Below, in pieces: positions 1 through 64,000 of a DNA stretch of 64,000 nt. The DNA lies in assembly GCA_945903265.1 (NCBI GenBank), contig CAMDNQ010000001.1, positions 186,001 to 250,000 of the forward strand, in the 5' to 3' direction. The notes below the pieces were generated by a model. The model did not search any database and was not told where the DNA came from. It worked only from the letters and a program-made list of their open reading frames with translations. How positions within the stretch are numbered: the stretch's first letter is position 1; each line of letters opens with the position of its first letter. Source of the DNA: Candidatus Sulfopaludibacter sp. SbA3. Its GTDB lineage: Bacteria > Acidobacteriota > Vicinamibacteria > Vicinamibacterales > UBA2999. The position numbers and the translations under genes are program-made.

Positions 1-1896
1 CGCCGCGTCGGGAGCATTGGTGGGGAGGTCGGACGCAACCACCTGGACGACGTAGCGTCCATTCGGCACCGAGGTCGTATCCCAGACGAAGATCGCGTCG
101 CGCAGGCCGCGGCGCAGCACCTTCCAGTCGGTCTCGCCTTCCCGGCGGTACTGCACGTCGTAGACGAGATCGTCACGGTTGTCGTCTTCGGCGCGCCAGA
201 CGAAGGTCAGGAGCCCCTTCTGATACGCGCGCCGGCCGAGCGCGGGGCCTGCGTTGGTGTTTGCGGCGTTTGCCGTCTGGACGGCCGCCCGGCGGTCCGG
301 CGTCTCGCCCTCGAAGCCGGCAAGCTCCGGCTCGCCGGTCGGGAAGGGGCGCTGGAATACCGTTCCCGGCGGATGAATGGTGATGGTCGACACACGGGGC
401 CGTGAGTTCCGCGGGAGATAGGCCGCGATCACCGAATTGAGCACCGGCGCCTGATCGCGGGCGCCCGTCAGGACGGCTCGCCACTGCAGATACCGCGCGC
501 GCGGACTCACGATCGGGCTGCCGTTGGGATCTGGATAGGGCGCGCTCCAGTCGCTCCAGGTTTCATCGGCTGTCCGGGTATTGCCGGATCGCGTCGATAC
601 CTGCAGGGTCGTGCCCGCGGGAACCGCGCCCTGCCACTTGACCGCGCCCCACGTGGCCACAGACTGGGCATCCCGGATATCCGAGAGATACGTGCCCCGT
701 TGCGCGCGCTCGGCAGACAGCCGGAACACTTTTCCCGGATTCGAGGTCGCGAACAGCATCCGGCCGGCCCGGTCGGGCAGAAGCGCCGTCACCTGCTGCA
801 CCGACGCGCGGGTCACGAGCGTCGGCTGCATCGGATCGCCGGCCAGGCGATAAATCTTGCCTTCGTTGCCCGTCGCCACCAGGACGGCGTTCTCGCCGTC
901 GAACGCGATGTCGTAGGGCACATCTTCGCGAAGCTGCCATACGAGGTCGGAGACGCCGTCCGGCATGATGCGATAGAGCGCGCCGGTGCCGAGCCCCTGT
1001 GTGCCGCGAGGAGCGGGCGCCGGAGTCGCCGTGCCCGCAGACGCGTCCCCGGCAATCGTGATCGAGAGCACTTCCGTGGAGACGGAGGCGATCGGTTGGG
1101 GCGTTGCAGGTTCCGGTGCCGCGGCCGGTGAAGGCGACGCAGTCCCGCGTCCCGTGACCGCCGCCGCGTAGATGTTGCCGCGAGGGTCAACCCGGATCGC
1201 GTGGATTTCGTTGTAGGGCGAGTCGAGGAGGACGAACGGCTTGCCTGCGGCGTCGAGCTGGAAGACGCGCCCCGGCGATTCGGTGCCCGCGAGGAGCCGG
1301 CGGTCGCGGTCGAATGCCAGCGTCATCACGTGCGTCGCCCGGGTGTTGTAGAAAGGCGTCCCCGTCCCGTTCGGCGCGATCTTGTAGATCATGCCTTTGT
1401 CGCCCGTGCCCGCGAAGACGTTGCCGGCCGTGTCGACAACCAGGCTCCAGATGTACTTGTCCGGCGGATCGTAGAAGACCGCGCTCTTGCCGGCCGCGTC
1501 GATGCGGTAAATCTTTCCGTCGGGGGACGTGGCCGCGTAGATACCGCCGCCCGGCGCCAGCGCGATGGCGTGTACCTCGAGCTCATCGGCGTCGAAGAAG
1601 AGCGTGCTCGCGCCGGCGGGGTCCACGCGGTGGACCTGCCCTTCGTTGCCGCTTCCCACGAAGAGCGATCCATCCGGTGCCCCGATAAGGGTCCACAGAA
1701 ATGGGGCGCTCGATTCGTGAACCACGCTGCTCGCGGGGCCGAGCGTCAGCCGTCCATATGCATCGATGGACAGGTTCTCGACTTCGCCCTGGAGGAACTC
1801 GTTTTCATTTGAGACCTGCCAGAACGTCGGCAGGGAGGCATAGCCGGAGACGGCGGCAAGGCAGACGAAAACCGCCGCGGCAAGAGTTCTTCTCAT
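1..1896 (-). CDS. Exported beta-propeller protein, C-terminus cut by window edge
   Basis: Open frame from an ATG at 1896 running off the left edge, so at least 632 residues. The N-terminus has a short Arg pair followed by a hydrophobic stretch typical of a signal peptide. The body carries at least six blade-like repeats of the form G-x(2-4)-G-x-(V/I)-(Y/F/H)-(R/K/Q)-(I/V/L)-x-(A/P)-(A/N)-G, which is how WD40/SMP-30/NHL-like propellers look. Past about residue 330 there is a fibronectin-III-like sandwich region. A role in extracellular binding or scaffolding is inferred; no catalytic motif was seen. It starts 9 bases after the stop of the upstream S55 peptidase gene, so the two are probably co-transcribed. 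No enzyme function can be assigned. Confidence 0.8.
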   Translation of the reverse strand, partial: MRRTLAAAVFVCLAAVSGYASLPTFWQVSNENEFLQGEVENLSIDAYGRLTLGPASSVVHESSAPFLWTLIGAPDGSLFVGSGNEGQVHRVDPAGASTLFFDADELEVHAIALAPGGGIYAATSPDGKIYRIDAAGKSAVFYDPPDKYIWSLVVDTAGNVFAGTGDKGMIYKIAPNGTGTPFYNTRATHVMTLAFDRDRRLLAGTESPGRVFQLDAAGKPFVLLDSPYNEIHAIRVDPRGNIYAAAVTGRGTASPSPAAAPEPATPQPIASVSTEVLSITIAGDASAGTATPAPAPRGTQGLGTGALYRIMPDGVSDLVWQLREDVPYDIAFDGENAVLVATGNEGKIYRLAGDPMQPTLVTRASVQQVTALLPDRAGRMLFATSNPGKVFRLSAERAQRGTYLSDIRDAQSVATWGAVKWQGAVPAGTTLQVSTRSGNTRTADETWSDWSAPYPDPNGSPIVSPRARYLQWRAVLTGARDQAPVLNSVIAAYLPRNSRPRVSTITIHPPGTVFQRPFPTGEPELAGFEGETPDRRAAVQTANAANTNAGPALGRRAYQKGLLTFVWRAEDDNRDDLVYDVQYRREGETDWKVLRRGLRDAIFVWDTTSVPNGRYVVQVVASDLPTNAPDAA

Positions 1897-1905
1897 AAGC
1901 AGAAA

Positions 1906-3768
1906 TTATTCGTCGATCCGCAGCGTGAGCGTGCGCGTGCCGTTGATTGCGTGCTCGGTGGTGACTTCCCACTCTCCGAGCACGGCGTTCTGGAGCGCGC
2001 GGAAACTGCCGCCGTTGCGATCGGATTCGAGGACGCCCATCACCGAAGGCGGTAGCGCGGACAGCGACTCACCCTTGACGACGGCACCCTGGTCGCGGCC
2101 GAGGAGCCTGACATAGAGCCGGTTGTTCTTGCGCGCGTTGTTCAGCAGGCGAATCATCTGCTGGAGATCACGCGTCTGCAGCGGCTGCACCTGCAGCTCG
2201 CGGGACTCCCACTGCGAGAGGCGGGTGCCGTCCGACACCATCACCGAGACGCTGCCCGCCGCATTCGGCGGCACGTCGACCGGAATCGTGCGGGTGATCT
2301 CCTCGCCGCGGTAGGTTCGAAGCAGGATCTTCAAATCGACCCGGCTGCCGGCTTTCACGCGCGTTCCGTCAATCCAGACGCGCTCGATGGTCGCGGTGCG
2401 GGCTTCTTCGCTGGCGTCGATGTTCAGCTCCAGCCGCTCGAGCTCGACTTCCTCGAAGGCGTTCCGCAGCAGCAGGTTGATGGGCGCCACGACATACGTG
2501 GCCGCGCCGGTGGAGGGCTGATCGCCCGTGAACAGATCCTCGAATGCGACCGCGGCGTGGCCCTTCACCGACGCCGATCCGCGGACGATATAGCTGGCGG
2601 CGCCGTTCTGCCGCTCGTACGACGCCAGGGTGTTGGCGATCGACACGTACGCCAGGAGCGGCGTGAACAGCTGGTCGTTCACCATCGCCATGTCGAAAGT
2701 CTTCTTGGTCCCGCGGTCCGAAGTCAGGTTGATGCGGAGCGGAATCATCGCCGGGCCGGCGCCAAGCGTTCCGGCGATCGTCGTCGCGCGATCCTGCTGC
2801 ACCGTCCCGATGACTTCGCCCGTGCTCGCCAGCTTCATGGAATTGTTGAGGCTGGGGAGCAGCGTGACCACATACGCCCGCGTCATCGGGAACTGTGTCG
2901 GCCCGAGGCCGTAGAACGGGTGCCCGAACGCGTAGACGCGGTTGCCCTCGACTTCCGTCACCGTACCGGTGGCGCCGAGCGACATGTCGCCGCTCATGAG
3001 GCCCACGCCCACTGGGTCGCCGGGGCGGAGCGGCACGGAAGCCCGCGTGGCGCCGTTGGCCGACTGCGCAGCGTTTTCCGCAAAGCCGGCCCCCGAGCCG
3101 GTCATCATCGGCATGAAGCCCTGGTCGCGGAATGCGGCGGCAAGCGGATCGATCACGCTCGCCTCGAACCCGCCGAACGTCATAGGCGTGGCGATCGGCC
3201 GGAGCATCGTGCCGAGGCCCGCATTCATGCCGGGGGCGCCCAGGACCTGCACGTCTGACGGACTGTCGGCGAACGGCCGCGTCCAGCTGAATGCCTGTCG
3301 AAGCGACGCCCGCAGGCTGTCAGGCGTAATCGGCATCTGAAGTTCCGCGCGCGCCGCCGCGGGGCGCGGCGAGGCGAACGTGGCCGCTTCGATCATTTCG
3401 CCGATCGGCGTGATGCCGGCGATCGGTTCCTTCGAGAATTGTCCGAGCGAGTAGGAGACAGCGCCAACCAGTCGGCCGTCGATGTAGACCGGGCTGCCGC
3501 TCATGCCGGCGATGACGCCTGTGTGTGCCAGCGGCCCGCCCTCGAGGCGCGCGATGATCAGGTTGCGGCGCGGCCCGATGACGTTGCGCAGCACGCCGAG
3601 GATGTGGACCTGGAACTCGTCCAGGCGGTCGCCTTCGAACACCGTCCGGCCGACGCCGACCATGCCCGCCTTCAGATCGTCCACGGGGAAGGTGCGATTC
3701 TGGGCAGGCGTGCCCGCCACGGCCAGAAACAGCAGGGCCAGCGCGCAGGCGAAGATCCTTGTAACCAT
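1906..3768 (-). CDS. SpoIVB-type (S55) serine peptidase domain protein
   Basis: A 620-residue exported protein. The start is placed at the ATG at 3768, because a signal peptide (Arg-Ile-Phe, then a hydrophobic run ending in an Ala-Gln cut site) begins exactly there; a longer frame to 3852 adds only unconserved residues. Residues about 25-130 match the SpoIVB S55 domain: a Gly-Met-Ser-Gly-Ser-Pro-Val-Tyr motif at 88-95 (nucleophile Ser) and a His-Thr-Gly at 82-84. The remaining 450 residues are a large C-terminal region I do not recognise. In Bacillus the family cleaves a sporulation regulator, but such proteins are common in non-sporulators, so sporulation should not be inferred. It is followed 9 bases later by the propeller gene. 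A promoter with 17-base spacing lies just upstream. Confidence 0.82.
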   Translation of the reverse strand: MVTRIFACALALLFLAVAGTPAQNRTFPVDDLKAGMVGVGRTVFEGDRLDEFQVHILGVLRNVIGPRRNLIIARLEGGPLAHTGVIAGMSGSPVYIDGRLVGAVSYSLGQFSKEPIAGITPIGEMIEAATFASPRPAAARAELQMPITPDSLRASLRQAFSWTRPFADSPSDVQVLGAPGMNAGLGTMLRPIATPMTFGGFEASVIDPLAAAFRDQGFMPMMTGSGAGFAENAAQSANGATRASVPLRPGDPVGVGLMSGDMSLGATGTVTEVEGNRVYAFGHPFYGLGPTQFPMTRAYVVTLLPSLNNSMKLASTGEVIGTVQQDRATTIAGTLGAGPAMIPLRINLTSDRGTKKTFDMAMVNDQLFTPLLAYVSIANTLASYERQNGAASYIVRGSASVKGHAAVAFEDLFTGDQPSTGAATYVVAPINLLLRNAFEEVELERLELNIDASEEARTATIERVWIDGTRVKAGSRVDLKILLRTYRGEEITRTIPVDVPPNAAGSVSVMVSDGTRLSQWESRELQVQPLQTRDLQQMIRLLNNARKNNRLYVRLLGRDQGAVVKGESLSALPPSVMGVLESDRNGGSFRALQNAVLGEWEVTTEHAINGTRTLTLRIDE

Positions 3769-3788
3769 AAGGCGGTGACTCAACGTTG

Positions 3789-3817
3789 AAGATACGGGTA
3801 ACGCGCTGATTCCGCAA
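3789..3817 (-). promoter_or_regulatory. Candidate sigma70-like promoter of S55 peptidase gene
   Basis: Read on the minus strand: TTGCGG at 3817-3812, a 17-base spacer, and TATCTT at 3794-3789. Transcription would start near 3782, about 13 bases before the ATG at 3768. The hexamers are only moderately close to consensus. Confidence 0.4.
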
Positions 3818-3851
3818 GGGGTTGCTGCGCGGACGCGGAGCTGTCGGATCA

Positions 3852-3878
3852 CGCGTGCCGGCGGTCCGGCGGCACGCG
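3852..3878. repeat. GC-rich hairpin between divergent functions
   Basis: CGCGTGCCG at 3852-3860 pairs with CGGCACGCG at 3870-3878 around a 9-base loop. It lies between the 3' end of the MEDS gene and the promoter of the S55 gene. There is no T-run on either strand, so it is not a standard intrinsic terminator. It may be an extragenic palindrome or an mRNA 3'-end stabiliser. Confidence 0.5.
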
Positions 3879-3900
3879 AATGCGGCGTGATTTGGCGGTA

Positions 3901-4470
3901 TTAGTTGAAGAGCGGCGCCGTGGTGCCTTCGACCAGATGCGAATGCTGACCCTTGATGTCCTCGATCGCGGCGCCCTTGTAGAAGTTGCCCATCGAGTAT
4001 CCACAGAGCAACCTGAAGTCGTGGCTGTTTGCCAGCTGGTTCCACAACATCTCGAGCTTGATGGCGGCGGCCTCGAGGCCGTCCTTCCACAGCACGTTCA
4101 CCATCTCGCCGTACGCGCGGATGGTGCAGTCCGGCTGACTCTTGCACGCCTGGTCGAGCACCCGGCCGACCACGTGGGTGAATGTCTGTGAGTGCGGCAT
4201 TCCGTCAACCATGAAGGCGTCGAGCGTTTCACGGGCGTCGAGCACGATGAACTGTCCGAGACGCTTCAGGCGGTCGATGTCCAGGGCGTGCGTCTGAAGG
4301 GCCGCTTCGATGTGAACGCGGTGTTCCGGGGTCGCGATGACCACACCGGCATCACCCTTCACCATCCCTTCGGCAAGAAACGCCGCGACCATCGTGGTCA
4401 GCGATTGGGGATCGTTGTAGAACTGGACGGCATGAAAGTGACCAGCGTGGGGGGCATCAGGCTGTGACAT
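3901..4470 (-). CDS. MEDS domain sensor protein
   Basis: A 189-residue soluble protein consisting almost wholly of one MEDS (methanogen/methylotroph, DcmR sensory) domain. It has the typical opening with His-Ala-Val-Gln-Phe-Tyr near residue 15, a region on managing and moving a bound small molecule (Val-Val-Ile-Ala-Thr-Pro-Glu-His), and a conserved late segment with Arg-Ala-Tyr-Gly-Glu-Met-Val. The ATG at 4470 is chosen because GGAGA sits 9 bases upstream; the earlier ATGs at 4506 and 4479 have no usable ribosome site. The family is thought to sense hydrocarbon-like or other small ligands and usually feeds a histidine kinase or an HTH domain; here no output domain is attached. It is divergent from the trp leader. 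Confidence 0.83.
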   Translation of the reverse strand: MSQPDAPHAGHFHAVQFYNDPQSLTTMVAAFLAEGMVKGDAGVVIATPEHRVHIEAALQTHALDIDRLKRLGQFIVLDARETLDAFMVDGMPHSQTFTHVVGRVLDQACKSQPDCTIRAYGEMVNVLWKDGLEAAAIKLEMLWNQLANSHDFRLLCGYSMGNFYKGAAIEDIKGQHSHLVEGTTAPLFN

Positions 4471-4511
4471 TGGGTTCATTCTCCGTGGTTGCCACACGGT
4501 ATGCAAGGCTA

Positions 4512-4549
4512 CTGCCGAGCCTCGACGCTAATAAAATCAACCTCGGCAG
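4512..4549. promoter_or_regulatory. Inverted repeat upstream of trp promoter
   Basis: CTGCCGAG at 4512-4519 and CTCGGCAG at 4542-4549 form a perfect 8-base inverted repeat with a 22-base AT-rich spacer, ending 5 bases before the -35 box of the trp promoter. Such a layout could be a regulator site for the trp operon or for the divergent MEDS gene. No matching regulator is known. Confidence 0.35.
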
Positions 4550-4554
4550 GCCGG

Positions 4555-4584
4555 TTGACACTCTCAAAAGCTCTACGTTAGAGT
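4555..4584 (+). promoter_or_regulatory. Promoter of trp leader and aro-trp-tyr operon
   Basis: A perfect TTGACA at 4555-4560 is followed by an 18-base spacer and TAGAGT at 4579-4584. A 13-base palindrome, CTCTA-N3-TAGAG at 4571-4583, overlaps the -10 box and could be an operator. The expected start near 4591 leaves only about 8-14 bases before the leader-peptide start codon, so the leader is nearly leaderless. Confidence 0.65.
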
Positions 4585-4604
4585 GCTGATTCCGTTTGAT
4601 GTCC

Positions 4605-4697
4605 ATGTCGCGCCGCTTTAGCTCCTTCGTGTCGCCGAACTACGCCAGCTACTGGTGGTGGTATCGGACTGCGACTGAGGGGGCGGCCGGCGTCTAA
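4605..4697 (+). CDS. trpL: trp operon leader peptide
   Basis: A 30-codon reading frame (an in-frame ATG at 4599 would add two residues) holding three consecutive TGG Trp codons at 4653-4661. Aromatic codons flank them: Phe at 4617 and 4626, Tyr at 4641, 4650 and 4662. The TAA stop (4695-4697) sits in the loop of a small hairpin, GCGTC-TAA-GACGC. It lies between the promoter and a terminator and is followed by aro/trp genes, exactly as in classical trp attenuation: ribosomes stall on the Trp codons when charged tRNA-Trp is scarce, leaving the downstream antiterminator strand free. No Shine-Dalgarno is visible. The peptide itself is unlikely to have another function. Confidence 0.9.
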   Translation: MSRRFSSFVSPNYASYWWWYRTATEGAAGV

Positions 4698-4738
4698 GAC
4701 GCGAACACAGATTTAGTTCAGACCCAACGCCCCTTCAG
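4675..4738 (+). promoter_or_regulatory. trp attenuator: antiterminator pairing
   Basis: CTGAGGGGGCG at 4675-4685 can pair with CGCCCCTTCAG at 4728-4738 over 11 positions (ten Watson-Crick, one G-U). The second strand is also the left arm of the terminator, so the two structures exclude each other. The first strand starts 13 bases after the last Trp codon: a ribosome stalled on the Trp run would leave it free, whereas one that reaches the stop codon at 4695 would cover it. The geometry fits transcription attenuation. Confidence 0.85.
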
Positions 4739-4768
4739 CCACCAGGTTGAAGGGGCGTTTTTGTTTTT
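4726..4768 (+). terminator. Intrinsic terminator of trp leader (attenuator)
   Basis: A perfect 12-base stem (AACGCCCCTTCA at 4726-4737 with its complement at 4748-4759) and a 10-base loop, followed by a T-tract with one G to 4768. The right arm holds AAGGGG (4750-4755), the only ribosome-site-like sequence before aroD (ATG 4772), so folding would also hide the aroD ribosome site. Confidence 0.92.
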
Positions 4769-4771
4769 GTG

Positions 4772-5644
4772 ATGAATAGCGCGCTGCTCTGCGAAACCGT
4801 GACCGGCAAGACGATGGGCGAGCTGATTGCCGCCCGCGATGCGGCGACGTCCGCCGACATGGTCGAACTGCGGCTGGACGGAGTGGCCCGGTGCGACGTG
4901 GCGCGGGCGCTCGAGGGGCGGAGCCGCCCCGTCATCGTCACCTGCCGGCCGATCTGGGAAGGCGGGCAGTTCGACGGCGCCGAAGAAGATCGCCGGGAAC
5001 TGCTGGGACAAGCCCTGAGTGGCGGCGCGGAATACGTCGATGTCGAGTGGCGGGCGCTGTCGGGGGGCGGCGGACGAGGGCTGCTGGATCGGGTACTCGA
5101 CGCGGACCGGAAGCGGACGATTGTGTCGTCGCACGACTTCGAGGGGTTGCCCGCGGATCTCGGGGCCCGCGCGGCGGCCATGCGCGCCACTGGTGCCGCG
5201 GTGATCAAAGTGGCTGTCGCGGCTCATCGCCTGTGCGACACGCTCGGATTGATGGAGATTGCGAACGGCCGCGGCGATGCGGTGGTGATCGGAATGGGCG
5301 ACGCGGGCGTGCCGACGCGGCTCCTGGCGTCGCGCTTCGGATCGCGGTGGACGTACGGCGGTCCCGCGGTAGCGCCAGGGCAGATGCCGGTGAGCAGGAT
5401 GGTGGGCGACTTCCGGTTTCGGGATGTAGGCCCGCGCACGGCGCTCTACGGCATTGTCAGCGGCAGCGGGTCGTCGTCACGGATGCCGGCGGCGCTGAAT
5501 GCGGCGTTCGCGGCGGCGGGCATGGACGCCGTCTGCGTGCCGCTCGCCGGAGCTGATGACGCCGACGTGCGGGCGTTCAGTGACGCGCTGGGCTTTGCCG
5601 GCGTAGTGAACTTAAAGGATGTCGATGCGCATCACCACGTTTGA
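4772..5644 (+). CDS. aroD: Type I 3-dehydroquinate dehydratase with truncated AroE-like tail
   Basis: A 290-residue protein. The first 210 residues are a type I dehydroquinase (shikimate pathway, dehydroquinate to dehydroshikimate): Glu-Leu-Arg-Leu-Asp near 33, catalytic His in Ser-Ser-His-Asp-Phe near 121, Schiff-base Lys in Val-Ile-Lys-Val near 146, and the Ala-Pro-Gly-Gln loop near 202. From about residue 215 the sequence follows the substrate-binding half of shikimate dehydrogenase (Leu-Tyr-Gly-Ile-Val, then Leu-Asn-Ala-Ala-Phe-Ala-Ala-Ala-Gly). It stops where the catalytic Lys motif would come, and the His-Ser-x-Ser-Pro motif is degenerate. It looks like the remnant of an AroDE fusion. 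A GTG at 4769 is an alternative start. It overlaps trpE by 20 bases. Confidence 0.93.
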   Translation: MNSALLCETVTGKTMGELIAARDAATSADMVELRLDGVARCDVARALEGRSRPVIVTCRPIWEGGQFDGAEEDRRELLGQALSGGAEYVDVEWRALSGGGGRGLLDRVLDADRKRTIVSSHDFEGLPADLGARAAAMRATGAAVIKVAVAAHRLCDTLGLMEIANGRGDAVVIGMGDAGVPTRLLASRFGSRWTYGGPAVAPGQMPVSRMVGDFRFRDVGPRTALYGIVSGSGSSSRMPAALNAAFAAAGMDAVCVPLAGADDADVRAFSDALGFAGVVNLKDVDAHHHV

Positions 5645-7091
5645 GGAGTTTCGTGACCTGGCGCAGCGGGGCACCTTCGTGCCCGTCTACAAGGAGATCG
5701 TCGCGGATCTCCTGACGCCGGTGTCCGCCTTCCTCAAGGTTGCCGAGCATGCGCACTACTCGTTCCTGCTCGAATCGGTCGAAGGCGGCGAGCATGTGGG
5801 CCGCTACTCGTTTCTTGGCAAGGACCCGTTCCTGATCGTCCGGTCGCGCGGCGGGAAGACGATTGTCGATCGGTCGGGAGAGACGACGGCGTCTGACCGG
5901 CCGTTCATCGACGTCGTGCGCGAGCTGATGGCCGGATTCCATGCCCCGTACGTGCCGGGACTGCCGCGCTTCACGGGCGGAGCGGTCGGGTATCTCGGAT
6001 ACGACGCGGCTGCCTGGTTCGAGCCGGTGACGCTGCAGGCGGGCGCTGACGTCGAAGATGAAGCCGGTTTGATGCTGTTCGACACGGTCCTGGCGTTCGA
6101 CCACGTGCGGCACCGGATCCTGATCATCGCGAACGCGCGTATCACCGGCGACGACGACCTCGAATCGCTCTACCAGTTTGCCCTCGCGAAGATCGGCTTC
6201 GTGGAGCGGGAACTCGATCGGACGCTGTCCAAACCCACCCGGCCGCCGTCCCGGCCTGTGGAGATGACATCGAACGTTCCGCGCGAGCGGTTCGAGGAAA
6301 TGGTGCGAACGGCGAAGGAACATATTGCCGCCGGCGACATCTATCAGGTCGTCCTCTCGCAGCGGTTCGAGACGGCGTTCGAGGCCGATGCGTTCACCGC
6401 GTATCGCGCGCTGCGCCACGTCAATCCGTCGCCGTACATGTACTTCCTCCGCCTCGGGGAGCGGGCGATCGTCGGATCGTCGCCGGAGATGCTCGTGCGG
6501 GTGGAAGGGAAGCGGATCGAGACGCACCCGATTGCGGGGACGAGGCCGCGTGGTGCCGATGAGGCCGAAGACGTGCGGCTTGGCGAGGAACTGAAGGCCA
6601 GCGAGAAGGAGCGGGCCGAGCACGTGATGCTCGTCGATCTGGGCCGCAACGATCTCGGCCGCGTGTCGACCTACGGCAGCGTCAAGGTGCCGACGTACAT
6701 GGCGCTCGAGCGGTATTCCCACGTCATGCACCTGGTTTCGATTGTCGAAGGGGAGTTGTCCGACCGTCAGGATCGGCTCGACGCGCTCGTGGCCTGTTTC
6801 CCGGCGGGGACGGTCTCGGGGGCGCCCAAGGTGCGCGCGATGGAGATCATCGCGGAGCTCGAGAACCGGCGCCGCGGGGTGTATGCGGGAGCGGTCGGGT
6901 ATCTTGACTTCGCCGGCAACCTCGATTTCTGCATCACGATTCGCACGGTGATCATCGAAGGGGGCCGTGCCTACGTGCAGGCGGGTGCGGGCATCGTGGC
7001 GGATTCGGATCCGGCGGCGGAATATCAGGAGACGCGCGACAAGGCGAGAGCGGTGATCAAGGCCCTGGAGCTGGCACAGGAGGGGCTCTGA
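5625..7091 (+). CDS. trpE: Anthranilate synthase component I
   Basis: A 488-residue chorismate-binding subunit that, with TrpG, turns chorismate and glutamine into anthranilate. The N-terminal Leu-Leu-Glu-Ser motif (residues 48-51) is the tryptophan feedback site of the family. Catalytic-domain signatures are present: Pro-Ile-Ala-Gly-Thr-Arg-Pro-Arg-Gly, Glu-His-x-Met-Leu-Val-Asp-Leu-Gly-Arg-Asn-Asp, Gly-Thr-Val-Ser-Gly-Ala-Pro-Lys and Cys-Ile-Thr-Ile-Arg-Thr. The ATG at 5625 is preferred over 5619 because AAAGGA (5614-5619) is correctly spaced from it. The start lies inside aroD, and the stop overlaps the trpG ATG by one base. Confidence 0.97.
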   Translation: MRITTFEEFRDLAQRGTFVPVYKEIVADLLTPVSAFLKVAEHAHYSFLLESVEGGEHVGRYSFLGKDPFLIVRSRGGKTIVDRSGETTASDRPFIDVVRELMAGFHAPYVPGLPRFTGGAVGYLGYDAAAWFEPVTLQAGADVEDEAGLMLFDTVLAFDHVRHRILIIANARITGDDDLESLYQFALAKIGFVERELDRTLSKPTRPPSRPVEMTSNVPRERFEEMVRTAKEHIAAGDIYQVVLSQRFETAFEADAFTAYRALRHVNPSPYMYFLRLGERAIVGSSPEMLVRVEGKRIETHPIAGTRPRGADEAEDVRLGEELKASEKERAEHVMLVDLGRNDLGRVSTYGSVKVPTYMALERYSHVMHLVSIVEGELSDRQDRLDALVACFPAGTVSGAPKVRAMEIIAELENRRRGVYAGAVGYLDFAGNLDFCITIRTVIIEGGRAYVQAGAGIVADSDPAAEYQETRDKARAVIKALELAQEGL

Positions 7092-7657
7092 TGCTGCTCG
7101 TCATCGATAACTACGATTCGTTCACCTACAACCTCGTGCAGTATTTCGGCGAGCTCGGGGCGGACATCCGCGTGCATCGCAACAACGAGATCACGATCGA
7201 CGAGATCGAGGCGATGAAACCCGAGCGGATCGTCATTTCGCCGGGACCCGGACGGCCCGAGGACGCGGGCATCACCATCGACGTCATTCGACGGTTCGGT
7301 CCAACGCACCCGCTCCTCGGCGTGTGTCTGGGTCATCAGGCGATCGGCATGGTGTACGGCGGGACCGTCTGCCGTGCGAGCGCGCCGATACACGGCAAGA
7401 CGTCGCAGATTGTCCACGACGGGAAGGGCGTCTTCCGCGGTCTGAGCGATCCGTTCGAGGCGGGTCGCTATCACTCGCTCGTCATCTCGAATACCGATGT
7501 GCCCGCCGCCCTCGAAGTCACGGCACGTACGCAGGAAGACGGGATCATCATGGGGGTTCGGCACCGCACGCATCCCGTTCACGGCGTGCAGTTCCATCCG
7601 GAGTCGGTGCTGACCGGCGAAGGAAAACAGATTCTCGAGAACTTCCTGAAACTCTGA
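7091..7657 (+). CDS. trpG: Anthranilate synthase glutamine amidotransferase component
   Basis: A 188-residue class I glutamine amidotransferase supplying ammonia to TrpE. The catalytic triad is visible: Cys79 in Gly-Val-Cys-Leu-Gly-His-Gln, and His169/Glu171 in Phe-His-Pro-Glu-Ser. The N-terminus has the TrpG/PabA signature Asp-Asn-Tyr-Asp-Ser-Phe-Thr-Tyr-Asn. It could also serve a p-aminobenzoate synthase, as no separate pabA is present in the window. A strong AGGAGG precedes the ATG, and it overlaps trpE and trpD by one base each. Confidence 0.96.
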   Translation: MLLVIDNYDSFTYNLVQYFGELGADIRVHRNNEITIDEIEAMKPERIVISPGPGRPEDAGITIDVIRRFGPTHPLLGVCLGHQAIGMVYGGTVCRASAPIHGKTSQIVHDGKGVFRGLSDPFEAGRYHSLVISNTDVPAALEVTARTQEDGIIMGVRHRTHPVHGVQFHPESVLTGEGKQILENFLKL

Positions 7658-8679
7658 TGTTCACATCGCTGCTCGAAAAGCTCGTGCGCCACGAAGACCT
7701 CACGACCGAGGAGGCGGCGGCCGCCATGGGCGAGGTCATGAAGGGGCGCGCGACCCCGGCCTCGCTCGCGGGGCTCCTCTCGGCGCTGGTCATGAAGGGC
7801 GAGCGGCCGCCCGAAATCGTCGGCTTCGCACAGGCGATGCGCGAGCATTCGGTGAAGCTGGCGGCGCCTCCGGGCGACGTGTTCGATACGTGCGGGACGG
7901 GTGGCGACCGATCCGGCACCTTCAATATCTCGTCGGCGGCGGCCCTGGTCGTCGCCGCCGCGGGCGTCAAGGTCGCCAAGCATGGCAATCGGTCGGTGTC
8001 GAGCCGCTGCGGCAGCGCCGACGTCTTCGAGCAGCTCGGCGTCAACATCGCCGCGCCGGCGCCGGTCGTCGAGCGGAGCCTCCACGACAGCAACATCGCG
8101 TTCTTTTTTGCCCAGACGTTCCATCCGTCGATGAAGCACGCAGCGCCCATCCGCAAGGAGCTCGGCATCCGGACGGCGTTCAACCTGCTCGGGCCGTTGA
8201 CGAATCCGGCGGGGGCCCGGCGGCAGATCATCGGCGTGCCGCGGCCGGAGCTGGGCGACCTCCTCGCGCGCGCGCTGCTCATGCTGGGGACCGAGCGCGC
8301 CTGGGTCGTGCACGGGCTCGACGGGATCGACGAGATTTCGACGACCGGCTACACCAAGGTGCTCGAATGCCGTGACGGCGCGATTACGTCGTTCTACATC
8401 CATCCGGCGGAGTTCGGACTGCCCAAGGCCGCCGCCGGCGACCTGCAGGGTGGCGACGCCGTGCACAACGCGGCGATGATCTCGGACGTGTTGTCCGGCA
8501 AGAAAGGCGCGCCTCGCGACGTCGTCCTCCTCAATGCGGGCGCCGCGCTCCTCGTCGCCGGCCGCGTGAAGAATATGCGTGAGGGGATAGCGCGGGCGGC
8601 CGAGGCGATCGACAGCGGCGCCGCGCGCGCGACGCTCGACGCGATGGCGCGCGCCTCACACGGAAGTGCGACGGTATGA
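7657..8679 (+). CDS. trpD: Anthranilate phosphoribosyltransferase
   Basis: A 340-residue enzyme transferring phosphoribose from PRPP to anthranilate. It has the PRPP-binding Cys-Gly-Thr-Gly-Gly-Asp (residues 79-84), the glycine-rich Lys-His-Gly-Asn-Arg-Ser-Val-Ser-Ser segment near 108, and the late Leu-Gly-Pro-Leu-Thr-Asn-Pro motif. The open frame extends upstream inside trpG, but the ATG at 7657 gives the family length and overlaps the trpG stop by one base. It ends in an ATGA overlap with trpC. Confidence 0.96.
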
Positions 8680-9467
8680 GCACGCCCGACCTCCTGCGGA
8701 CGATCGTCGCCGCCACCGAGCGCATCACGGCGGTCAGGCGCGAGCGCGAGCCGCAGGCCACCCTGGAACAGCGCGCCGCGAGCGCGGCACCCCAGGGACC
8801 GCGCTTCGAGGCAGCGCTTGGCGCTGCGGGCCGGGTCAACGTGATTGCCGAGTGCAAGCGGCGGTCGCCGTCGAAAGGCGTCCTGGCGGCTGTCTACGAT
8901 CCCGCTGCGATTGCACGGAAGTACGAGGAGGGCGGCGCCGCCGCGATTTCTGTCCTGACGGAGCCGACGTTCTTCGACGGCTCGCTTGATCATCTTCGCG
9001 CGGTCAGGGCGGCGGTTGGACTGCCGCTCCTGCGAAAAGACTTTATCGTCGACGAATACCAGCTGTTCGAGGCGCGCGCCAACGGCGCGGACGCGGTCCT
9101 GTTGATCGTGGCAGCACTGGCGCAGAGCGATCTGGTTCGGCTGCAGTCACGCGCATGGGAGCTGGGGCTGGCGGCGCTCGTGGAAGTGCACGACGAGGAG
9201 GAGCTGTCGCGAGCGTTGGATGCGGGCGCCCGTGTTGTGGGTGTCAACAACCGGAACCTGCGCACGCTTGCCGTCGACGTCGATGCTTCCCATCGCATTG
9301 CGCAGAAGCTCCCGCGCGAGGTGATTGGCGTGAGCGAGAGCGGGCTGCGGTCGCGAGCCGACGTCGATCGTCTCACCGCGGCGGGGTATCGGGCGTTTCT
9401 GATCGGCGAGCGGTTCATGACGGACAAGGATCCGGCCGGGGCGATTCAGCAACTCGTCGCATCGTGA
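8676..9467 (+). CDS. trpC: Indole-3-glycerol phosphate synthase
   Basis: A 263-residue TIM-barrel enzyme that closes the indole ring. Active-site residues appear in order: Glu59 and Lys61 (Ala-Glu-Cys-Lys-Arg-Arg-Ser-Pro-Ser), Lys121 (Leu-Arg-Lys-Asp-Phe), then Val-Asn-Asn-Arg-Asn-Leu and Ser-Glu-Ser-Gly-Leu. It is separate from trpF rather than fused as in enterics. It starts in an ATGA overlap with trpD and shares one base with trpF. Confidence 0.96.
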
Positions 9468-10096
9468 TGTTTCTCAAGATTTGCGGGATTACGCGGCTCG
9501 AGGACGCGCTGCACGCCGCAGGGCACGGCGCCACGGCGCTGGGATTTGTATTCTGGCGGCCGAGCCCCCGTTACGTGGAGTCGGCGGAGGCCGCCCGCAT
9601 CATCGCGGCGCTGCCGGACAGCGTCACCGCGGTTGGCCTCTTCGTGAACGAGACGCCGGAGCGGATACGTGAGGTGGTAGCGGAGACTGGCATCACCACC
9701 GTGCAGCTTCATGGCGATGAACCCGCCAGCTACGCGGTGTCGGTGGCGGCGCCCGTGCTGCGCGCCATCAGCCTGGATCGCGCCGGCGAGACGACGAGCT
9801 GGCCGCCGGAGACGACATTCCTGGTCGATGCGGCCGATCCGGTTCGGCGGGGTGGGACCGGGACCACCATCGATTGGACGAGCGCAGCGGCGCTGGCTCG
9901 CGGCTGCCGGCTGGTGCTGGCCGGTGGATTGACGCCGGAGAACGTGGCCGAGGCCATTGCAGTCGTCGAACCGTATGGCGTCGACGTATCGTCGGGCGTG
10001 GAGGTTGCGCCCGGCATCAAGAACGCGGATAAAGTGACGCGCTTTCTGGCAAGCGCACGGAGTGCATTTGAGCGACACGAACACCATCACCGCTGA
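9467..10096 (+). CDS. trpF: Phosphoribosylanthranilate isomerase
   Basis: A 209-residue TIM barrel catalysing the Amadori rearrangement between TrpD and TrpC. It begins Leu-Lys-Ile-Cys-Gly-Ile-Thr with the catalytic Cys at residue 6, followed by Gly-Leu-Phe-Val-Asn-Glu, Val-Gln-Leu-His-Gly-Asp-Glu, and a late Val-Asp-Val-Ser-Ser-Gly-Val-Glu phosphate loop. The ATG at 9467 overlaps the trpC stop by one base; the longer open frame upstream lies inside trpC. The C-terminus is His-rich (His-Glu-His-His-His) only because it is read through the start of trpB in another frame. Confidence 0.95.
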
Positions 10097-11306
10097 TCGT
10101 CCGGTCTTCGGCCGGCGCGACCCGGACGCGCGGGGCTACTTCGGCGCCTATGGCGGCCGGTTCGTCCCCGAGACGCTCGTCGCGCCGATCGAGGAGCTGA
10201 CCGCCGGCTATTTCGCCGCCCGGGCGGATGAGTCGTTCCGCAAGGAACTGGATCACCTGCTGCGGCATTACGTCGGGCGGCCGACACCGCTCTATGAAAC
10301 GCGCCGTCTCGCGGCGTCGACCGGTGTCCGGGTGTTCCTCAAGCGCGAGGACCTCACGCACACGGGCGCGCACAAGATCAACAACTCGATCGGCCAGGCG
10401 CTGCTCGCCAGGCGCATGGGCAAGAAGCGCGTGGTTGCCGAAACCGGCGCGGGGCAGCACGGCGTCGCGACAGCCGCGGCGTGCGCGCTCCTCGGGCTGG
10501 AGTGCGACGTCTACATGGGATCCGAGGACATGCGCCGCCAGGCGCTGAACGTCGTCCGCATGGAACTGCTCGGCGCGCGCGTCAAGCGTGTCGATGCCGG
10601 CAGCTGCACGCTCAAGGACGCGATCAACGAGGCGATGCGCGACTGGGTCACCAACGTCGCCGACACGTATTACCTGCTTGGGTCGGCGCTGGGGCCGCAC
10701 CCGTATCCGCTCATGGTGCGCGAGTTCCAGTCGGTCATCGGCATGGAAGCGCGCGTCCAGATCCTGGAGCAGGCCGGCCGGCTCCCTGATGTCGTCGTGG
10801 CCTGCGTCGGTGGTGGCAGCAACGCCATCGGCATGTTCGACGGCTTTATCGACGACGCGGAAGTCCGACTGATTGGTGTCGAGGCGGGAGGCGAGAAGAT
10901 CGCGCCCGGCCGCCATGCCGCGCGGTTTGCGGGCGGGCCTGGGGGCGGTCTCACTGGCGTCCTCCACGGCACCCGCACGTTCGTGCTTCAGGACGAAGCA
11001 GGGAATATCGAGCTCACGCATTCGATTTCCGCCGGACTGGACTACGCGGCGGTCGGACCGGAGCACGCCTGGCTGCGGGACCTGGGACGAACGGAATACG
11101 TGAACATTTCGGACGCCGAGGCGCTCGAGGGCTTCCAGGCGCTCGGGCGGCTCGAAGGCATCCTTCCGGCGCTCGAGTCCGCGCATGCGGTGGCGCACAC
11201 GATGCGCCTGATCAAGGACCTCCCGGACGGCAGCATCGTGCTGGTCAATCTGTCCGGGCGGGGCGACAAGGATGTGCAGTCAGTGGTGGAGGCGCTCAAG
11301 AAATGA
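10068..11306 (+). CDS. trpB: Tryptophan synthase beta chain
   Basis: A 412-residue PLP enzyme condensing indole with serine. PLP Lys103 lies in His-Thr-Gly-Ala-His-Lys-Ile-Asn-Asn, the indole tunnel motif Glu-Thr-Gly-Ala-Gly-Gln-His follows, and the phosphate-binding Gly-Gly-Gly-Ser-Asn is near 235. The start is placed at TTG 10068 because GGAG at 10059-10062 is 5 bases upstream; a GTG at 10062 overlaps that site. The gene overlaps trpF by 29 bases and trpA by 4 (ATGA). Confidence 0.95.
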
Positions 11307-12112
11307 AGGTCGCAGAAGGGCGCCTCGCCGAGGCCTTTGCGCGCATCCGGGCCGACAAGGCTGGTCCCGGCCTGGTGACCTACATCACGGCCGGCGACCC
11401 GGATTTGAAGCGGACCGAGGGGATCCTCCTGGCGCTGCAGCGGGGCGGGGTCGACGTGCTCGAAGTGGGGGTGCCCTGGTCGGACCCCCTCGCAGACGGC
11501 CCGGTGATCCAGCGTGCCACGGAACGGGCTCTGGCGGGCGGGACGAACCTCTCAGGCGTCCTCGACATGCTCGGGCGCTTACGCCCGGAGCTCCGGGTGC
11601 CGATAGTTCTCTTCAGTTACGCCAATCCGATCCTGCGCATGGGCGCCGAGCGGTTTGCGGACCGGGCGCGGGAGGCGGGCGTCGACGGCGTGCTGGTCCT
11701 CGACCTGCCGATCGAAGAGGCGGGCGAATTCCGGGGCCTGATGACGACGCGGGGGATTGATACAATCCTTCTGCTCAGTCCGACGACATCAGACGCACGT
11801 CTCCGCGCGGCCGCGGGCCTCGGCAGCGGCTTTCTGTATGCCATTTCGCGGCTAGGCGTGACCGGCGCCCGCGACGCGGTGGCAGAAGGGGCGGAGGAGA
11901 TGGTCCGGCGGATCCGGTCGGTGAGCGCCCTGCCTATCGCCCTCGGGTTCGGCATCTCCAAACCGGAGCACGTTCGTGAAGTGGGCAAGTGGGCCGACGC
12001 CGCGGTGGTCGGGAGCGCCCTGGTCAACGTGATCGCGCAGGCGGCCGGCGTGGATCAGAACGGCGAATTGGATGCGCGTGTAGAGGAGTATGTGCGGTGG
12101 CTGAAGTCCTGA
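11303..12112 (+). CDS. trpA: Tryptophan synthase alpha chain
   Basis: A 269-residue TIM barrel that splits indole-3-glycerol phosphate. Catalytic Glu54 and Asp65 sit in [14 protein letters not shown], with the same 11-residue spacing as Escherichia coli Glu49/Asp60. It forms the channelled complex with TrpB, whose stop it overlaps (ATGA). Its end overlaps the GTG of the chorismate mutase gene by 16 bases. Confidence 0.96.
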
Positions 12113-12420
12113 CGAACATCGAAGAGCTGCGCAGCCGGATTGACGTCATCGACGATCAGCTCGTGCGCCTCCTGAACGTGCGTGTGGCGTGCGCGGTGGA
12201 GGTGGGACGGCTGAAGCACGAGGCCGGCCTGCCGATCTACCAGCCGGAGCGCGAGGCGCAGGTGTTGAACAGCGTGCGGAACTCGGCTACCGATCTGGCA
12301 GGTCCGCTGACCGCCGAAGCCCTGGTCCGGATTTTCGAGCGAATCATAGACGAGGCGCGGCGGGCCGAGCGCGCGGCCAGCGCAAGCGGCGATAGTCTCG
12401 GGACGTCGAAGGAAGAGTAG
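12097..12420 (+). CDS. Chorismate mutase, AroQ-fold, monofunctional
   Basis: A 107-residue all-helical chorismate mutase (chorismate to prephenate). Active-site positions of the AroQ fold can be followed: Arg in Leu-Arg-Ser-Arg-Ile-Asp, Arg in Leu-Leu-Asn-Val-Arg, Lys in Gly-Arg-Leu-Lys, and Arg-Glu in Tyr-Gln-Pro-Glu-Arg-Glu. It is a free-standing domain, not fused to prephenate dehydratase or DAHP synthase. The GTG at 12097 is chosen from GAGGAG 8 bases upstream; the open frame before it belongs to trpA. It sits directly upstream of DAHP synthase, with which small AroQ mutases form regulatory complexes in some bacteria; whether that holds here is inference. Confidence 0.92.
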
Positions 12421-12431
12421 GGAGAGCAATC

Positions 12432-13478
12432 ATGGTCGTTGTCATGGAAGAACGCGCCAGCGAGTCGCAGATCGACGCCGTCATTTCCCGGCTGATCGAG
12501 CTCGGCATGGACGTGCACCGCTCGTCGGGCGCGACGCGCACCGTGCTCGGCGTCGTCGGCGTCGAGAAAGTCGAGAAGGAAATGATCGAGATTCTCGACG
12601 GCGTCCACGAGGTGCTGCGCATCTCCGAGCCGTACAAGCGGGCCAGCCGCAGCTACAAGCCCGAGGACACCATCGTCACGATCGATGACGTCCGCATAGG
12701 CGGCGACGAAGTCATCGTGATGGCCGGCCCCTGCTCGGCGGAGACCGACGAGCAGTGCATGGCGACGGCCGCAGCGGTCAAGCGGGCGGGCGCCAAGATT
12801 TTCCGCGGCGGCGCCTTCAAGCCGCGCAGCTCTCCGTACAGCTTCCAGGGGCACGGTGAGAAGGGGCTGCAGATGCTGCGCCGGGCCGCCGACGCGCACA
12901 ACCTGAAGCTCGTCTCGGAAGTGATGGACGTCAGCCAGATCGAGGTGATCACGAAGTACTGCGACATCTTCCAGGTCGGCGCCCGGAACATGCAGAACTA
13001 CACGCTGATCCGCGAGCTGGGCTACGCGCGGAAGCCCGTGCTCCTCAAGCGCGGGATCTCCGCGACGATCGAGGAGTGGCTGCTCTCGGCGGAATACATC
13101 CTCGCCGGCGGCAACAACGACGTGATTCTCTGCGAGCGCGGCATCCGGACGTTCGAGACGGCGACGCGCAACACGTTCGACATTTCGGCGATCCCGGTGA
13201 TCAAGAAGCTCAGTCACCTGCCCATCGTGGCGGATCCGAGCCACGGGGCGGGACGGCGCGACATGGTGCCGCAGCTGGCGCGCGCGGCGGTGGCCGCCGG
13301 AGCCGACGGTCTGATCATCGAAGTGCACAGCGATCCCGATCGCGCGCTGAGCGACGGCGCCCAGTCGCTGTTCCCGGCGGCCTTCGATCGCCTGATGTCG
13401 GAGCTGCGGATCATCGCGCCGGCCATCGGCCGCAGCATCTGCCTCGAGGCTGTGGCGCGGCGCGGATGGGCACGATAA
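12432..13478 (+). CDS. aroF: DAHP synthase (type I, ferredoxin-like N-domain)
   Basis: A 348-residue 3-deoxy-7-phosphoheptulonate synthase, the first step of the shikimate pathway (phosphoenolpyruvate plus erythrose 4-phosphate). Residues 1-75 form a ferredoxin-like regulatory domain as in the Thermotoga-type enzyme, where it mediates Tyr/Phe inhibition. The barrel follows with Ala-Gly-Pro-Cys-Ser-Ala-Glu (metal-ligand Cys101), Arg-Gly-Gly-Ala-Phe-Lys-Pro-Arg, [12 protein letters not shown] (metal His), and a late Glu/Asp pair. It is preceded by AGGGAG. It shares its last 13 bases with tyrA. Confidence 0.95.
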
Positions 13479-14350
13479 GCGACCCTCCTTTTCAGCGAGT
13501 TGCCATCGTCGGCCTCGGCCTCATTGGCGGCTCGATCGCGTTCGCGGCGCGGAAGACCTGGCCGTCGATCCACGTCTGCGGGATCGATCGCGAAGCGGTC
13601 CTGCGCGAGGCGGTTGGCCGCCGCGCGATTGACCAATCCTCGACGGAGCTCGCCGCGGTCTCGGGCGCCGAACTCATCATCCTGGCCGCTCCGGTCCGGC
13701 AGAATCTAGCCCTCCTGCGGCAGGTGGCCGGCCATGCGTCGGCGACCGCGGTCATCACCGACGTCGGCGGCACGAAGCGCAGCATCGTTGACGCGGCCGC
13801 GACCCTTCCGGCGCCTGTGACGTTCATTGGAGGCCATCCGCTCGGCGGCGGCTCCCGCGGAGGCTTCGAGTTCGCCACCGCGAGCCTCTTCGCCCGCCGG
13901 CCCTGGATTTTCACCCCACCGGAACAAGGTTCCGTGGGGCCGGCGGTGCAGATCGATCAGGCGGTCGAGCGGCTGTCGGCATTCGTGGCGGGCATCGGCG
14001 CCCAGCCATCGGTCATGACCGCCGCGAAGCACGATCAGCTGATGGCGCTCCTGAGCCACCTTCCGCAGCTGGCGGTGACAGCGCTGATGGAGGTTGTCGG
14101 GACCACGGTGAACGGCGACATCCGTTTCGCGGGTCAGGGGCTGGTCGATACGACCCGCCTGGCGTCGAGTCCCGCGGAGGTCTGGCGTGACATCTGTTCG
14201 ACGAACGCGGACGAAATCGCCCGCGCGCTCGACCTGCTGATCGAGCGGCTCTCCGACATCCGGAGCGACCTGCAGCGCACCGAAATCATCGATTCGGTCT
14301 TCGATCAGGCCGCCCACTGGCGCGCTGAGCTGATGAAGGGTCGGGATTAG
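13466..14350 (+). CDS. tyrA: Prephenate dehydrogenase
   Basis: A 294-residue NAD(P)-dependent dehydrogenase giving 4-hydroxyphenylpyruvate for tyrosine. A Rossmann Gly-Leu-Gly-Leu-Ile-Gly-Gly-Ser begins near residue 14; the family motif Gly-Gly-His-Pro-Leu-Gly-Gly-Gly follows near 115, and a helical dimerisation domain with His-Asp-Gln-Leu near 185 comes later. No ACT domain is attached, so direct feedback may be weak. The ATG at 13466 lies inside the end of aroF. It is the last gene of the operon; 38 bases separate it from the next gene. Confidence 0.93.
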
Positions 14351-14362
14351 CTCTGGATTAGC

Positions 14363-14368
14363 TATACT
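14363..14368 (+). promoter_or_regulatory. Possible -10 box before MBL hydrolase gene
   Basis: TATACT at 14363-14368 lies 20 bases before the ATG at 14389, but no clear -35 is present at the right distance. The gene may instead be read through from tyrA. Confidence 0.25.
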
Positions 14369-14388
14369 CCCGCGCCAGGAGGATGCTC

Positions 14389-15432
14389 ATGAAGGCATCG
14401 GTGCTGGCAGTCACAGTTCTCGTCGCGCTCCCCACGGCAATCACTCTGGCGCAGGCTCCGGCCACTCCTCCCGCGGCCGTTGCCGCGCAGGTCAACGCGG
14501 CCAGGAAGGCAGCCGGCCAGGATCATTCGGCACTGTTCAACAACATCTGCACGCCTCCGCCGGCGCCGCAGCCGCCGGGCGGCGGACGCCAGGGCGGAGC
14601 CAACGCCCAGCAGGGACCGCCGCCGGCCCCGCCGCGGTCGGAGTGGGCCGCGGAGCCGGCGAAAGTCTTCGACAACCTGTATTTCGTCGGCGAGAAGGAA
14701 TACACCGCGTGGGCGGTGACCACGTCGGCCGGGATCATCATCATCGACCCTCTGTTCGAATATTCGGTTGAGGACCAGGTCATCGGCGGGCTGAAGAAGC
14801 TCGGACTCGACCCGGGGATGATCCGCTACGTCGTCGTCAGCCACGCCCATCGCGACCATGTGGCGGGCGCCGCCGCGCTGCAGAACCGCGGCGCGCGAGT
14901 GCTGATGGCGGAAGAGGACTGGGTGTGGCTCGCCAACGATCCCGCACGCTGGCCGAAAGCGAAGAGGGACATCGTCGTGAACGACGGATACAAGCTGACG
15001 CTCGGCGACACGACGCTGACGCTCTATCTGACTCCGGGCCATACGCCGGGGACGATCTCCACTCTCATCCCAGTCAAGGATGGAGCCCGGACACACACGG
15101 CGCTCTTGTGGGGTGGCACCGGATTCAACTGGCGCGGAGGCGGCGGCAACAACCGCTACATCACACCGGCGCGTCCGGCGAAATGGTGGTACGACCAGTA
15201 CGCGGCGTCGGCAGCCAAGATGAAGAAGATCACGCAGCCCGGTAGCGTCGACGTCGTCCTGTCGAACCATCCGCAGTACGACAACTACGCGCCGAAGCAG
15301 GCGGCGCTGGCCACGCGCGGCGCCGGCCAGCCGCATCCCTGGGTGATTGGCGCGGAGAGCGTGCAGCGGTTCCTGACGGTCGCGGAGGAGTGCGCGAAGG
15401 CGGGTCCGCTCTGGGTGAATCCGCCGCGTTAA
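14389..15432 (+). CDS. Exported metallo-beta-lactamase-fold hydrolase
   Basis: A 347-residue protein with a signal peptide ending near Leu-Ala-Gln-Ala. A Pro/Gly-rich linker (about residues 55-85) precedes an MBL domain with His-Ala-His-Arg-Asp-His (zinc ligands), a later Pro-Gly-His-Thr-Pro-Gly and a distal Ser-Asn-His. The arrangement resembles the subclass B3/glyoxalase-II-like branch, but the substrate is unknown. The ATG at 14389 is correctly spaced from AGGAGG (14377-14382), whereas an in-frame ATG at 14383 directly abuts it. The gene converges with oppF: the stop codons overlap in TTAA at 15429-15432. Confidence 0.85.
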   Translation: MKASVLAVTVLVALPTAITLAQAPATPPAAVAAQVNAARKAAGQDHSALFNNICTPPPAPQPPGGGRQGGANAQQGPPPAPPRSEWAAEPAKVFDNLYFVGEKEYTAWAVTTSAGIIIIDPLFEYSVEDQVIGGLKKLGLDPGMIRYVVVSHAHRDHVAGAAALQNRGARVLMAEEDWVWLANDPARWPKAKRDIVVNDGYKLTLGDTTLTLYLTPGHTPGTISTLIPVKDGARTHTALLWGGTGFNWRGGGGNNRYITPARPAKWWYDQYAASAAKMKKITQPGSVDVVLSNHPQYDNYAPKQAALATRGAGQPHPWVIGAESVQRFLTVAEECAKAGPLWVNPPR

Positions 15433-16283
15433 GCGCGCCGCTTTATCCGGCGATCGGGATCGGGCCGCGGTACCGCGGCCAGCAGCGTCTGCGTATATTC
15501 GTGTTGGGGCCGGCTGTAGACATCGTCAGCCGGTCCCGCTTCCACAATCTTTCCGCGCGACATCACGCAAATGTAATCTGAGATGTGCCGCACGACCGAG
15601 AGGTCGTGCGACACGAAGATGTAGGAGAGGCCGAACTCCTCCTGGAGGTCCTGCATCAGGTTGATCACCTGCGCCTGGATCGACACATCGAGCGCGCTGA
15701 CCGGCTCGTCGGCAATGACGATCTTCGGATTCGTCGCGAGCGCGCGGGCAATGCCGATGCGCTGTCGCTGGCCGCCGGAGAACTCATGCGGGTACCTGGC
15801 GGCATGCGCGGGCGACAGCCGTACCTTCTCGAGGAGCCAGCGCACACGCTCCTTGCGCTCCGCCTTGGACTGTTTCGTATGGATTCGAAGGGGCTCCTCG
15901 ATGATCGCGCCGACGGTCATACGCGGATTCAGCGACGAGTACGGATCCTGGAAGACCATCTGCAGGTCTGAGCGGTACTTGCGCATCTGCCGCTGGCCAA
16001 GCGACAGCAGATCGACGACGCCGTCGGCGTGGTGGTAGAGGACCTTGCCCTCGATGTCGACCCGGTAGTTCATCGCGCGCAGGATGTTCACGATCGCGCG
16101 GCCGACCGTCGTCTTGCCGCACCCCGATTCCCCCACCAGGCCGATCGTCTTGCCGCGATGCAGCGTCAGCGAGACGCCATCGACCGCGCGCACCTCGCTC
16201 TTCTTGCGGGGGATGATGCCGCCATAGATCGGGAACCTGACGTGCAGGTCCTGGACCTCGAGGATGACGTCAGGCGCGGTCAT
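15429..16283 (-). CDS. oppF: Peptide ABC transporter ATP-binding protein (OppF-like)
   Basis: A 284-residue ATPase. Walker A is Gly-Glu-Ser-Gly-Cys-Gly-Lys-Thr-Thr, the Q-loop Gln-Asp-Pro-Tyr-Ser-Ser-Leu-Asn-Pro, the signature Phe-Ser-Gly-Gly-Gln-Arg-Gln-Arg, Walker B Ile-Val-Ile-Ala-Asp-Glu-Pro, and a Ser-His-Asp H-loop follows. With OppD it powers the transporter encoded upstream. The ATG at 16283 forms an ATGA overlap with oppD; a longer frame to 16343 runs into oppD. It is the last gene of the transporter operon. Confidence 0.93.
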
Positions 16284-17302
16284 CGTGCCTCGACTCCTGG
16301 GCCGCGTCCGGAATATCCGTGGCAGTCGTCGTGGAGATGGCAACGCACCCAGTGTCCGGGAGCGCGCTCGATCAGCGGCGGTTCAATCCCGGGACACGGC
16401 TCGAAGCGTTCGGAGCAGCGCGACGTGAATTTGCAGCCGGGCGGAAGCGAATGAATATCGGGCACGACTCCCGGAATCGTGGTCAGCCGATGCGCCTTTT
16501 CGCCGTCGAGGCGAGGCAGCGATCCGAGCAGCCCGCGCGTGTAGGGATGTAACGGATTGTGAAAGAGGTCGCGCACCGGGGCGATTTCCTGGATCTTGCC
16601 GCCATACATGACAGCCACGCGGTCGCACGTTTCAGCCACGACGGCGAGGTTGTGCGTGATGAGCAGGATGGCTCCGGCCTCGTGCTTTTCCTTGAGGTCG
16701 AGCATCAAGTCAAGAATCTGCGCCTGAATGGTGACATCGAGCGCTGTCGTCGGCTCGTCGGCGATGAGGAGCGCCGGGTTCAGGGCAAGGGCGATCGCGA
16801 TCATGACGCGCTGCCGCATTCCGCCGGAGAGCTCGTGCGGATACTGATCGATGCGTGTTTCGGGTTCCGAGATGCCCACTTCAGCCAGCATCTTGATGGC
16901 GTGGGCGCGCGCATCAGCCTTACTCGTCTCCGGTTTGTGCGTGAGAACCATCTCCATGATCTGCCGTCCGATCTTGAAGACGGGGTTCAGGGAGGTCATC
17001 GGCTCCTGAAAGATCATGCTGATTTCGCGGCCGCGCACCTTGCGCATCTCGGGCCACGGCAGCGTCAGCAGATCGCGGCCCTTGAAGAGGATCTCCCCCT
17101 CGACGATGCGCCCCGGCGGATCGGGGATCAGGCGCATCACGCTCAGCGCCGTGACGCTTTTGCCGGATCCCGACTCGCCGACGAGGCCAAGCACCTCCCC
17201 CGGCATGATGTCGAGATCGACACCGTCGACGGCCTTGGCCACGCCGGACTCGGTGAAGAAGTGGGTCCGCAGTCCGCGGATTTGCAGAACAGGGGTCGTC
17301 AT
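16280..17302 (-). CDS. oppD: Peptide ABC transporter ATP-binding protein (OppD-like)
   Basis: A 340-residue ATPase of the OppD/DppD family with Gly-Glu-Ser-Gly-Ser-Gly-Lys-Ser, Leu-Ser-Gly-Gly-Met-Arg-Gln-Arg and [11 protein letters not shown]. A C-terminal Cys-rich tail (Cys-Lys-Phe-Thr-Ser-Arg-Cys, Cys-Pro-Gly, Arg-Cys-His) matches the oligopeptide-transporter extension that can hold an iron-sulfur cluster. It overlaps yejE and oppF by ATGA. In enteric Yej systems the two ATPases are fused; here they are separate. Confidence 0.94.
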
Positions 17303-18468
17303 CGCAGCCGGGAGTACTCCTTCGGGTCGAACGCCTCGCGCACAGCTTCACCGATGAAGACGACGAGCAGGAGCGTGGAGAAGAGCGCGCCGAGGGGGAA
17401 GAACACCAGCCACCACTTCGTCAGGTTCTCCATGCCCTGGCCGATCAGCTCGCCCCAGCTGGGCGTCGGCGCGGGCAACCCGAAGCCGAGAAAGTCGAGT
17501 GCCACGAGCGCGCCGATGTTCGCGACGATGGTGAACGGCGCGAAGGAGATGAGCGGAGTCATCGAATTGGGCAGGATGTGGCGGAACATGATGGCCGGCT
17601 GCGACACGCCGGTGACGATCGCCGCCGCGACGTAATCTCTCGACTTCTCGCGGTAGAACTCCCCGCGGATGTAATAAGTGATTGCCATCCATTCGAACGC
17701 CGCGAGAATGACGATCAGCAACCAAAACGACGGCTGCAGCACCTGCATTCGCCCCGGGATATAGACCGGCACGACAACGGAGCTGATGATGATGATGGTG
17801 TACAGGAAAGGGAGCGACGACCAGATTTCGATGAAGCGTTGACCGAGCAGATCGAGTTTGCCCCCGAAGAATCCGAGCGCCGCGCCAATCATCACCCCAG
17901 TTCCATCTGCTATCAGCAGAACCAGCAGGGCGAAAGTCAGCGAGATGTTGAAGCCGTACGCCAGGCGAACGAGGATATCGCGACCGCGATCGTCAGTGCC
18001 CAGCGGGTGCTCCCACGACGGAGCATGCGGCGGCGAACCGGGCAGGTCCAGAAGCGCCTCGTTGGGCCCGTACGGATACAGGGGCATCAGCACCCAGTTG
18101 CCCGCGTTCTCTTTTTCGAACTGTTCCTTCAGCGCCCGGTAGTCGGGTTCACCGAAGAGCTCCTGTCCGAAGGTGCTTGCCTGGTAGTAGGTAAATGTCG
18201 GGAGGTAGAACTGTCCCTCGTACCGAACCAGCCAGGCGGTTCCGTTCATCAAATAGGGGCAGAGGAACGACGCCAGGTACAACCCGAGGATGAGCAGAAA
18301 GGACCAGTACCCGCGACGGATTCGCCTGAACTTGCGAAACCGCTTGCGCAGGATCGACTCCGAGGCCGGCTGAGTCGGCACTCCGGGCACCTGCTGCCAT
18401 TCATGGGCGACCACCGCGGTGTCGGCGGCGACCTTAGAAATCGACTGTTCGGGATCCGCCTGCGTCAT
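17299..18468 (-). CDS. yejE: ABC transporter permease, YejE-like
   Basis: A 389-residue inner-membrane permease. After a cytosolic N-terminus and a first membrane span (about 55-72) comes a long periplasmic segment with Arg-Tyr-x-Gly-Gln-Phe-Tyr-Leu-Pro and a Pro-Leu-Gly-Thr-Asp-Asp-Arg-Gly-Arg-Asp motif, a layout I associate with YejE of the microcin C/peptide transporter. Five further spans and the EAA-loop region (Ala-Ala-x(3)-Gly) follow. ATGA overlaps join it to both neighbours. The substrate, probably oligopeptides, is inferred. Confidence 0.9.
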   Translation of the reverse strand: MTQADPEQSISKVAADTAVVAHEWQQVPGVPTQPASESILRKRFRKFRRIRRGYWSFLLILGLYLASFLCPYLMNGTAWLVRYEGQFYLPTFTYYQASTFGQELFGEPDYRALKEQFEKENAGNWVLMPLYPYGPNEALLDLPGSPPHAPSWEHPLGTDDRGRDILVRLAYGFNISLTFALLVLLIADGTGVMIGAALGFFGGKLDLLGQRFIEIWSSLPFLYTIIIISSVVVPVYIPGRMQVLQPSFWLLIVILAAFEWMAITYYIRGEFYREKSRDYVAAAIVTGVSQPAIMFRHILPNSMTPLISFAPFTIVANIGALVALDFLGFGLPAPTPSWGELIGQGMENLTKWWLVFFPLGALFSTLLLVVFIGEAVREAFDPKEYSRLR

Positions 18469-19502
18469 TTGAACCGGATGCGGGGATCGACAAGGGCGTA
18501 GATCACGTCGGACAGGATGTTACCCAGCAGCATCAGCAGGCTGCTGATCACCAGAATGCCTAGCGCGACCGGGTAGTCGCGCTGGATGATCGACTGGTAG
18601 CCGAGGTATCCCATTCCGTCGATGTTGAACACCCGCTCGATCAGGAACGAGCCGGCGAGGATCAGGCTGAACACGTGGCCGAGACCGGTGGCGAGCGGGA
18701 TCAGCGAATTCCGGAGGGCGTGCACGAAGATGACGCGCCGCTCGTCGAGGCCTTTGGCAAACGCGGTGCGAACGTAGTCCTGGCCAAGGTTCTCCATCAG
18801 CGAGTTCTTCATCAGGATCGTCAGCGTCGCGAAGGAGCCGACCATGTAGCAGATCACCGGCAGAAACATGTGCTCGATCTGCGCCGTCACCTTGTCGAAG
18901 AACCCGAGATACTCCCAGTTGTCGGGCCGGAAGCCGCCGAGTGGAAAGACGCTCCAGAAGCTCCCGCCGCCCAGCAGGACGAGGAGGGCCGTGCCTAGGG
19001 CCCATCCCGGGACCGAATACCCGAGAAAGACCAAACCGCTGCTGATGAAGTCGAACCGCGATCCGTGCCTGATCGCCTTGAGCACACCAAGCGGCACGCA
19101 GATCAGGTAGCTGAGGAGAAAGCCGGTGAGTCCGAGGAAGATCGAGACGGGGAAGCGCGACTTGATGATGTCCCACACCGGGTCCTGATAGATGTAGGAA
19201 TTCCCGAGATCCAGGTGCAGAACGTTCCAGAGCCACTCGCCGTATCGCACGTGCACCGGTTTGTCGAAGCCGTAATACCGCCGGATCTCCTCGACCGCAT
19301 CTTCGGGCAGGGAGACGGTGGGGCGCCCGCCGCCGCCTGACATTGCAGCCGCCTCGCCGCCTGCGGCCGCCGCCCGCATCCGCATCAACTGGCGCTCGAC
19401 CGGGCCGCCGGGGACGAAATGCGTAATGAGGAAGACGGCCATGGTGATCCCGATGAACGTCGGAATCACCAGAAGAAGCCGGCGGATAAAGTAGGTGGCC
19501 AC
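18465..19502 (-). CDS. yejB: ABC transporter permease, YejB-like
   Basis: A 345-residue permease with an N-terminal membrane span, the Val-Pro-Gly-Gly-Pro-Val-Glu motif typical of YejB, a Gly/Ala-rich periplasmic loop, then five membrane spans including the EAA-like region Ala-Phe-Ala-Lys-Gly-Leu. The C-terminal Glu-Arg-Val-Phe-Asn-Ile-Asp-Gly-Met-Gly is characteristic of the family. It overlaps yejE by ATGA and starts 9 bases after the binding-protein gene. Confidence 0.91.
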   Translation of the reverse strand: MATYFIRRLLLVIPTFIGITMAVFLITHFVPGGPVERQLMRMRAAAAGGEAAAMSGGGGRPTVSLPEDAVEEIRRYYGFDKPVHVRYGEWLWNVLHLDLGNSYIYQDPVWDIIKSRFPVSIFLGLTGFLLSYLICVPLGVLKAIRHGSRFDFISSGLVFLGYSVPGWALGTALLVLLGGGSFWSVFPLGGFRPDNWEYLGFFDKVTAQIEHMFLPVICYMVGSFATLTILMKNSLMENLGQDYVRTAFAKGLDERRVIFVHALRNSLIPLATGLGHVFSLILAGSFLIERVFNIDGMGYLGYQSIIQRDYPVALGILVISSLLMLLGNILSDVIYALVDPRIRFK

Positions 19503-19511
19503 GCGTGGCCC

Positions 19512-21485
19512 CTATTGGCTCGGTGGAACGAACGCGCCCCCGCCGCGCTTGGCGTATTCCTGCCAGTAGCGGATTTCCGTGGGACCCACTTCGAGCTTGG
19601 CGGACTCGTTCCCCATCGCCTCGCGCACCCGGCGTTCCTTCTCCGGGTCGATCCACCATAGGTCTTCCATTTCGCGATACGAGCCGATGCGCGAAAAATA
19701 ACTCTGGGGGTGGCCGAACTTGTTCCAGTAGGCAATGCGGTCGAACGGCGCGTCCCACTCCAGGATGTAGACGTACTCGTTCGCCAGAATCCCGTCGAGT
19801 TCGCGAATCAACCCTACGCGTTTCTGCTGGTCGAACTCGGTTTCGTAGGCGTCGAGAATCTGGTCCACCCGCGGGTTCTTGAGACCCGTCAAGTTGTACG
19901 ACTGGGGAACGTCGGCGAAGGTGGAGCGATAAAGTGCCTCCGGATCGGGGAACGTCCCCTGTACCCAGCCGATCGAGGCTGCCTGGTAATTTCGCTCGCC
20001 GATGAGCTGCTGCATCGTCTCGTAGCTGACGAGACGCAGATTGAACGTGATCCCTACTTTGCGCAGGTCGTCCTGGTAGATCGTCAACCACCGCTCCGAC
20101 CCCTTGTCGGCGTGCAGATATTCGATCGTGAGCGGCTGCCCATTACGCACGAGCCGCCCCTGCTGATCACGAGTGGTGTAGCCGGCATCCGCCAGCAGCT
20201 TCAGCGCTTCCTGCGGGTTGTACTCGTTCTTCGGGTTGTTCGGATTGACGTAGACGCCACCCGGAAAATACGTGTTCATCGGCACGTACTCGTTGAAGAA
20301 TAGCCGCTCGATGAGGAGCTGTCGGTTCATCAGCAGCGTCATGGCCTTACGTACGCGGACGTCGTTGAAGGGCGCGCGACGAGCATTCATTCCAACGCCC
20401 TGAATGTTGCCGGGCGCGTCGGTGAACACCTTCCGCTTCTGGATCAATCCCCGCTGGACGGCGGGAAAGTTCAGTTCCTCGACCCACTCCCGCGAAATAT
20501 TCACGTAATAGCGGTCGAGATCGCCTCTCTTGAACTGTTCGAAGGCGAGCGCCTGGTCCCGAACGACGATCCAGCGAATCTCGTCGAAGTTCCCCGTGCC
20601 GACGTTGCGTCGATGATTCGCGGCCCAGTAATTGTTACGACGGCGGATCGAGATGCGCTGGCCCTTGATCACGTCCGCGTCCCGAACTTCGTACGGACCG
20701 CTCCCGGGAATAACGCGGAAGTTGTATTCCTTCAGATAACGGGCACCATCGATGCCTTTGAGCGCGGCGGCAGGGAGAACGGGCAGGAAGCCGCTCAGGT
20801 TATAGAAGTTGATCCAGCGCAGTTCTTTGCTCGTAAACCGGACGATGTACTTGCTCTCCGCCACGGGGCGGTCGAAGACGCCCAGCATCGCCTGTAGCTG
20901 GGCCTCCTGAAGCCCCTTGTCCATGGCGAACACCCAGCTCGCGACGACGTCGTCCGCGGTGACCGGCTGGCCATCCGAGAAGCGCGCGTTCGGATTCAGA
21001 CGAAATCGATACGTGCGGCGATCGGGCGAAATCTGCCAGTGCGTGGCGAGCCCAGGGACATAGCTCAATGTCGTGGGATGCAGCCCCAGGAGGCTTTCGT
21101 AGACCTTCGTCTGAAGCTGATAGTTGAGGACTGTCGTCTCCGGGCCGTAGATTCTGAGCGTGCCGGGAAACTCGAGCAGCAGGTCGCGGAAGACGCCGCC
21201 CTTGACGGCTCGCGGGTCGCCAATCAGATCGAAATCGGTGCTCGTGTCCCAGCCTTCGCCGGTGAACCCGCGCCCGCCCTGGTCTGCCGGCACGGCGGGA
21301 TCCGCGCCGCTGTCGGCATCCGGAAACACCGGATACGAATTCTTGTCCGTCGAGGCCGCCGACCCTCCGCCACCGTTCGACTGTGTCGTCGAACCTTGCT
21401 GATTCTGAGGCTGCGAACCCCCGCCGCATGCCGCGGACAGCGTTGCCAGCAGAGCAAGGGGAGCTGCATATGAGAACAGGCGCAT
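19512..21485 (-). CDS. Peptide ABC transporter substrate-binding lipoprotein
   Basis: A 657-residue SBP_bac_5-type binding protein. The signal ends in the lipobox Leu-Ser-Ala-Ala-Cys, so it should be lipid-anchored, followed by a Gln/Gly/Ser-rich tether. The mature part has the usual opening (Leu-Pro-Gly-Leu-Ala-like segment, then Phe-Ser-Asp-Gly-Gln-Pro-Val-Thr-Ala-Asp-Asp-Val) and the late Phe-Asn-Asp-Val-Arg-Val-Arg-Lys-Ala segment. Size and the Asn-Thr-Tyr-Phe-Pro-Gly region recall YejA. It lies 4 bases after the MBL gene and 9 before yejB. Confidence 0.92.
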   Translation of the reverse strand: MRLFSYAAPLALLATLSAACGGGSQPQNQQGSTTQSNGGGGSAASTDKNSYPVFPDADSGADPAVPADQGGRGFTGEGWDTSTDFDLIGDPRAVKGGVFRDLLLEFPGTLRIYGPETTVLNYQLQTKVYESLLGLHPTTLSYVPGLATHWQISPDRRTYRFRLNPNARFSDGQPVTADDVVASWVFAMDKGLQEAQLQAMLGVFDRPVAESKYIVRFTSKELRWINFYNLSGFLPVLPAAALKGIDGARYLKEYNFRVIPGSGPYEVRDADVIKGQRISIRRRNNYWAANHRRNVGTGNFDEIRWIVVRDQALAFEQFKRGDLDRYYVNISREWVEELNFPAVQRGLIQKRKVFTDAPGNIQGVGMNARRAPFNDVRVRKAMTLLMNRQLLIERLFFNEYVPMNTYFPGGVYVNPNNPKNEYNPQEALKLLADAGYTTRDQQGRLVRNGQPLTIEYLHADKGSERWLTIYQDDLRKVGITFNLRLVSYETMQQLIGERNYQAASIGWVQGTFPDPEALYRSTFADVPQSYNLTGLKNPRVDQILDAYETEFDQQKRVGLIRELDGILANEYVYILEWDAPFDRIAYWNKFGHPQSYFSRIGSYREMEDLWWIDPEKERRVREAMGNESAKLEVGPTEIRYWQEYAKRGGGAFVPPSQ

Positions 21486-21489
21486 CGGG

Positions 21490-22481
21490 TTAGCCTCTCG
21501 GACGTTTCAAACGGTTGTACTCAGCGACGGCCGCGTTCTGTGCCGTCACATCAGTCTCAGGTCTCAGCCTACCGCCAAATTCCGCGTAGAGGCGAACCAT
21601 GTTCCATGCCGTACGCTCGGGGTTGGTCCAGGCCGCAAAGCGCCCGACATCAATGTCTGCCGCGGCCCGGCCGGGCGACATCTTCGCCTCATAGCGGGGA
21701 CGGCCCTCGCGGACCATCAGGTCGAGGTAGGCCCGCGTTTCCGCCAGTTCCTTCTTCGTTCCGACCGGGCCGTGACCCGGAACGATGACGTCCACATCCA
21801 TCGCCAGGACGCGGTCGATGGCCTTGATCCAGGTCGTGATCTGGCCGTTGTGCGCCGGGGGAGTCACGTAATAGAAAGCAATGTCGCCGGCGAAGAGAAT
21901 CCGCCGCTTCGGAAGGTAAACCGCGACGTCGCCCCATGTATGAGCCGGACCAAGCGATATCAGCTGGACGTCAAGGTCACCGTATCGGTAGCTCCTGGTG
22001 CCAGTGAAAGTCTCCGTCGCAGGGGCCAGCCGCAGCTCGCTCATGCCGTCCTGCCACTGCGGCCGGTCTTCGTACGGCCGCGCCGGAATCCCCTGCGCAA
22101 TCGTCGCTTCGCGGCAATACTCGTGCGCCACGATCTCCGCGCCGGGAAAGAAGCAGTTGCCGTTCGTATGGTCACGATGATGATGCGTATTGATGACGCG
22201 GCCGAACGGCTTGCCGAGTGCCTTCATCGCGGTGGCGCGAAAGGCTTTGGCATGAACCGGCGGTCCGAGCGCGTCGATGGCGAGCAGATGATCCGCGCCG
22301 ACGATGACGCCGGCGTTGCTCAGGCTGGCGTTATCGACGCCGGGACCGCTGGCCTGCGTATAGGCGAACACGCCGGGCGCCAGTTCCCGCAGCTCGGTCG
22401 GCCAGGAGGGAATGGTTTGGGCCGAGACGCGCGGGCCGAACGCGAATGCGGCGGCTGTCGCGTGCAGGAAGGAACGCCGAT

Positions 22482-22485
<4 letters not shown>
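21490..22485 (-). CDS. Tat-exported MBL-fold hydrolase
   Basis: A 331-residue protein beginning Asn-Arg-Arg-Ser-Phe-Leu followed by a hydrophobic Ala-rich run: a twin-arginine signal. The MBL fold shows His-His-His-Arg-Asp-His, Gly-Pro-Ala-His-Thr-Trp-Gly-Asp, Phe-Ala-Gly-Asp and a final Val-Pro-Gly-His-Gly. The pattern is nearer to the quinoprotein-relay/SoxH-like branch than to true lactamases; the substrate is unknown. It overlaps the acyl-CoA synthetase gene by ATGA and is 4 bases from the binding-protein gene, so it may act on what the transporter handles. Confidence 0.85.
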
Positions 22486-24440
<1,955 letters not shown>

Positions 24441-24457
24441 GTTGGCATCTTACATTT

Positions 24458-24483
24458 GCCGGGTCCGAAAGGACCCGGCCTAC
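24458..24483 (-). repeat. GTAG-headed REP-like hairpin
   Basis: On the minus strand GTAG (24483-24480) is followed by a perfect 9-base stem (GCCGGGTCC at 24458-24466 with GGACCCGGC at 24471-24479) around the 4-base loop GAAA/TTTC. A GTAG tetranucleotide next to a palindrome is the form of REP elements mobilised by RAYT transposases. It sits in the 52-base gap between the acyl-CoA synthetase and JAMM genes. Confidence 0.6.
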
Positions 24484-24492
24484 ACTTGCGTC

Positions 24493-24900
24493 GTGAAGGT
24501 CCGCCGCGGCGTTCTGACTGCCATCGAAGTGCATGCCAGGCGTGACGCCCCGCACGAGTGCTGCGGTCTGTTGCTCGGGACGGCCGCCGAGATTCTCGAA
24601 GCGGTGCCGACGCGGAACATCGCTGCCGAGCCGTCGCGGCGGTACGAGATCGCTCCGGAAGATCATTTTGCCGCGCTGCGGCGATGCCGCAACGATGGGG
24701 AAGGTGTAGCTGTCGTGGGCGGGTATCACTCGCATCCGCGCAGCGCGCCCGTTCCGTCGGCGACCGACCTCGAACAGGCGTTCCTGGAGTTCGTCTACAT
24801 GATTGCCGGTCCCGTCGACGGATCCGCGCCGCTGGAGTTCCGCGCCTACCGGCTTCGCGAGGGAGTCCTCGCGCCCGTTACTTTTTCGATTTCCGATTAA
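24493..24900 (+). CDS. JAMM/MPN+ (M67) metallopeptidase
   Basis: A 135-residue protein with a complete JAMM motif: Glu22 (His-Glu-Cys-Cys-Gly-Leu-Leu-Leu-Gly) and His79-Ser-His81-x7-Ser89-x2-Asp92, all zinc/catalytic positions. Bacterial M67 enzymes cut after the C-terminal Gly-Gly of ubiquitin-like sulfur carriers or act in cysteine synthesis from thiocarboxylated ThiS/CysO; no such partner is next to it. The GTG at 24493 is the only sensible start; upstream codons run through the REP hairpin. Its end overlaps the convergent glycosyltransferase gene by 23 bases. Confidence 0.85.
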   Translation: MKVRRGVLTAIEVHARRDAPHECCGLLLGTAAEILEAVPTRNIAAEPSRRYEIAPEDHFAALRRCRNDGEGVAVVGGYHSHPRSAPVPSATDLEQAFLEFVYMIAGPVDGSAPLEFRAYRLREGVLAPVTFSISD

Positions 24901-26071
24901 CCTGGTGCCGGACGTCGTCGAGGAGTGTTTCGACCCGCGATAACACCGTGGGCCACCGGTACTCGCGTTCGATGTACGCCAGGCCCTGCCGTCCCATCGC
25001 GTCACGCTGCTCGGGATGGCCGAGCAGATACTCCAGGGCTTCGTCGAACTCGGCAGGAAACATGTAGTAGAGGCCGCCGTTGGCGCGGCGAACCTGCCCC
25101 TGCAGCACCTTGCAGCGGCCGTTCACGAGCGCAGGAATTCCATGATTCCAGGCCTCGAGCAGGACGATGCTCAGGCTCTCGTACCAGGAGGGGACGACCA
25201 GCGCGCGCGCATGTGCGAGGAGCGATTCGCGCACCTCGTTGCTGACGTAGCCGAGCGCCCGGATGCGTGGATGCTCGGGAATCTGCATCTTCGTCGGACC
25301 GGCGAGCACCAGCGTGATATCGGGGTGCGTGGCGGCGTATTCCTGGAAATTTTCGAGCAGCGCATCGCACCCCTTGTTGCGATCCACGCGGCCGAGATAC
25401 AGCAGGTACGCAGACGGAATATCGAGGGCGTCGATCGCGGCCCTCGAGATGGTGCCAGAAGCGACCGGTTCAAGGCCGAGTCCCGCGACGGCGGACGGGT
25501 GGAGCGGGCGCAGCGCGCGGTCCGAGACGAGCTGCTCCTCTTCGGGAGTGAGAAAAAGGTACCCAGCGGGCTTGTTGAAGAATTCCGGCAGCACGTCGAG
25601 GTTGATCGCATCGTCTTCTTCAGCGGTCGGCACCAGGACCGCTCGGTCGGCGACTAGCGGCAGCCCGAAGTACGACTGGTAATACCGGAACGTCCAGAAG
25701 ACGACGAGCTCGAACGTGGAGCCCTGCGTACGCAGATACTCGAGCAGCTCGGGAACCTCGGGACCGTTCTCCTTGAACCACTCGTGCTGCCGGTCCGGCG
25801 GGGCGCCGCCGTCGAAGACTTCGTCGCTCAGATCGGCAAAGACCTTGATCCGGCGGGGACGCGCGACTGGAAACCTGTGCACGGTGACGCCGTGTTCCGT
25901 CGACACGCCGGCGGGGAAGGCGTTCTCCCACGTGACGTAATCCTTCGCACACGTGGTCAACACCGTGATGTCGTGTCTGCCTGACAGGCGCTCGGCAAGG
26001 TCGCGGCAGTGCCCCTCGGAACCGCCTGCGATGTCGGCGCCGTACCGCTGAACGACGAACGCCAGCTTCAT
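24878..26071 (-). CDS. Glycosyltransferase, GT4 family
   Basis: A 397-residue GT-B fold retaining glycosyltransferase. It opens with Lys-Leu-Ala-Phe-Val-Val-Gln-Arg-Tyr and Gly-Gly-Ser-Glu, has the mid-protein Leu-Tyr-Leu-Gly-Arg-Val-Asp-x-Asn-Lys-Gly, and the GT4 EX7E motif (Glu-Ser-Leu-Ser-Ile-Val-Leu-Leu-Glu). Donor and acceptor are unknown. The ATG at 26071 forms an ATGA overlap with the upstream gene; the much longer open frame to 26326 is unconserved. Probably acts in surface polysaccharide or glycolipid synthesis. Confidence 0.9.
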   Translation of the reverse strand: MKLAFVVQRYGADIAGGSEGHCRDLAERLSGRHDITVLTTCAKDYVTWENAFPAGVSTEHGVTVHRFPVARPRRIKVFADLSDEVFDGGAPPDRQHEWFKENGPEVPELLEYLRTQGSTFELVVFWTFRYYQSYFGLPLVADRAVLVPTAEEDDAINLDVLPEFFNKPAGYLFLTPEEEQLVSDRALRPLHPSAVAGLGLEPVASGTISRAAIDALDIPSAYLLYLGRVDRNKGCDALLENFQEYAATHPDITLVLAGPTKMQIPEHPRIRALGYVSNEVRESLLAHARALVVPSWYESLSIVLLEAWNHGIPALVNGRCKVLQGQVRRANGGLYYMFPAEFDEALEYLLGHPEQRDAMGRQGLAYIEREYRWPTVLSRVETLLDDVRHQVNRKSKK

Positions 26072-26547
26072 GGGCGAGGTGAGGAGCCGGACGGGCCGGA
26101 GTGCCGGCGAAGCTCGCGTCGCAGCAGCGCCGTTTCCACCGCCAGTTCCTGCACGCACGCGAAGAGCACATGGTTGGTGCGGCGCTGCCGCTCGAAGTTG
26201 TCGCGGCTGTATTCGAAGAGCCATCGGAAGAGCGGCATGAGGACATGGCGCTTGAGGCCCATGACCAGCGCCGCCACTCCCTTGCCACGGTGGGACTGAT
26301 ACTGCATTTTCGTGACGAGCCGCCACGTGTGGGGTTCGCCCAGCAGGGCGGGAAGAATCAGCGGCCGCGTCTCCGGCGTCGCGGCCGCGATGCGCAGCAG
26401 CGCGTCCACATGCCCGAAGACTTCCGGATCGGCAAACACGTGGGTGTCGTCGGCGTCGGTCACCTGCGTGCGCATGCGTTCCCGGACGCGCCGGTGCAGT
26501 TCCGCCATGACCTCGTCGACGTCGACGGCGGCTGCTTTATCGCTCAA
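26068..26547 (-). CDS. Small helical protein linked to glycosyltransferase, unknown function
   Basis: A 159-residue, mostly charged helical protein with no signal peptide. The C-terminal third (Arg-Gln-Arg-Arg-Thr-Asn-His-Val-Leu, then Leu-Leu-Arg-Arg-Glu-Leu) looks like a coiled coil. Similar short coiled-coil proteins accompany glycosyltransferases and methyltransferases in polysaccharide clusters; function not assigned. TTG start at 26547, overlapping the PKD gene end by 11 bases; an in-frame ATG at 26508 is an alternative. It overlaps the glycosyltransferase by ATGA, so the two are coupled. Confidence 0.72.
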   Translation of the reverse strand: MSDKAAAVDVDEVMAELHRRVRERMRTQVTDADDTHVFADPEVFGHVDALLRIAAATPETRPLILPALLGEPHTWRLVTKMQYQSHRGKGVAALVMGLKRHVLMPLFRWLFEYSRDNFERQRRTNHVLFACVQELAVETALLRRELRRHSGPSGSSPRP

Positions 26548-26992
26548 ACCCTTCGCCTACGCCCGATCGCACCTGCACCGACGCGGTCGCGCCGCCGACC
26601 TGGCGGGTCTTCTGCTTGAGCCGGAAGGCGATCCGGTAGGTGCCCGCCTGACGGTACACGTGGTCGGCGTTAAAACGGCGCTGGATCTGGCTCTTGCCCG
26701 CCTCGTACGGATTGCAATCCGTTGTATTTTCCGAAATCGTGCCGTCACCCCAGTCCCATTCGACCGTGGCGCAGTAGAACTCGGGGTAGTCGTCGCGGCC
26801 GTCGCGCACATCGGCGGAGGCGCGGACGCGGAGCGGCGTGAACCCCATCGGGGGCGTGACCCGCACGGCGAGTGTCGGCCGCTTCGATTCCGGCTTCGAT
26901 TCAGGCTGCTGCGCCTGGGCCTGTGGACCCGCCGCAAAAACAACCGACAGCGCGGCCGCAAGGGTGCAACAGGTGCGCCATGGTTGGGGCAT
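26537..26992 (-). CDS. Exported PKD-like domain protein
   Basis: A 151-residue protein with a signal peptide (Ala-Ala-Gly-Pro-Gln-Ala-Gln-Ala) and one PKD-like immunoglobulin domain: Val-Glu-Trp-Asp-Trp-Gly-Asp-Gly-Thr near 78, then a His-x-Tyr and a Gly-Thr-Tyr-x-Ile strand. Such single-domain proteins bind surfaces or other proteins. First gene of a three-gene run with the coiled-coil and glycosyltransferase genes. It starts only 17 bases from the divergent pepA start. Confidence 0.75.
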   Translation of the reverse strand: MPQPWRTCCTLAAALSVVFAAGPQAQAQQPESKPESKRPTLAVRVTPPMGFTPLRVRASADVRDGRDDYPEFYCATVEWDWGDGTISENTTDCNPYEAGKSQIQRRFNADHVYRQAGTYRIAFRLKQKTRQVGGATASVQVRSGVGEGFER

Positions 26993-27009
26993 ACTTACGC
27001 TCGATTCTA

Positions 27010-28548
27010 ATGCAGATTGTTCATCAAACCCCCTCTGTAGACCTCACCACGAGCAGTCCGCGCGACATCGCCGCCGACCTTCTCGTCATCCCCATTTTCG
27101 ACACCGATGCGCTGGCCGACCTGCCCGATCTTCTGAAAGCCGCCGACGGCGAAATCGATGCGGCGCGCGGCCGCGGCGAGTTCAAGGGCAAGCCGTACGA
27201 GCTCTTTCTGACGACGCTCCGGGGCTGGCAGGCAAGGCGTGTGGCTCTCGTGGGTCTCGGCCCGAAGAAGGATTTCTCGCCGGACCGGCTGCGCCGCGCC
27301 GCCATTACGGGCGCGCTCGCGGCGCGCGGCCGCGGCATGACGCGCATCGCGATCGTCCATCGGCCCGACACCGGCGTCGGTGCTGAGCTGGCGGCGCAGC
27401 TCTTCGCGGAAGGCGCCATCATCGGCAACTACGACGGCGCGTCGTACCGCACCACCGACCCGCCTCGCGTGTGGCTGGCGTCGGTCGCGATTGCTGTAGC
27501 CGACAGTGCCGCGGGCAGTGCCATCGACAGCGCCGCAGCAGAACGCGGGCTCGAGCGCGGCCGCGTCCTGGGCGAATCGACGAACGTCGCGCGCGAGCTG
27601 GCGAATGAGCCGGGCAACTCGCTCACGCCGCGGGTGTTTGCCGACCGTGCGGCTGCGCTCGCGAAGGCCGCGGGTCTCGGCGTCGATGTCTTCGACGAGA
27701 AGAAAATCGCCGACCTGAAAATGGGCTTGCTGCTGGGCGTTGCCCGCGGGAGCTCGGAGCCGCCGCGGCTCGTCGTGCTCACCCATGAACCCAAAGGCGC
27801 GCCGAAGGGTCCTGTTCTCGGACTGATTGGCAAGGGCATCACGTTCGACACCGGCGGCATCTCCATCAAGCCGGCGGAGAACATGGACAAGATGAAGGAC
27901 GACATGTCCGGCGGGGCCGCCGTCCTCGGTGCGATGATCGCGATTTCGCGCCTCAAGGCCCCCGTCCGGTGCGTCGCCGTCATTCCGATGAGCGAGAACA
28001 TGCCCGGCGGGCGCGCCGTCAAGCCTGGCGACGTGCTCACGAGCGCCGAAGGGAAGACCGTCGAGATTCTCAACACCGACGCCGAAGGGCGCCTCGTGCT
28101 CGGCGATGCTGTCTGGTACGCGCGCCAGCTTGGCGCGACGCACCTGGTGGACGTCGCCACGCTGACCGGCGCGTGCGTCGTCGCGCTCGGCAAGACCACC
28201 ACGGGACTCTTCGGCACGCCCGACACGTGGGTCGAGCAGGTGCGGAAGGCGAGCGATCGCGCGGGCGACCGTTCGTGGCCGATGCCGGTGTGGGACGACT
28301 ATAAGGAGCTGTTCAAGAGCGAGATTGCCGACTTTGGCAACACCGGCGGCCGCGCCGGCGGGGCGATTACGGGCGCGCTTTTCATCAAGGAATTCATCGG
28401 CGAGCTGCCGTGGGTCCACATGGACATCGCCGGCACGGCCTGGGCCGAGGACGCAAAACCGTATCAGCCGAAAGGTGCCACCGGCGTTGCGGTCCGGACG
28501 CTAGCGGAATTGGCCCTCGACGCGGCGTCGTGGACGAGCCGAACCTGA
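27010..28548 (+). CDS. pepA: Leucyl aminopeptidase (M17)
   Basis: A 512-residue cytosol aminopeptidase. The dinuclear metal site is intact: Gly-Lys-Gly-Ile-Thr-Phe-Asp-Thr-Gly-Gly, Lys-Asp-Asp-Met-Ser-Gly-Gly-Ala, and the family signature Asn-Thr-Asp-Ala-Glu-Gly-Arg-Leu holding ligand Asp/Glu and catalytic Arg. It releases N-terminal Leu and other residues during peptide turnover. An in-frame ATG at 26980 has a weak AGG 7 bases upstream and is an alternative start. First of three co-directional genes ending at 29905. Confidence 0.95.
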   Translation: MQIVHQTPSVDLTTSSPRDIAADLLVIPIFDTDALADLPDLLKAADGEIDAARGRGEFKGKPYELFLTTLRGWQARRVALVGLGPKKDFSPDRLRRAAITGALAARGRGMTRIAIVHRPDTGVGAELAAQLFAEGAIIGNYDGASYRTTDPPRVWLASVAIAVADSAAGSAIDSAAAERGLERGRVLGESTNVARELANEPGNSLTPRVFADRAAALAKAAGLGVDVFDEKKIADLKMGLLLGVARGSSEPPRLVVLTHEPKGAPKGPVLGLIGKGITFDTGGISIKPAENMDKMKDDMSGGAAVLGAMIAISRLKAPVRCVAVIPMSENMPGGRAVKPGDVLTSAEGKTVEILNTDAEGRLVLGDAVWYARQLGATHLVDVATLTGACVVALGKTTTGLFGTPDTWVEQVRKASDRAGDRSWPMPVWDDYKELFKSEIADFGNTGGRAGGAITGALFIKEFIGELPWVHMDIAGTAWAEDAKPYQPKGATGVAVRTLAELALDAASWTSRT

Positions 28549-28587
28549 ACACGAACGGAGAAGTGAGAATATAGAAGGGTGAACAGC

Positions 28588-28818
28588 GTGTTCCAGCAAG
28601 ACCCCATCGTCGTCGAGGTCGCGAAGCAGCAGCCGCCTGCCGCGCACGACATCAGCATCGACGCCATCATCACGATGTTCGCGTCGGCGGGCGTGTTCCT
28701 GGCGATCGCCGCGGCGGGCGGGCTCCTGGTCGGCGCCATCTTCATTGCGATCCGCCGGATCCAGGAACGTTCGGAACCGCCAACCCCCGAAAGCTCCCAC
28801 GTCAAGCTGCGCATCTGA
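28588..28818 (+). CDS. Small single-span membrane protein
   Basis: A 76-residue protein of unknown function: a soluble N-terminus of about 25 residues, one transmembrane helix (Phe-Ala-Ser-Ala-Gly-Val-Phe-Leu-Ala-Ile-Ala-Ala-Ala-Gly-Gly) and a short basic cytosolic tail with Arg-Arg. The GTG at 28588 is preferred, with AGAAGGG 8 bases upstream; a GTG at 28579 overlaps that site. It follows pepA by 39 bases and precedes the esterase gene by 37, so it is likely in the same transcript. Confidence 0.7.
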   Translation: MFQQDPIVVEVAKQQPPAAHDISIDAIITMFASAGVFLAIAAAGGLLVGAIFIAIRRIQERSEPPTPESSHVKLRI

Positions 28819-28855
28819 GTCCCGCGTGCGCTAGACTGCGCCCGCGAGGTGACGC

Positions 28856-29905
28856 ATGCGTGAGATTCGTGCCGCTGCTCTGGTCGCTGGTTGTCTGTTA
28901 CTCGGCTCGCCGGGTGCGGCGCAGACTCCGCCTGCGACGGTTCGCGCCGACTTCCTGAAAACTCTCGATCGCCCGCGGGTGCCGCTTGCGCCGTCGCAGG
29001 CTGTCGCCACCACCGTCGACGGCTACGCGCAGGAACTCCTCTCGTTTGCTTCAGAGCAGGATGAGCGCGTACCGCTCCTGATCCTGAAGAAGCCCGCCCA
29101 GTCCACCCGGCGTGCCGTTGTGATCGCCCTCCACGGCACCAACGGCGCGAAGGAAAGCATGCGCGACCTGCTGGAGCGCTATGCCGATCAGGGCTTCCTC
29201 GCCGTCGCCATGGATGCGCGCCATGCCGGTGAGCGCGCGAGCCCGATTCCCGGTCTGGCCAATCCGTATCAAAGCGCGCTCCTGCGGGCGTTCCGGACAG
29301 GTAAAGGGCAGCCGTATCTGTACGACACCGCCTGGGACGTGATGCGGCTTGTCGATTACCTGTCGACACGGACCGACGTCGATCCGTCACGCATCGGTGT
29401 GATTGGCAACTCGAAGGGAGGGACGGAGGCGTACCTCGCGGCGGCGGCAGACACCCGGATTGCCGCGGTAGCACCGCTCATCGGTGTCCAGAGCTTCGGC
29501 TGGTCGCTGACGCATGCAGCCGCGTGGGAAGCGCGCACGTGGACACTTCGTGCGGCCGTCGAAGCCGCTGCGGCTGACGGCCGGGAGGGTGTCAACGCGG
29601 CATTCATGAAGAAGTTCTACGACCGCATCACCCCCGGGCTGATCGATCGCTTCGACGGTCCCGCGATGCTCCCGCTGATTGCACCGCGCCCGCTGTTTGT
29701 CGTCAACGGCGATTCGGACCCGCGGTCGGCGCTTGGCGGTGTGCGGACGGCGGTGTCGGCGGGCGAGAAGGCCTATGCCGCGGCCGGCGCGCGCGACAAA
29801 TTCCAGTTCCTGCTGCAGGTGGACACCGCGCACGAGACGACGCCAGAGGCGCACGATGCGGTCCTGAAATGGTTCGTACGCTGGCTCTCGCCGGCGGGGA
29901 GCTAA
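28856..29905 (+). CDS. Exported alpha/beta hydrolase (dienelactone hydrolase-like)
   Basis: A 349-residue protein with a signal peptide ending near Gly-Ala-Ala-Gln. It has the alpha/beta-hydrolase oxyanion motif Ala-Leu-His-Gly-Thr, the nucleophile elbow Gly-Asn-Ser-Lys-Gly-Gly, acid Asp in Asn-Gly-Asp-Ser-Asp-Pro, and the catalytic His in Thr-Ala-His-Glu-Thr. The organisation resembles prolyl-oligopeptidase-like/acetyl xylan esterase or dienelactone hydrolase relatives; the substrate is not deducible. GAGGT lies 5 bases before the ATG. It converges with the amidase gene. Confidence 0.85.
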   Translation: MREIRAAALVAGCLLLGSPGAAQTPPATVRADFLKTLDRPRVPLAPSQAVATTVDGYAQELLSFASEQDERVPLLILKKPAQSTRRAVVIALHGTNGAKESMRDLLERYADQGFLAVAMDARHAGERASPIPGLANPYQSALLRAFRTGKGQPYLYDTAWDVMRLVDYLSTRTDVDPSRIGVIGNSKGGTEAYLAAAADTRIAAVAPLIGVQSFGWSLTHAAAWEARTWTLRAAVEAAAADGREGVNAAFMKKFYDRITPGLIDRFDGPAMLPLIAPRPLFVVNGDSDPRSALGGVRTAVSAGEKAYAAAGARDKFQFLLQVDTAHETTPEAHDAVLKWFVRWLSPAGS

Positions 29906-29908
29906 TAC

Positions 29909-31579
29909 CTAGTTCGATTGCGCGGCAATGCGCGGGGTCGCCTTGAGCGACTGCTGATACTTCAGGACCCCCGCGAAGAGCGCTTCGGCGATCCGCTGCC
30001 GATAGGACGTGTCGCGGAGGAGCGACGCTTCGTCCTTGTTCGTCAGGAACGAGACTTCAGTCAGGGCGCTCGGCATGGTCGCGCCTACCAGAACCATGAA
30101 CGGCGCCTGCTTCACGCCCAGGTTGCGCGCGGTCTTGTCCACCTTCCGCAGCTGCTCGTTCATCGACTGCTGCACCATGGCGGCGAAATCGCGCGACTCA
30201 TCCAGCTTGTTGTTCAGCGTGATCGCCTTGATCAATTCAGGAAGGTTGCCCATCGTCCGTGACGAGCCGGCGTTCTCGCGCGCGGCGAGCGCTTCGGCGT
30301 CGGCATTCGGCGCGAAGCTCAAAAAGTACGTCTCGAACCCGCGGACGCTGACGTTGGCGCTCGCATTGGCATGGACCGACAGGAACAGATCGGCCGCCGA
30401 CTTGTTGGCGATCGCCGTGCGCTCTTCGAGCGTGATGTATTTGTTGGTCCGGCGCGTGAGCACGACTTCGACGCCCGGCTCCTGAAGCAGTAGTTTCTCG
30501 AGCCGAAGCGAAATATCGAGCACGAGCTCCGCTTCGTTCAGCCCCTTCACCTGCGCGCCCGGATCGTGTCCACCGTGCCCGGGGTCGATGACAATGCGCC
30601 CGACGCCCAGACCGAGTTGGCGCGACAGCGAAAAACCGCCGCGGGCGTTGGTAGCCGGCGGCGCGATCGGCTTCTCGGCGACCGCGGCAACGACGGCGGG
30701 TTTCGGTGGAGTCGCGGCCACGGTCGCGGCGACAGGCGATGCGACGGCCGTCGTGGCAGATGCTGTGGCAGGCGCGGCTGAGGGGGGAGCGGTGACTTTC
30801 GCGGCCATCGGCGCCGTACGCGCAAAGTCGACGACGATCCGGTAAGGGTTGTAGAGCGAATAGACGCTGTACCGCCCGGCTCCCTGCAAGTCGAACACGA
30901 CCCGCGTGCGGTTATCGGCCTGCCGCCCTATGCGCACCTGCCTGACCACGTCGTCGGGGAAGGGAACGGTCGCGTCCTTGAGCGCGTCGACGACCCGCGT
31001 GTTCCGGAGGTCGATGAAGACGCGCGCGGGCCCCTCCAGGCGCTCCTCATGAAACGTCGCCTCCCGCTCCAGTTCCAGCGTGATCCGCAGTGCATCGGGA
31101 AGCGCCTCACGCCGGATGGCTTTGAGGGTCGCGAGAGACGCCGCCGTCTCCGCACCATTCAGGCGCGTGACGTGGCTCGCGGTCTGTGCGACGAGAGAGC
31201 TCGTCGGGTATTGCGTCTTGAGCAGCTCGAAGAGGCGCAGCGCCGCCGCGCGGTCGAGCGAATCGCCGAATTGCCAGAAGGCATCGGCCGAGAGGAGCGC
31301 TCCCTGCCACAGCGCGTTGTCGCTGAAGCCGCTTCGGGGGAATTTGCGGGCCATCGACTCGTACGCGCTGACGGCAAGGCGGAGACGCTGGAGCAGCGCC
31401 GTTGTCGCCCCGCCTGGCGGCTGGGCGCGGAGCTGCGGCGCGAGTTCCAGGTCCTGGCGCAGCTCTCCCTCCCTGGCTTTGAGGTCGTTGAAGACCGCAT
31501 CCGCGTCCTGCGCGCGGAGGGCGGTGAACGACAGCGCCAGCACGAGAGCCGCGAAAAGGGCGCTACCGCAGCTGCGCAT
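29909..31579 (-). CDS. N-acetylmuramoyl-L-alanine amidase with AMIN domain
   Basis: A 556-residue periplasmic amidase: signal peptide, an N-terminal helical TPR-like region (about 25-135), an AMIN domain (about 150-255) for cell-wall or septal targeting, an Ala/Pro/Thr-rich linker, and an Amidase_3 domain with zinc ligands His (Asp-Pro-Gly-His-Gly-Gly-His-Asp), Glu (Asn-Glu-Ala-Glu), His (Ser-Val-His-Ala-Asn-Ala) and catalytic Glu (Thr-Glu-Val-Ser-Phe). AmiC-like, cutting septal peptidoglycan. It overlaps the ftsK end by 17 bases, so division DNA pumping and septum splitting are co-expressed. The TPR-like front is unusual for AmiC. Confidence 0.92.
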   Translation of the reverse strand: MRSCGSALFAALVLALSFTALRAQDADAVFNDLKAREGELRQDLELAPQLRAQPPGGATTALLQRLRLAVSAYESMARKFPRSGFSDNALWQGALLSADAFWQFGDSLDRAAALRLFELLKTQYPTSSLVAQTASHVTRLNGAETAASLATLKAIRREALPDALRITLELEREATFHEERLEGPARVFIDLRNTRVVDALKDATVPFPDDVVRQVRIGRQADNRTRVVFDLQGAGRYSVYSLYNPYRIVVDFARTAPMAAKVTAPPSAAPATASATTAVASPVAATVAATPPKPAVVAAVAEKPIAPPATNARGGFSLSRQLGLGVGRIVIDPGHGGHDPGAQVKGLNEAELVLDISLRLEKLLLQEPGVEVVLTRRTNKYITLEERTAIANKSAADLFLSVHANASANVSVRGFETYFLSFAPNADAEALAARENAGSSRTMGNLPELIKAITLNNKLDESRDFAAMVQQSMNEQLRKVDKTARNLGVKQAPFMVLVGATMPSALTEVSFLTNKDEASLLRDTSYRQRIAEALFAGVLKYQQSLKATPRIAAQSN

Positions 31580-33869
31580 CCACCTCTTCGAAGTAGCCGC
31601 TGTCGACGAGCACCTCGCGCGGCTTGCCGCCGGTTCCCTGCGAGACGAGCCCTTCGGCCTCCATCATGTCGACCAGCCTGGCGGCGCGGCTGAAGCCGAT
31701 GCGGAGCTTGCGCTGCAGGTAGGAAATCGACGCCTGCCCAGTGCTGACCACGATGCGCGACGCTTCGTCGTACAGATCGTCCTTCTCGAACTCCATGCTG
31801 CCGATGGTGTTTTTTTCGTCTTCGGCGGTAATCGTCTCGTCGTAGGTCGGCTTGCCCTGCTTGCGAAGGAAGCTCGCGAGGCGAGCCGATTCCTGCTCCG
31901 AAATATAGGGGCCGTGCAGGCGGATACACCGCGACGAGGCGGGCGGGAGGAAGAGCATGTCGCCCCGGCCGAGCAGCTGTTCGGCGCCGTTGGCGTCGAG
32001 AATCGTCCGCGAGTCGGTCTTGGATGAGACGCGGAACGAAATACGCGACGGCAGATTCGCCTTGATCAGGCCCGTGATGACGTCCACGGACGGCCGCTGG
32101 GTGGCGAGAATCAGGTGGATGCCGACCGCGCGCGCCATCTGCGCAAGACGGCAAATCGATTCCTCGACCTCGTTGCTGGCCACCATCATCAGGTCCGCCA
32201 GTTCGTCGATCACCACCAGGATGAAGGGCAGCGGCTTCGGCATGTCGTCCTTGACGCCCTCCGCCATCGCCAGCCTGATGTTGCGGTTGTACTGCTCGAT
32301 GTTGCGCACGCCCTCGGCGGCGAGCGTCTTGTACCGCTCCTCCATCTCGCGCACGGCCCAGCGCAGCGCGTTGGCGGCCTTTTTCGGATCGACGACGACG
32401 GGCGTCATGAGGTGGGGGATGTCTTCGTACATCCCCAGCTCGAGGCGTTTGGGGTCGATCATGATCATCCGCACGTCGTCTGGCGTAGCCCTGTACAGCA
32501 CGCTCGTGAGCATGGCGTTCAGGCCGACCGACTTGCCGGTGCCCGTCGATCCGGCAATCAGCAGGTGAGGCATGGTCGCGAGGTCAGCGAGGTACGGCTC
32601 GCCGTGGATGGTTTTGCCGAGCGCGATCGTCAGCTTCGACGGCGAGCGCTGAAACGGCTCGGATTCGAGCAGCTCACGCAGCGAGATGGTTTCGCGGTTC
32701 GGATTCGGGATCTGGATGCCGACGGTCGACTTCCCGGGAATACGGTCGATCAGCACCGACTCGGCCTGCATGGCGAGCGAGAGGTCGTCGGCGAGGCCGG
32801 TGATCTTGCTGTACTTCACGCCGGCGTCCGGCTTGAACTCGAACGTGGTGACGACCGGCCCCGGATGGATCTGGGCGACCTGACCTTCGACCGCGAACTC
32901 GCGGCATTTCTCCTCGAGCTGCCGCGCCGCGTCCATGAGCTCGCGCTCGTCGATCTTGGTGCTTGGTTTCGCGGCATCGAGCAGCGAAGGGGGCGGCAGG
33001 GTGTAGGCGCCGCTTCGTTTCTGCGCCTTCGCGGGTTCGGGCAGCGGCAGGCTCGGGGCGGCCTCCGGCGCCTTCCTGGCGACGACAGCGGGAGCCGAGC
33101 GTGCGGGGATCGGGGATCGGGGATCAGGGATCGGGCTGTCGGCGTCGCTCCTGGCGATGGAGGGTTTGCGATCGGGGGTCTTTTCCGATCCCTGATCCCC
33201 GATCCCGGATCCCTTCACAGCTTTCTTCGTATGCTTGGCGATCACGGCGCGCCGCTCGCGCTCCTTTCGCCGGCTCTCGATCCATTGCCGTACCCGGCCG
33301 ATGCCTCTGGCGGAGAAGTCGCGCGACTCCTGGCTGGCGCGGGCGAACAGCCGGCCGAACGAGAAATGGGTCGACAGGATCACCGCCAGCGCCATCAACG
33401 TCAGCAGCACGATGATGGAGCCCGTGCGGTTCAGGTACTCGGAGAACATCCCGCCAATCCAGTTGCCGATCGATCCGCCGGCATGGAACGTCTTCCCGGC
33501 GATCTCCGTGCTGCCGAGGATCAGGCTGAGGAATGCGGTCGCACATCCGAAAAACAGCGTCGCGCCGGTCACCTTGGTGTACGCCGCGTCAGGAGGCTGG
33601 CACCAGAAGTAATGCCAGCCGATGGTCGCCGCGACGAGCGGCAGCAGGTACGACGCGTAGCCGAACAACTGGAACGACAACTCGGATAGAAACGCGCCGA
33701 CGCGGCCGACGAAGTTCGCGGGCGCGTGCGACGCATCCGTCGTGAAGAACCAGACCGGGTCTGTCGGTTCGTGCGTGACGAGCGCGATCAGCCAGATGAG
33801 CGAGAGCGCAAACAGGGCCACGCCCGCGAACTCGCTGATCCGCCGGGAGAGCGTCGATTCAGCAGCCAT
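31563..33869 (-). CDS. ftsK: DNA translocase FtsK
   Basis: A 768-residue septal DNA pump. Four to five membrane spans fill residues 1-180, a short basic/Pro-rich linker follows (about 200-300), then the RecA-like motor with Walker A Gly-Ser-Thr-Gly-Thr-Gly-Lys-Ser, Walker B Leu-Val-Val-Ile-Asp-Glu-Leu-Ala-Asp, and Ala-Thr-Gln-Arg-Pro-Ser. A C-terminal gamma winged helix (Ser-Tyr-Leu-Gln-Arg-Lys-Leu) reads orientation sequences. The ATG at 33869 has GGAG 6 bases upstream and overlaps the rnj stop by one base. The linker contains in-frame inverted GGGATC repeats. Confidence 0.96.
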   Translation of the reverse strand: MAAESTLSRRISEFAGVALFALSLIWLIALVTHEPTDPVWFFTTDASHAPANFVGRVGAFLSELSFQLFGYASYLLPLVAATIGWHYFWCQPPDAAYTKVTGATLFFGCATAFLSLILGSTEIAGKTFHAGGSIGNWIGGMFSEYLNRTGSIIVLLTLMALAVILSTHFSFGRLFARASQESRDFSARGIGRVRQWIESRRKERERRAVIAKHTKKAVKGSGIGDQGSEKTPDRKPSIARSDADSPIPDPRSPIPARSAPAVVARKAPEAAPSLPLPEPAKAQKRSGAYTLPPPSLLDAAKPSTKIDERELMDAARQLEEKCREFAVEGQVAQIHPGPVVTTFEFKPDAGVKYSKITGLADDLSLAMQAESVLIDRIPGKSTVGIQIPNPNRETISLRELLESEPFQRSPSKLTIALGKTIHGEPYLADLATMPHLLIAGSTGTGKSVGLNAMLTSVLYRATPDDVRMIMIDPKRLELGMYEDIPHLMTPVVVDPKKAANALRWAVREMEERYKTLAAEGVRNIEQYNRNIRLAMAEGVKDDMPKPLPFILVVIDELADLMMVASNEVEESICRLAQMARAVGIHLILATQRPSVDVITGLIKANLPSRISFRVSSKTDSRTILDANGAEQLLGRGDMLFLPPASSRCIRLHGPYISEQESARLASFLRKQGKPTYDETITAEDEKNTIGSMEFEKDDLYDEASRIVVSTGQASISYLQRKLRIGFSRAARLVDMMEAEGLVSQGTGGKPREVLVDSGYFEEVDAQLR
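33106..33213. repeat. Inverted GGGATC repeat arms inside ftsK linker
   Basis: Two arms, 33106-33134 and 33185-33213, are reverse complements with one mismatch, separated by 50 bases. Each is a run of GGGATCG/GGGATCA-like units. Both are in frame and encode Gly-Ser-Gly-Ile-Gly-Asp-Gln-Gly-Ser on one side and Ser-Pro-Ile-Pro-Asp-Pro-Arg-Ser-Pro on the other. Confidence 0.8.
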
Positions 33870-35566
33870 CAAATCTCCATGAGTACCGGCAGCACGAGCG
33901 GCCGCCGTCCCGAGCGTTTCTTGAAGAAGCGGCGCAGCTCGCTCCGCAGCTTCTCGGTCATCAACCCCTGGTCCGTCCGTTCCTCTATCCGAGACGATTC
34001 GATGCACTCGGCGACCACGCCGGCGGCATCGCGGAAAATGGCGGAGGCGTCGCTTTCGTCCACGACGAAGCCGCGCGAGACCATTTCGGGCTCGCCGATG
34101 AGCGCGCCGGTCTGCTTGTTGATGGCGACGACCGCCACGATCAGGCCATCGCCGGCAATATGCCGCCGGTCGCGAAGCACTTCATCCCCGACTTCGCCGA
34201 TCCGGGTGACGTCGATGAGGACGCGACCCGCGGGAGCCTTCTCGCCGATCCGGGCGCCGTGGCGGTCGAACTGGATCGTGTCCCCGTTCTCCGCCAGCAG
34301 CACCTCGAGCTTCGGCTCCGAGCCCTGCATCACCCGCCGTGCCTCGCGCGCGTGCTGGGCGAGCTGGCGGTACTCGCCGTGAATCGGCACGAAATAGCGC
34401 GGTCGCACCAGGGAGATCACCAGCTTGAGCTCCTCGGCGCTTCCGTGCCCCGAGACGTGCACATGCTTGTGCGCCTCGGTGACGACGTCGGCGCCGCGGC
34501 GGGCGATATGGCTGATCACACGGGAGATGGCTTTTTCGTTGCCCGGAATTGGCCGGGCCGAGAAGACGACCGTATCGTCGGCGCCGAGATGCACGAACCG
34601 GTGATCGTCGATCGCGATGCGCGGCAGCGCCGCCTGCGGCTCGCCCTGTGACCCGGTCGCGATGCAGAGGACGTCCTGCGACGCGTAGTTCGGGACATCC
34701 GAGTCGCGGATCTGCACGCCGGACGGCACGCGCAGGTAGCCGAGACGCTGCGCGATCTCAGCGCTTCGCATCATGCTGCGGCCGATGAAGGCCACGCTCC
34801 GGTCGAACTGCACCGCCAGGTCCACCAGGATCTGCATGCGATAGATGCTCGACGAGAACGACGCGACGACAAGTTTGCCGTGCGTGCTGGTAAAGAGCTC
34901 CTCGAAGGCGGGGATGACTTCGATCTCGGGACCGGTGAACCCCTTGCGGTCCACGTTCGTGCTGTCGGCAAACAGCGCAAGGACCCCCTGCCGTCCCAGT
35001 TCCGCGAACCGGTGCAGGTCGAAGTGCTCGCCGTCAATCGGCGTCTGGTCGATCTTGAAGTCGCCGGTGTGGATGATGATGCCGACGGGCGTCGTAATCG
35101 CGAGCGCCACGCAGTCCGGCATGCTGTGCGTGACGCGGATGAACTCGATCGAGAACGGGCCGATCGTGACGACGTCGCGCGGTTTGACGGTCTTGAGCCG
35201 TTCGCCGGCGTTGATTTCATGCTCTTCGAGCTTTGGTTCGATGAGCGCGATCGTCATCGGGGTCCCGTACACAGGCCCGTCGAAGAGCGGCAGCACGTGC
35301 GGGACGGCGCCGATGTGGTCCTCGTGGCCGTGCGTCAGTACGAGCGCCTTCACGCGGCTGCGCCGCGACTCGAGATAGGAGAGGTCCGGGATGATCAGAT
35401 CCACGCCGAGCTGATCGGGGTCGGGGAACATCACCCCGGCGTCGATCACAATCGTCGTGTCCTCCCAGGACACCGCCATCATGTTCATGCCGAATTCGCC
35501 GAGGCCACCCAGCGGGACGACTTCGAGCGTGGCTGGATACACCACGGGCACGTCGGGCTCATTCAT
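33869..35566 (-). CDS. rnj: Ribonuclease J
   Basis: A 565-residue MBL/beta-CASP RNase with endonuclease and 5'-3' exonuclease activity in mRNA turnover and rRNA maturation. The MBL motif His-Gly-His-Glu-Asp-His is at about 79-84, followed by Val-Thr-His-Ser-Met-Pro-Asp and His-Thr-Gly-Asp-Phe-Lys. The beta-CASP domain has Ala-Thr-Gly-Ser-Gln-Gly-Glu and Val-Ser-Gly-His-Gly; Pro-Ile-His-Gly-Glu-Tyr follows. It heads a run with ftsK and the amidase. Confidence 0.95.
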   Translation of the reverse strand: MNEPDVPVVYPATLEVVPLGGLGEFGMNMMAVSWEDTTIVIDAGVMFPDPDQLGVDLIIPDLSYLESRRSRVKALVLTHGHEDHIGAVPHVLPLFDGPVYGTPMTIALIEPKLEEHEINAGERLKTVKPRDVVTIGPFSIEFIRVTHSMPDCVALAITTPVGIIIHTGDFKIDQTPIDGEHFDLHRFAELGRQGVLALFADSTNVDRKGFTGPEIEVIPAFEELFTSTHGKLVVASFSSSIYRMQILVDLAVQFDRSVAFIGRSMMRSAEIAQRLGYLRVPSGVQIRDSDVPNYASQDVLCIATGSQGEPQAALPRIAIDDHRFVHLGADDTVVFSARPIPGNEKAISRVISHIARRGADVVTEAHKHVHVSGHGSAEELKLVISLVRPRYFVPIHGEYRQLAQHAREARRVMQGSEPKLEVLLAENGDTIQFDRHGARIGEKAPAGRVLIDVTRIGEVGDEVLRDRRHIAGDGLIVAVVAINKQTGALIGEPEMVSRGFVVDESDASAIFRDAAGVVAECIESSRIEERTDQGLMTEKLRSELRRFFKKRSGRRPLVLPVLMEI

Positions 35567-35708
35567 GCGATGGATTCCACTCTACGTTCGACCGCTCCGT
35601 CTCGCCCTGGCGGGCGCCGTCGCGGGGTCCCAACACGCGTTACACGCGCGCTGGATCAGGCAGCTGGGATCGCCTGAAGTCTGGCGGGCTCAATAACTTC
35701 CGGGCAAA

Positions 35709-35714
35709 ACTATA
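35709..35714 (-). promoter_or_regulatory. Possible extended -10 promoter for rnj
   Basis: On the minus strand TGC-TATAGT places an extended -10 box (35714-35709) over the rsmA stop codon, giving rnj a leader of roughly 135 bases. No good -35 is visible. The 143-base gap 35567-35709 shows nothing else. Confidence 0.35.
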
Positions 35715-36537
35715 GCACAGCTCGGCAGAGCCGGCCGAACTCCTCGACCGTCAGCGTTTCGGGTCGCGCGCGCGGGTTAAGTGCCGCCTGGTCAATCACT
35801 TCTGCCGCGGACCGGCCGAACGCCTCTGCCACCGGCCGAAACGCGTTGGCGAGGGTCTTCCGGCGCTGCAGAAACACGCCGCGGACGACCTTTTCGAACG
35901 TCGCGCGATCGCCCACGTCGACCACCGGCGGTCGGAATGTCAGGCGCACGACCGCTGACATCACCTTCGGAGGGGGCCGGAACGCGCCAGGCGGGAGTGT
36001 CAGCAGCCGCTCCACGTCGGCCAGAAGGGCCGCCTGAATCGCCAGCGCGCCATAGGCGTCGTCACCCGGCCGTGCCGCCAGGCGATCCGCGACTTCCTTC
36101 TGGAGCATGACCGTGGCATCGGTCAGCCGGCGGCCTTCGTCCGCGGCATCAAGCAGCCGGAACAGGATGGGGGAGGCGACGTTGTATGGAAGGTTGCCAA
36201 TCGCGCGCGCGGGAAGCCGCTCGCTCTCGAGCAGCGCACCGAGGTCGACCTCGAGCACGTCGGCAGTCACGACCTGCAGGTTCGGCACGCCCTCGGCCTC
36301 GAGACTGGCCGCGAGGTCACGATCGATCTCGACGGCGAGGATTCGCCCGACTCGCGGCGCAAGCGCTCTGGTCAGCGCGCCGCGGCCAGGGCCGATCTCG
36401 AGGAAGGTGTCGTCAGGGTGGGGGCGTACCGCGTCAACGAGCTTCGTGACCCACGCGGCTTCGAGGAAGTGCTGGCCGAAGCGCTTGCGCGCCGGCGGAA
36501 AGCGCCCGTCAGCCCGCCGGTCAGCGAGCCGGGCCAT
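35710..36537 (-). CDS. rsmA: 16S rRNA dimethyladenosine transferase
   Basis: A 275-residue KsgA methyltransferase that dimethylates two adjacent adenines near the 3' end of 16S rRNA. Visible motifs: Lys-Arg-Phe-Gly-Gln-His-Phe-Leu near 19, SAM-binding Glu-Ile-Gly-Pro-Gly-Arg-Gly near 47, and catalytic Asn-Leu-Pro-Tyr near 114. A late Gln-Arg-Arg-Lys-Thr-Leu is typical. It overlaps the zincin gene by 17 bases and ends the lexA operon. Confidence 0.95.
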   Translation of the reverse strand: MARLADRRADGRFPPARKRFGQHFLEAAWVTKLVDAVRPHPDDTFLEIGPGRGALTRALAPRVGRILAVEIDRDLAASLEAEGVPNLQVVTADVLEVDLGALLESERLPARAIGNLPYNVASPILFRLLDAADEGRRLTDATVMLQKEVADRLAARPGDDAYGALAIQAALLADVERLLTLPPGAFRPPPKVMSAVVRLTFRPPVVDVGDRATFEKVVRGVFLQRRKTLANAFRPVAEAFGRSAAEVIDQAALNPRARPETLTVEEFGRLCRAVL

Positions 36538-36943
36538 CGTCTTCCATCTCCTCGCCGCGCCAGTACCGCTCCTCGATCGCCTCGATCTCCTCTTCGCTCA
36601 GTCCGAAGTAGTGCCCGACCTCATGGATGAGGGTCTCGCCGATGACCTCGCGAATGTCGTCCTCGTCCTCGCAATCCTCCTCGATCGGCAGCTGGTACAG
36701 CGTGATGCGGTCCGGCAGGTTGTTGCCGAAATCCCACGTCCGCTCGGTGAGGGGCGTGCCCTGATAGAGACCGTACAGCGAATCAGGCGGTTCGATCTCC
36801 ATCTCGGCGAGGAGCTCGGGCGCCGGCTCGGGTTCGATCACCAGCGCGAGGTTCCGCATCTCCTCGCGGAACCGCCGCGGGATCAGGCCGACCGCCTCAC
36901 GAACGAGGCGTTCGAACTCGGCGCGTGGCAGGTGCGATGACAT
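36521..36943 (-). CDS. Metallopeptidase family (minimal zincin) protein
   Basis: A 140-residue acidic protein with the zincin motif His-Glu-Val-Gly-His-Tyr-Phe-Gly-Leu near residue 110, the hallmark of the PF06262-type minimal metallopeptidase family. No signal peptide. An acidic Glu-Asp-Cys-Glu-Asp-Glu-Asp-Asp stretch precedes the motif and an acidic tail follows. The natural substrate of the family is unknown. It starts 47 bases inside nth and runs into rsmA, so translation is coupled. Confidence 0.85.
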   Translation of the reverse strand: MSSHLPRAEFERLVREAVGLIPRRFREEMRNLALVIEPEPAPELLAEMEIEPPDSLYGLYQGTPLTERTWDFGNNLPDRITLYQLPIEEDCEDEDDIREVIGETLIHEVGHYFGLSEEEIEAIEERYWRGEEMEDDGPAR

Positions 36944-37586
36944 CTCGAAAATAGTTGCAGTCCTTGCGAACCGAGCACTCGCCGCACAGCGGCTTCGGAC
37001 GGCAGATGCGCCGGCCGTGCAGAATCTGGACGTCGGACGCGAGCGTCCATTGCGCCTTCGGCAGCGCGGCGCAGAGCTGCTCCTCGACAATCTCCGGATC
37101 GTCGCCGTCGGCGATGCCGATGCGGTTGGACACGCGCAGCACGTGCCGGTCGACAGGAAGGCCCGGGACGCCGAGCGCGTGGCCAAGGACGACGTTCGCG
37201 GTCTTGCGGCCGACGCCGGGCAGCGCGGTGAGCTTCTCCATGTCGGCGGGCACCTGCCCCCCGTGCTCGTCCACCAGCTGCTGTGCCATCCCCATGAGCG
37301 ACTTCGCCTTCTGCCGGAAGAATCCCGTCGACAGGATCATCGGTTCGAGCTCTTTCGCGGTGGCGCGCGCGAGTGCACGCGCGTCGGGGAAGCGCGCAAA
37401 CAGCGCCGGCGTCACCATGTTGACCCGCTCGTCGGTCGACTGCGCCGACAGGATCGTGGCGGCCAGCAGCTCGAAGGGCGTGCGGTAGTGGAGTTCGGTG
37501 TCGGCGTTCGGGTGCTGTGTCGCGAGGGTCCGGATGATCCGCCGCGTGTCGGCGGGCGCTTTCAGTGGACGGGTCCCTTTGTCCAT
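36897..37586 (-). CDS. nth: Endonuclease III
   Basis: A 229-residue DNA glycosylase/AP lyase for oxidised pyrimidines. The helix-hairpin-helix Leu-Pro-Gly-Val-Gly-Arg-Lys-Thr-Ala carries the catalytic Lys; the catalytic Asp is in Val-Asp-Arg-His-Val. Four Cys for a [4Fe-4S] cluster are present but spaced Cys-x5-Cys-x2-Cys-x5-Cys, one residue shorter in the first interval than the classical x6. It overlaps the DUF3467 gene by 25 bases. Placement directly after lexA suggests SOS-linked expression. Confidence 0.94.
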   Translation of the reverse strand: MDKGTRPLKAPADTRRIIRTLATQHPNADTELHYRTPFELLAATILSAQSTDERVNMVTPALFARFPDARALARATAKELEPMILSTGFFRQKAKSLMGMAQQLVDEHGGQVPADMEKLTALPGVGRKTANVVLGHALGVPGLPVDRHVLRVSNRIGIADGDDPEIVEEQLCAALPKAQWTLASDVQILHGRRICRPKPLCGECSVRKDCNYFRDVIAPATRRVRTPRS

Positions 37587-37885
37587 CCGACGTTCGAGTA
37601 CGACTCCGAAAAGACGCGCATGTGCTCCTGCAGCGCTGCCACCAGGTTCGGAATGAACTGGACCGGAACCACCACGCGCGCGCGGACGGGCGCCTTCACC
37701 ACGTGCTGGTTCTCGGCGCGGCGCAGCTCCTCGTCGGAGAGCGGCATCACCTCACAGAACGTCAGCGTGAAGTCGAAGGGGGTATGGGAAATCGAGCAGA
37801 AGTTGGCGTAGATGCGCGGCTCGCCGGTTTGCTCGTCAGGAACGATCGTGAAGTTGATCTGCTTGCGTTCGGGCTGGTCGGACAT
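37562..37885 (-). CDS. DUF3467 family protein
   Basis: A 107-residue soluble protein with the family pattern Ile-Tyr-Ala-Asn-Phe, a Ser-His-Thr-Pro-Phe-Asp-Phe-Thr segment, and a Pro-Val-Gln-Phe-Ile-Pro-Asn-Leu-Val-Ala-Ala-Leu-Gln-Glu helix. Function is unknown in the family. It sits between lexA (57 bases downstream of its stop) and nth (25-base overlap), so it is a candidate for a small DNA-damage-associated protein; that is inference from position only. Confidence 0.82.
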   Translation of the reverse strand: MSDQPERKQINFTIVPDEQTGEPRIYANFCSISHTPFDFTLTFCEVMPLSDEELRRAENQHVVKAPVRARVVVPVQFIPNLVAALQEHMRVFSESYSNVGWTKGPVH

Positions 37886-37942
37886 CGGTCAAGTAGAGCA
37901 CAAAGTGCCTCGCGTGCTGCGCCTGACGTGACTGCACGTGTT

Positions 37943-38548
37943 TCAGTATTTTCGCATCACGCCGACGACCACGCCCTGAATCTGGACGCGATCCGGATCG
38001 AAGAGCATCGGCTGCATCGCCGGGTTCGCCGGCTGGAGCCGGACCCGGCCGTTCTCGCGGTAGAACTTCTTCAGCGTCACGTCGAGGCCGCCGACCAGGG
38101 CGATAACCATCTCGCCGTTGTCCGCCGACTTGCGGTCTTCGACGATCACGTAGTCGCCGTCGCGGATCTGCTCGTCGATCATCGAGTCGCCCTTCACGCG
38201 CAGCACGTAGCTGTCGCGCTTGCCGGCGATGCCCTCGGGGACCGCAATCGTTTCGTTGGTGGCGACGGCTTCTATCGGAGACCCTGCCGCCACGAATCCG
38301 AGCATCGGAAGCTCGACGGCCCGGCTGCCGACCCGCGTCGGCACCAGCTCGACCGAACGGCTGCGGTTCCACGCGCGGCGGATGAAGCCCTTTTCCTGGA
38401 GGTTGGTGAGATGTTTGTGAACCGTGGCAAGCGAGGAGAGGCTGAAGCGCCGGCCGATTTCTTCAAGGCTGGGCGCATAGCCGTGCTCCTGGATGAACTC
38501 GTTCAGGTAATCCAGGATCTCGCGCTGACGTTTTGTGAGCGGAAGCAT
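37943..38548 (-). CDS. lexA: SOS repressor LexA
   Basis: A 201-residue repressor/protease. A winged HTH occupies 1-65, the self-cleavage Ala88-Gly89 bond follows (Phe-Val-Ala-Ala-Gly-Ser), and the catalytic dyad is Ser122 (Lys-Gly-Asp-Ser-Met) and Lys160 (Asp-Val-Thr-Leu-Lys). RecA filaments would trigger cleavage. A strong AGGAGG lies 6 bases before the ATG. The recognition helix region (Leu-Ser-Ser-Leu-Ala-Thr-Val-His-Lys-His) differs from E. coli, so its operator may differ too. It heads lexA-DUF3467-nth-zincin-rsmA. Confidence 0.96.
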   Translation of the reverse strand: MLPLTKRQREILDYLNEFIQEHGYAPSLEEIGRRFSLSSLATVHKHLTNLQEKGFIRRAWNRSRSVELVPTRVGSRAVELPMLGFVAAGSPIEAVATNETIAVPEGIAGKRDSYVLRVKGDSMIDEQIRDGDYVIVEDRKSADNGEMVIALVGGLDVTLKKFYRENGRVRLQPANPAMQPMLFDPDRVQIQGVVVGVMRKY

Positions 38549-38619
38549 GCGCTCCTCCTGCTGTCATGCCGAGCGCCACGGAACCCCGGTCCCGCGCGGT
38601 CATCGGCAGAGGTGGCGAG

Positions 38620-38648
38620 AATATATGCGAACGAAAGGCGAAGATCAA
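38620..38648 (-). promoter_or_regulatory. Promoter of lexA operon
   Basis: On the minus strand TTGATC (38648-38643), a 17-base spacer and TATATT (38625-38620): a good sigma70-like promoter about 70 bases before lexA. The spacer holds repeated TTCG units; no canonical E. coli or Gram-positive LexA box was seen. Confidence 0.65.
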
Positions 38649-38685
38649 GCACAGAGTGGCGCGAAGGTCGGCCGAATAAGGGTGC

Positions 38686-38691
38686 TAGACT
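38686..38691 (+). promoter_or_regulatory. Possible extended -10 promoter of LmeA-like gene
   Basis: TGC-TAGACT forms an extended -10 (hexamer 38686-38691), 31 bases before the ATG at 38723, divergent from the lexA promoter. No clear -35. Confidence 0.35.
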
Positions 38692-38722
38692 CGAACAAAC
38701 GCAGAGAGTTGAGGGGTGTCCG

Positions 38723-39322
38723 ATGCGTTATTACATTCGCTGGAGTGCTGCCGCGACGCTTGCAATCGCCGCCCTCGCGACCGTCGACGCCGCCACGGTC
38801 TCCCGTCAGAGCGCTGAGACGTTCTCCCAGAAAGTCACCGTGATTCGCCGCAACGCCGAGGCTGGCAAGTCGGTGGCGCGCAAGACTCCCGTCTCGCAGG
38901 ACGAATTGAACTCCTGGTTTACCTACAGCGCCTCGCCGCATCTCCCGGGCGGCGTCAGCCAGCCGCAGGTCACGATCGTCGGCGATGGCCGTGTGGCGGG
39001 TCAGGCGATTGTCGACCTTGAGGCGCTCGCCAAGCGACGCTCCTCGGGCGGGGCGTTCGATCCCTGGAGCCTGATCGGCGGCAAGGTGCCGGTCAACGTC
39101 ACCGGGATCCTGCACACGCGCGACGGCAAGGCACGCTTTGAAGTGCAGACCGCCGAGATCTCCGGCCTGCCCGTGCCGACGTCAATCCTGCAGGAGCTTG
39201 TCAGCTTCTATTCGCGCACGCCCGACCATCCGCAGGGCGTCCGCCTCGACGACACGTTCTCCCTCCCCGCGCAGATTCGCGAAATCCAGGTCGGCCAGGG
39301 TCAGGCGGTTGTCGTTCAGTAG
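38723..39322 (+). CDS. Exported protein, possibly DUF2993/LmeA-like
   Basis: A 199-residue protein with a signal peptide ending at Ala-Thr-Val-Asp-Ala-Ala. The mature part alternates short beta-strands and resembles lipid-binding LmeA/DUF2993-type domains (Gly-Lys-Val-Pro-Val-Asn-Val-Thr-Gly, Arg-Phe-Glu-Val-Gln-Thr, Leu-Pro-Val-Pro-Thr), but the match is by eye and weak. No catalytic motif. GAGGGG lies 6 bases upstream of the ATG. The recG TTG start follows its stop with no gap. Confidence 0.7.
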   Translation: MRYYIRWSAAATLAIAALATVDAATVSRQSAETFSQKVTVIRRNAEAGKSVARKTPVSQDELNSWFTYSASPHLPGGVSQPQVTIVGDGRVAGQAIVDLEALAKRRSSGGAFDPWSLIGGKVPVNVTGILHTRDGKARFEVQTAEISGLPVPTSILQELVSFYSRTPDHPQGVRLDDTFSLPAQIREIQVGQGQAVVVQ

Positions 39323-41407
39323 TTGAGCCTCGACCTCTCGACTCCACTCCAATTCCTCAAGGGCGTCGGCCCTCGCAAGGCCGCGGATCTCAAGCGCGCC
39401 GGCCTTGCCACCGTCGAGGATCTGTTCTATCGCCTGCCATTCCGCTACGAAGATCGCAGCCGCATGCAGCCGATTGTCTCCCTGCGCCCGGGCGCACGGG
39501 CAGCCGTGCTCGGCGAGATCAAGAGCGCCAAACTGTCGATCACGCGCCGGCGCGGGTTCAAGATCTTCAACGCGGTAATCGGTGACACCAGCGGCGCGAT
39601 TCGGTGCACATGGATGAACCAGGCATTCCTGGTGGATGTCCTGCAGCCGCACCTGAGCGTCGTGATCTTCGGCGACGTCAAGCTCGATTCCAGCGGCCTG
39701 CATTTCCTGAACCCGGAGTACGAGGTCGTCAGCGACGACCTGACCGGCGTGCATACCGGACGCATCGTCCCGTTCTACGAAAAGACCGGCGTCGTGACGC
39801 CGAACATGCAGCGCAAGCTGGTGCGCCATGCGCTCAACGAGCTTCCCGCGCAGATCCCGGACATGCTGCCCGAGGAGATGCGCGGCCGTCTGCAGCTGGT
39901 GCCTCGGCGCGCCGCGCTCGAGGAATCGCACTTTCCGCCAAACGACGCCCTGCTCGAGACGCTCAACGCGTTCCGGACACCCTCGCAGCGCCGCCTGATC
40001 TTCGAGGAGTTCTTTCTGTTTCAGATCGGGCACGCGTGGCGGCGGCACGCGGCCGGTACCGAGCTGAAGGCCTTCGTGCCGAAAGTCGACGATCGGATTC
40101 GCGCCGCCGCGGCGAAGATCCTGCCGTTCAAGCTGACGGCGGGGCAGCGGCAGGCCATCAAGGAGATCGTCGACGACATGCAGCGCCCGCAGCCGATGCA
40201 CCGCCTCCTGCAGGGAGACGTCGGCGCGGGCAAGACGATCGTCGCGCTGCTCGCGGCGCTCGTCGCCATGGAGAACGGTCTGCAGGTCGCCTTCATGGCG
40301 CCCACAGAGATTCTTGCGGGGCAGCATTTCGGGACGATTGCAAAGCTGCTGTCCCAGTCGCGCTTCCGCGTCGACCTGCTCACCGGGAGCACGCCGGGCC
40401 TGCAGAAGCACACGCTGCATTCGCACATAGAGCGCGGGACGACGAACCTGATTGTCGGCACGCACGCGCTGGTGCAGGAAAGCATCAAGTTCCACAAGCT
40501 CGGGCTGGTCGTGATTGACGAGCAGCACCGCTTTGGCGTGGCGCAGCGGGGCGCCCTCCGCGCCAAGGGCCTGAGACCCGACGTGCTGCTCATGACGGCG
40601 ACGCCGATTCCGCGGACGCTGGCGCTCACGGACTACAGTGAGCTCGACGTGTCGAAAATTACCGACCTGCCTCCGGGCCGGACGCCGGTGAAGACCTGGG
40701 TCAAGCCGGAGTCGCGCCGCGACGAGATCTATCAGACGGTGCGCGAGGAACTGGACCGCGGCCGGCAGGCGTACATCATTTATCCGCTGGTCGAAGGGTC
40801 CGAGAAGATCGATCTCAAGTCGGCGACCGAGATGGCGGATCACCTGCAGGCGGAAATCTTCCCTGCGTACAGGATTGCGCTGCTGCACGGGCGGATGAAG
40901 TCCGACGCGAAGGAGCGCGTCATGCACGCCTTTGCGGCCGGCCAGATTCAGATCCTGGTGTCGACGACGGTCGTGGAGGTGGGCGTCGATGTGCCGAACG
41001 CCTCGATCATGATCGTGGAGCATGCCGAGCGGTTCGGACTGTCGCAGCTCCACCAGTTGCGCGGCCGGGTCGGTCGTGGCCAGTTCGAATCGCATTGTTT
41101 CCTCATGTACCAGGCGCCATGGACCGATGACGCGCGGGAGCGGCTGAAGGCGCTCGCGGCGACCAATGACGGCTTCGCGATCGCGGAGAAGGATCTCGAG
41201 CTGCGCGGCCCCGGCGACTTCTTCGGGACCCGCCAGTCGGGCCTGCCGAAGCTGCGGACCGGCGATCTCGTTCGCGACCGCGAGATCATGGAGGACGCGC
41301 ACCGCGAGGCGCGTCGCGTGGTGGACGAGGGTGGACTCGCCGGCGATCTCCTGCAGTTCATCCAGCAGCAGTGGGAACAGCAGTTCGGGCTGATAGAAGT
41401 TGGATAA
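39323..41407 (+). CDS. recG: ATP-dependent DNA helicase RecG
   Basis: A 694-residue fork-reversal helicase. The N-terminal wedge/OB domain (about 15-180) opens with Leu-Lys-Gly-Val-Gly-Pro-Arg; helicase motifs follow: Gly-Asp-Val-Gly-Ala-Gly-Lys-Thr (I), Val-Ile-Asp-Glu-Gln-His-Arg-Phe-Gly (II), Met-Thr-Ala-Thr-Pro-Ile-Pro (III), and Gln-Leu-Arg-Gly-Arg-Val-Gly-Arg (VI). The TTG start abuts the stop of the previous gene, so it relies on translational coupling. A long antisense open frame opposite it is a GC-bias shadow. Confidence 0.95.
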   Translation: MSLDLSTPLQFLKGVGPRKAADLKRAGLATVEDLFYRLPFRYEDRSRMQPIVSLRPGARAAVLGEIKSAKLSITRRRGFKIFNAVIGDTSGAIRCTWMNQAFLVDVLQPHLSVVIFGDVKLDSSGLHFLNPEYEVVSDDLTGVHTGRIVPFYEKTGVVTPNMQRKLVRHALNELPAQIPDMLPEEMRGRLQLVPRRAALEESHFPPNDALLETLNAFRTPSQRRLIFEEFFLFQIGHAWRRHAAGTELKAFVPKVDDRIRAAAAKILPFKLTAGQRQAIKEIVDDMQRPQPMHRLLQGDVGAGKTIVALLAALVAMENGLQVAFMAPTEILAGQHFGTIAKLLSQSRFRVDLLTGSTPGLQKHTLHSHIERGTTNLIVGTHALVQESIKFHKLGLVVIDEQHRFGVAQRGALRAKGLRPDVLLMTATPIPRTLALTDYSELDVSKITDLPPGRTPVKTWVKPESRRDEIYQTVREELDRGRQAYIIYPLVEGSEKIDLKSATEMADHLQAEIFPAYRIALLHGRMKSDAKERVMHAFAAGQIQILVSTTVVEVGVDVPNASIMIVEHAERFGLSQLHQLRGRVGRGQFESHCFLMYQAPWTDDARERLKALAATNDGFAIAEKDLELRGPGDFFGTRQSGLPKLRTGDLVRDREIMEDAHREARRVVDEGGLAGDLLQFIQQQWEQQFGLIEVG

Positions 41408-41448
41408 CCGATTGGCAATTGGCGTCTTGGGAATTGGGAGTTTCTGAG

Positions 41449-41997
41449 ATGCGGATCATCGCCGGCACATTGAAGGGCCGTCGTCTCAAGACGCCCGACT
41501 GGGACGGCGTGAGGCCCACCTCCGACAAGCTTCGCGAAACACTCTTCAACATCCTGGCGCCGCGGATGACCGGCGCGCGATGCGCTGACGTGTATGCCGG
41601 GACCGGCGCGGTCGGGATCGAGGCGCTGAGCCGCGGGGCGGCGCACGTGACATTCGTCGAGCGGGATCGCCGCGCGGCGGCGCTGATCACCGCCAATCTG
41701 GCGATGTGCGGCGTGGAGCGGGGCTATACTATCGAGTGCGGCGATGCGGCAGCGGTACTGCGGCGCCTGCCCGAATCGGACCCGTTCGATCTCGTTCTGC
41801 TGGATCCTCCGTACGACGCCGATCCTGAGATGCTTACCGACACGCTGCGCGACGCCGCGCGCCTGACAGCAGCCGGGGGCCTGATCGTGCTCGAGCGGGC
41901 GAGCCGGCGTGAGCCGGTGATACCGGACGGACTGGATCGCGTCCGCGATGTTGTCGCCGGAGATAGTGCGCTGACGTTCTTGCGCCGGAGTGCTTAA
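41449..41997 (+). CDS. rsmD: 16S rRNA guanine-N2 methyltransferase RsmD
   Basis: A 182-residue class I methyltransferase modifying G966 of 16S rRNA. It begins Met-Arg-Ile-Ile-Ala-Gly, has Arg-Pro-Thr-Ser-Asp-Lys-Leu-Arg-Glu-Thr, SAM motif Tyr-Ala-Gly-Thr-Gly-Ala-Val-Gly, and catalytic Asp-Pro-Pro-Tyr. The ATG at 41449 matches the family N-terminus and has GGGAG upstream; the frame to 41371 crosses recG. The rsmD-coaD pairing is common in bacteria. Confidence 0.94.
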   Translation: MRIIAGTLKGRRLKTPDWDGVRPTSDKLRETLFNILAPRMTGARCADVYAGTGAVGIEALSRGAAHVTFVERDRRAAALITANLAMCGVERGYTIECGDAAAVLRRLPESDPFDLVLLDPPYDADPEMLTDTLRDAARLTAAGGLIVLERASRREPVIPDGLDRVRDVVAGDSALTFLRRSA

Positions 41998-41998
41998 C

Positions 41999-42508
41999 GT
42001 GCCACACGCAGCCCCAAGCGGTCGCCTCGCGTTATTTCCCGGCTCGTTCGATCCGCTGACGAACGGCCACGTGGACATCATCCTGCGCTGCGCGCACCTG
42101 TTCGAGCGGGTCATCGTCGCGGTCCTGGTGAATGCGGACAAGCAGCCGCTGTTCACCTCCGACGAGCGCGTGGCAATGGTTCGCGACGTGTTCCGGGAAT
42201 ATCCGAACGTGGACGTCGAATCGTTCGATGGCCTGCTCGTCGAATACGCGCGGCGCCGCCGGGCGAGCGTGATCGTGCGCGGCCTGCGAGCGGTCTCGGA
42301 CTTTGAGTACGAATTTCAGATGGCGCTCATGAACCGCCATCTCGAGCCGACGCTCGAAACGGTGTTCATGATGCCGGCCGAGCAGTACACGTATCTGAGT
42401 TCGCGGCTGATCAAGGAAGTGTTTCAGCTCGGAGGCTCGGTGACAGGTCTCGTGCCGCCGGCGGTCGAGCGCGCCCTGAGAGAAAAACATGCGGTGGGCG
42501 CCAAGTAG
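41999..42508 (+). CDS. coaD: Phosphopantetheine adenylyltransferase
   Basis: A 169-residue nucleotidyltransferase making dephospho-CoA from 4'-phosphopantetheine and ATP. The signature Phe-Pro-Gly-Ser-Phe-Asp-Pro-Leu-Thr-Asn-Gly-His is near the start; Arg-Gly-Leu-Arg-Ala-Val-Ser-Asp-Phe-Glu-Tyr-Glu and Leu-Ser-Ser-Arg-Leu-Ile-Lys-Glu follow. The GTG at 41999 has GGAG 8 bases upstream; a GTG at 41990 overlaps that site. Confidence 0.94.
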   Translation: MPHAAPSGRLALFPGSFDPLTNGHVDIILRCAHLFERVIVAVLVNADKQPLFTSDERVAMVRDVFREYPNVDVESFDGLLVEYARRRRASVIVRGLRAVSDFEYEFQMALMNRHLEPTLETVFMMPAEQYTYLSSRLIKEVFQLGGSVTGLVPPAVERALREKHAVGAK

Positions 42509-42565
42509 ATTGAAGATCTACGACCGAAGATTGACGATGTGACCAGAGACGGAAGGATTCAGGAG

Positions 42566-43768
42566 ATGTTCGCACAGCGACTTGCGCAGGTATCAGCATC
42601 GGCCACGCTCAAGGCCGCCGCGGCAGCGGAGGCGCTTCGGCGCGCCGGCCACAAGGTGGTGGACTTCACCGCGGGAGAGCCGGACTTCCCGACGCCCGAG
42701 CACGTGAAGGCGGCAGGGAAGGCGGCCATTGACGCCGACTTCACCCGCTACACGGCGGCGGCCGGGATTCCGGAGCTGCGCGACGCGATCGCCACACGCT
42801 ACAAGGGACAGTACGGCGTCGACATCACGACGGCCGAAGTACTGCTGACGGCCGGGGGCAAGCAGGCGCTGTTCAATGCGGCGCTGGCGCTTTTCGATCA
42901 GGGCGACGAGGTCATCACGCACGCGCCGTACTGGCCGACGATTCCCGAGCAGGTAAAGCTGGTCGGAGGCAAGCCGGTCATCGTGCAGACCCGCGCGGAC
43001 GAAGGGTTTGCGGTCCACCCGGAGGCGATCATCGCGGCGATCACCCCGAAGACGAAGGCGATCATCATCAATTCGCCGTGCAATCCGACCGGCGGTCTGG
43101 TGGACGAGGCGACGCTCACGCCGATCGTCGACGCGGCGGCCAAGCGCGGCATCTGGATCATCGTCGACCTCTGCTACGAGCAGCTGATTTACGATCCGGT
43201 CCCGCACAACCTGGTGAAGGTCCTGTTCGATCGGCATCGCGATCGGACGGTGATTGCCGGATCGGCGTCGAAGTCCTATGCCATGACGGGATGGCGCTGC
43301 GGCTGGACGATCGCGCCGAAGGAGCTGACGGCGGCGTTCAACGTCATTCAAGGGCAGACCACTTCGAACATCACGTCGATTACCCAGAAGGCTGCGCTCG
43401 CGGCCGTGTCGGGGTCGCAGGATGCGGTGACGATGATGCTCAACGAGTACAGGAAGCGCAGGGACAACATCCACGCGTGGCTCACGGCGCACCCGGCCAT
43501 CAAATGCGTGAAGCCGAAGGGCGCGTTCTACCTGTTCCCGGATATCTCGGGCCTGCTGGGCGCCGAGGGCATGAAGTCGTCCGCCGATTTTGCCCAGGCA
43601 CTCCTTGAAAAGGAGCACGTGGCGGTAACCGCGGGCGAGGGGTTCGATGCGCCGGGCTACCTGCGCATTTCGTACGCGGCGTCGATGGAAGACCTTCGCG
43701 AGGGCGCCACGCGCATCCTGAGGTTCGCCGAGTCGCTGCAGCCCGCGCGGGCAGGCGCCTCGCGCTGA
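42566..43768 (+). CDS. Class I/II PLP aminotransferase (aspartate aminotransferase-like)
   Basis: A 400-residue fold-type I aminotransferase of the aspartate/aromatic Ib group. Gly-Glu-Pro-Asp-Phe-Pro-Thr-Pro is near residue 40; Asn-Ser-Pro-Cys-Asn-Pro-Thr-Gly-Gly near 165; the PLP Lys in Ser-Ala-Ser-Lys-Ser-Tyr-Ala-Met-Thr-Gly-Trp-Arg near 240; a late Arg in Tyr-Leu-Arg-Ile-Ser-Tyr binds the substrate carboxylate. The ATG at 42566 is preferred, with AAGGA 9 bases upstream; a GTG at 42539 would add nine unconserved residues. It could also transaminate prephenate or aromatic keto acids. Confidence 0.9.
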   Translation: MFAQRLAQVSASATLKAAAAAEALRRAGHKVVDFTAGEPDFPTPEHVKAAGKAAIDADFTRYTAAAGIPELRDAIATRYKGQYGVDITTAEVLLTAGGKQALFNAALALFDQGDEVITHAPYWPTIPEQVKLVGGKPVIVQTRADEGFAVHPEAIIAAITPKTKAIIINSPCNPTGGLVDEATLTPIVDAAAKRGIWIIVDLCYEQLIYDPVPHNLVKVLFDRHRDRTVIAGSASKSYAMTGWRCGWTIAPKELTAAFNVIQGQTTSNITSITQKAALAAVSGSQDAVTMMLNEYRKRRDNIHAWLTAHPAIKCVKPKGAFYLFPDISGLLGAEGMKSSADFAQALLEKEHVAVTAGEGFDAPGYLRISYAASMEDLREGATRILRFAESLQPARAGASR

Positions 43769-45132
43769 CTCCCGATCCCTTTATTCGCATCGTCGGTGCG
43801 GACCATGTCCGCACCGACGCTCCCACCCTCGAGCAGTACGGCCAGGATGCGCTCGGCATCGGCCATCCCCCCGACGTTGTCGTCACCCCCGCGTCCACGC
43901 AGGAGATTGCGGCGATTGCGCGCCTGTGCAACGAGCAGCGCGTGCCGCTCGTCGTCCGCGGTGCGGGAACGGGTTATACCGGCGGGGCAGTGCCCACGCG
44001 GGGCGGCGTGCTTCTCTCGATGGAGCGATTGAACCGGATTCTCGAGATCGACGAGGTCAACCTGCTGGCCGTCGTCGAGCCGAATGTCATCACCGCCGAC
44101 CTGCAGCGGGCGGTCGAGGCGGTGGGCCTGTTCTATCCGCCGGACCCCGCCAGCCTCGAGATGTCGTCGATTGGCGGCAACGTCGCGGAGTGCGCCGGCG
44201 GCCCGCGCGGCTTCAAGTACGGGACGACACGACGGTACGTCCTGGGCCTGGAGGCCGTGCTCCCGACAGGCGAAATCATTGAAACCGGATCGAAGGCGGT
44301 GAAGAACGTCGTCGGCTACGACCTGACGCAGCTGCTCGTCGGGTCGGAAGGGACGCTGGCGATCATCACACGGGTGACGCTGCGCCTCGTGCCAAGACCG
44401 GCGGCGCGGGCGACGCTCCTCGCGGTCTTCTCCGATATTCAGGCTGCTGTCGACGCGGTCAGCGCTCTCATCCGCCGCCGGGTCATTCCCGCCACGATCG
44501 AGCTGCTCGACTCGGAGTCGCTGGCCGCGATGCGCGACACGCTGGATCCGCAGCTCGTCCCGCCGGGCACCGGCGCCATGCTCATCGTCGAGGCTGACGG
44601 CACGCAGCCGGCGGTCGACGCGGAGATCGAGCAGATCGCTGCCGCCTGCCGCGATGTGGGGGCGATTCGCGTGACGCTGGCAGCCGACGACGAGGAGCGC
44701 GCGCGTCTCTGGAGCGCCCGGCGGCTGCTGTCGCTCGCGCTCAAGGCGACCGGCCTCCTCAAGATCAACCACGATGTGGTCGTGCCGCGCGGGCGCGTGC
44801 CGGAGCTGTATGCGGTCGTCGAGGACATGCGTGCGCAGTTCGGGCTGCGAATCGCGGCGTTCGGTCACGCGGGGGACGGGAATATCCACGTCAACCTGCT
44901 GATCAACCGTGACGATCAGGAGGCACGCGAGCGCGCCAGGCGCGCCGAGCGCATGCTCTTCGAACAGGTCGTCGCGCTGGAGGGGTCGATCAGCGGGGAA
45001 CACGGCATCGGCTTCGCCAAGGCCCAGTACATCGGGATCGAGCTGTCGGACGAGGAGATCGCGCTCATGAAGCGCGTGAAGGCGGCGTTCGATCCGAACG
45101 GGATTCTGAATCCGGGGAAGATCTTTCCTTAG
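43765..45132 (+). CDS. glcD: FAD-linked glycolate oxidase subunit GlcD-like, possible CTG start
   Basis: An FAD-binding oxidase of 455 residues if read from the CTG at 43765. Conventional starts only give GTG 43942 (396 residues), which would delete about 59 codons that clearly match the family N-terminus (Ile-Val-Gly-Ala-Asp-His-Val-Arg-Thr-Asp, then Pro-Pro-Asp-Val-Val-Val-Thr-Pro-Ala-Ser-Thr). The FAD loop Arg-Gly-Ala-Gly-Thr-Gly, Gly-Gly-Asn-Val-Ala-Glu, and C-terminal Gly-His-Ala-Gly-Asp-Gly-Asn-Ile-His and Gly-Glu-His-Gly-Ile-Gly are intact. The CTG overlaps the aminotransferase stop as CTGA. ATT near 43780 is another option. Oxidises a 2-hydroxy acid such as glycolate or lactate. Confidence 0.87.
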   Translation: MTPDPFIRIVGADHVRTDAPTLEQYGQDALGIGHPPDVVVTPASTQEIAAIARLCNEQRVPLVVRGAGTGYTGGAVPTRGGVLLSMERLNRILEIDEVNLLAVVEPNVITADLQRAVEAVGLFYPPDPASLEMSSIGGNVAECAGGPRGFKYGTTRRYVLGLEAVLPTGEIIETGSKAVKNVVGYDLTQLLVGSEGTLAIITRVTLRLVPRPAARATLLAVFSDIQAAVDAVSALIRRRVIPATIELLDSESLAAMRDTLDPQLVPPGTGAMLIVEADGTQPAVDAEIEQIAAACRDVGAIRVTLAADDEERARLWSARRLLSLALKATGLLKINHDVVVPRGRVPELYAVVEDMRAQFGLRIAAFGHAGDGNIHVNLLINRDDQEARERARRAERMLFEQVVALEGSISGEHGIGFAKAQYIGIELSDEEIALMKRVKAAFDPNGILNPGKIFP

Positions 45133-45160
45133 TCGGTGGTTGGTAGTTGGTGGTCGGTAG
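45133..45160. repeat. Low-complexity GGTTGGTAG spacer
   Basis: Short slippage-like GGTTGGTAGTTGGTGG units fill the gap between glcD and the convergent glycosyltransferase gene. The same style of repeat appears at 41411-41444, 46795-46886, 47324-47372 and 50728-50748. Confidence 0.5.
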
Positions 45161-46771
45161 TTATCGGTTCGCTACCAGCAGCACGGTTTCGAGATCCTGC
45201 TCCGGAATGGGCGCCAGCAGCGTCCTGAGCCGGATGTTCGCCGTATTCAGATAGCGCACCTGGCCCAGCCGCTGCGTCGTCAGCCCCGCGATCGCTTCGA
45301 GGCGTGGCAGGTCAACGGCGCGGACGACGAGCAAACTGCGGGTTGGCGACTTGATGAAGTCGAGCGCCCGCCCTTCATCGAACAGGTCGATGGTCCTGGC
45401 CCGCCTGTAGAACACGAGATTCCGCACGAACACCTGGTAGGTCCCGACCGGCTCGCCGGCGACGCCGTGCGTACGTACGAGCGCGGCCATCTCCTCGACC
45501 GGCTCAGGGCGAACGCCGGCCAGCGCGCCAAATTGCACGGCCATCATGAGCGCGGCCGCGCAGACCGCCAGATGCCCGGGTAGCAGGTGCCAGCGTCCTG
45601 CCGCAGGAACATACGCCAGCGCCAGTGCCGCCCCGCCGATGAGTGCAATGGCGACGGTCGATACCGTGGGATACGCAGCCATGAATAGCGGCTCTGCCCG
45701 AACGAACAGTACGGCGATCGCAGCAAAGAGGAACACAGTGGCCCATGTGGCAATGGCCATTGCGGTGTGGCAGCGCGGGTCCGTGATACGGCGTGTAATC
45801 GCGCGCGCGACCAGAATCGCCAGCGGCGGCAGCACGGGCAGGATATACCGCGGCTGCTTGCCGACCGACAGCGTGAAGAAGAGGAGGGGCACGCCGATCC
45901 AGAGGAGCAGCCGCCATTCTTCCGTCGTCAACCGGCGGCGCCGCTTTACGACGTCCCACGCCGATGGCGCCATCACGAACATGAACAGCGACCAGGGCAG
46001 CAGCCCTCCGACCAGTATCGGGACATAAAACCAGAACGCGCGCGGTTCGTTGAACCGATCGGTCGCGAATCGTTCCAGGTTGTCCGCCAGGAAGAAGCTC
46101 TCGAGATACGGCGTGCCGTGCGTGTACGTCATCGCGGCGTACCAGGGCACTCCGATCACGAGGAAGAGCGCAGCCGCGACGACAAGATTGCGGACCGTCA
46201 GGACGCCGAGGCGGCCCTCCCGCCACCAGATTGGCACCAGGACGATCGCCGGAATGACGAGCGCCAGCGGTCCCTTCACCAGGAACCCCAGGCCCGCGGC
46301 GGCGCCGGCGAGCGCCCACCGGCCCTCGAGCGCGGACCAGATCGTCAGCGTGATGCAGAAGGCGAGCGGCAGGTCCGGCAGCGCCAGGCGCGCCATGAAG
46401 AAGCAGCCGAAACAGGTCGCGACGATCGCGCCGGCGATCCACGCGGCGTTGTCACGCCTGGTCATCCGGCGGGCAGCCGCCCATGTGAGCAGCACAAGGC
46501 CGAGGCCCGACATCGCCGACCACCAGCGCGCGGCGGACTCGGTTGGTCCCGTCCCCAGGAACGTGGCGGCGGTCAGCCAGTAATAGAGGACCGGCTTCTG
46601 CCAGCGGTCCTCGTAATTGAAACGCGGCGTCAGCCAGTCGCCGCTTTCCACCATCTCGCGCGACGCTTCAGCGTAGAAGCCTTCGTCGGAGTCCGTGATC
46701 GCCTGCCGGCCGAGACCAAGAAAGAACGTGACAGCTGTGAGGAGAATGAGGGACAGGACGGGACGACGCAC
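45161..46771 (-). CDS. Membrane glycosyltransferase, ArnT/PMT-like (GT83)
   Basis: A 536-residue polytopic GT-C glycosyltransferase with roughly 11-12 membrane spans. The first periplasmic loop has the conserved acidic motif Asp-Ser-Asp-Glu-Gly-Phe-Tyr-Ala-Glu-Ala, followed by Trp-Gln-Lys-Pro-Val-Leu-Tyr-Tyr-Trp, typical of ArnT-like enzymes that move sugars from polyprenyl phosphate to lipid A or other acceptors. Gly-Lys-Gln-Pro-Arg-Tyr-Ile-Leu-Pro lies mid-protein. GTG start. Donor and acceptor unknown; no arn operon is nearby. Confidence 0.88.
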   Translation of the reverse strand: MRRPVLSLILLTAVTFFLGLGRQAITDSDEGFYAEASREMVESGDWLTPRFNYEDRWQKPVLYYWLTAATFLGTGPTESAARWWSAMSGLGLVLLTWAAARRMTRRDNAAWIAGAIVATCFGCFFMARLALPDLPLAFCITLTIWSALEGRWALAGAAAGLGFLVKGPLALVIPAIVLVPIWWREGRLGVLTVRNLVVAAALFLVIGVPWYAAMTYTHGTPYLESFFLADNLERFATDRFNEPRAFWFYVPILVGGLLPWSLFMFVMAPSAWDVVKRRRRLTTEEWRLLLWIGVPLLFFTLSVGKQPRYILPVLPPLAILVARAITRRITDPRCHTAMAIATWATVFLFAAIAVLFVRAEPLFMAAYPTVSTVAIALIGGAALALAYVPAAGRWHLLPGHLAVCAAALMMAVQFGALAGVRPEPVEEMAALVRTHGVAGEPVGTYQVFVRNLVFYRRARTIDLFDEGRALDFIKSPTRSLLVVRAVDLPRLEAIAGLTTQRLGQVRYLNTANIRLRTLLAPIPEQDLETVLLVANR

Positions 46772-46794
46772 TGGGAGTCCATTCTAACGACAGA

Positions 46795-46886
46795 TAGTGC
46801 CTAGTGCCTTGTGCCAGGTGCCTAGTGGGGGTAGGAGGTTGGTGCTTGGAGGGGATTGGGGGTTGGGAGTTGTTGGTGCGTTGTTC
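46795..46886. repeat. Low-complexity GTGCCTAGTGCC repeat, left flank of four-helix gene
   Basis: Imperfect GTGCCT/GTGCTT units upstream of the four-helix-bundle gene. GGTTGGTGCTTGG at 46837-46849 is a perfect 13-base inverted match to 47324-47336 on the far side of the gene. The whole gap 46772-46920 holds this repeat and no convincing promoter. Confidence 0.65.
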
Positions 46887-46920
46887 CGTCGGCATGCGTT
46901 CCGCAGTAGAGGCATCGCCT

Positions 46921-47323
46921 ATGGGAGTCGTGCGATTTGAGGATTTACGTGTGTGGCAGGCCGCAAAGGGCCTTTGCGATGAAATTGGGGCGCTGATTCA
47001 ACGGCCTTCGCTGCAGAGCGACCACGCGATCAGGACTCAACTCAATTCGGCGAGTCTTTCGACGATGGCAAATATTGCCGAGGGATTCATGCGCGGAGGC
47101 AGCAAAGAATTCGCACAGTTCGTGCGCATAGCCGCTGGCTCGAACGCCGAGGTGCGAGCGCTTCTCCATGCCGCCTTCGGTCGAAAATATCGACAAGACC
47201 GAGTATGAACGGCTGGTGGAGATGACTCAGAGCATCGGCCGAATGTTGCGCGTCCTCGAACAGCGGTTGCGGGCCCCACGGCCAGGTGCTGCACCAAGTA
47301 CCGAGAAACCACCGGGCACGTGA
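46921..47323 (+). pseudogene. Four-helix-bundle (S23/bAvd-like) protein gene, frameshifted
   Basis: From the ATG at 46921 the frame encodes a typical four-helix-bundle start (Phe-Glu-Asp-Leu-Arg-Val-Trp-Gln-Ala-Ala, then Ala-Asn-Ile-Ala-Glu-Gly-Phe and Lys-Glu-Phe-Ala-Gln-Phe) but stops early at 47208. The missing last helix (Asp-Lys-Thr-Glu-Tyr-Glu-Arg-Leu-Val-Glu-Met) continues in the +1 frame to a TGA at 47321-47323. Removing one A from the AAAA run at 47184-47187 joins the two parts cleanly. It may be a true mutation or an assembly error. The family was named from 23S rRNA insertions and includes the accessory protein of diversity-generating retroelements; no reverse transcriptase is present. 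Low-complexity inverted repeats flank it. Confidence 0.8.
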
Positions 47324-47372
47324 CCAAGCACCAACCCCAACCAGGCACGAAGCACCAAGCACGAGGCACTGA
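47324..47372. repeat. Low-complexity repeat, right flank of four-helix gene
   Basis: CCAAGCACCAACC (47324-47336) and following GCAC/GCACCAAGCACGAGGCAC units are the reverse complement in style, and for 13 bases exactly, of the left flank. It begins at the base after the TGA of the restored four-helix frame. Confidence 0.65.
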
Positions 47373-47384
47373 CATAATGCGGCC

Positions 47385-47756
47385 ATGTCCAAGATCGTCG
47401 CAGTCGTGGGCGCGTCGAGCGACCGGGGCAAGTTCGGGAACAAGGCCGTGCGCGCGTTTCAGGCGCAGGGGTACCGGGTCATCCCCATCAATCCCAACGA
47501 GCCCGAAGTCGAGGGGTTGCGCACGTATGCCTCAGTGGTGGATGTGCCGGAAGCCATCGACATGGCGACTGTCTACGTGCAACCGGACATCGCGCTGCGG
47601 CTGCTCGACGAATTTGAGAAGAAGGGGATTCCGGAAATCTGGATCAATCCCGGTGCGGAGAGCGACGAGCTCCTCACCGAGGCACGCCGCCGCAAGCTCA
47701 ATGTCATCGCTGCCTGCAGCATCGTGGGCATCGGCGAAAGCCCGTACAGGTATTGA
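47385..47756 (+). CDS. CoA-binding domain protein (YccU-like)
   Basis: A 123-residue Rossmann-like CoA_binding_2 protein: Val-Val-Gly-Ala-Ser-Ser-Asp-Arg-Gly-Lys-Phe-Gly-Asn at the start, Ile-Pro-Ile-Asn-Pro-Asn near 38, and Ile-Trp-Ile-Asn-Pro-Gly-Ala near 88. These small proteins bind CoA like the alpha chain of succinyl-CoA synthetase but lack its catalytic His; their role is unknown. The CDGSH gene follows with a one-base gap. Confidence 0.88.
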   Translation: MSKIVAVVGASSDRGKFGNKAVRAFQAQGYRVIPINPNEPEVEGLRTYASVVDVPEAIDMATVYVQPDIALRLLDEFEKKGIPEIWINPGAESDELLTEARRRKLNVIAACSIVGIGESPYRY

Positions 47757-47757
47757 G

Positions 47758-47997
47758 ATGGTGAAGATCCGTCTTCGAAAAAGCGGCCCCTATGTCGTCG
47801 AGAGCGAGGACGTGGAGATCGTCGACTGGAATGGCGTCCCGTACGTCATTGGGCGCCGCCCGGTGGCTCTCTGCCGGTGCGGCGCCTCAGCGACCAAGCC
47901 GTTCTGCGACGGCACGCATTCGAAGCGGGGATTCGAGGCGGCCGAAGCCGCATGTCCCGAGCCCAGTCGAGGGACGGTCCCCGAATCGAAGGAATAG
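47758..47997 (+). CDS. CDGSH iron-sulfur domain protein
   Basis: A 79-residue protein with the [2Fe-2S] CDGSH motif: Cys39-x-Cys41, then Pro-Phe-Cys50-Asp-Gly-Thr-His54. These small proteins carry labile redox clusters. After about residue 60 the sequence runs into a REP-like palindrome that encodes an atypical tail (Cys-Pro-Glu-Pro-Ser-Arg-Gly), so the natural end may have been extended by repeat insertion. It is co-directional and nearly contiguous with the CoA-binding gene; its stop abuts the convergent lipoprotein gene. Confidence 0.88.
   Translation: MVKIRLRKSGPYVVESEDVEIVDWNGVPYVIGRRPVALCRCGASATKPFCDGTHSKRGFEAAEAACPEPSRGTVPESKE
47954..47975. repeat. REP-like imperfect palindrome in CDGSH gene tail
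   Basis: GTCCCGAGCCCAGTCGAGGGAC: the ends are inverted (GTCCC and GGGAC) and the middle is an imperfect match. It is read through in frame by the CDGSH gene. The sequence resembles dispersed GTCCCGAG/CGAGGGAC elements I have seen in several phyla. Confidence 0.5.
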
Positions 47998-48867
47998 TCA
48001 GCGCACGTCGACGCGGAGCGTCACGGGCGTGGCCAGCGTGGCGGCGATGTCGGTGCCTGCCGCGAGCGTGACGTCGCGGCCGCGCGTCGCCAGCACCGCG
48101 CCGGTGCCGGCCGCACCCCCGATGGCGGCGCCCTTAGCGGCGCCGTCGCCTCCGCCAAGAATGCCGCCGATGATCGCGCCGCCAACCGCGCCGGCGCCAA
48201 TCTTGGTCGCGTCCTCACCCTTGGTCTGCTCGCCTTCGAACGTAATTGGATTCGTCCGCACGTCCTCGCGCGCCCCGTCGACATCGGCTTCCGTGAACCG
48301 AATCGCGAGCCGGGACCGTCCCTGGACACGCCCCGGTCGTGCCACGTCAATGACGGTGCCGGTCAGGACGGTACCCGCCGGAATCGCGACGTAGCCGTCC
48401 ACTTCGACAGCCTGACGCACGCGCGCCCGGACCGGTGTTTCGACCTTTGCCGTCTCCGACGACAAGGCGGTCATCAATTCGAGCGGGACCGCCGTCCCGG
48501 CAGGAAGGGTGAACTCACGCCACCTGACGGCGGGTGCGCTGGCAGCCGGGGCGCTGGCCCTCGGCGCCGAGTCCACGTTCCCGGCGGCCGCCGCCGGGCG
48601 ATTTGCCGGAGCGGCGGGCCTGGCCACAGGCGGCACGGCCTGCGGCCACGCGTCGCGCCGTACGACGGCTGAGTCGTCCTGGTGGTGCACGGTGGCTCCG
48701 TTCCCGGACGGCTCAGCCGTGGCCTGTTGCCCCGGCTGCGCGGTGCCGTCGGCCTGGGCCGCGGTGCCGGTTTGCTCGAAATTCTCAGTATTTTCAGGCG
48801 TTCTGTCGCCACACCCCGCGGCGACGAGGGAGCCGAACAGGCCGATGGCCATCCATGAAGCTCTCAT
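47998..48867 (-). CDS. Lipoprotein with glycine-zipper region
   Basis: A 289-residue lipoprotein: signal ending Val-Ala-Ala-Gly-Cys, then a low-complexity Gln/Ala/Pro-rich stretch (about 25-120), a beta-rich domain with Leu-Pro-Ala-Gly-Thr-Ala-Val-Pro-Leu and Ile-Pro-Ala-Gly-Thr-Val-Leu-Thr-Gly (recalling TrbI/VirB10-type beta-barrel repeats), and a glycine zipper (Gly-Ala-Val-Gly-Gly-Ala-Ile-Ile-Gly-Gly-Ile) near 225-265. Probably an envelope protein; no enzyme motif. The ATG at 48867 is 6 bases after AGAGGTG. Confidence 0.75.
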   Translation of the reverse strand: MRASWMAIGLFGSLVAAGCGDRTPENTENFEQTGTAAQADGTAQPGQQATAEPSGNGATVHHQDDSAVVRRDAWPQAVPPVARPAAPANRPAAAAGNVDSAPRASAPAASAPAVRWREFTLPAGTAVPLELMTALSSETAKVETPVRARVRQAVEVDGYVAIPAGTVLTGTVIDVARPGRVQGRSRLAIRFTEADVDGAREDVRTNPITFEGEQTKGEDATKIGAGAVGGAIIGGILGGGDGAAKGAAIGGAAGTGAVLATRGRDVTLAAGTDIAATLATPVTLRVDVR

Positions 48868-48976
48868 TGAAATCACCTCTTATCGGGTAGTAGTTCAAGG
48901 ATTGGACCAGTCAGGCGCGGGCAAGCAAGACTATTACGTGTTCTTATGGTCTTTGAATAACTATCAATTTGACTGA

Positions 48977-48996
48977 TGTGCCGGCCATCAGGCACA
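48977..48996 (+). other. Small hairpin before ilvB start
   Basis: TGTGCC at 48977-48982 pairs with GGCACA at 48991-48996, ending 9 bases before the ilvB ATG. There is no T-run and no visible Shine-Dalgarno. The AT-rich gap 48868-49005 probably holds the promoters of both divergent genes, but none stands out. Confidence 0.35.
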
Positions 48997-49005
48997 CTCG
49001 ACCCC

Positions 49006-50727
49006 ATGCCCAAACGTACTGGCGCGCAAATCATCTGGGAATGCCTTGTCCACGAGGACGTGCAGACCGTCTTCGGCTATCCCGGTGGGGCGATCCTGCC
49101 CACGTACGACGCGATGCTCGACTATCCGGTCAAGCATGTCCTCGTTCGTCACGAGCAGGGTGCGACGCACATGGCGGACGGCTTCGCCCGCGCCGGCGGC
49201 GGGGTGGGAGTCGCGCTGGCGACCTCGGGCCCCGGCGCCACGAACCTGGTGACCGGCATCGCGACCGCGCAGATGGATTCGTCGCCGATCGTGTGCATTA
49301 CCGGTCAGGTCCCCAGCAAGTACATCGGGTACGACGCGTTTCAGGAGACCGACATCACGGGCATCACGCTGCCGATCACCAAGCACAGCTATCTGGTGAC
49401 GCGCGCCGAAGACATCATGCCGGCGATGAAGGAAGCCTTCCACCTGGCCAAGTCGGGACGGCCGGGCCCGGTCCTCGTGGACATCACGAAGGATGCGCAG
49501 CAGGCATCGATTGAATGGGCCTGGGATCCGAGTCCGGTGAAGATGCGCGGGTATCGGCCGCTCAATCCGATCACGTCGGAGGACCTGGCCAAGGCGACCG
49601 AACTGATCCGCAACTCGAAGCGGCCGGTCATCCTGGCGGGGCAGGGCGTCATTCAGAGTGGCGCCACGCAGGAGCTGCTCGCGTTTGCCGAGCGCGTCAG
49701 CTGCCCGATCGCGATGACGCTCCTCGGAATCGGCGGCGTGCCCGCCAACCACCCGCTGAACCTCGGGATGATGGGCATGCACGGCGAGGCGTGGGTCAAT
49801 CACGCGATCCAGGAGGCCGATCTGCTCCTGGCGTTCGGGATGCGGTTCGACGATCGCGTCACCGGCAACACCAAGACCTACGCGCTCAACGCCAAGAAGA
49901 TCCACGTCGACATCGACCCGTCGGAGCTCAATAAGAACATTCCCGTCGACGCCGCTATTCTCGGCGACCTCCGCGAGACGCTCGTCGATCTCCTTGCCGT
50001 CCTCGAGCCGGCGGATCACGCGGAATGGATCACGTACATCGATTCGATGAAGGGTGATGCGGCTGTTCGCGATATCCAGGGGCTGCCGGATACAGGCCAC
50101 CTGTACGCCGCGCACGTGATCAACGACATCTGGCGCATCACGGGCGGCAACGCGATTGTCGTGACGGACGTCGGCCAGCACCAGATGTGGGAAGCGCAGT
50201 ATTACCGCCACAACTCGCCGCGCACGCTCATCACGTCCGGCGGCCTCGGCACGATGGGCTTTGCGCTGCCGGCGGCCATTGGCGCGAAAGTGGCGCGTCC
50301 GGACGCCGAAGTGTGGGTGATCGTGGGCGACGGCGGCTTCCAGATGACGCAGGCCGAGCTCACGACCGCGGCGCAGGAAGGCATCAAGGTCAACATCGCG
50401 ATCATCAACAACGGCTACCTGGGGATGGTCCGCCAGTGGCAGGAGTTCTTCTACGAGCGGCGCTACGCGGCGACGCCGCTGAAGAGCCCGGACTTCGTGA
50501 AGATCGCCGAGGCGCACGGCCTCGAAGGCTACCGCGTCGACAAGCGGTCCGACGTCGACGCCACGATCAATCGCGCCCGGAAGGCGGAAGGCACCGTGCT
50601 GATCGATTTCCGCGTGGAACAGGAAGACAGCGTGTATCCGATGGTGCCCGCGGGCGCCGACCTCCACGCGATGATTCGTCGTCCGGAACCGAGTGTTCTA
50701 GCCGAAACAGGCGCCGACCCCATCTAA
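49006..50727 (+). CDS. ilvB: Acetolactate synthase large subunit
   Basis: A 573-residue ThDP enzyme, first common step of Val/Leu/Ile synthesis. The catalytic Glu is in Val-Arg-His-Glu-Gln-Gly-Ala-Thr-His-Met-Ala-Asp-Gly; the ThDP-binding Gly-Asp-Gly-Gly-Phe-Gln-Met and Asn-Asn-Gly-Tyr-Leu-Gly-Met-Val-Arg-Gln-Trp-Gln match biosynthetic AHAS. The ATG at 49006 matches the family N-terminus; a frame to 48976 is unconserved. ilvN follows after 21 bases. Confidence 0.96.
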   Translation: MPKRTGAQIIWECLVHEDVQTVFGYPGGAILPTYDAMLDYPVKHVLVRHEQGATHMADGFARAGGGVGVALATSGPGATNLVTGIATAQMDSSPIVCITGQVPSKYIGYDAFQETDITGITLPITKHSYLVTRAEDIMPAMKEAFHLAKSGRPGPVLVDITKDAQQASIEWAWDPSPVKMRGYRPLNPITSEDLAKATELIRNSKRPVILAGQGVIQSGATQELLAFAERVSCPIAMTLLGIGGVPANHPLNLGMMGMHGEAWVNHAIQEADLLLAFGMRFDDRVTGNTKTYALNAKKIHVDIDPSELNKNIPVDAAILGDLRETLVDLLAVLEPADHAEWITYIDSMKGDAAVRDIQGLPDTGHLYAAHVINDIWRITGGNAIVVTDVGQHQMWEAQYYRHNSPRTLITSGGLGTMGFALPAAIGAKVARPDAEVWVIVGDGGFQMTQAELTTAAQEGIKVNIAIINNGYLGMVRQWQEFFYERRYAATPLKSPDFVKIAEAHGLEGYRVDKRSDVDATINRARKAEGTVLIDFRVEQEDSVYPMVPAGADLHAMIRRPEPSVLAETGADPI

Positions 50728-50748
50728 AGACCAGAGACTAGAGACTTC

Positions 50749-51249
50749 ATGCACCATACCCTCGTCGCGCTCGTCGAAGACAAGCCGGGCGTGCTCAATC
50801 GCGTCGCGTCCCTCTTTCGGCGTCGCAATTTCAACATCGAGTCGCTGACGGTGGGCCGCACCGCCGAGGCGGGCGTGTCGCGGATGACGATTGTCATCGA
50901 TAGCGATCAGGCGAGTGCCGAACGCGTCACGGCCTATCTGTACAAGCTCGTCAACGTGCTGCAGGTCGAGGACCTCGGGTCCACGCCGGCGGTGGCGCGC
51001 GACCTCGCGCTCGTCAAGGTCTCCGTGGCCGGCCACGATCGCGCCGCGCTCCTGCGCATCGTCGACGAAACCCGCGCGCACATCGTCGATACAGGCGAGC
51101 AGACGATGACGCTGGAGATCACCGGCGAACCGCCGCACGTGGACGCGGTCATCAGGCGCCTGGAGCCGCTGGGGATCATCGAGATGGTGCGCACCGGCCA
51201 GGTCGCGATGCGCCGCGGCGACACGGCGCTTTCCGCCGCGCAGTCTTAA
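50749..51249 (+). CDS. ilvN: Acetolactate synthase small (regulatory) subunit
   Basis: A 166-residue regulatory subunit with an N-terminal ACT domain (Val-Glu-Asp-Lys-Pro-Gly-Val-Leu-Asn-Arg-Val, then Phe-Asn-Ile-Glu-Ser-Leu-Thr-Val-Gly) and a C-terminal small-subunit domain. It confers valine feedback and boosts IlvB activity. The ilvB-ilvN spacer 50728-50748 is an AGAGACTAGAGACTT-type low-complexity run. Confidence 0.95.
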   Translation: MHHTLVALVEDKPGVLNRVASLFRRRNFNIESLTVGRTAEAGVSRMTIVIDSDQASAERVTAYLYKLVNVLQVEDLGSTPAVARDLALVKVSVAGHDRAALLRIVDETRAHIVDTGEQTMTLEITGEPPHVDAVIRRLEPLGIIEMVRTGQVAMRRGDTALSAAQS

Positions 51250-51283
51250 GTAATTCGAGCATTTTCCAATAAAGAGGCATTCA

Positions 51284-52306
51284 ATGGCAGCGACGATGTT
51301 TTATGACAAGGACGCGGACATCCAGTTGATCCGCAAGAAGAAGGTGGCGGTCATCGGGTATGGATCGCAGGGGCACGCGCATGCGCTCAATCTGAAGGAC
51401 AGCGGCGTCGAGGTGGTGGTGGGCCTCCCGGCGACAAGCAAGTCCATCGAGAAGGCGCGGAACGCCGGCCTCACTGTCATGAGCATTGCCGACGCGTCGA
51501 AGTGGGCGGACGTCATCATGGTCCTGGTCCCCGACCAGCACCAGGCCAAGGTCTACAACGCCGACATCAAGCAGCACCTGACCCCAGGCAAGATGCTGAT
51601 GTTCGCGCACGGCTTTGCCGTGCGGTTCAACTGGATCGTCCCGTCGAAGGACATCGACGTCACCATGATCGCGCCGAAGGCGCCGGGGCATCGCGTGCGC
51701 GAAGTCTTCACCGAGGGCGGCGGCACGCCGGGGCTCCTCGCGGTGCACCAGGACGTGACGGGGCAGGGCCGCAAGCTGGCGCTCTCCTACGGGCGTGCGA
51801 TCGGCTGCACCCGTGCGGGCGTCATCGAGACGACCTTTGCGGAAGAGACGGAGACGGACCTGTTCGGCGAGCAGGCGGTCCTGTGCGGCGGTACCGCCGC
51901 GCTCGTGAAAGCCGGATTCGAGACGCTGATCGAGGCGGGGTATCAGCCGGAAATCGCGTACTTCGAATGTCTCCACGAGCTGAAGCTCATCGTCGACCTG
52001 ATGTATCGCGGCGGCCTGAACTACATGCGGTACTCGGTCAGCGACACGGCTGAATACGGCGACTACGTCTCCGGCGCGCGCATCGTCACCGACGAAACCA
52101 AAGCGACGATGCGGCAGATCCTGAAGGAAATCCAGGAGGGCCAGTTCGCGAAGAACTGGATTGCCGAGAACGAGGCAGGCATTCCGAACTTCCGCGCGAT
52201 GCGCGAGCGCGATCGGAATCACCCGGTCGAAATCGTCGGCTCGAAGCTGCGCGACATGATGCCGTTCCTCGACCCGGTGAAGCTGCCGGCGCCCGCGTCG
52301 GTCTAG
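51284..52306 (+). CDS. ilvC: Ketol-acid reductoisomerase (class I)
   Basis: A 340-residue NAD(P)H-dependent isomeroreductase converting acetolactate to dihydroxyisovalerate. The Rossmann motif is [10 protein letters not shown]; the cofactor loop reads Leu-Pro-Ala-Thr-Ser-Lys-Ser, lacking the usual Arg at its start, so cofactor preference may be altered. The knotted C-domain carries Glu-Thr-Asp-Leu-Phe-Gly-Glu-Gln and Glu-Cys-Leu-His-Glu. AGAGG precedes the ATG. Confidence 0.95.
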
Positions 52307-53971
52307 ATGAACAAGTACTCTTCGCGCGTCACCCAGCCCCGCAGCCAGGGCGCGTCCCAGGCGATGCTCATGGGTGCGGGGCTGACCGATGCCGACCTGC
52401 AGAAAGCCCAGGTCGGCATTGCGAGCATGTGGTGGGAGGGCAACACCTGCAACATGCACCTGAACGATCTCAGTGCGCAGGTCAAGGCAGGCGTGCAGGC
52501 GGCCGGTCTCGTCGGCCTTCGGTTCAATACGATCGGCGTGAGCGACGGCATCTCCATGGGTACCGAGGGGATGAGCTATTCACTCCCGTCCCGCGATCTG
52601 ATCGCCGACTCGATCGAAACGGTGATGGGGGCGCAGTGGTACGACGCGCTCATCACGGTACCCGGGTGCGACAAGAACATGCCCGGCTCGGTGATGGCGA
52701 TGATCCGGATGAACCGGCCCGCCATCATGGTGTACGGCGGCACGATCAAGTCGGGCGAGGCGCTGGGCCAGCCGCGCGATGTCATCTCCGCGTTCCAGTC
52801 CTACGGCGAATATCTGGCCGGCGTCATCACCGACGAGCAGCGTCTCGACATCGTCCGGCATTCCTGTCCCGGCGCGGGCGCCTGCGGCGGGATGTACACC
52901 GCCAACACGATGGCGGTCGCGATTGAAGCGATGGGGTTATCGCTCCCGTACAGTTCATCGATCCCAGCTGTAGACGCGGGCAAGGCCGACGAATGCCGCC
53001 GTGCCGGCGCCGCGATTCGGACACTTCTCGAGCGGGACCTGAAGCCGCTCGACATCCTGACGCGCAAGTCCCTCGAAAACGCCCTCGTGATGATCATGGC
53101 GGTCGGCGGATCGACCAATGCCGTGCTCCATCTCATCGCGATTGCCAAAACCGCGCGTATCGACCTGGCGCTCGACGACTTCCAGAAAGTCAGCGACCGC
53201 GTGCCGCTTCTGGCGGACTTCAAGCCGAGCGGACGTTACGCCCAGGAAGACCTGCACAACATCGGCGGCACGCCCGGATTGATGAAGTACCTGCTCGAGC
53301 GCGGCTTTCTTCATGGCGACTGCATGACGGTGACGGGCAGGACGCTGGAGCAGAATCTCGCGGACGCGGCTCCGCTCGCTGCCGGCCAGCAGGTCATTCA
53401 CACGGTGGAGAACCCCGTATTCCCACGCGGACACCTGCGAATCCTCCGCGGCAACCTGGCGCCTGATGGCGCGGTCGCGAAGATCACGGGCAAGGAAGGC
53501 GAGCTGTTCGCCGGTCCGGCCAAGGTGTTCGACTCGGAAGAAGCGATGCTCGCGGGCCTCGAGCGCGGCGAGATTGCCAAGGGTTCCGTTGTCGTGATCC
53601 GGTATGAGGGGCCGAAGGGCGGTCCGGGCATGCCCGAGATGCTCACCCCGACATCCGCGATCATGGGCGCCGGTCTTGGCAAGGATGTCGCGATGATCAC
53701 CGACGGCCGCTTCTCGGGCGGCTCGCACGGCTTCATCATCGGCCACATCACGCCCGAGGCGCAGGAGGGCGGACCGATAGCCCTCGTACGGGATGGCGAT
53801 CGCATTACCATCGACGCGGCCGCGTGCGGGCTCTCTATCGATGTGTCCGACGCTGACATGAAAACGCGGCGTGGTGCGTGGAAGGCGCCGGCGGCTCGAG
53901 CCACCAGCGGCGTGCTGGCGAAGTACGTGCGGTTGGTGCGGTCGGCCTCGGAAGGCTGCGTGACGGACTAG
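52307..53971 (+). CDS. ilvD: Dihydroxy-acid dehydratase
   Basis: A 554-residue IlvD/Edd-family dehydratase. Three Cys ligands at 48, 121 and 193 (Asn-Thr-Cys-Asn, Pro-Gly-Cys-Asp-Lys-Asn, Gly-Ala-Cys-Gly-Gly) point to a [2Fe-2S] type enzyme. Late Asp-Gly-Arg-Phe-Ser-Gly-Gly motif present. The ATG directly follows the ilvC stop, and the convergent receiver gene ends one base beyond the ilvD stop. Confidence 0.95.
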
Positions 53972-53972
53972 A

Positions 53973-54371
53973 TCAGACTGCCGGCCCGGCGACTGTCGCG
54001 CGCTCGACGACGCGCACCAGCGCTTCGGGGTCGAACGGCTTCGAGAGCGCGGCAATGAATTCCGGGCTCTCTTTCGCGACCTTCAATTGATCTTCGAACC
54101 CCGAAATCGCAATCACGGGCGTCATTCGTGTGCTCACGACCGCCCGTAACTCCTTCACCACGTCGAACCCCGTAGCCACCGGGAGCCCCAGATCAACGAC
54201 GACGACATCGGGGTCGTAGGCCTCGAGCAGCCGCAGGCCCGCCAATCCATCTGCCGCCTCGCGCACATGAAAACCGCGCATCCTGAGGGAGGTGGCGATC
54301 ATTTCCCGCATCGCTTCGTCGTCTTCTATGAGCAAAACCTGTTTGAGCTTCAGGTGGGCCGTCGTCGACAT
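53973..54371 (-). CDS. Single-domain response regulator (receiver)
   Basis: A 132-residue CheY-like receiver with all key residues: acidic pair Asp17-Asp18, phosphoacceptor Asp60 (Val-Val-Val-Val-Asp-Leu-Gly), Ser90, and Lys111 (Leu-Ser-Lys-Pro-Phe). No output domain, so it acts through protein partners. No kinase gene is adjacent. A TATACT box 10 bases before the ATG and the absence of a ribosome site suggest a leaderless mRNA. Confidence 0.92.
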   Translation of the reverse strand: MSTTAHLKLKQVLLIEDDEAMREMIATSLRMRGFHVREAADGLAGLRLLEAYDPDVVVVDLGLPVATGFDVVKELRAVVSTRMTPVIAISGFEDQLKVAKESPEFIAALSKPFDPEALVRVVERATVAGPAV

Positions 54372-54381
54372 TCTGGCAGGA

Positions 54382-54387
54382 AGTATA
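54382..54387 (-). promoter_or_regulatory. -10 box of receiver gene
   Basis: TATACT (54387-54382 on the minus strand) would start transcription only about 4 bases before the ATG at 54371. The -35 is unclear (TTGTAA is too close, at 14 bases). Confidence 0.4.
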
Positions 54388-54473
54388 TCCAGATGAAGAA
54401 GTTACAAACTAATGAGGTTGTAGCTCGACAGAAGCCGAAGTGTGCGACTGTGCGCGAGCCGCACACATCGGAA

Positions 54474-54499
54474 GGCGCACGCTGAAGCGTGCGTCCTAC
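54474..54499 (-). repeat. GTAG-headed REP-like hairpin at end of DAC-like gene
   Basis: On the minus strand GTAG (54499-54496) overlaps the TAG stop of the DAC-like gene and is followed by a hairpin: GGCGCACGCT (54474-54483) with AGCGTGCGTCC (54486-54496), one bulged T. No U-run follows. Same GTAG-plus-palindrome form as 24458-24483. The rest of the gap 54372-54495 holds only the receiver promoter. Confidence 0.6.
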
Positions 54500-55686
54500 A
54501 GCAACAGCGTTTCGACGCGGTGCGCGTGCACGGCACCGTCGCAGGGCGACCAGGCGAAGATCGTGAACCGCCCGTCCTGAGAGGCGACCAAGGCGACGGC
54601 GTCGCGCTGGTCGTGCACGAACTGCGCGGCGGACAGGTGTCGTGTACCGCCAAGCTGACCGGGGTGCATCCGTATGGCGGTGGCGCCCATCACCGGCTCC
54701 GTGACGACGATTTCCTCGACTGGCGCGCCGCCGTCGCGGCGGCCGATCTTCGCGCCGAACGCGTGCACGTCGTACGTGTTGGTCATCACGGTGGCGCCGT
54801 CCACGGCCGTGAGTCCGGCAAGGGCGTCGATCTCCCGGTTCATCGCGTCGACCCATTCGTGGTCGGGCATCTGGCTTCGCCGATTCAGCAGTCGCGAGAG
54901 TTCGCAGAAGACCGGTTCGACGGCGTATCGAACAGGGCGGACGATCGACTCCCGCCAGGTGTGGGCGCCCGCCGGAACCACCAGGAGGATGCCGCCGCGC
55001 CCATGGCGCCGCATCGACAGCGCCAGCTGCACCTGGACGTTCAGGGCGTCGTCGTGGAGGACGCTCGTGTCGAAGCCGAGCATCGACGTGAGCAGGGCAG
55101 GGCAGTCTTCGATGAGAGAGGCGCGCTCGTCGACAATCTTGATGAGGTCGCCCTCGAGCACCGCGACGTTCACGAACTTGCGCGACTCATGCCGCGGGCG
55201 ATGCTTGAGTACCAGCAGCCCCGGCGCGATCACTTCGACGACAAAGCAGAAGGGCGGGATGAGGTGCGTGGTGCCCCAGACCATCAGCTCGCCGTCGGCA
55301 ACGCGGCGGGCGGGCGCGGTCGCGGTGTTGGCCGAACCCTCCGACGCCGGCCAGACGCCGAGATGAATGCCCGGCCGCTCGACGGCCGCCGCCAGATGCG
55401 TCAACGTCCCAGGGTCCAGAGGCATCGGGTGCTGGAACTGCAGCGGGCAGACCTCGGGGACGGGTCGAAGAAACGCCAGGGAGATTTTCGGGATGTAGCC
55501 CTCCTCCCGCCGCACGCTGGCCCAGAACGCCGCATCGACGAGGAGCTCGATCTGCCGTGCACTTGGCAGCAGTTCGAGGGGAGGCTGCGCCGGATCGGCA
55601 GGCGGCAGCGCGGCGCGGTGCAGCTGCAGGTGCTCGGCGACCGCGGACGCCACCGTACGCGCCACCGCATAGGCAGGCTGATTCAT
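54496..55686 (-). CDS. Diadenylate cyclase (DAC)-like domain protein
   Basis: A 396-residue protein. The C-terminal part (about 225-390) follows the DisA_N/DAC fold: Gly-Gly-Ile-Leu-Leu-Val-Val-Pro near 231, the catalytic Asp-Gly-Ala at 296-298, Gly-Ala-Lys-Ile near 311, and Gly-Gly-Thr-Arg-His-Leu-Ser-Ala-Ala at 346-354, then Val-Ala-Ser-Gln-Asp-Gly. The usual Arg-His-Arg motif is Arg-His-Leu here. The N-terminal 220 residues look like a sensor domain of the kind reported with DAC proteins (DACNV-like); this is recognition by eye. It would make or bind c-di-AMP or a related nucleotide. The ATG at 55686 is 7 bases after the ftsH stop; the frame to 55848 is unconserved. It ends the hspR operon. 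Confidence 0.75.
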   Translation of the reverse strand: MNQPAYAVARTVASAVAEHLQLHRAALPPADPAQPPLELLPSARQIELLVDAAFWASVRREEGYIPKISLAFLRPVPEVCPLQFQHPMPLDPGTLTHLAAAVERPGIHLGVWPASEGSANTATAPARRVADGELMVWGTTHLIPPFCFVVEVIAPGLLVLKHRPRHESRKFVNVAVLEGDLIKIVDERASLIEDCPALLTSMLGFDTSVLHDDALNVQVQLALSMRRHGRGGILLVVPAGAHTWRESIVRPVRYAVEPVFCELSRLLNRRSQMPDHEWVDAMNREIDALAGLTAVDGATVMTNTYDVHAFGAKIGRRDGGAPVEEIVVTEPVMGATAIRMHPGQLGGTRHLSAAQFVHDQRDAVALVASQDGRFTIFAWSPCDGAVHAHRVETLLL

Positions 55687-55693
55687 CGCGGGG

Positions 55694-57612
55694 TTACTGG
55701 ACTCCCGACGGAAGCGGCGTGTTCTCGGGTGATTCGCGCACGTCGCCCGTTGGCAGGTTGAGAAGCCTGCGAAGCTCGTCGCCCTCCATGACTTCCAGTT
55801 CGAGCAGCCGCCGGGTGACGGTTTCCAGGTCCTCGCGATGCCCGGCAAGGATGTCGCGGGCCTGGCCGTGCGCGTCCGTCATGATCCGCTTGACCTCCGA
55901 GTCGATGAGCCGCGCCGTATCTTCAGCGTACGCTCCGCGCTCCGGTCCCATCGAAATATCGAGAAACTTGTTCCGCTTGTGGCCATCGTAATTGACGGCG
56001 CCGAGCAGATCGCTCATGCCCCATTCGGTCACCATCGCGCGCGCGATGTCGGTGGCCCGCAGGAGATCGTTCTGCGCCCCCGTGGAAATCTCGCCGAGCG
56101 CGATCTCTTCGGCCGTCCGTCCGCCGAGCAGCACCGCAAGCTGATTCAGCAGATCACGCCGCTGCATCAGATACCGGTCCTCGAGCGGGAGCTGCATGGT
56201 GTAGCCGAGCGCGCCGAAGCCGCGCTGGACGATGGAGATCTTGTGCACCGGGTCCATTCCCGGAATCATCGTCGCCACCAGCGCGTGGCCGGCTTCATGG
56301 TACGCGACGATTTCGCGCTCCTTGTTGCTCATCACACGCTTCTTTTCGAGTCCCGCGATGAGCCGGTCGATCGCGTCTTCGAAATCGGAGCGTTCGACGG
56401 CAGTCTTATCCTTGCGCGCGGCGAGCAACGCTGCCTCGTTGACGAGGTTGGCGAGGTCGGCGCCCGCGAACCCTGCCGTGCGCGCCGCGATCACCCGCAG
56501 ATCCACGTCGGGCCCGAGCTTTACCTGTTTCGTGTGGATCGCGAGCACTTGTTCGCGCCCTTTGATGTCCGGCTTGTCCACGAGCACCTGACGGTCGAAG
56601 CGTCCCGGCCGCAGCAGCGCGGGGTCGAGCACCTCCGGGCGGTTGGTCGCGGCCATGATGATGATGGCCTTGCGCGAATCAAAGCCGTCCATCTCCGAGA
56701 GGAGCTGGTTCAGCGTCTGTTCGCGCTCCTCGTGGGTTCCCATCGGGTTGCCTCCGCGCGCGCGGCCGAGCGCGTCGAGCTCGTCGATGAAGATGATGCA
56801 GGGCGCCTTCTGTTCCGCCTGGTTGAACAGGTCGCGTACGCGCGCGGCGCCGACGCCGACGAACATCTCGACGAACTCGGACCCGCTCATGCTGAAGAAG
56901 GGCACCTTGGCCTCGCCGGCAACGGCGCGCGCCAGCAGCGTCTTGCCGGTGCCGGGCGGCCCCACCAGCAGCACGCCCTTCGGGATCCGACCGCCGAGCG
57001 CCGTGTATTTCTTCGGCGTCTTCAAGAACTCGACGATCTCCTTGAGCTCCTGCTCGGCCTCGTCGACGCCCGCCACGTCCGCGAAGCTCACCTTCACGTC
57101 GTCTTCCGCGAAGACTTTGTGCTTGCTGCGGGCGAACGACATGACGCCGCCTTCCGCGCCTCCCATGCGCCGGAAGAAGAAACTCCAGAGGGCGAAGAGC
57201 AGCACGAGCGGGATCACCCAGCTGATCACTTCGGGCAGCCAGCGGTTCATGAGCTCGCCGGTGTACTTGACGCCGGCCGCGTCGAGTTCCTCGATCAGCT
57301 TGGGATCCTCGATGCGCGCCGCCGTGAAGTTGCGGCTGCCGTCGACGTCGGCCTTGAACGTGCCACGAATGGCCTGCTCCCCGACGACGACTTCGGCCAC
57401 CTGTCCGCCGCGCACGGCGGTTTTGAATTCGCTGTACGACACCTGGCGGCCGGCGGGGGCGAGGAAATACGCCTGGGCCAGCGCCATGATCATCAGGAAC
57501 CCGAGGACGTACCAGATGGCCCCGCCGGGCCGGCCGGGACGCGGGACAGCGCGCCGCTCGCCGGGACGCTTGTCCCGAGGGTTCATGCCGGGAGGAATAC
57601 GCGGTGTGGCCA

Positions 57613-57613
<1 letters not shown>
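55694..57613 (-). CDS. ftsH: ATP-dependent zinc metalloprotease FtsH
   Basis: A 639-residue membrane AAA+ protease. Two spans (about 32-52 and 126-147) flank a periplasmic domain; Walker A Gly-Pro-Pro-Gly-Thr-Gly-Lys-Thr is at 208-215, Walker B Ile-Ile-Phe-Ile-Asp-Glu near 264-269, the SRH arginines follow, and the zinc motif His-Glu-Ala-Gly-His is at 429-433. It degrades damaged membrane proteins. The ATG overlaps the clpB stop by one base (TAATG). Confidence 0.96.
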
Positions 57614-60204
<2,591 letters not shown>

Positions 60205-60212
60205 GGTCGTAC

Positions 60213-61217
60213 TTACGCGGCCGAATTCTTGGCCGCCGCGCCTTTCTGGATCTTCGCGAGTTGCTCGTAGTGTTCGCGTTCCTCGGCCGACAGCTCCGTC
60301 GGCATCTGGACGTCGACCTTCGCGTACAGGTCGCCCGTGTCATCCGCCTGGCCGACTTTCGGCATGCCGTAGCCCTTCAGGCGGAACACCTGGCCGTTCT
60401 GCGTCAGCTCCGGAATGCGGAGCCGCACGGACTTTCCGGTGAGCGTCTCGACGACCGCCTCGCCGCCCAGGACCGCCGTGGCGACCGGCACCGGCGCGGT
60501 GACGTACAGGTCGCGCCCTTTGCGCTCGAACCGCGCGTGCGGGACCAGCCGCACGCGAAGGAACAGGTCGCCGGCTGCTGCACCTCCGCTGCCGTGTTCG
60601 CCCTCGCCCGCAACCCTGACGCGCGATCCGTCGCCCACACCCGCAGGGATTCGCACATCCACGGTTCGCGCCTGGCCGTCGTGCTTCAGCGCAAGACGCC
60701 GGGTCGTCCCCTGAAACGCATCCTCGAGCGTCAGCTCGATCTCATGCTCGACGTCGCGTCCCGCACGGTGGCGTGGCCGGCCGCGGCCACCGGCCCGGGG
60801 CGTCTCGGGCTCACCGCCGAAGAAGGTCGTAAAGAAGTCGGAGAAGGGATGCGCGTCCCCGAACATCCCCTCCATCTCTTCCTGGCTCATCGTCGTTCGG
60901 AAGCCGCCCCCACCGCCGCCACCACCCATGTTGACGTTCCAGCCCGTGAACGGGTTGGGACCGCCCTGGCGCTCCGCCTGTTCGTACTGACGCCAGTTCG
61001 CGCCAAGTTCGTCGTACTTCTTGCGCTTGGGCGGGTCGCCCAGCACTTCGTACGCCTCGTTGATGTCCTTGAAGCGCACTTCGGCCTGCTTGTCGCCCGG
61101 ATTGACGTCCGGGTGATGCTTGCGGGCAAGCTTCCGATAGGCCTGCTTGATCTCCTTCTCCGTCGAGGCCTTCGTGACGCCGAGCGTGGCGTAGTAATCC
61201 TTGAATTCCACTGTCAC
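60213..61217 (-). CDS. dnaJ: J-domain co-chaperone, type II DnaJ (CbpA-like)
   Basis: A 334-residue J protein: J domain 1-75 with His35-Pro-Asp, a Gly-rich stretch (about 97-106), and two beta-barrel substrate-binding domains ending in a dimerisation tail. The Cys-rich zinc domain of type I DnaJ is absent. No dnaK or grpE is in the window. It overlaps hspR by ATGA. Confidence 0.94.
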
Positions 61218-61552
61218 ATTCCGAGCGCGTCGTTCAGGCGGCGCATTTCATTCAGCAGCTGCCGGCGTCCGGCGCCCGTGTTCAGGGCGTTCTCGTCCAT
61301 CAGCGGGCGGATGCGCTGCATCACTTCGGCGATCGTCAGCAGCCGCTGCACGCCGGCCAGGTTGATTCCCATCTCGTCGACGAGGTGCTTGATCAGCCGC
61401 AGGCGTTCGAGCTCTTCCCTGGAGTACAAGCGCATGCTGCCAATGGTGCGCGACGGCTGGATCAGTCCCAGGCGCTCGTACTTGCGGAGCGTCTGGGGAT
61501 GCATGCCCAGCATCTCTGCTGCCATGCTGATGAAATAGAGTTCCCGTTCCAC
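61214..61552 (-). CDS. hspR: Heat-shock repressor HspR (MerR family)
   Basis: A 112-residue MerR-type regulator. The winged HTH reads Ala-Ala-Glu-Met-Leu-Gly-Met-His-Pro-Gln-Thr-Leu-Arg-Lys-Tyr-Glu-Arg-Leu-Gly-Leu-Ile, the HspR form, followed by a dimerising helix. HspR represses clpB/dnaJ/dnaK operons, often with DnaK as co-repressor. GTG start at 61552 with almost no leader after the promoter; no upstream start exists in frame. First gene of hspR-dnaJ-clpB-ftsH-DAC. Confidence 0.93.
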   Translation of the reverse strand: MERELYFISMAAEMLGMHPQTLRKYERLGLIQPSRTIGSMRLYSREELERLRLIKHLVDEMGINLAGVQRLLTIAEVMQRIRPLMDENALNTGAGRRQLLNEMRRLNDALGM

Positions 61553-61566
61553 CTTGATGCTCTTCG

Positions 61567-61595
61567 AGTGTAGGAATTGATATGGGTCGTGTCAA
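61567..61595 (-). promoter_or_regulatory. Promoter of hspR operon
   Basis: On the minus strand a perfect TTGACA (61595-61590), a 17-base spacer and TACACT (61572-61567). The start would fall about 8 bases before the GTG of hspR. Confidence 0.75.
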
Positions 61596-61596
61596 G
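61576..61596 (-). promoter_or_regulatory. HAIR-like HspR operator overlapping promoter
   Basis: CTTGA-N11-TCAAT on the minus strand matches nine of ten core bases of the HspR inverted repeat (CTTGA-N11-TCAAG), although the inner bases differ. It covers the -35 box and part of the spacer, where a repressor would block RNA polymerase, and implies autoregulation. Confidence 0.6.
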
Positions 61597-61634
61597 GTTA
61601 GCGGCGCCATTTTATTGATAGGATCGGAGCAGTC

Positions 61635-62408
61635 TTGGATTTCGCGGCAAGCGACCTCGTAACCATATCGGCCCTCGTCGCGCTCGAAGGGCTGCTCAGC
61701 GCAGACAACGCACTCGTGATGGCGATCATGGTGCTCGGCCTGCCTCGTTCCCAGCACAAACAGGCGCTGAGGTACGGCCTCATCGGCGGCTTTGCCATGC
61801 GCGGCATCGCAACGCTCCTCGCGGCCTATCTGATCCGGGTCGTCTGGGTGAAGCTGGCCGGCGGCGCCTATCTCCTGTACCTCGTCTATTCGCACTTCTT
61901 CGGCGCCAAAGAAGGCGAAGACCGTCGCGCCGCGCCGAAAGCGCAGCCGTGGATGGGGTTGTCGGCATTCTGGGCGACCGTCGTCCGGATCGAGCTCGTC
62001 AATCTCGCGTTTTCCATCGACTCGATTCTGGTGGCCGTGGCGATGTCGCCAAAGATGTGGGTCGTCATTACGGGCGGCCTGCTGGGAATCGTGGCCCTGC
62101 GGCTGGTGGTGGGCCAGCTGATTCATCTGGTCGAGCGGTATCCCTCGCTGGTGGACGCAGCGTTCATCATCATTGCGTGGATCGGGATAAAGCTGGTCCT
62201 CGATTGGCTGCATGCGGCGCACTACACGACATTAGAAGTCCCGCACTGGTTCTCCCTCGCGCTGATCATCGTGATCTTCACGGTCGCGATTATTTATGCG
62301 CGGAAGCAGGGTCCGGTCGAGATCGATACGACGCCCGACTCGCTGAAGGAAAAGGCCGAGGCGCTCCTCGCCGAGGAATCCAAGATCCTCACCGGCGAGA
62401 AAGAGTAG
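61635..62408 (+). CDS. TerC family integral membrane protein
   Basis: A 257-residue membrane protein with about seven spans. The family motifs Leu-Glu-Gly-Leu-Leu-Ser-Ala-Asp-Asn-Ala and Glu-Leu-Val-Asn-Leu-Ala-Phe-Ser-Ile-Asp-Ser carry the conserved acidic residues in membrane helices. TerC/Alx/YkoY relatives are linked to manganese export or metal loading of exported proteins; no Mn riboswitch is seen upstream. The TTG at 61635 has GGAG 5 bases before it. Divergent from hspR; its stop abuts the convergent M28 gene. Confidence 0.9.
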   Translation: MDFAASDLVTISALVALEGLLSADNALVMAIMVLGLPRSQHKQALRYGLIGGFAMRGIATLLAAYLIRVVWVKLAGGAYLLYLVYSHFFGAKEGEDRRAAPKAQPWMGLSAFWATVVRIELVNLAFSIDSILVAVAMSPKMWVVITGGLLGIVALRLVVGQLIHLVERYPSLVDAAFIIIAWIGIKLVLDWLHAAHYTTLEVPHWFSLALIIVIFTVAIIYARKQGPVEIDTTPDSLKEKAEALLAEESKILTGEKE

Positions 62409-64000
62409 CTACCGGCGCGCCGCCGGGGTGAGCTGGGTGTCGCGCCGCTCGCCGTTCCGCATATAGACAACCGCGACCGGCTGATTGACGCGCAGCAGTT
62501 CGAGTGCGTAGGTGTAGTCGTAGATGTTCGCGATGGTCTTGCCCGCAATTTCCACGATTACATCGCCTTTCATCAGGCCGGCCTGGGCGGCCGGGCCCCC
62601 GCCCACCACATCCGACAGCAGTAAGCCCTTGACCTCGGTCGCGTAGTCCGGGATTGTCCCGGTCGTCACGCGGACGCCGGCGAGGGTGCCGCGCATCGCA
62701 GGCTGTTCCACTTTGGTGAACATCGGCGCGACGTCATCGTCGGCGACGACGCGGACGAGCGACGCGGACATCGCGACGAGCCGATCGAGATCCTCGTAGT
62801 TAACCTTCTCCGCGGTATCCGACGGCTTGTGATAGTCGGCATGAGAGCCGGTGAAGAAGGCGAGGCTCGGCACGCCCACGGCGTTGAAGGTCGTCACGTC
62901 CGTCGGCTGATACGGGTCAGGCTGCACGACCAGGTCGAACCCGGCGGCCACATTCGCGCGCTCGAGCAGGCGGCCCCACACGGGGCTTGTACCCGTCGCC
63001 TGAACGACGAGCCGGTTGTCCTGCATGCGCCCCACCATGTCGAAGTTGAAGTAGGCCGCAATCTGGTCGAGCGGCACGGGAGGCGTGGTGACGAAGGCGT
63101 TCGATCCGATTAGGCCGATTTCTTCCGCCGACCAGAAGCCGACAATCACGTGACGACGGCGCGGCTGCGCGAATTCGGCGAGCGCCTGCGCCATTGCCAG
63201 GACGGCCGCGGTTCCCGAGGCATTGTCGTCGGCTCCGTGATGAATCCCGGCCAGGTCTTCTTTCGACGCGAGGGAATTCCCGCTGCCGCCGCGTCCGAGA
63301 TGGTCGTAATGCGCGCCGATGGCAACCCATGGCTTCGCGGACGGGGATCCGGGATCCGGGATCCGGGTGGCCGGCAGATACGCCACGACGTTGCGCGCGG
63401 TGCGACGCTCTCGCTCGACGACCGTCTTCAGCGTGACGGTGACACCGGGTACTTCGAAGCCGGCGACGTGAGGGTTGCCTGAATCGAGGTCCTCCTGTGC
63501 CTGGCGCAGCGGCTTCGGCGCCTTCGCGAACAGGGCATCGGCGTCGGCACCCCGGATGCTCGCGGCAGGAATCCCTGAGCCCGCCAGCGCCGTATCGAAC
63601 GTCATCGGCACGAACTCTCCGGCGTTGGGCGATCGCGGGCCGGTGACGACGAGCATCGCGCGCGCGCCACGCTGGCGCGCGGCCATCGCCTTGTAACGAA
63701 GGTCCGAATAGCGGGCCAGAACCGCGCGGGTCTTTTCGTCGGCATCCTCCGGAAAGTAGCGGAGCACCACAACGACCTTGTCGGTCACGTTCAGGCCGGC
63801 GTAGCTGTCGTACGGCAGGTTCTGCGATTCGGGCACGACGATGCCGTAGCCCGCGAACACGACCGGCCCCGTGACGTTGCCATCGTCGGAGAAGGACAGT
63901 GCCTGAATGCGAATCGGGGCCCCCGCGGCTGCCCCTGCCGTCTGCGGCGTCATGACGGAGCCGCCGTCGCGGCTGCCGGCCGTGAATTCGAAGGGGAGGA
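62409..64000 (-). CDS. M28 family metallopeptidase with PA and PDZ domains, N-terminus cut by window edge
   Basis: At least 530 residues, open to the right edge; an internal ATG at 63953 is probably not the start, since the conserved frame (Phe-Glu-Phe-Thr-Ala-Gly-Ser) continues upstream of it. A PA insertion (about 60-140) precedes the Zn-peptidase core: Gly-Ala-His-Tyr-Asp-His-Leu-Gly, His-His-Gly-Ala-Asp-Asp-Asn, Ser-Ala-Glu-Glu-Ile-Gly, Phe-Asp-Met-Val-Gly-Arg and His-Ala-Asp-Tyr-His-Lys. A C-terminal PDZ domain ends the protein. Probably an exported aminopeptidase. A GGGATCC repeat codes for a short Pro-rich loop. Confidence 0.9.
   Translation of the reverse strand, partial: LPFEFTAGSRDGGSVMTPQTAGAAAGAPIRIQALSFSDDGNVTGPVVFAGYGIVVPESQNLPYDSYAGLNVTDKVVVVLRYFPEDADEKTRAVLARYSDLRYKAMAARQRGARAMLVVTGPRSPNAGEFVPMTFDTALAGSGIPAASIRGADADALFAKAPKPLRQAQEDLDSGNPHVAGFEVPGVTVTLKTVVERERRTARNVVAYLPATRIPDPGSPSAKPWVAIGAHYDHLGRGGSGNSLASKEDLAGIHHGADDNASGTAAVLAMAQALAEFAQPRRRHVIVGFWSAEEIGLIGSNAFVTTPPVPLDQIAAYFNFDMVGRMQDNRLVVQATGTSPVWGRLLERANVAAGFDLVVQPDPYQPTDVTTFNAVGVPSLAFFTGSHADYHKPSDTAEKVNYEDLDRLVAMSASLVRVVADDDVAPMFTKVEQPAMRGTLAGVRVTTGTIPDYATEVKGLLLSDVVGGGPAAQAGLMKGDVIVEIAGKTIANIYDYTYALELLRVNQPVAVVYMRNGERRDTQLTPAARR
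63343..63367. repeat. GGGATCC tandem repeat in M28 peptidase gene
   Basis: Three GGGATCC units in tandem, in frame, encoding Arg-Ile-Pro-Asp-Pro-Gly-Ser-Pro in a surface loop between conserved motifs. The same unit style occurs twice in ftsK. Confidence 0.65.

Follow-up and report, generated by a model that had tools for sequence, protein, structure and literature searches.

The 64,000-nucleotide stretch of DNA analysed here (the window) very probably carries, ahead of aroD, a ribosome-mediated transcription attenuator of an aro-trp-tyr operon. This reading, in which we place high confidence and whose core, ribosome-mediated trp attenuation, had been advanced in a preliminary description of the same DNA, is supported by a leader open reading frame (ORF), tandem Trp codons, mutually exclusive and covarying stems, the spacing between codons and stems, the placement of the stop codon, and the position in front of aro and trp genes. 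The predicted leaders of the host and its relatives form an uncatalogued, widespread set of trp attenuators of a known type, new to the catalogues in that no Rfam match was obtained.

Leader, Promoter and Alternative Structures

Table 1. Predicted features of the attenuator and its operon (positions in the window).
Feature	Position	Strand	Basis or remark
-35 element TTGACA	4555..4560	+	Sequence; TTGAC-N17/18-TANNNT arrangement in 88/102 leaders
-10-like element TAGAGT, best -10 candidate	4579..4584	+	18-bp spacer
Leader peptide ORF, MSMSRRFSSFVSPNYASYWWWYRTATEGAAGV	4599..4697	+	First ATG 4599, second ATG 4605, TAA 4695-4697
Control codons Tyr-Trp-Trp-Trp-Tyr (TAC TGG TGG TGG TAT)	4650..4664	+	Sequence
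Strand 2, 5' strand of antiterminator, CTGAGGGGGCG	4675..4685	+	Encodes Glu-Gly-Ala of the leader peptide
Strand 3, common to antiterminator and terminator, CGCCCCTTCAG	4728..4738	+	Alignment, covariation
Intrinsic terminator hairpin, 15 bp, 4-nt loop	4726..4759	+	Folding, covariation
T-tract, TTTTTGTTTTT	4758..4768	+	Sequence
aroD (3-dehydroquinate dehydratase, type I), opening gene of the predicted operon	4772..5644	+	Pfam PF01487; spacing in relatives
trpE-trpG-trpD-trpC-trpF-trpB-trpA-aroQ-aroF-tyrA, remainder of the predicted operon	5619..14350	+	Pfam; order conserved in relatives

The TTGACA element noted previously is part of a predicted sigma-70-like promoter (Table 1) whose arrangement recurs among the leaders of relatives, with a spacer of 18 bp in 63 of them and of 17 bp in 23; transcription would start near 4591. 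An in-frame ATG is present in 71 of the 88 promoter-bearing leaders; the median distance from the -10 element to this ATG is 17 nt, and only 1 of the 71 has an SD-like tetramer in front of it, so the leader mRNA would possess almost no 5' UTR. The leader ORF of the window, which likewise has no Shine-Dalgarno sequence and a very short predicted 5' UTR, comprises 32 codons from the first in-frame ATG; the length of 30 codons given previously holds if the frame is read from the second. The three tandem Trp codons (TGGTGGTGG, 4653-4661) are present as described, and the distance from the last of them to strand 2 again comes to 13 bases. The Tyr codons on either side, TAC at 4650 and TAT at 4662, had been overlooked.

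Strands 2 and 3 form the antiterminator through 11 pairs, one of them G-U, exactly as originally proposed. The terminator does share a strand with the antiterminator and does end in a T-tract, as claimed, but the 12 pairs assigned to it were an undercount: 15 contiguous pairs were found (4726-4740 with 4745-4759, -28.2 kcal/mol). When the leader was folded with and without the ribosome-covered segment masked, as had been suggested, the minimum free energy (MFE) structure of the full leader contained the terminator every time, and the switch itself was not visible at equilibrium. The antiterminator is the MFE structure (-30 kcal/mol) only if strand 4, the 3' strand of the terminator, has not yet been made; the switch thus depends on co-transcriptional timing, as it does in E. 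coli, and this is the kinetic behaviour expected of an attenuator. With the stalled ribosome masked and strand 4 withheld, the antiterminator was the MFE structure in 102 of 102 leaders, a figure that is weak by itself given that it still formed in 47% of cases after strand 2 was shuffled. A 1:2 hairpin forms in the MFE structure of the window, and across the 102 leaders it does no better than in codon-shuffled sequences (mean z -0.32).

Within 4751-4772, the aroD start directly follows the T-tract and has no obvious Shine-Dalgarno sequence. Since the sole purine-rich segment close to this start is strand 4 (GAAGGGGCG), antitermination might also influence aroD translation.

The Predicted Operon

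Pfam support was obtained for aroD, trpE, trpG, trpC, trpB, trpA, aroF, and tyrA, with trpD, trpF, and aroQ being assigned by gene order and similarity alone. The order aroD-trpEGDCFBA-aroQ-aroF-tyrA is retained in nearly all loci of relatives long enough to show it, and tyrA is found in every locus of the host's order long enough to show it; the aroQ-aroF-tyrA portion had escaped the preliminary description. By comparison, pheA lies outside the operon: in the host it is on a different contig, and wherever one contig holds both, the distance is tens to hundreds of kilobases. Relatives have about 600 nt more than the window between leader and trpE, a longer distance that implies an AroD-AroE fusion in those genomes; the aroD of the window seems to contain little of the AroE portion, and there is a stand-alone aroE at G000:C4:139020-139268.

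Conservation in the Host's Order

Regions upstream of trpE were collected from 53 relatives, and nearly all of those with enough sequence display a Trp-rich leader ORF followed by a near-identical terminator. A covariance model (R1) built from 50 of these regions matches 143 of the 162 genomes of the host's order, nearly all with E below 1e-7, and this conservation provides the strongest evidence that the predicted attenuator is not a product of chance; homologous operons without the leader, which the preliminary description had regarded as telling against its reading, are therefore not the rule in the order. In the remainder of the class, R1 gave weak matches only (9 of 31 genomes). The host is indeed acidobacterial, a possibility raised in the preliminary description: its family includes a genome that is public under the name 'Acidobacteria bacterium' (MAG contig JAEUQR010000005.1). 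When both strands of the window were searched for an ORF carrying three Trp codons within five, with a terminator after it, no other place emerged, and the same search of 20 shuffled 64-kb windows returned no match.

The alignment of related leaders that had been proposed as a check revealed compensatory changes in both stems. In a plain MAFFT alignment, 94.1% of cells are paired in the terminator and 86.4% in the antiterminator, with 7 and 6 pairs, respectively, changed on both sides; sliding the partner strand by one to three columns as a control lowered pairing to 35-55% for the terminator and 42-54% for the antiterminator. Conservation is highest in strand 3, which is what pairing with two partners would require. 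The T-E-G-A motif conserved at the end of the leader peptide reflects the fact that strand 2 is coding sequence. Of 110 leaders, the 102 analysed are those picked out by a script, which missed the other 8.

The geometry of these leaders is equally regular. The last Trp codon lies a median of 12 nt from strand 2, Trp codons are most frequent 6 to 8 codons ahead of this strand, and the stop codon falls between -13 and +18 nt of the strand 2 end in 102 of 102 leaders. If the ribosome is given its generally known footprint, one halted in the cluster is predicted to leave strand 2 exposed, and one at the stop codon to cover it.

A trans-acting role deserves mention at this point, namely that the terminator chiefly yields a short RNA or peptide, comparable to rnTrpL and peTrpL of S. 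meliloti, and that attenuation is secondary. The leaderless trpL of that organism offers a precedent (PMC7298713), and the very short predicted 5' UTR without a Shine-Dalgarno sequence is a further resemblance; nevertheless, neither the covariation of the antiterminator nor the stall spacing needs such a role, and the leader peptide is poorly conserved outside the Trp/Tyr cluster and the residues encoded by strand 2, all of which makes this explanation very improbable.

Proposed Mechanism and Other Tryptophan Sensors

In the attenuation mechanism that we favour, RNA polymerase would start near 4591, and translation of the emerging RNA, which would have next to no 5' UTR, would begin at 4599 or 4605. 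When charged tRNA-Trp (and perhaps tRNA-Tyr) is scarce, the ribosome would stall at 4650-4664 with its leading edge ending just before strand 2 (4675-4685), leaving this strand to pair with strand 3 (4728-4738) before strand 4 exists; no terminator would then form, and aroD-trp-aroF-tyrA would be transcribed. With ample Trp, the ribosome would proceed to the stop codon at 4695 and cover strand 2, strand 3 would pair with strand 4, and transcription would end at 4760-4768. The start site, the coupling, the stalling, and the response to Trp are all inferred from the nucleotide sequence.

The position of the terminator, taken alone, would also fit a different Trp sensor (a T-box, a TRAP-type protein, or a Trp repressor) that uses the terminator as its output, the short ORF being incidental. 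Such an arrangement appears exceedingly improbable in view of the constant spacing between Trp-codon cluster and strand 2 in 102 leaders and of the searches made for the sensors themselves. No Rfam family matched the window leader at the gathering threshold, and neither the T-box nor the Trp_leader (RF00513) covariance model did so even at E 10. Among 100 genomes of the order, TRAP (PF02081) was found in 0 and TrpR (PF01371) in 0 above the cut-off, with positive Bacillus and E. coli controls, respectively; with both proteins missing from these genomes, the attenuator becomes the main candidate for the Trp sensor.

Tyrosine Codons in the Control Zone

A Tyr or Phe codon occurs within or beside the Trp cluster in 96 of the 102 leaders, in patterns that include WWWY, YWWWY, WWYW, WRWYW, WYWYW, and WWYYGF. 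When the control zone (11-33 nt before strand 2) was compared with the codons further upstream in the same leaders, Tyr was found to be enriched about 12-fold (15.3% versus 1.3%) and Phe was not (4.7% versus 7.2%); hardly any His, Ile, Lys, or Asn codons occur in the zone. Of the 14 families that yielded an analysable leader, 12 have Tyr there, the exceptions being f4 and f7 (family f2 yielded no such leader). A comparable enrichment is seen in other acidobacterial families (19.2% versus 2.5%, in 15 of 17 leaders).

These codons raise the possibility of a dual-specificity attenuator, in which Tyr codons in the stall zone would confer a response to Tyr as well as Trp shortage, with one switch tuning the entire aro-trp-tyr operon and with mixed Trp/Tyr codons as a general design of trpE leaders in Acidobacteriota. 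The presence of tyrA in the operon and of pheA elsewhere lends this idea plausibility, as the Tyr codons of the leader match the gene content and Phe codons would not, a correspondence that is suggestive only. We advance it tentatively, at slightly below an even chance. The other reading, to which we give an even chance, accepts the attenuator and holds that Trp alone is sensed, the Tyr codons persisting for reasons of ribosome speed, peptide context, or history. It accords with the C. glutamicum aroR leader, which, with its Phe-Tyr-Phe codons, responds to the availability of Phe but not of Tyr (PMC11802643), and with Tyr-bearing leaders from several of the other-family acidobacterial genomes in which tyrA was not detected near the trp genes. 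It accounts less readily for an enrichment that is confined to Tyr and spans so many families, or for the codons chosen: TAT makes up 53% of Tyr codons in the control zone versus 27% in the operon genes that served as the codon-usage background. The occurrence of both TAT and TAC implies that a fixed RNA sequence is not what is being enriched. In addition, a change from Trp to Tyr requires two base changes, via a stop codon or Cys, so that the Tyr codons do not represent simple decay of Trp codons.

Leaders Elsewhere in the Phylum

With trpE located across the phylum, 40 upstream regions from outside the host's order were read, and approximately 15 of them have both a terminator and a leader ORF in which Trp codons cluster; being the product of a simple scan rather than a controlled survey, this phylum-wide count is a lower bound. 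In most of these regions, the 5' arm of the terminator is complementary to a segment lying just downstream of the Trp codons, and all but one lie within about 250 nt of trpE; the same scan gave only a handful of matches elsewhere in the 40 regions, even though most of each region is away from trpE. The design is the same as in the host's order, and the sequences are not alignable with the leader of that order. Of the weak covariance-model matches elsewhere in the phylum, several are ordinary terminators after other genes and were rejected as leaders.

Several individual loci are worth recording. In L137 and L138 (genomes G427 and G524), Trp-rich WWW leaders (AASWWWYRRVSGGRVAC and AANWWWCTHTTGGREAMP), each with a CCCTCCGG-type terminator, lie before a gene that shares about 33-34% identity with trpB and is followed in G427 by a DAHP synthase gene. 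Upstream of aroD in L277, L278, and L280 (G063, G061, and G059; family f16 of the same class), a short ORF with a His/Tyr-rich end (RRWRPVFRHHRYHP, RRWRPIFHRYHRT, and RIERWRPTFHHHRHYD) is followed by a GCCTCTTCAGGGAACCCTGAAGAGGC-type terminator and is possibly a leader of different or mixed specificity. Finally, the short ORFs that stand with strong terminators before trpE in L232 and L233 (G200 and G239; MMADGFFWRSDFKM and MAIFSFLRYGWRF) are candidate Phe-rich mixed aromatic leaders.

Significance and Comparison With Known Systems

A genome-wide survey of predicted attenuators found that almost none of those in Acidobacteria had associated functions (PMC2965389), in keeping with the earlier remark that such control is little described in this lineage. 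Our literature search found no paper joining Acidobacteria, attenuator, leader, and tryptophan biosynthesis, with an earlier prediction in older papers being possible. The leaders described here would place ribosome-mediated trp attenuation in a large, mostly uncultured phylum whose RNA-level control is almost unannotated, and the covariance model and its roughly 110 examples can be used for annotation.

Attenuation by several amino acids is familiar from the branched-chain operons. If the Tyr codons do sense tyrosine, it would extend to the Trp/Tyr branch, and the mixture of Trp and Tyr codons could make the leader a variant form of the trp attenuator.

The closest point of reference is trpL of E. 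coli (Rfam RF00513), which shares the tandem-Trp leader ORF, the strand common to antiterminator and terminator, the spacing of about 13 nt between stall codons and strand 2, and the location of the terminator ahead of the operon. Unlike trpL, the leader found here is longer, gave no match to the Rfam model, showed no 1:2 hairpin conserved beyond composition, carries Tyr among its Trp codons, belongs to an order without TrpR, and precedes an operon that adds aroD-aroQ-aroF-tyrA. The trpL of S. meliloti is similar in its consecutive Trp codons and in a leader ORF at or next to the transcript start (PMC7298713), but has no Tyr codons beside the Trp codons and belongs to another phylum with other stems. 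The aroR leader of aroF in C. glutamicum also places mixed aromatic control codons before a DAHP synthase operon; no Trp codons are reported in it, however, and the reported response is to Phe, with none to Tyr (PMC11802643). Lastly, the trp attenuators of actinobacteria (Corynebacterium and Streptomyces) resemble the present leaders in combining double or triple UGG codons with a terminator and antiterminator (PMC1262725), whereas their conserved triple is gGCC-rGCy-GGCC, as against GARGRGGC-GCCYCTTC-GAAGRGGC here.

Follow-up and report, generated by a model that had tools for sequence, protein, structure and literature searches.

The window, i.e., the whole stretch of 64,000 nucleotides that was analyzed (G000:C1:186001-250000), is part of the genome of Candidatus Sulfopaludibacter sp. 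SbA3 (termed G000 below), a member of the Vicinamibacterales whose assembly comprises 3.52 Mb in 45 contigs and is 98.9% complete. Two of its gene junctions are of concern here, with the following features.

42539..43768, plus strand: PLP-dependent aminotransferase (aspartate aminotransferase-like), the upstream partner of glcD, drawn as the longest ORF from GTG 42539
43765..43768, plus strand: CTGA stop-start overlap, in which the proposed CTG start (43765-43767) lies on the aminotransferase TGA (from sequence and overlap scan)
43765..45132, plus strand: glcD-like FAD-linked oxidase, 455 amino acids when counted from CTG (matches to TIGR00387, FAD_binding_4, and FAD-oxidase_C)
43765..43941, plus strand: 59 conserved codons lacking ATG, GTG, and TTG, ahead of GTG 43942 (from sequence and relatives)
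43783..43785, plus strand: ATT, an alternative non-canonical start candidate for glcD that is not favored (script reading of the frame)
36897..37565, minus strand: nth (endonuclease III), with CTG at 37565-37563 followed by AAA, in a CTGA overlap (profile matches and relatives)
37562..37885, minus strand: the gene upstream of nth, whose TGA (37564-37562) makes the CTGA overlap

The 3′ end of the aminotransferase gene reads TCG CGC TGA, the stop codon occupying positions 43766-43768. Direct reading as well as a script place glcD in frame -1 relative to it. The last in-frame stop codon upstream in the glcD frame is TGA 43606; from 43609 onwards the frame is open, and none of its codons between TGA 43606 and GTG 43942 is ATG, GTG, or TTG. 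The first-pass annotation had described both this lack of a canonical start and a CTGA formed jointly by a CTG and the aminotransferase stop, and both descriptions are exact, the overlap being found at 43765-43768; the ATT that it had offered as an alternative start near 43780 is indeed in frame, its true position being 43783. The near-cognate codons of the frame are CTG 43765, ATT 43783, and ATC 43789, followed by further ones later. A four-base stop-start overlap in frame -1, as seen here, is the arrangement by which termination-reinitiation pairs are recognized. Regarding the aminotransferase itself, the ORF opens at GTG 42539, while most relatives carry ATG at the codon equivalent to 42563, which would be the likelier start.

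The codons upstream of GTG 43942 bear the marks of a coding region. When 50 N-terminal codons of glcD are compared with eight close relatives, the differences amount to 86, 61, and 194 at codon positions 1, 2, and 3, respectively, with 32-39 of the 50 residues identical, which means that the region is translated and constrained as protein. With CTG taken as residue 1, position 1 of the FAD_binding_4 profile falls on residue 36, and GTG 43942 corresponds to residue 60, so that a start there would delete approximately the first 24 positions of this domain. The conserved, open N-terminus of 59 codons postulated previously is thus borne out by codon-position bias, residue identity, and domain extent, and glcD possesses translated upstream codons with no usable ATG, GTG, or TTG. 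The match of the product to TIGR00387 covers the full profile length (465 bits, E 2e-139) and lies below the curated cut-off of 567.9, for which reason the protein is called a GlcD-like FAD-linked oxidase here and is not certified as GlcD.

For comparison, 70 distinct glcD loci of at least 58% identity were collected from Vicinamibacterales/Acidobacteriota metagenome assemblies, nearly all of them drafts; L062 was omitted because it reads N there. A canonical start is missing close to the N-terminus in the window and in the relatives G014 (L004), G015 (L013), G027 (L017), and G016 (L018), that is, in five of the 17 closest loci versus none of the 52 other scored loci (Fisher p 0.00055). On the glcD tree, the five loci require at least four changes, all of which fall within one supported clade. 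G014 offers a single start candidate nearby, an ATA that forms ATAG with the TAG stop; the candidates are CTA within CTAA or a later ACG in G016 and, in G015 and G027, either ACG or else CTG at codon +5. The four relatives are thus not clean CTG cases. The remaining relatives have ATG, GTG, or TTG a few codons upstream or downstream of the CTG position of the window, not exactly aligned with it. The suggested comparison with orthologues, meant to show whether they begin with ATGA at this very point, supports the non-AUG reading by a less direct route: no glcD relative has ATGA at the exact base, and the exchange of ATG, GTG, or TTG for CTG is encountered in other genes, where, in G000 as well as in relatives, CTGA stands opposite ATGA or GTGA at aligned starts. 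As separate observations, recG of G014 (L121) likewise has no canonical start and shows ATA over the upstream TAG (ATAG), as does glcD of that genome; and the public records of L037 and L073 are titled Acidimicrobiia bacterium, although their glcD closely matches that of Acidobacteriota relatives, so that these labels may be wrong. The glcD junction of L037 is the same as that of G014.

The second CTGA start of the window, that of nth, was pointed to by a control comprising 18 syntenic ORFs in 20 loci, from which the spurious ORF 36521_37186 (one row) was dropped as an artefact, along with one rsmD row (L121) and one aminotransferase row (L131) with over-extended queries. The nth start takes the form NTG followed by AAA or AAG, N being C in the window and in six relatives (7/14); in five other genomes, the aligned start codon is TTG, GTG, or ATG. 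No canonical alternative is present within 30 codons upstream in L124, L128, and L130, while for the window copy of nth an ATG lies within the preceding gene, seven codons upstream.

Altogether, six genes in addition to glcD have CTG at the orthologous start site in 703 kb of G000, namely uvrB, the isocitrate dehydrogenase gene (idh), rdgB, gckA, cnnM, and nth. Orthologues were checked in a family of 43 genomes, with 30 loci read per gene. In uvrB of G000, TAG is followed by a single base (C) and CTG; 29 of the 30 loci have ATG, GTG, or TTG, and CTG is confined to G000. In idh, TAA is directly followed by CTG. Here, CTG is found in three of the 30 loci, namely in G000 and, within CTGA overlaps, in G026 and G004; the other 27 have a canonical start, in most cases at the identical codon (ATGA in G014, for instance). 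The CTG of rdgB, six codons past an in-frame stop in G000, is found in two of 30 loci (G000 and G014) against canonical codons in 28. For cnnM, encoding a CNNM/CBS transporter, CTGA is restricted to G000, and the remaining 29 of 30 loci have ATG, GTG, or TTG at the same codon or, once, three codons earlier. Hence, the CTG of G000 lies at the position of the orthologous canonical start in idh, rdgB, uvrB, cnnM, and nth. The picture is different for gckA, the gene of a glycerate 2-kinase (DUF4147/MOFRL) with CTGA in G000, whose CTG appears to be kept across the family: among the 25 of 30 loci with an alignable N-terminus, CTGA occurs in 22 (including L337, whose CTGA sits at +8), CTAA in two, and a CTG just past TAA in one. 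In some loci, the preceding gene contains a canonical codon that lies 8 to 25 codons upstream. In the sister family, the N-terminus could be aligned in two of six loci, with TTGA in G037 and ATG in L417. The first canonical codon downstream of CTG in G000 is reached at +59 in glcD, +48 in uvrB, +80 in idh, +36 in rdgB, +13 in cnnM, +33 in gckA, and +49 in nth. Counting against the CTG reading, canonical codons are present upstream in nth (ATG at -7) and gckA (GTG at -33).

These cases derive from two scans. In the first, a codon-usage gene model was applied to 703 kb of G000 (608 genes), and genes were flagged when the coding signal extended at least 12 codons before any canonical start. Seven of the 608 genes were flagged, the CTG cases among them being glcD, uvrB, idh, and rdgB. 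Two further flags were rejected as start cases, C10:15510 as likely spurious and pilQ on account of a nonsense codon in frame. The latter gene, encoding a type IV pilus secretin outside the window, contains an in-frame TAG (G000:C1:101188-101190) at a site where 18 of 19 other loci have a sense codon, mostly AAG, L414 being unaligned there; a nonsense mutation, a strain variant, or a consensus error would account for it. The seventh flag fell on an acyltransferase-like gene (assigned by translation; G000:C15:6062-6796, minus strand; L217), which lacks a canonical start and has a candidate ATA over TAA (ATAA). The second scan, for stop-start overlaps, returned 22 CTGA junctions in G000, 11 of which read CTGATG and offer a canonical ATG. 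From the other 11, gckA, cnnM, glcD, and nth were counted as CTG starts; the rest were left aside because a canonical codon lay close by or the boundary was unclear. In G000, seven of 608 genes (1.2%) thus have CTG at the start site, a figure that comes from two scans and is not an unbiased sample. An earlier scan of the C1 contig of G000 and 19 contigs of relatives had flagged 13 of 813 genes; several of these belong to glcD, recG, or nth, and several are probably false positives. In the control genome G037, the codon-usage scan flagged nine of 283 genes, most of them fragment-like by eye. In one, b:163971, the boundary carries CTG. This control is noisy, and no rate is based on it.

Taking the evidence together, CTG is likely a genuine start codon in this Vicinamibacterales lineage, used in about one gene per hundred, with glcD starting at CTG 43765. 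The non-AUG start in a CTGA overlap that had been suggested for glcD is the best reading of the locus, and it is backed by the orthologous CTG starts in other genes. Four other explanations were weighed against it.

An initiation of glcD at ATT 43783 or ATC 43789, in the manner of infC (AUU/AUC/AUA), is improbable. It is well known that infC has an AUU-type start and is an autoregulated special case. In the family under study, infC starts with ATC in 26 of 30 loci and with ATA in four, mostly after a purine-rich stretch, and since this non-canonical start was recovered in 30/30 loci, the approach is seen to recover a known kind of case. Both ATT and ATC are in the glcD frame, and glcD of G014 seems to begin at an ATA aligned with residue 9. 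Against such a start, CTG sits where orthologues start and makes the overlap with the stop, it is used by six other genes of G000, and a purine-rich stretch is not evident before 43783. The CTG genes are metabolic, transport, and repair genes unrelated to infC, with which they share a non-canonical start in a conserved gene.

A sequencing or assembly error that turned ATG into CTG at 43765 is very unlikely. G000 is a draft in 45 contigs, its pilQ carries the TAG mentioned above, and changing C to A would restore an ATGA coupling; but CTG occupies the start site in seven genes of G000 and in orthologues from several other assemblies, which rules out a single misread base as a general explanation, and the canonical start of glcD is missing in five independent assemblies. 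There is slighter reason still to assume an aminotransferase-GlcD fusion, formed by -1 frameshifting or readthrough at the upstream stop with no separate initiation. Measured from the aminotransferase stop, glcD lies in frame -1 in the window, G014, and G016, but in frame 0 in G015 and +1 in G027, and as the relation differs between relatives, a programmed frameshift is excluded as common cause; in addition, other relatives have separate canonical starts, the CTG starts of rdgB and uvrB are outside -1 overlaps, and no slippery heptamer is seen in the sequence of the junction. Translation of GlcD solely from GTG 43942, the first canonical codon, with the upstream part as a relic, can practically be dismissed given that the upstream codons are constrained (86/61/194), conserved in relatives, and encode the beginning of FAD_binding_4.

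Returning to initiation at CTG, a special initiator tRNA was considered and rejected, since a search of G000 for exact GGG/CCC stems with CAN anticodons yielded a single initiator-type anticodon stem, GGGCTCATAACCC, with normal G-C pairs in a tRNA-Met of anticodon CAT, and neither a CAG-anticodon initiator nor an M1-type change. Therefore, CUG would presumably be read by the normal initiator, whose anticodon CAU would pair with it via a first-position mismatch, and the GlcD-like protein would begin with Met. The M1 variant of tRNA-fMet loses discrimination against CUG and would favor this codon relatively (PMC11497404); its change is not found in G000, where the stem is of the normal type. The Shine-Dalgarno motif precedes 21% of canonical starts versus 11% of sites inside genes in G000. 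By duplex score, the canonical starts of this genome are not distinguished from internal sites, and Shine-Dalgarno pairing lends CTG no independent support. In G037 of the sister family, the signal is stronger (39% of starts versus 10% of internal sites).

Among the seven CTG cases of G000, glcD, gckA, cnnM, and nth are CTGA overlaps. The CTG codons of idh and uvrB begin zero and one base after a stop, respectively, and uvrB and rdgB are without a stop-start overlap. Such proximity to stops, together with a Shine-Dalgarno signal that is weak in this genome, would fit termination-reinitiation. At a CTGA overlap, the ribosome terminating on the upstream gene would remain on the mRNA, step back by one base, and re-initiate, which would allow a weak start codon to be tolerated. 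The output of the downstream gene would then be tied to that of the upstream gene and be lower than it. At the CTGA of glcD, such re-initiation is plausible. As far as can be judged from sequence, CTG would be a minor yet regular start codon of the lineage, often placed in stop-start overlaps and probably aided there by coupled re-initiation. A bolder version, in which the family as a whole is less strict about its start codons, with CUG as a regular fourth one, long kept as in gckA, and in which the overlap codon (CTGA, ATAG, CTAA) initiates almost whatever its identity by in-place re-initiation of the terminating ribosome, is put forward tentatively and is the more doubtful proposition.

Non-canonical bacterial starts have been described outside this phylum; proteomics of Deinococcus deserti (Baudet, 2010) reportedly revealed an unwonted use of non-canonical initiation codons, which, as far as a comparison by paper title goes, is a parallel from another phylum. 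Our literature search, which was confined to open-licence papers, turned up nothing on CTG starts in Acidobacteria. CUG is stated to make up 0.024% of start codons in bacteria and yields 0.86% of the AUG output in E. coli reporters, which weighs against the CTG reading; start strength is ranked AUG > GUG > UUG >> CUG, with CUG paired to initiator tRNA CAU (PMC11497404). Switches to CUG in 36 genome triplets number 2 in 61,358 from AUG, 1 in 5,080 from GUG, and 1 in 2,468 from UUG (PMC5622118), and CTG was not enriched in mycobacterial reporters (PMC4633059). In comparison with this rare use of CUG, the cases reported here are recurrent across a family and concern 7/608 genes; part of the rarity in published counts may stem from gene finders, which seldom call CTG. 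Coupling through four-base overlaps is known as RTGA in mycobacteria (PMC4633059) and as ATGA or GTGA in archaea and bacteria (PMC6728339, PMC10666635), and by term search the main text of the latter two papers makes no mention of CTGA couplings. The overlaps described here have the same extent (-4) and gene order, with CTGA, and possibly ATAG and CTAA, in place of ATGA or GTGA.

The phenomenon would thus extend beyond glcD, initiation at rare codons being recurrent in one lineage and often located in stop-start overlaps. For annotation, this means that gene finders limited to ATG, GTG, and TTG truncate GlcD by 59 residues and isocitrate dehydrogenase by 80, or otherwise shift starts into upstream genes. 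Why bacteria accept GUG and UUG and shun CUG is stated not to be clear (PMC11497404). A lineage with CUG starts at about 1% of its genes, one of them kept family-wide, allows this avoidance to be approached by comparison, setting its initiation factors, 16S rRNA, and overlap context against those of sister families.
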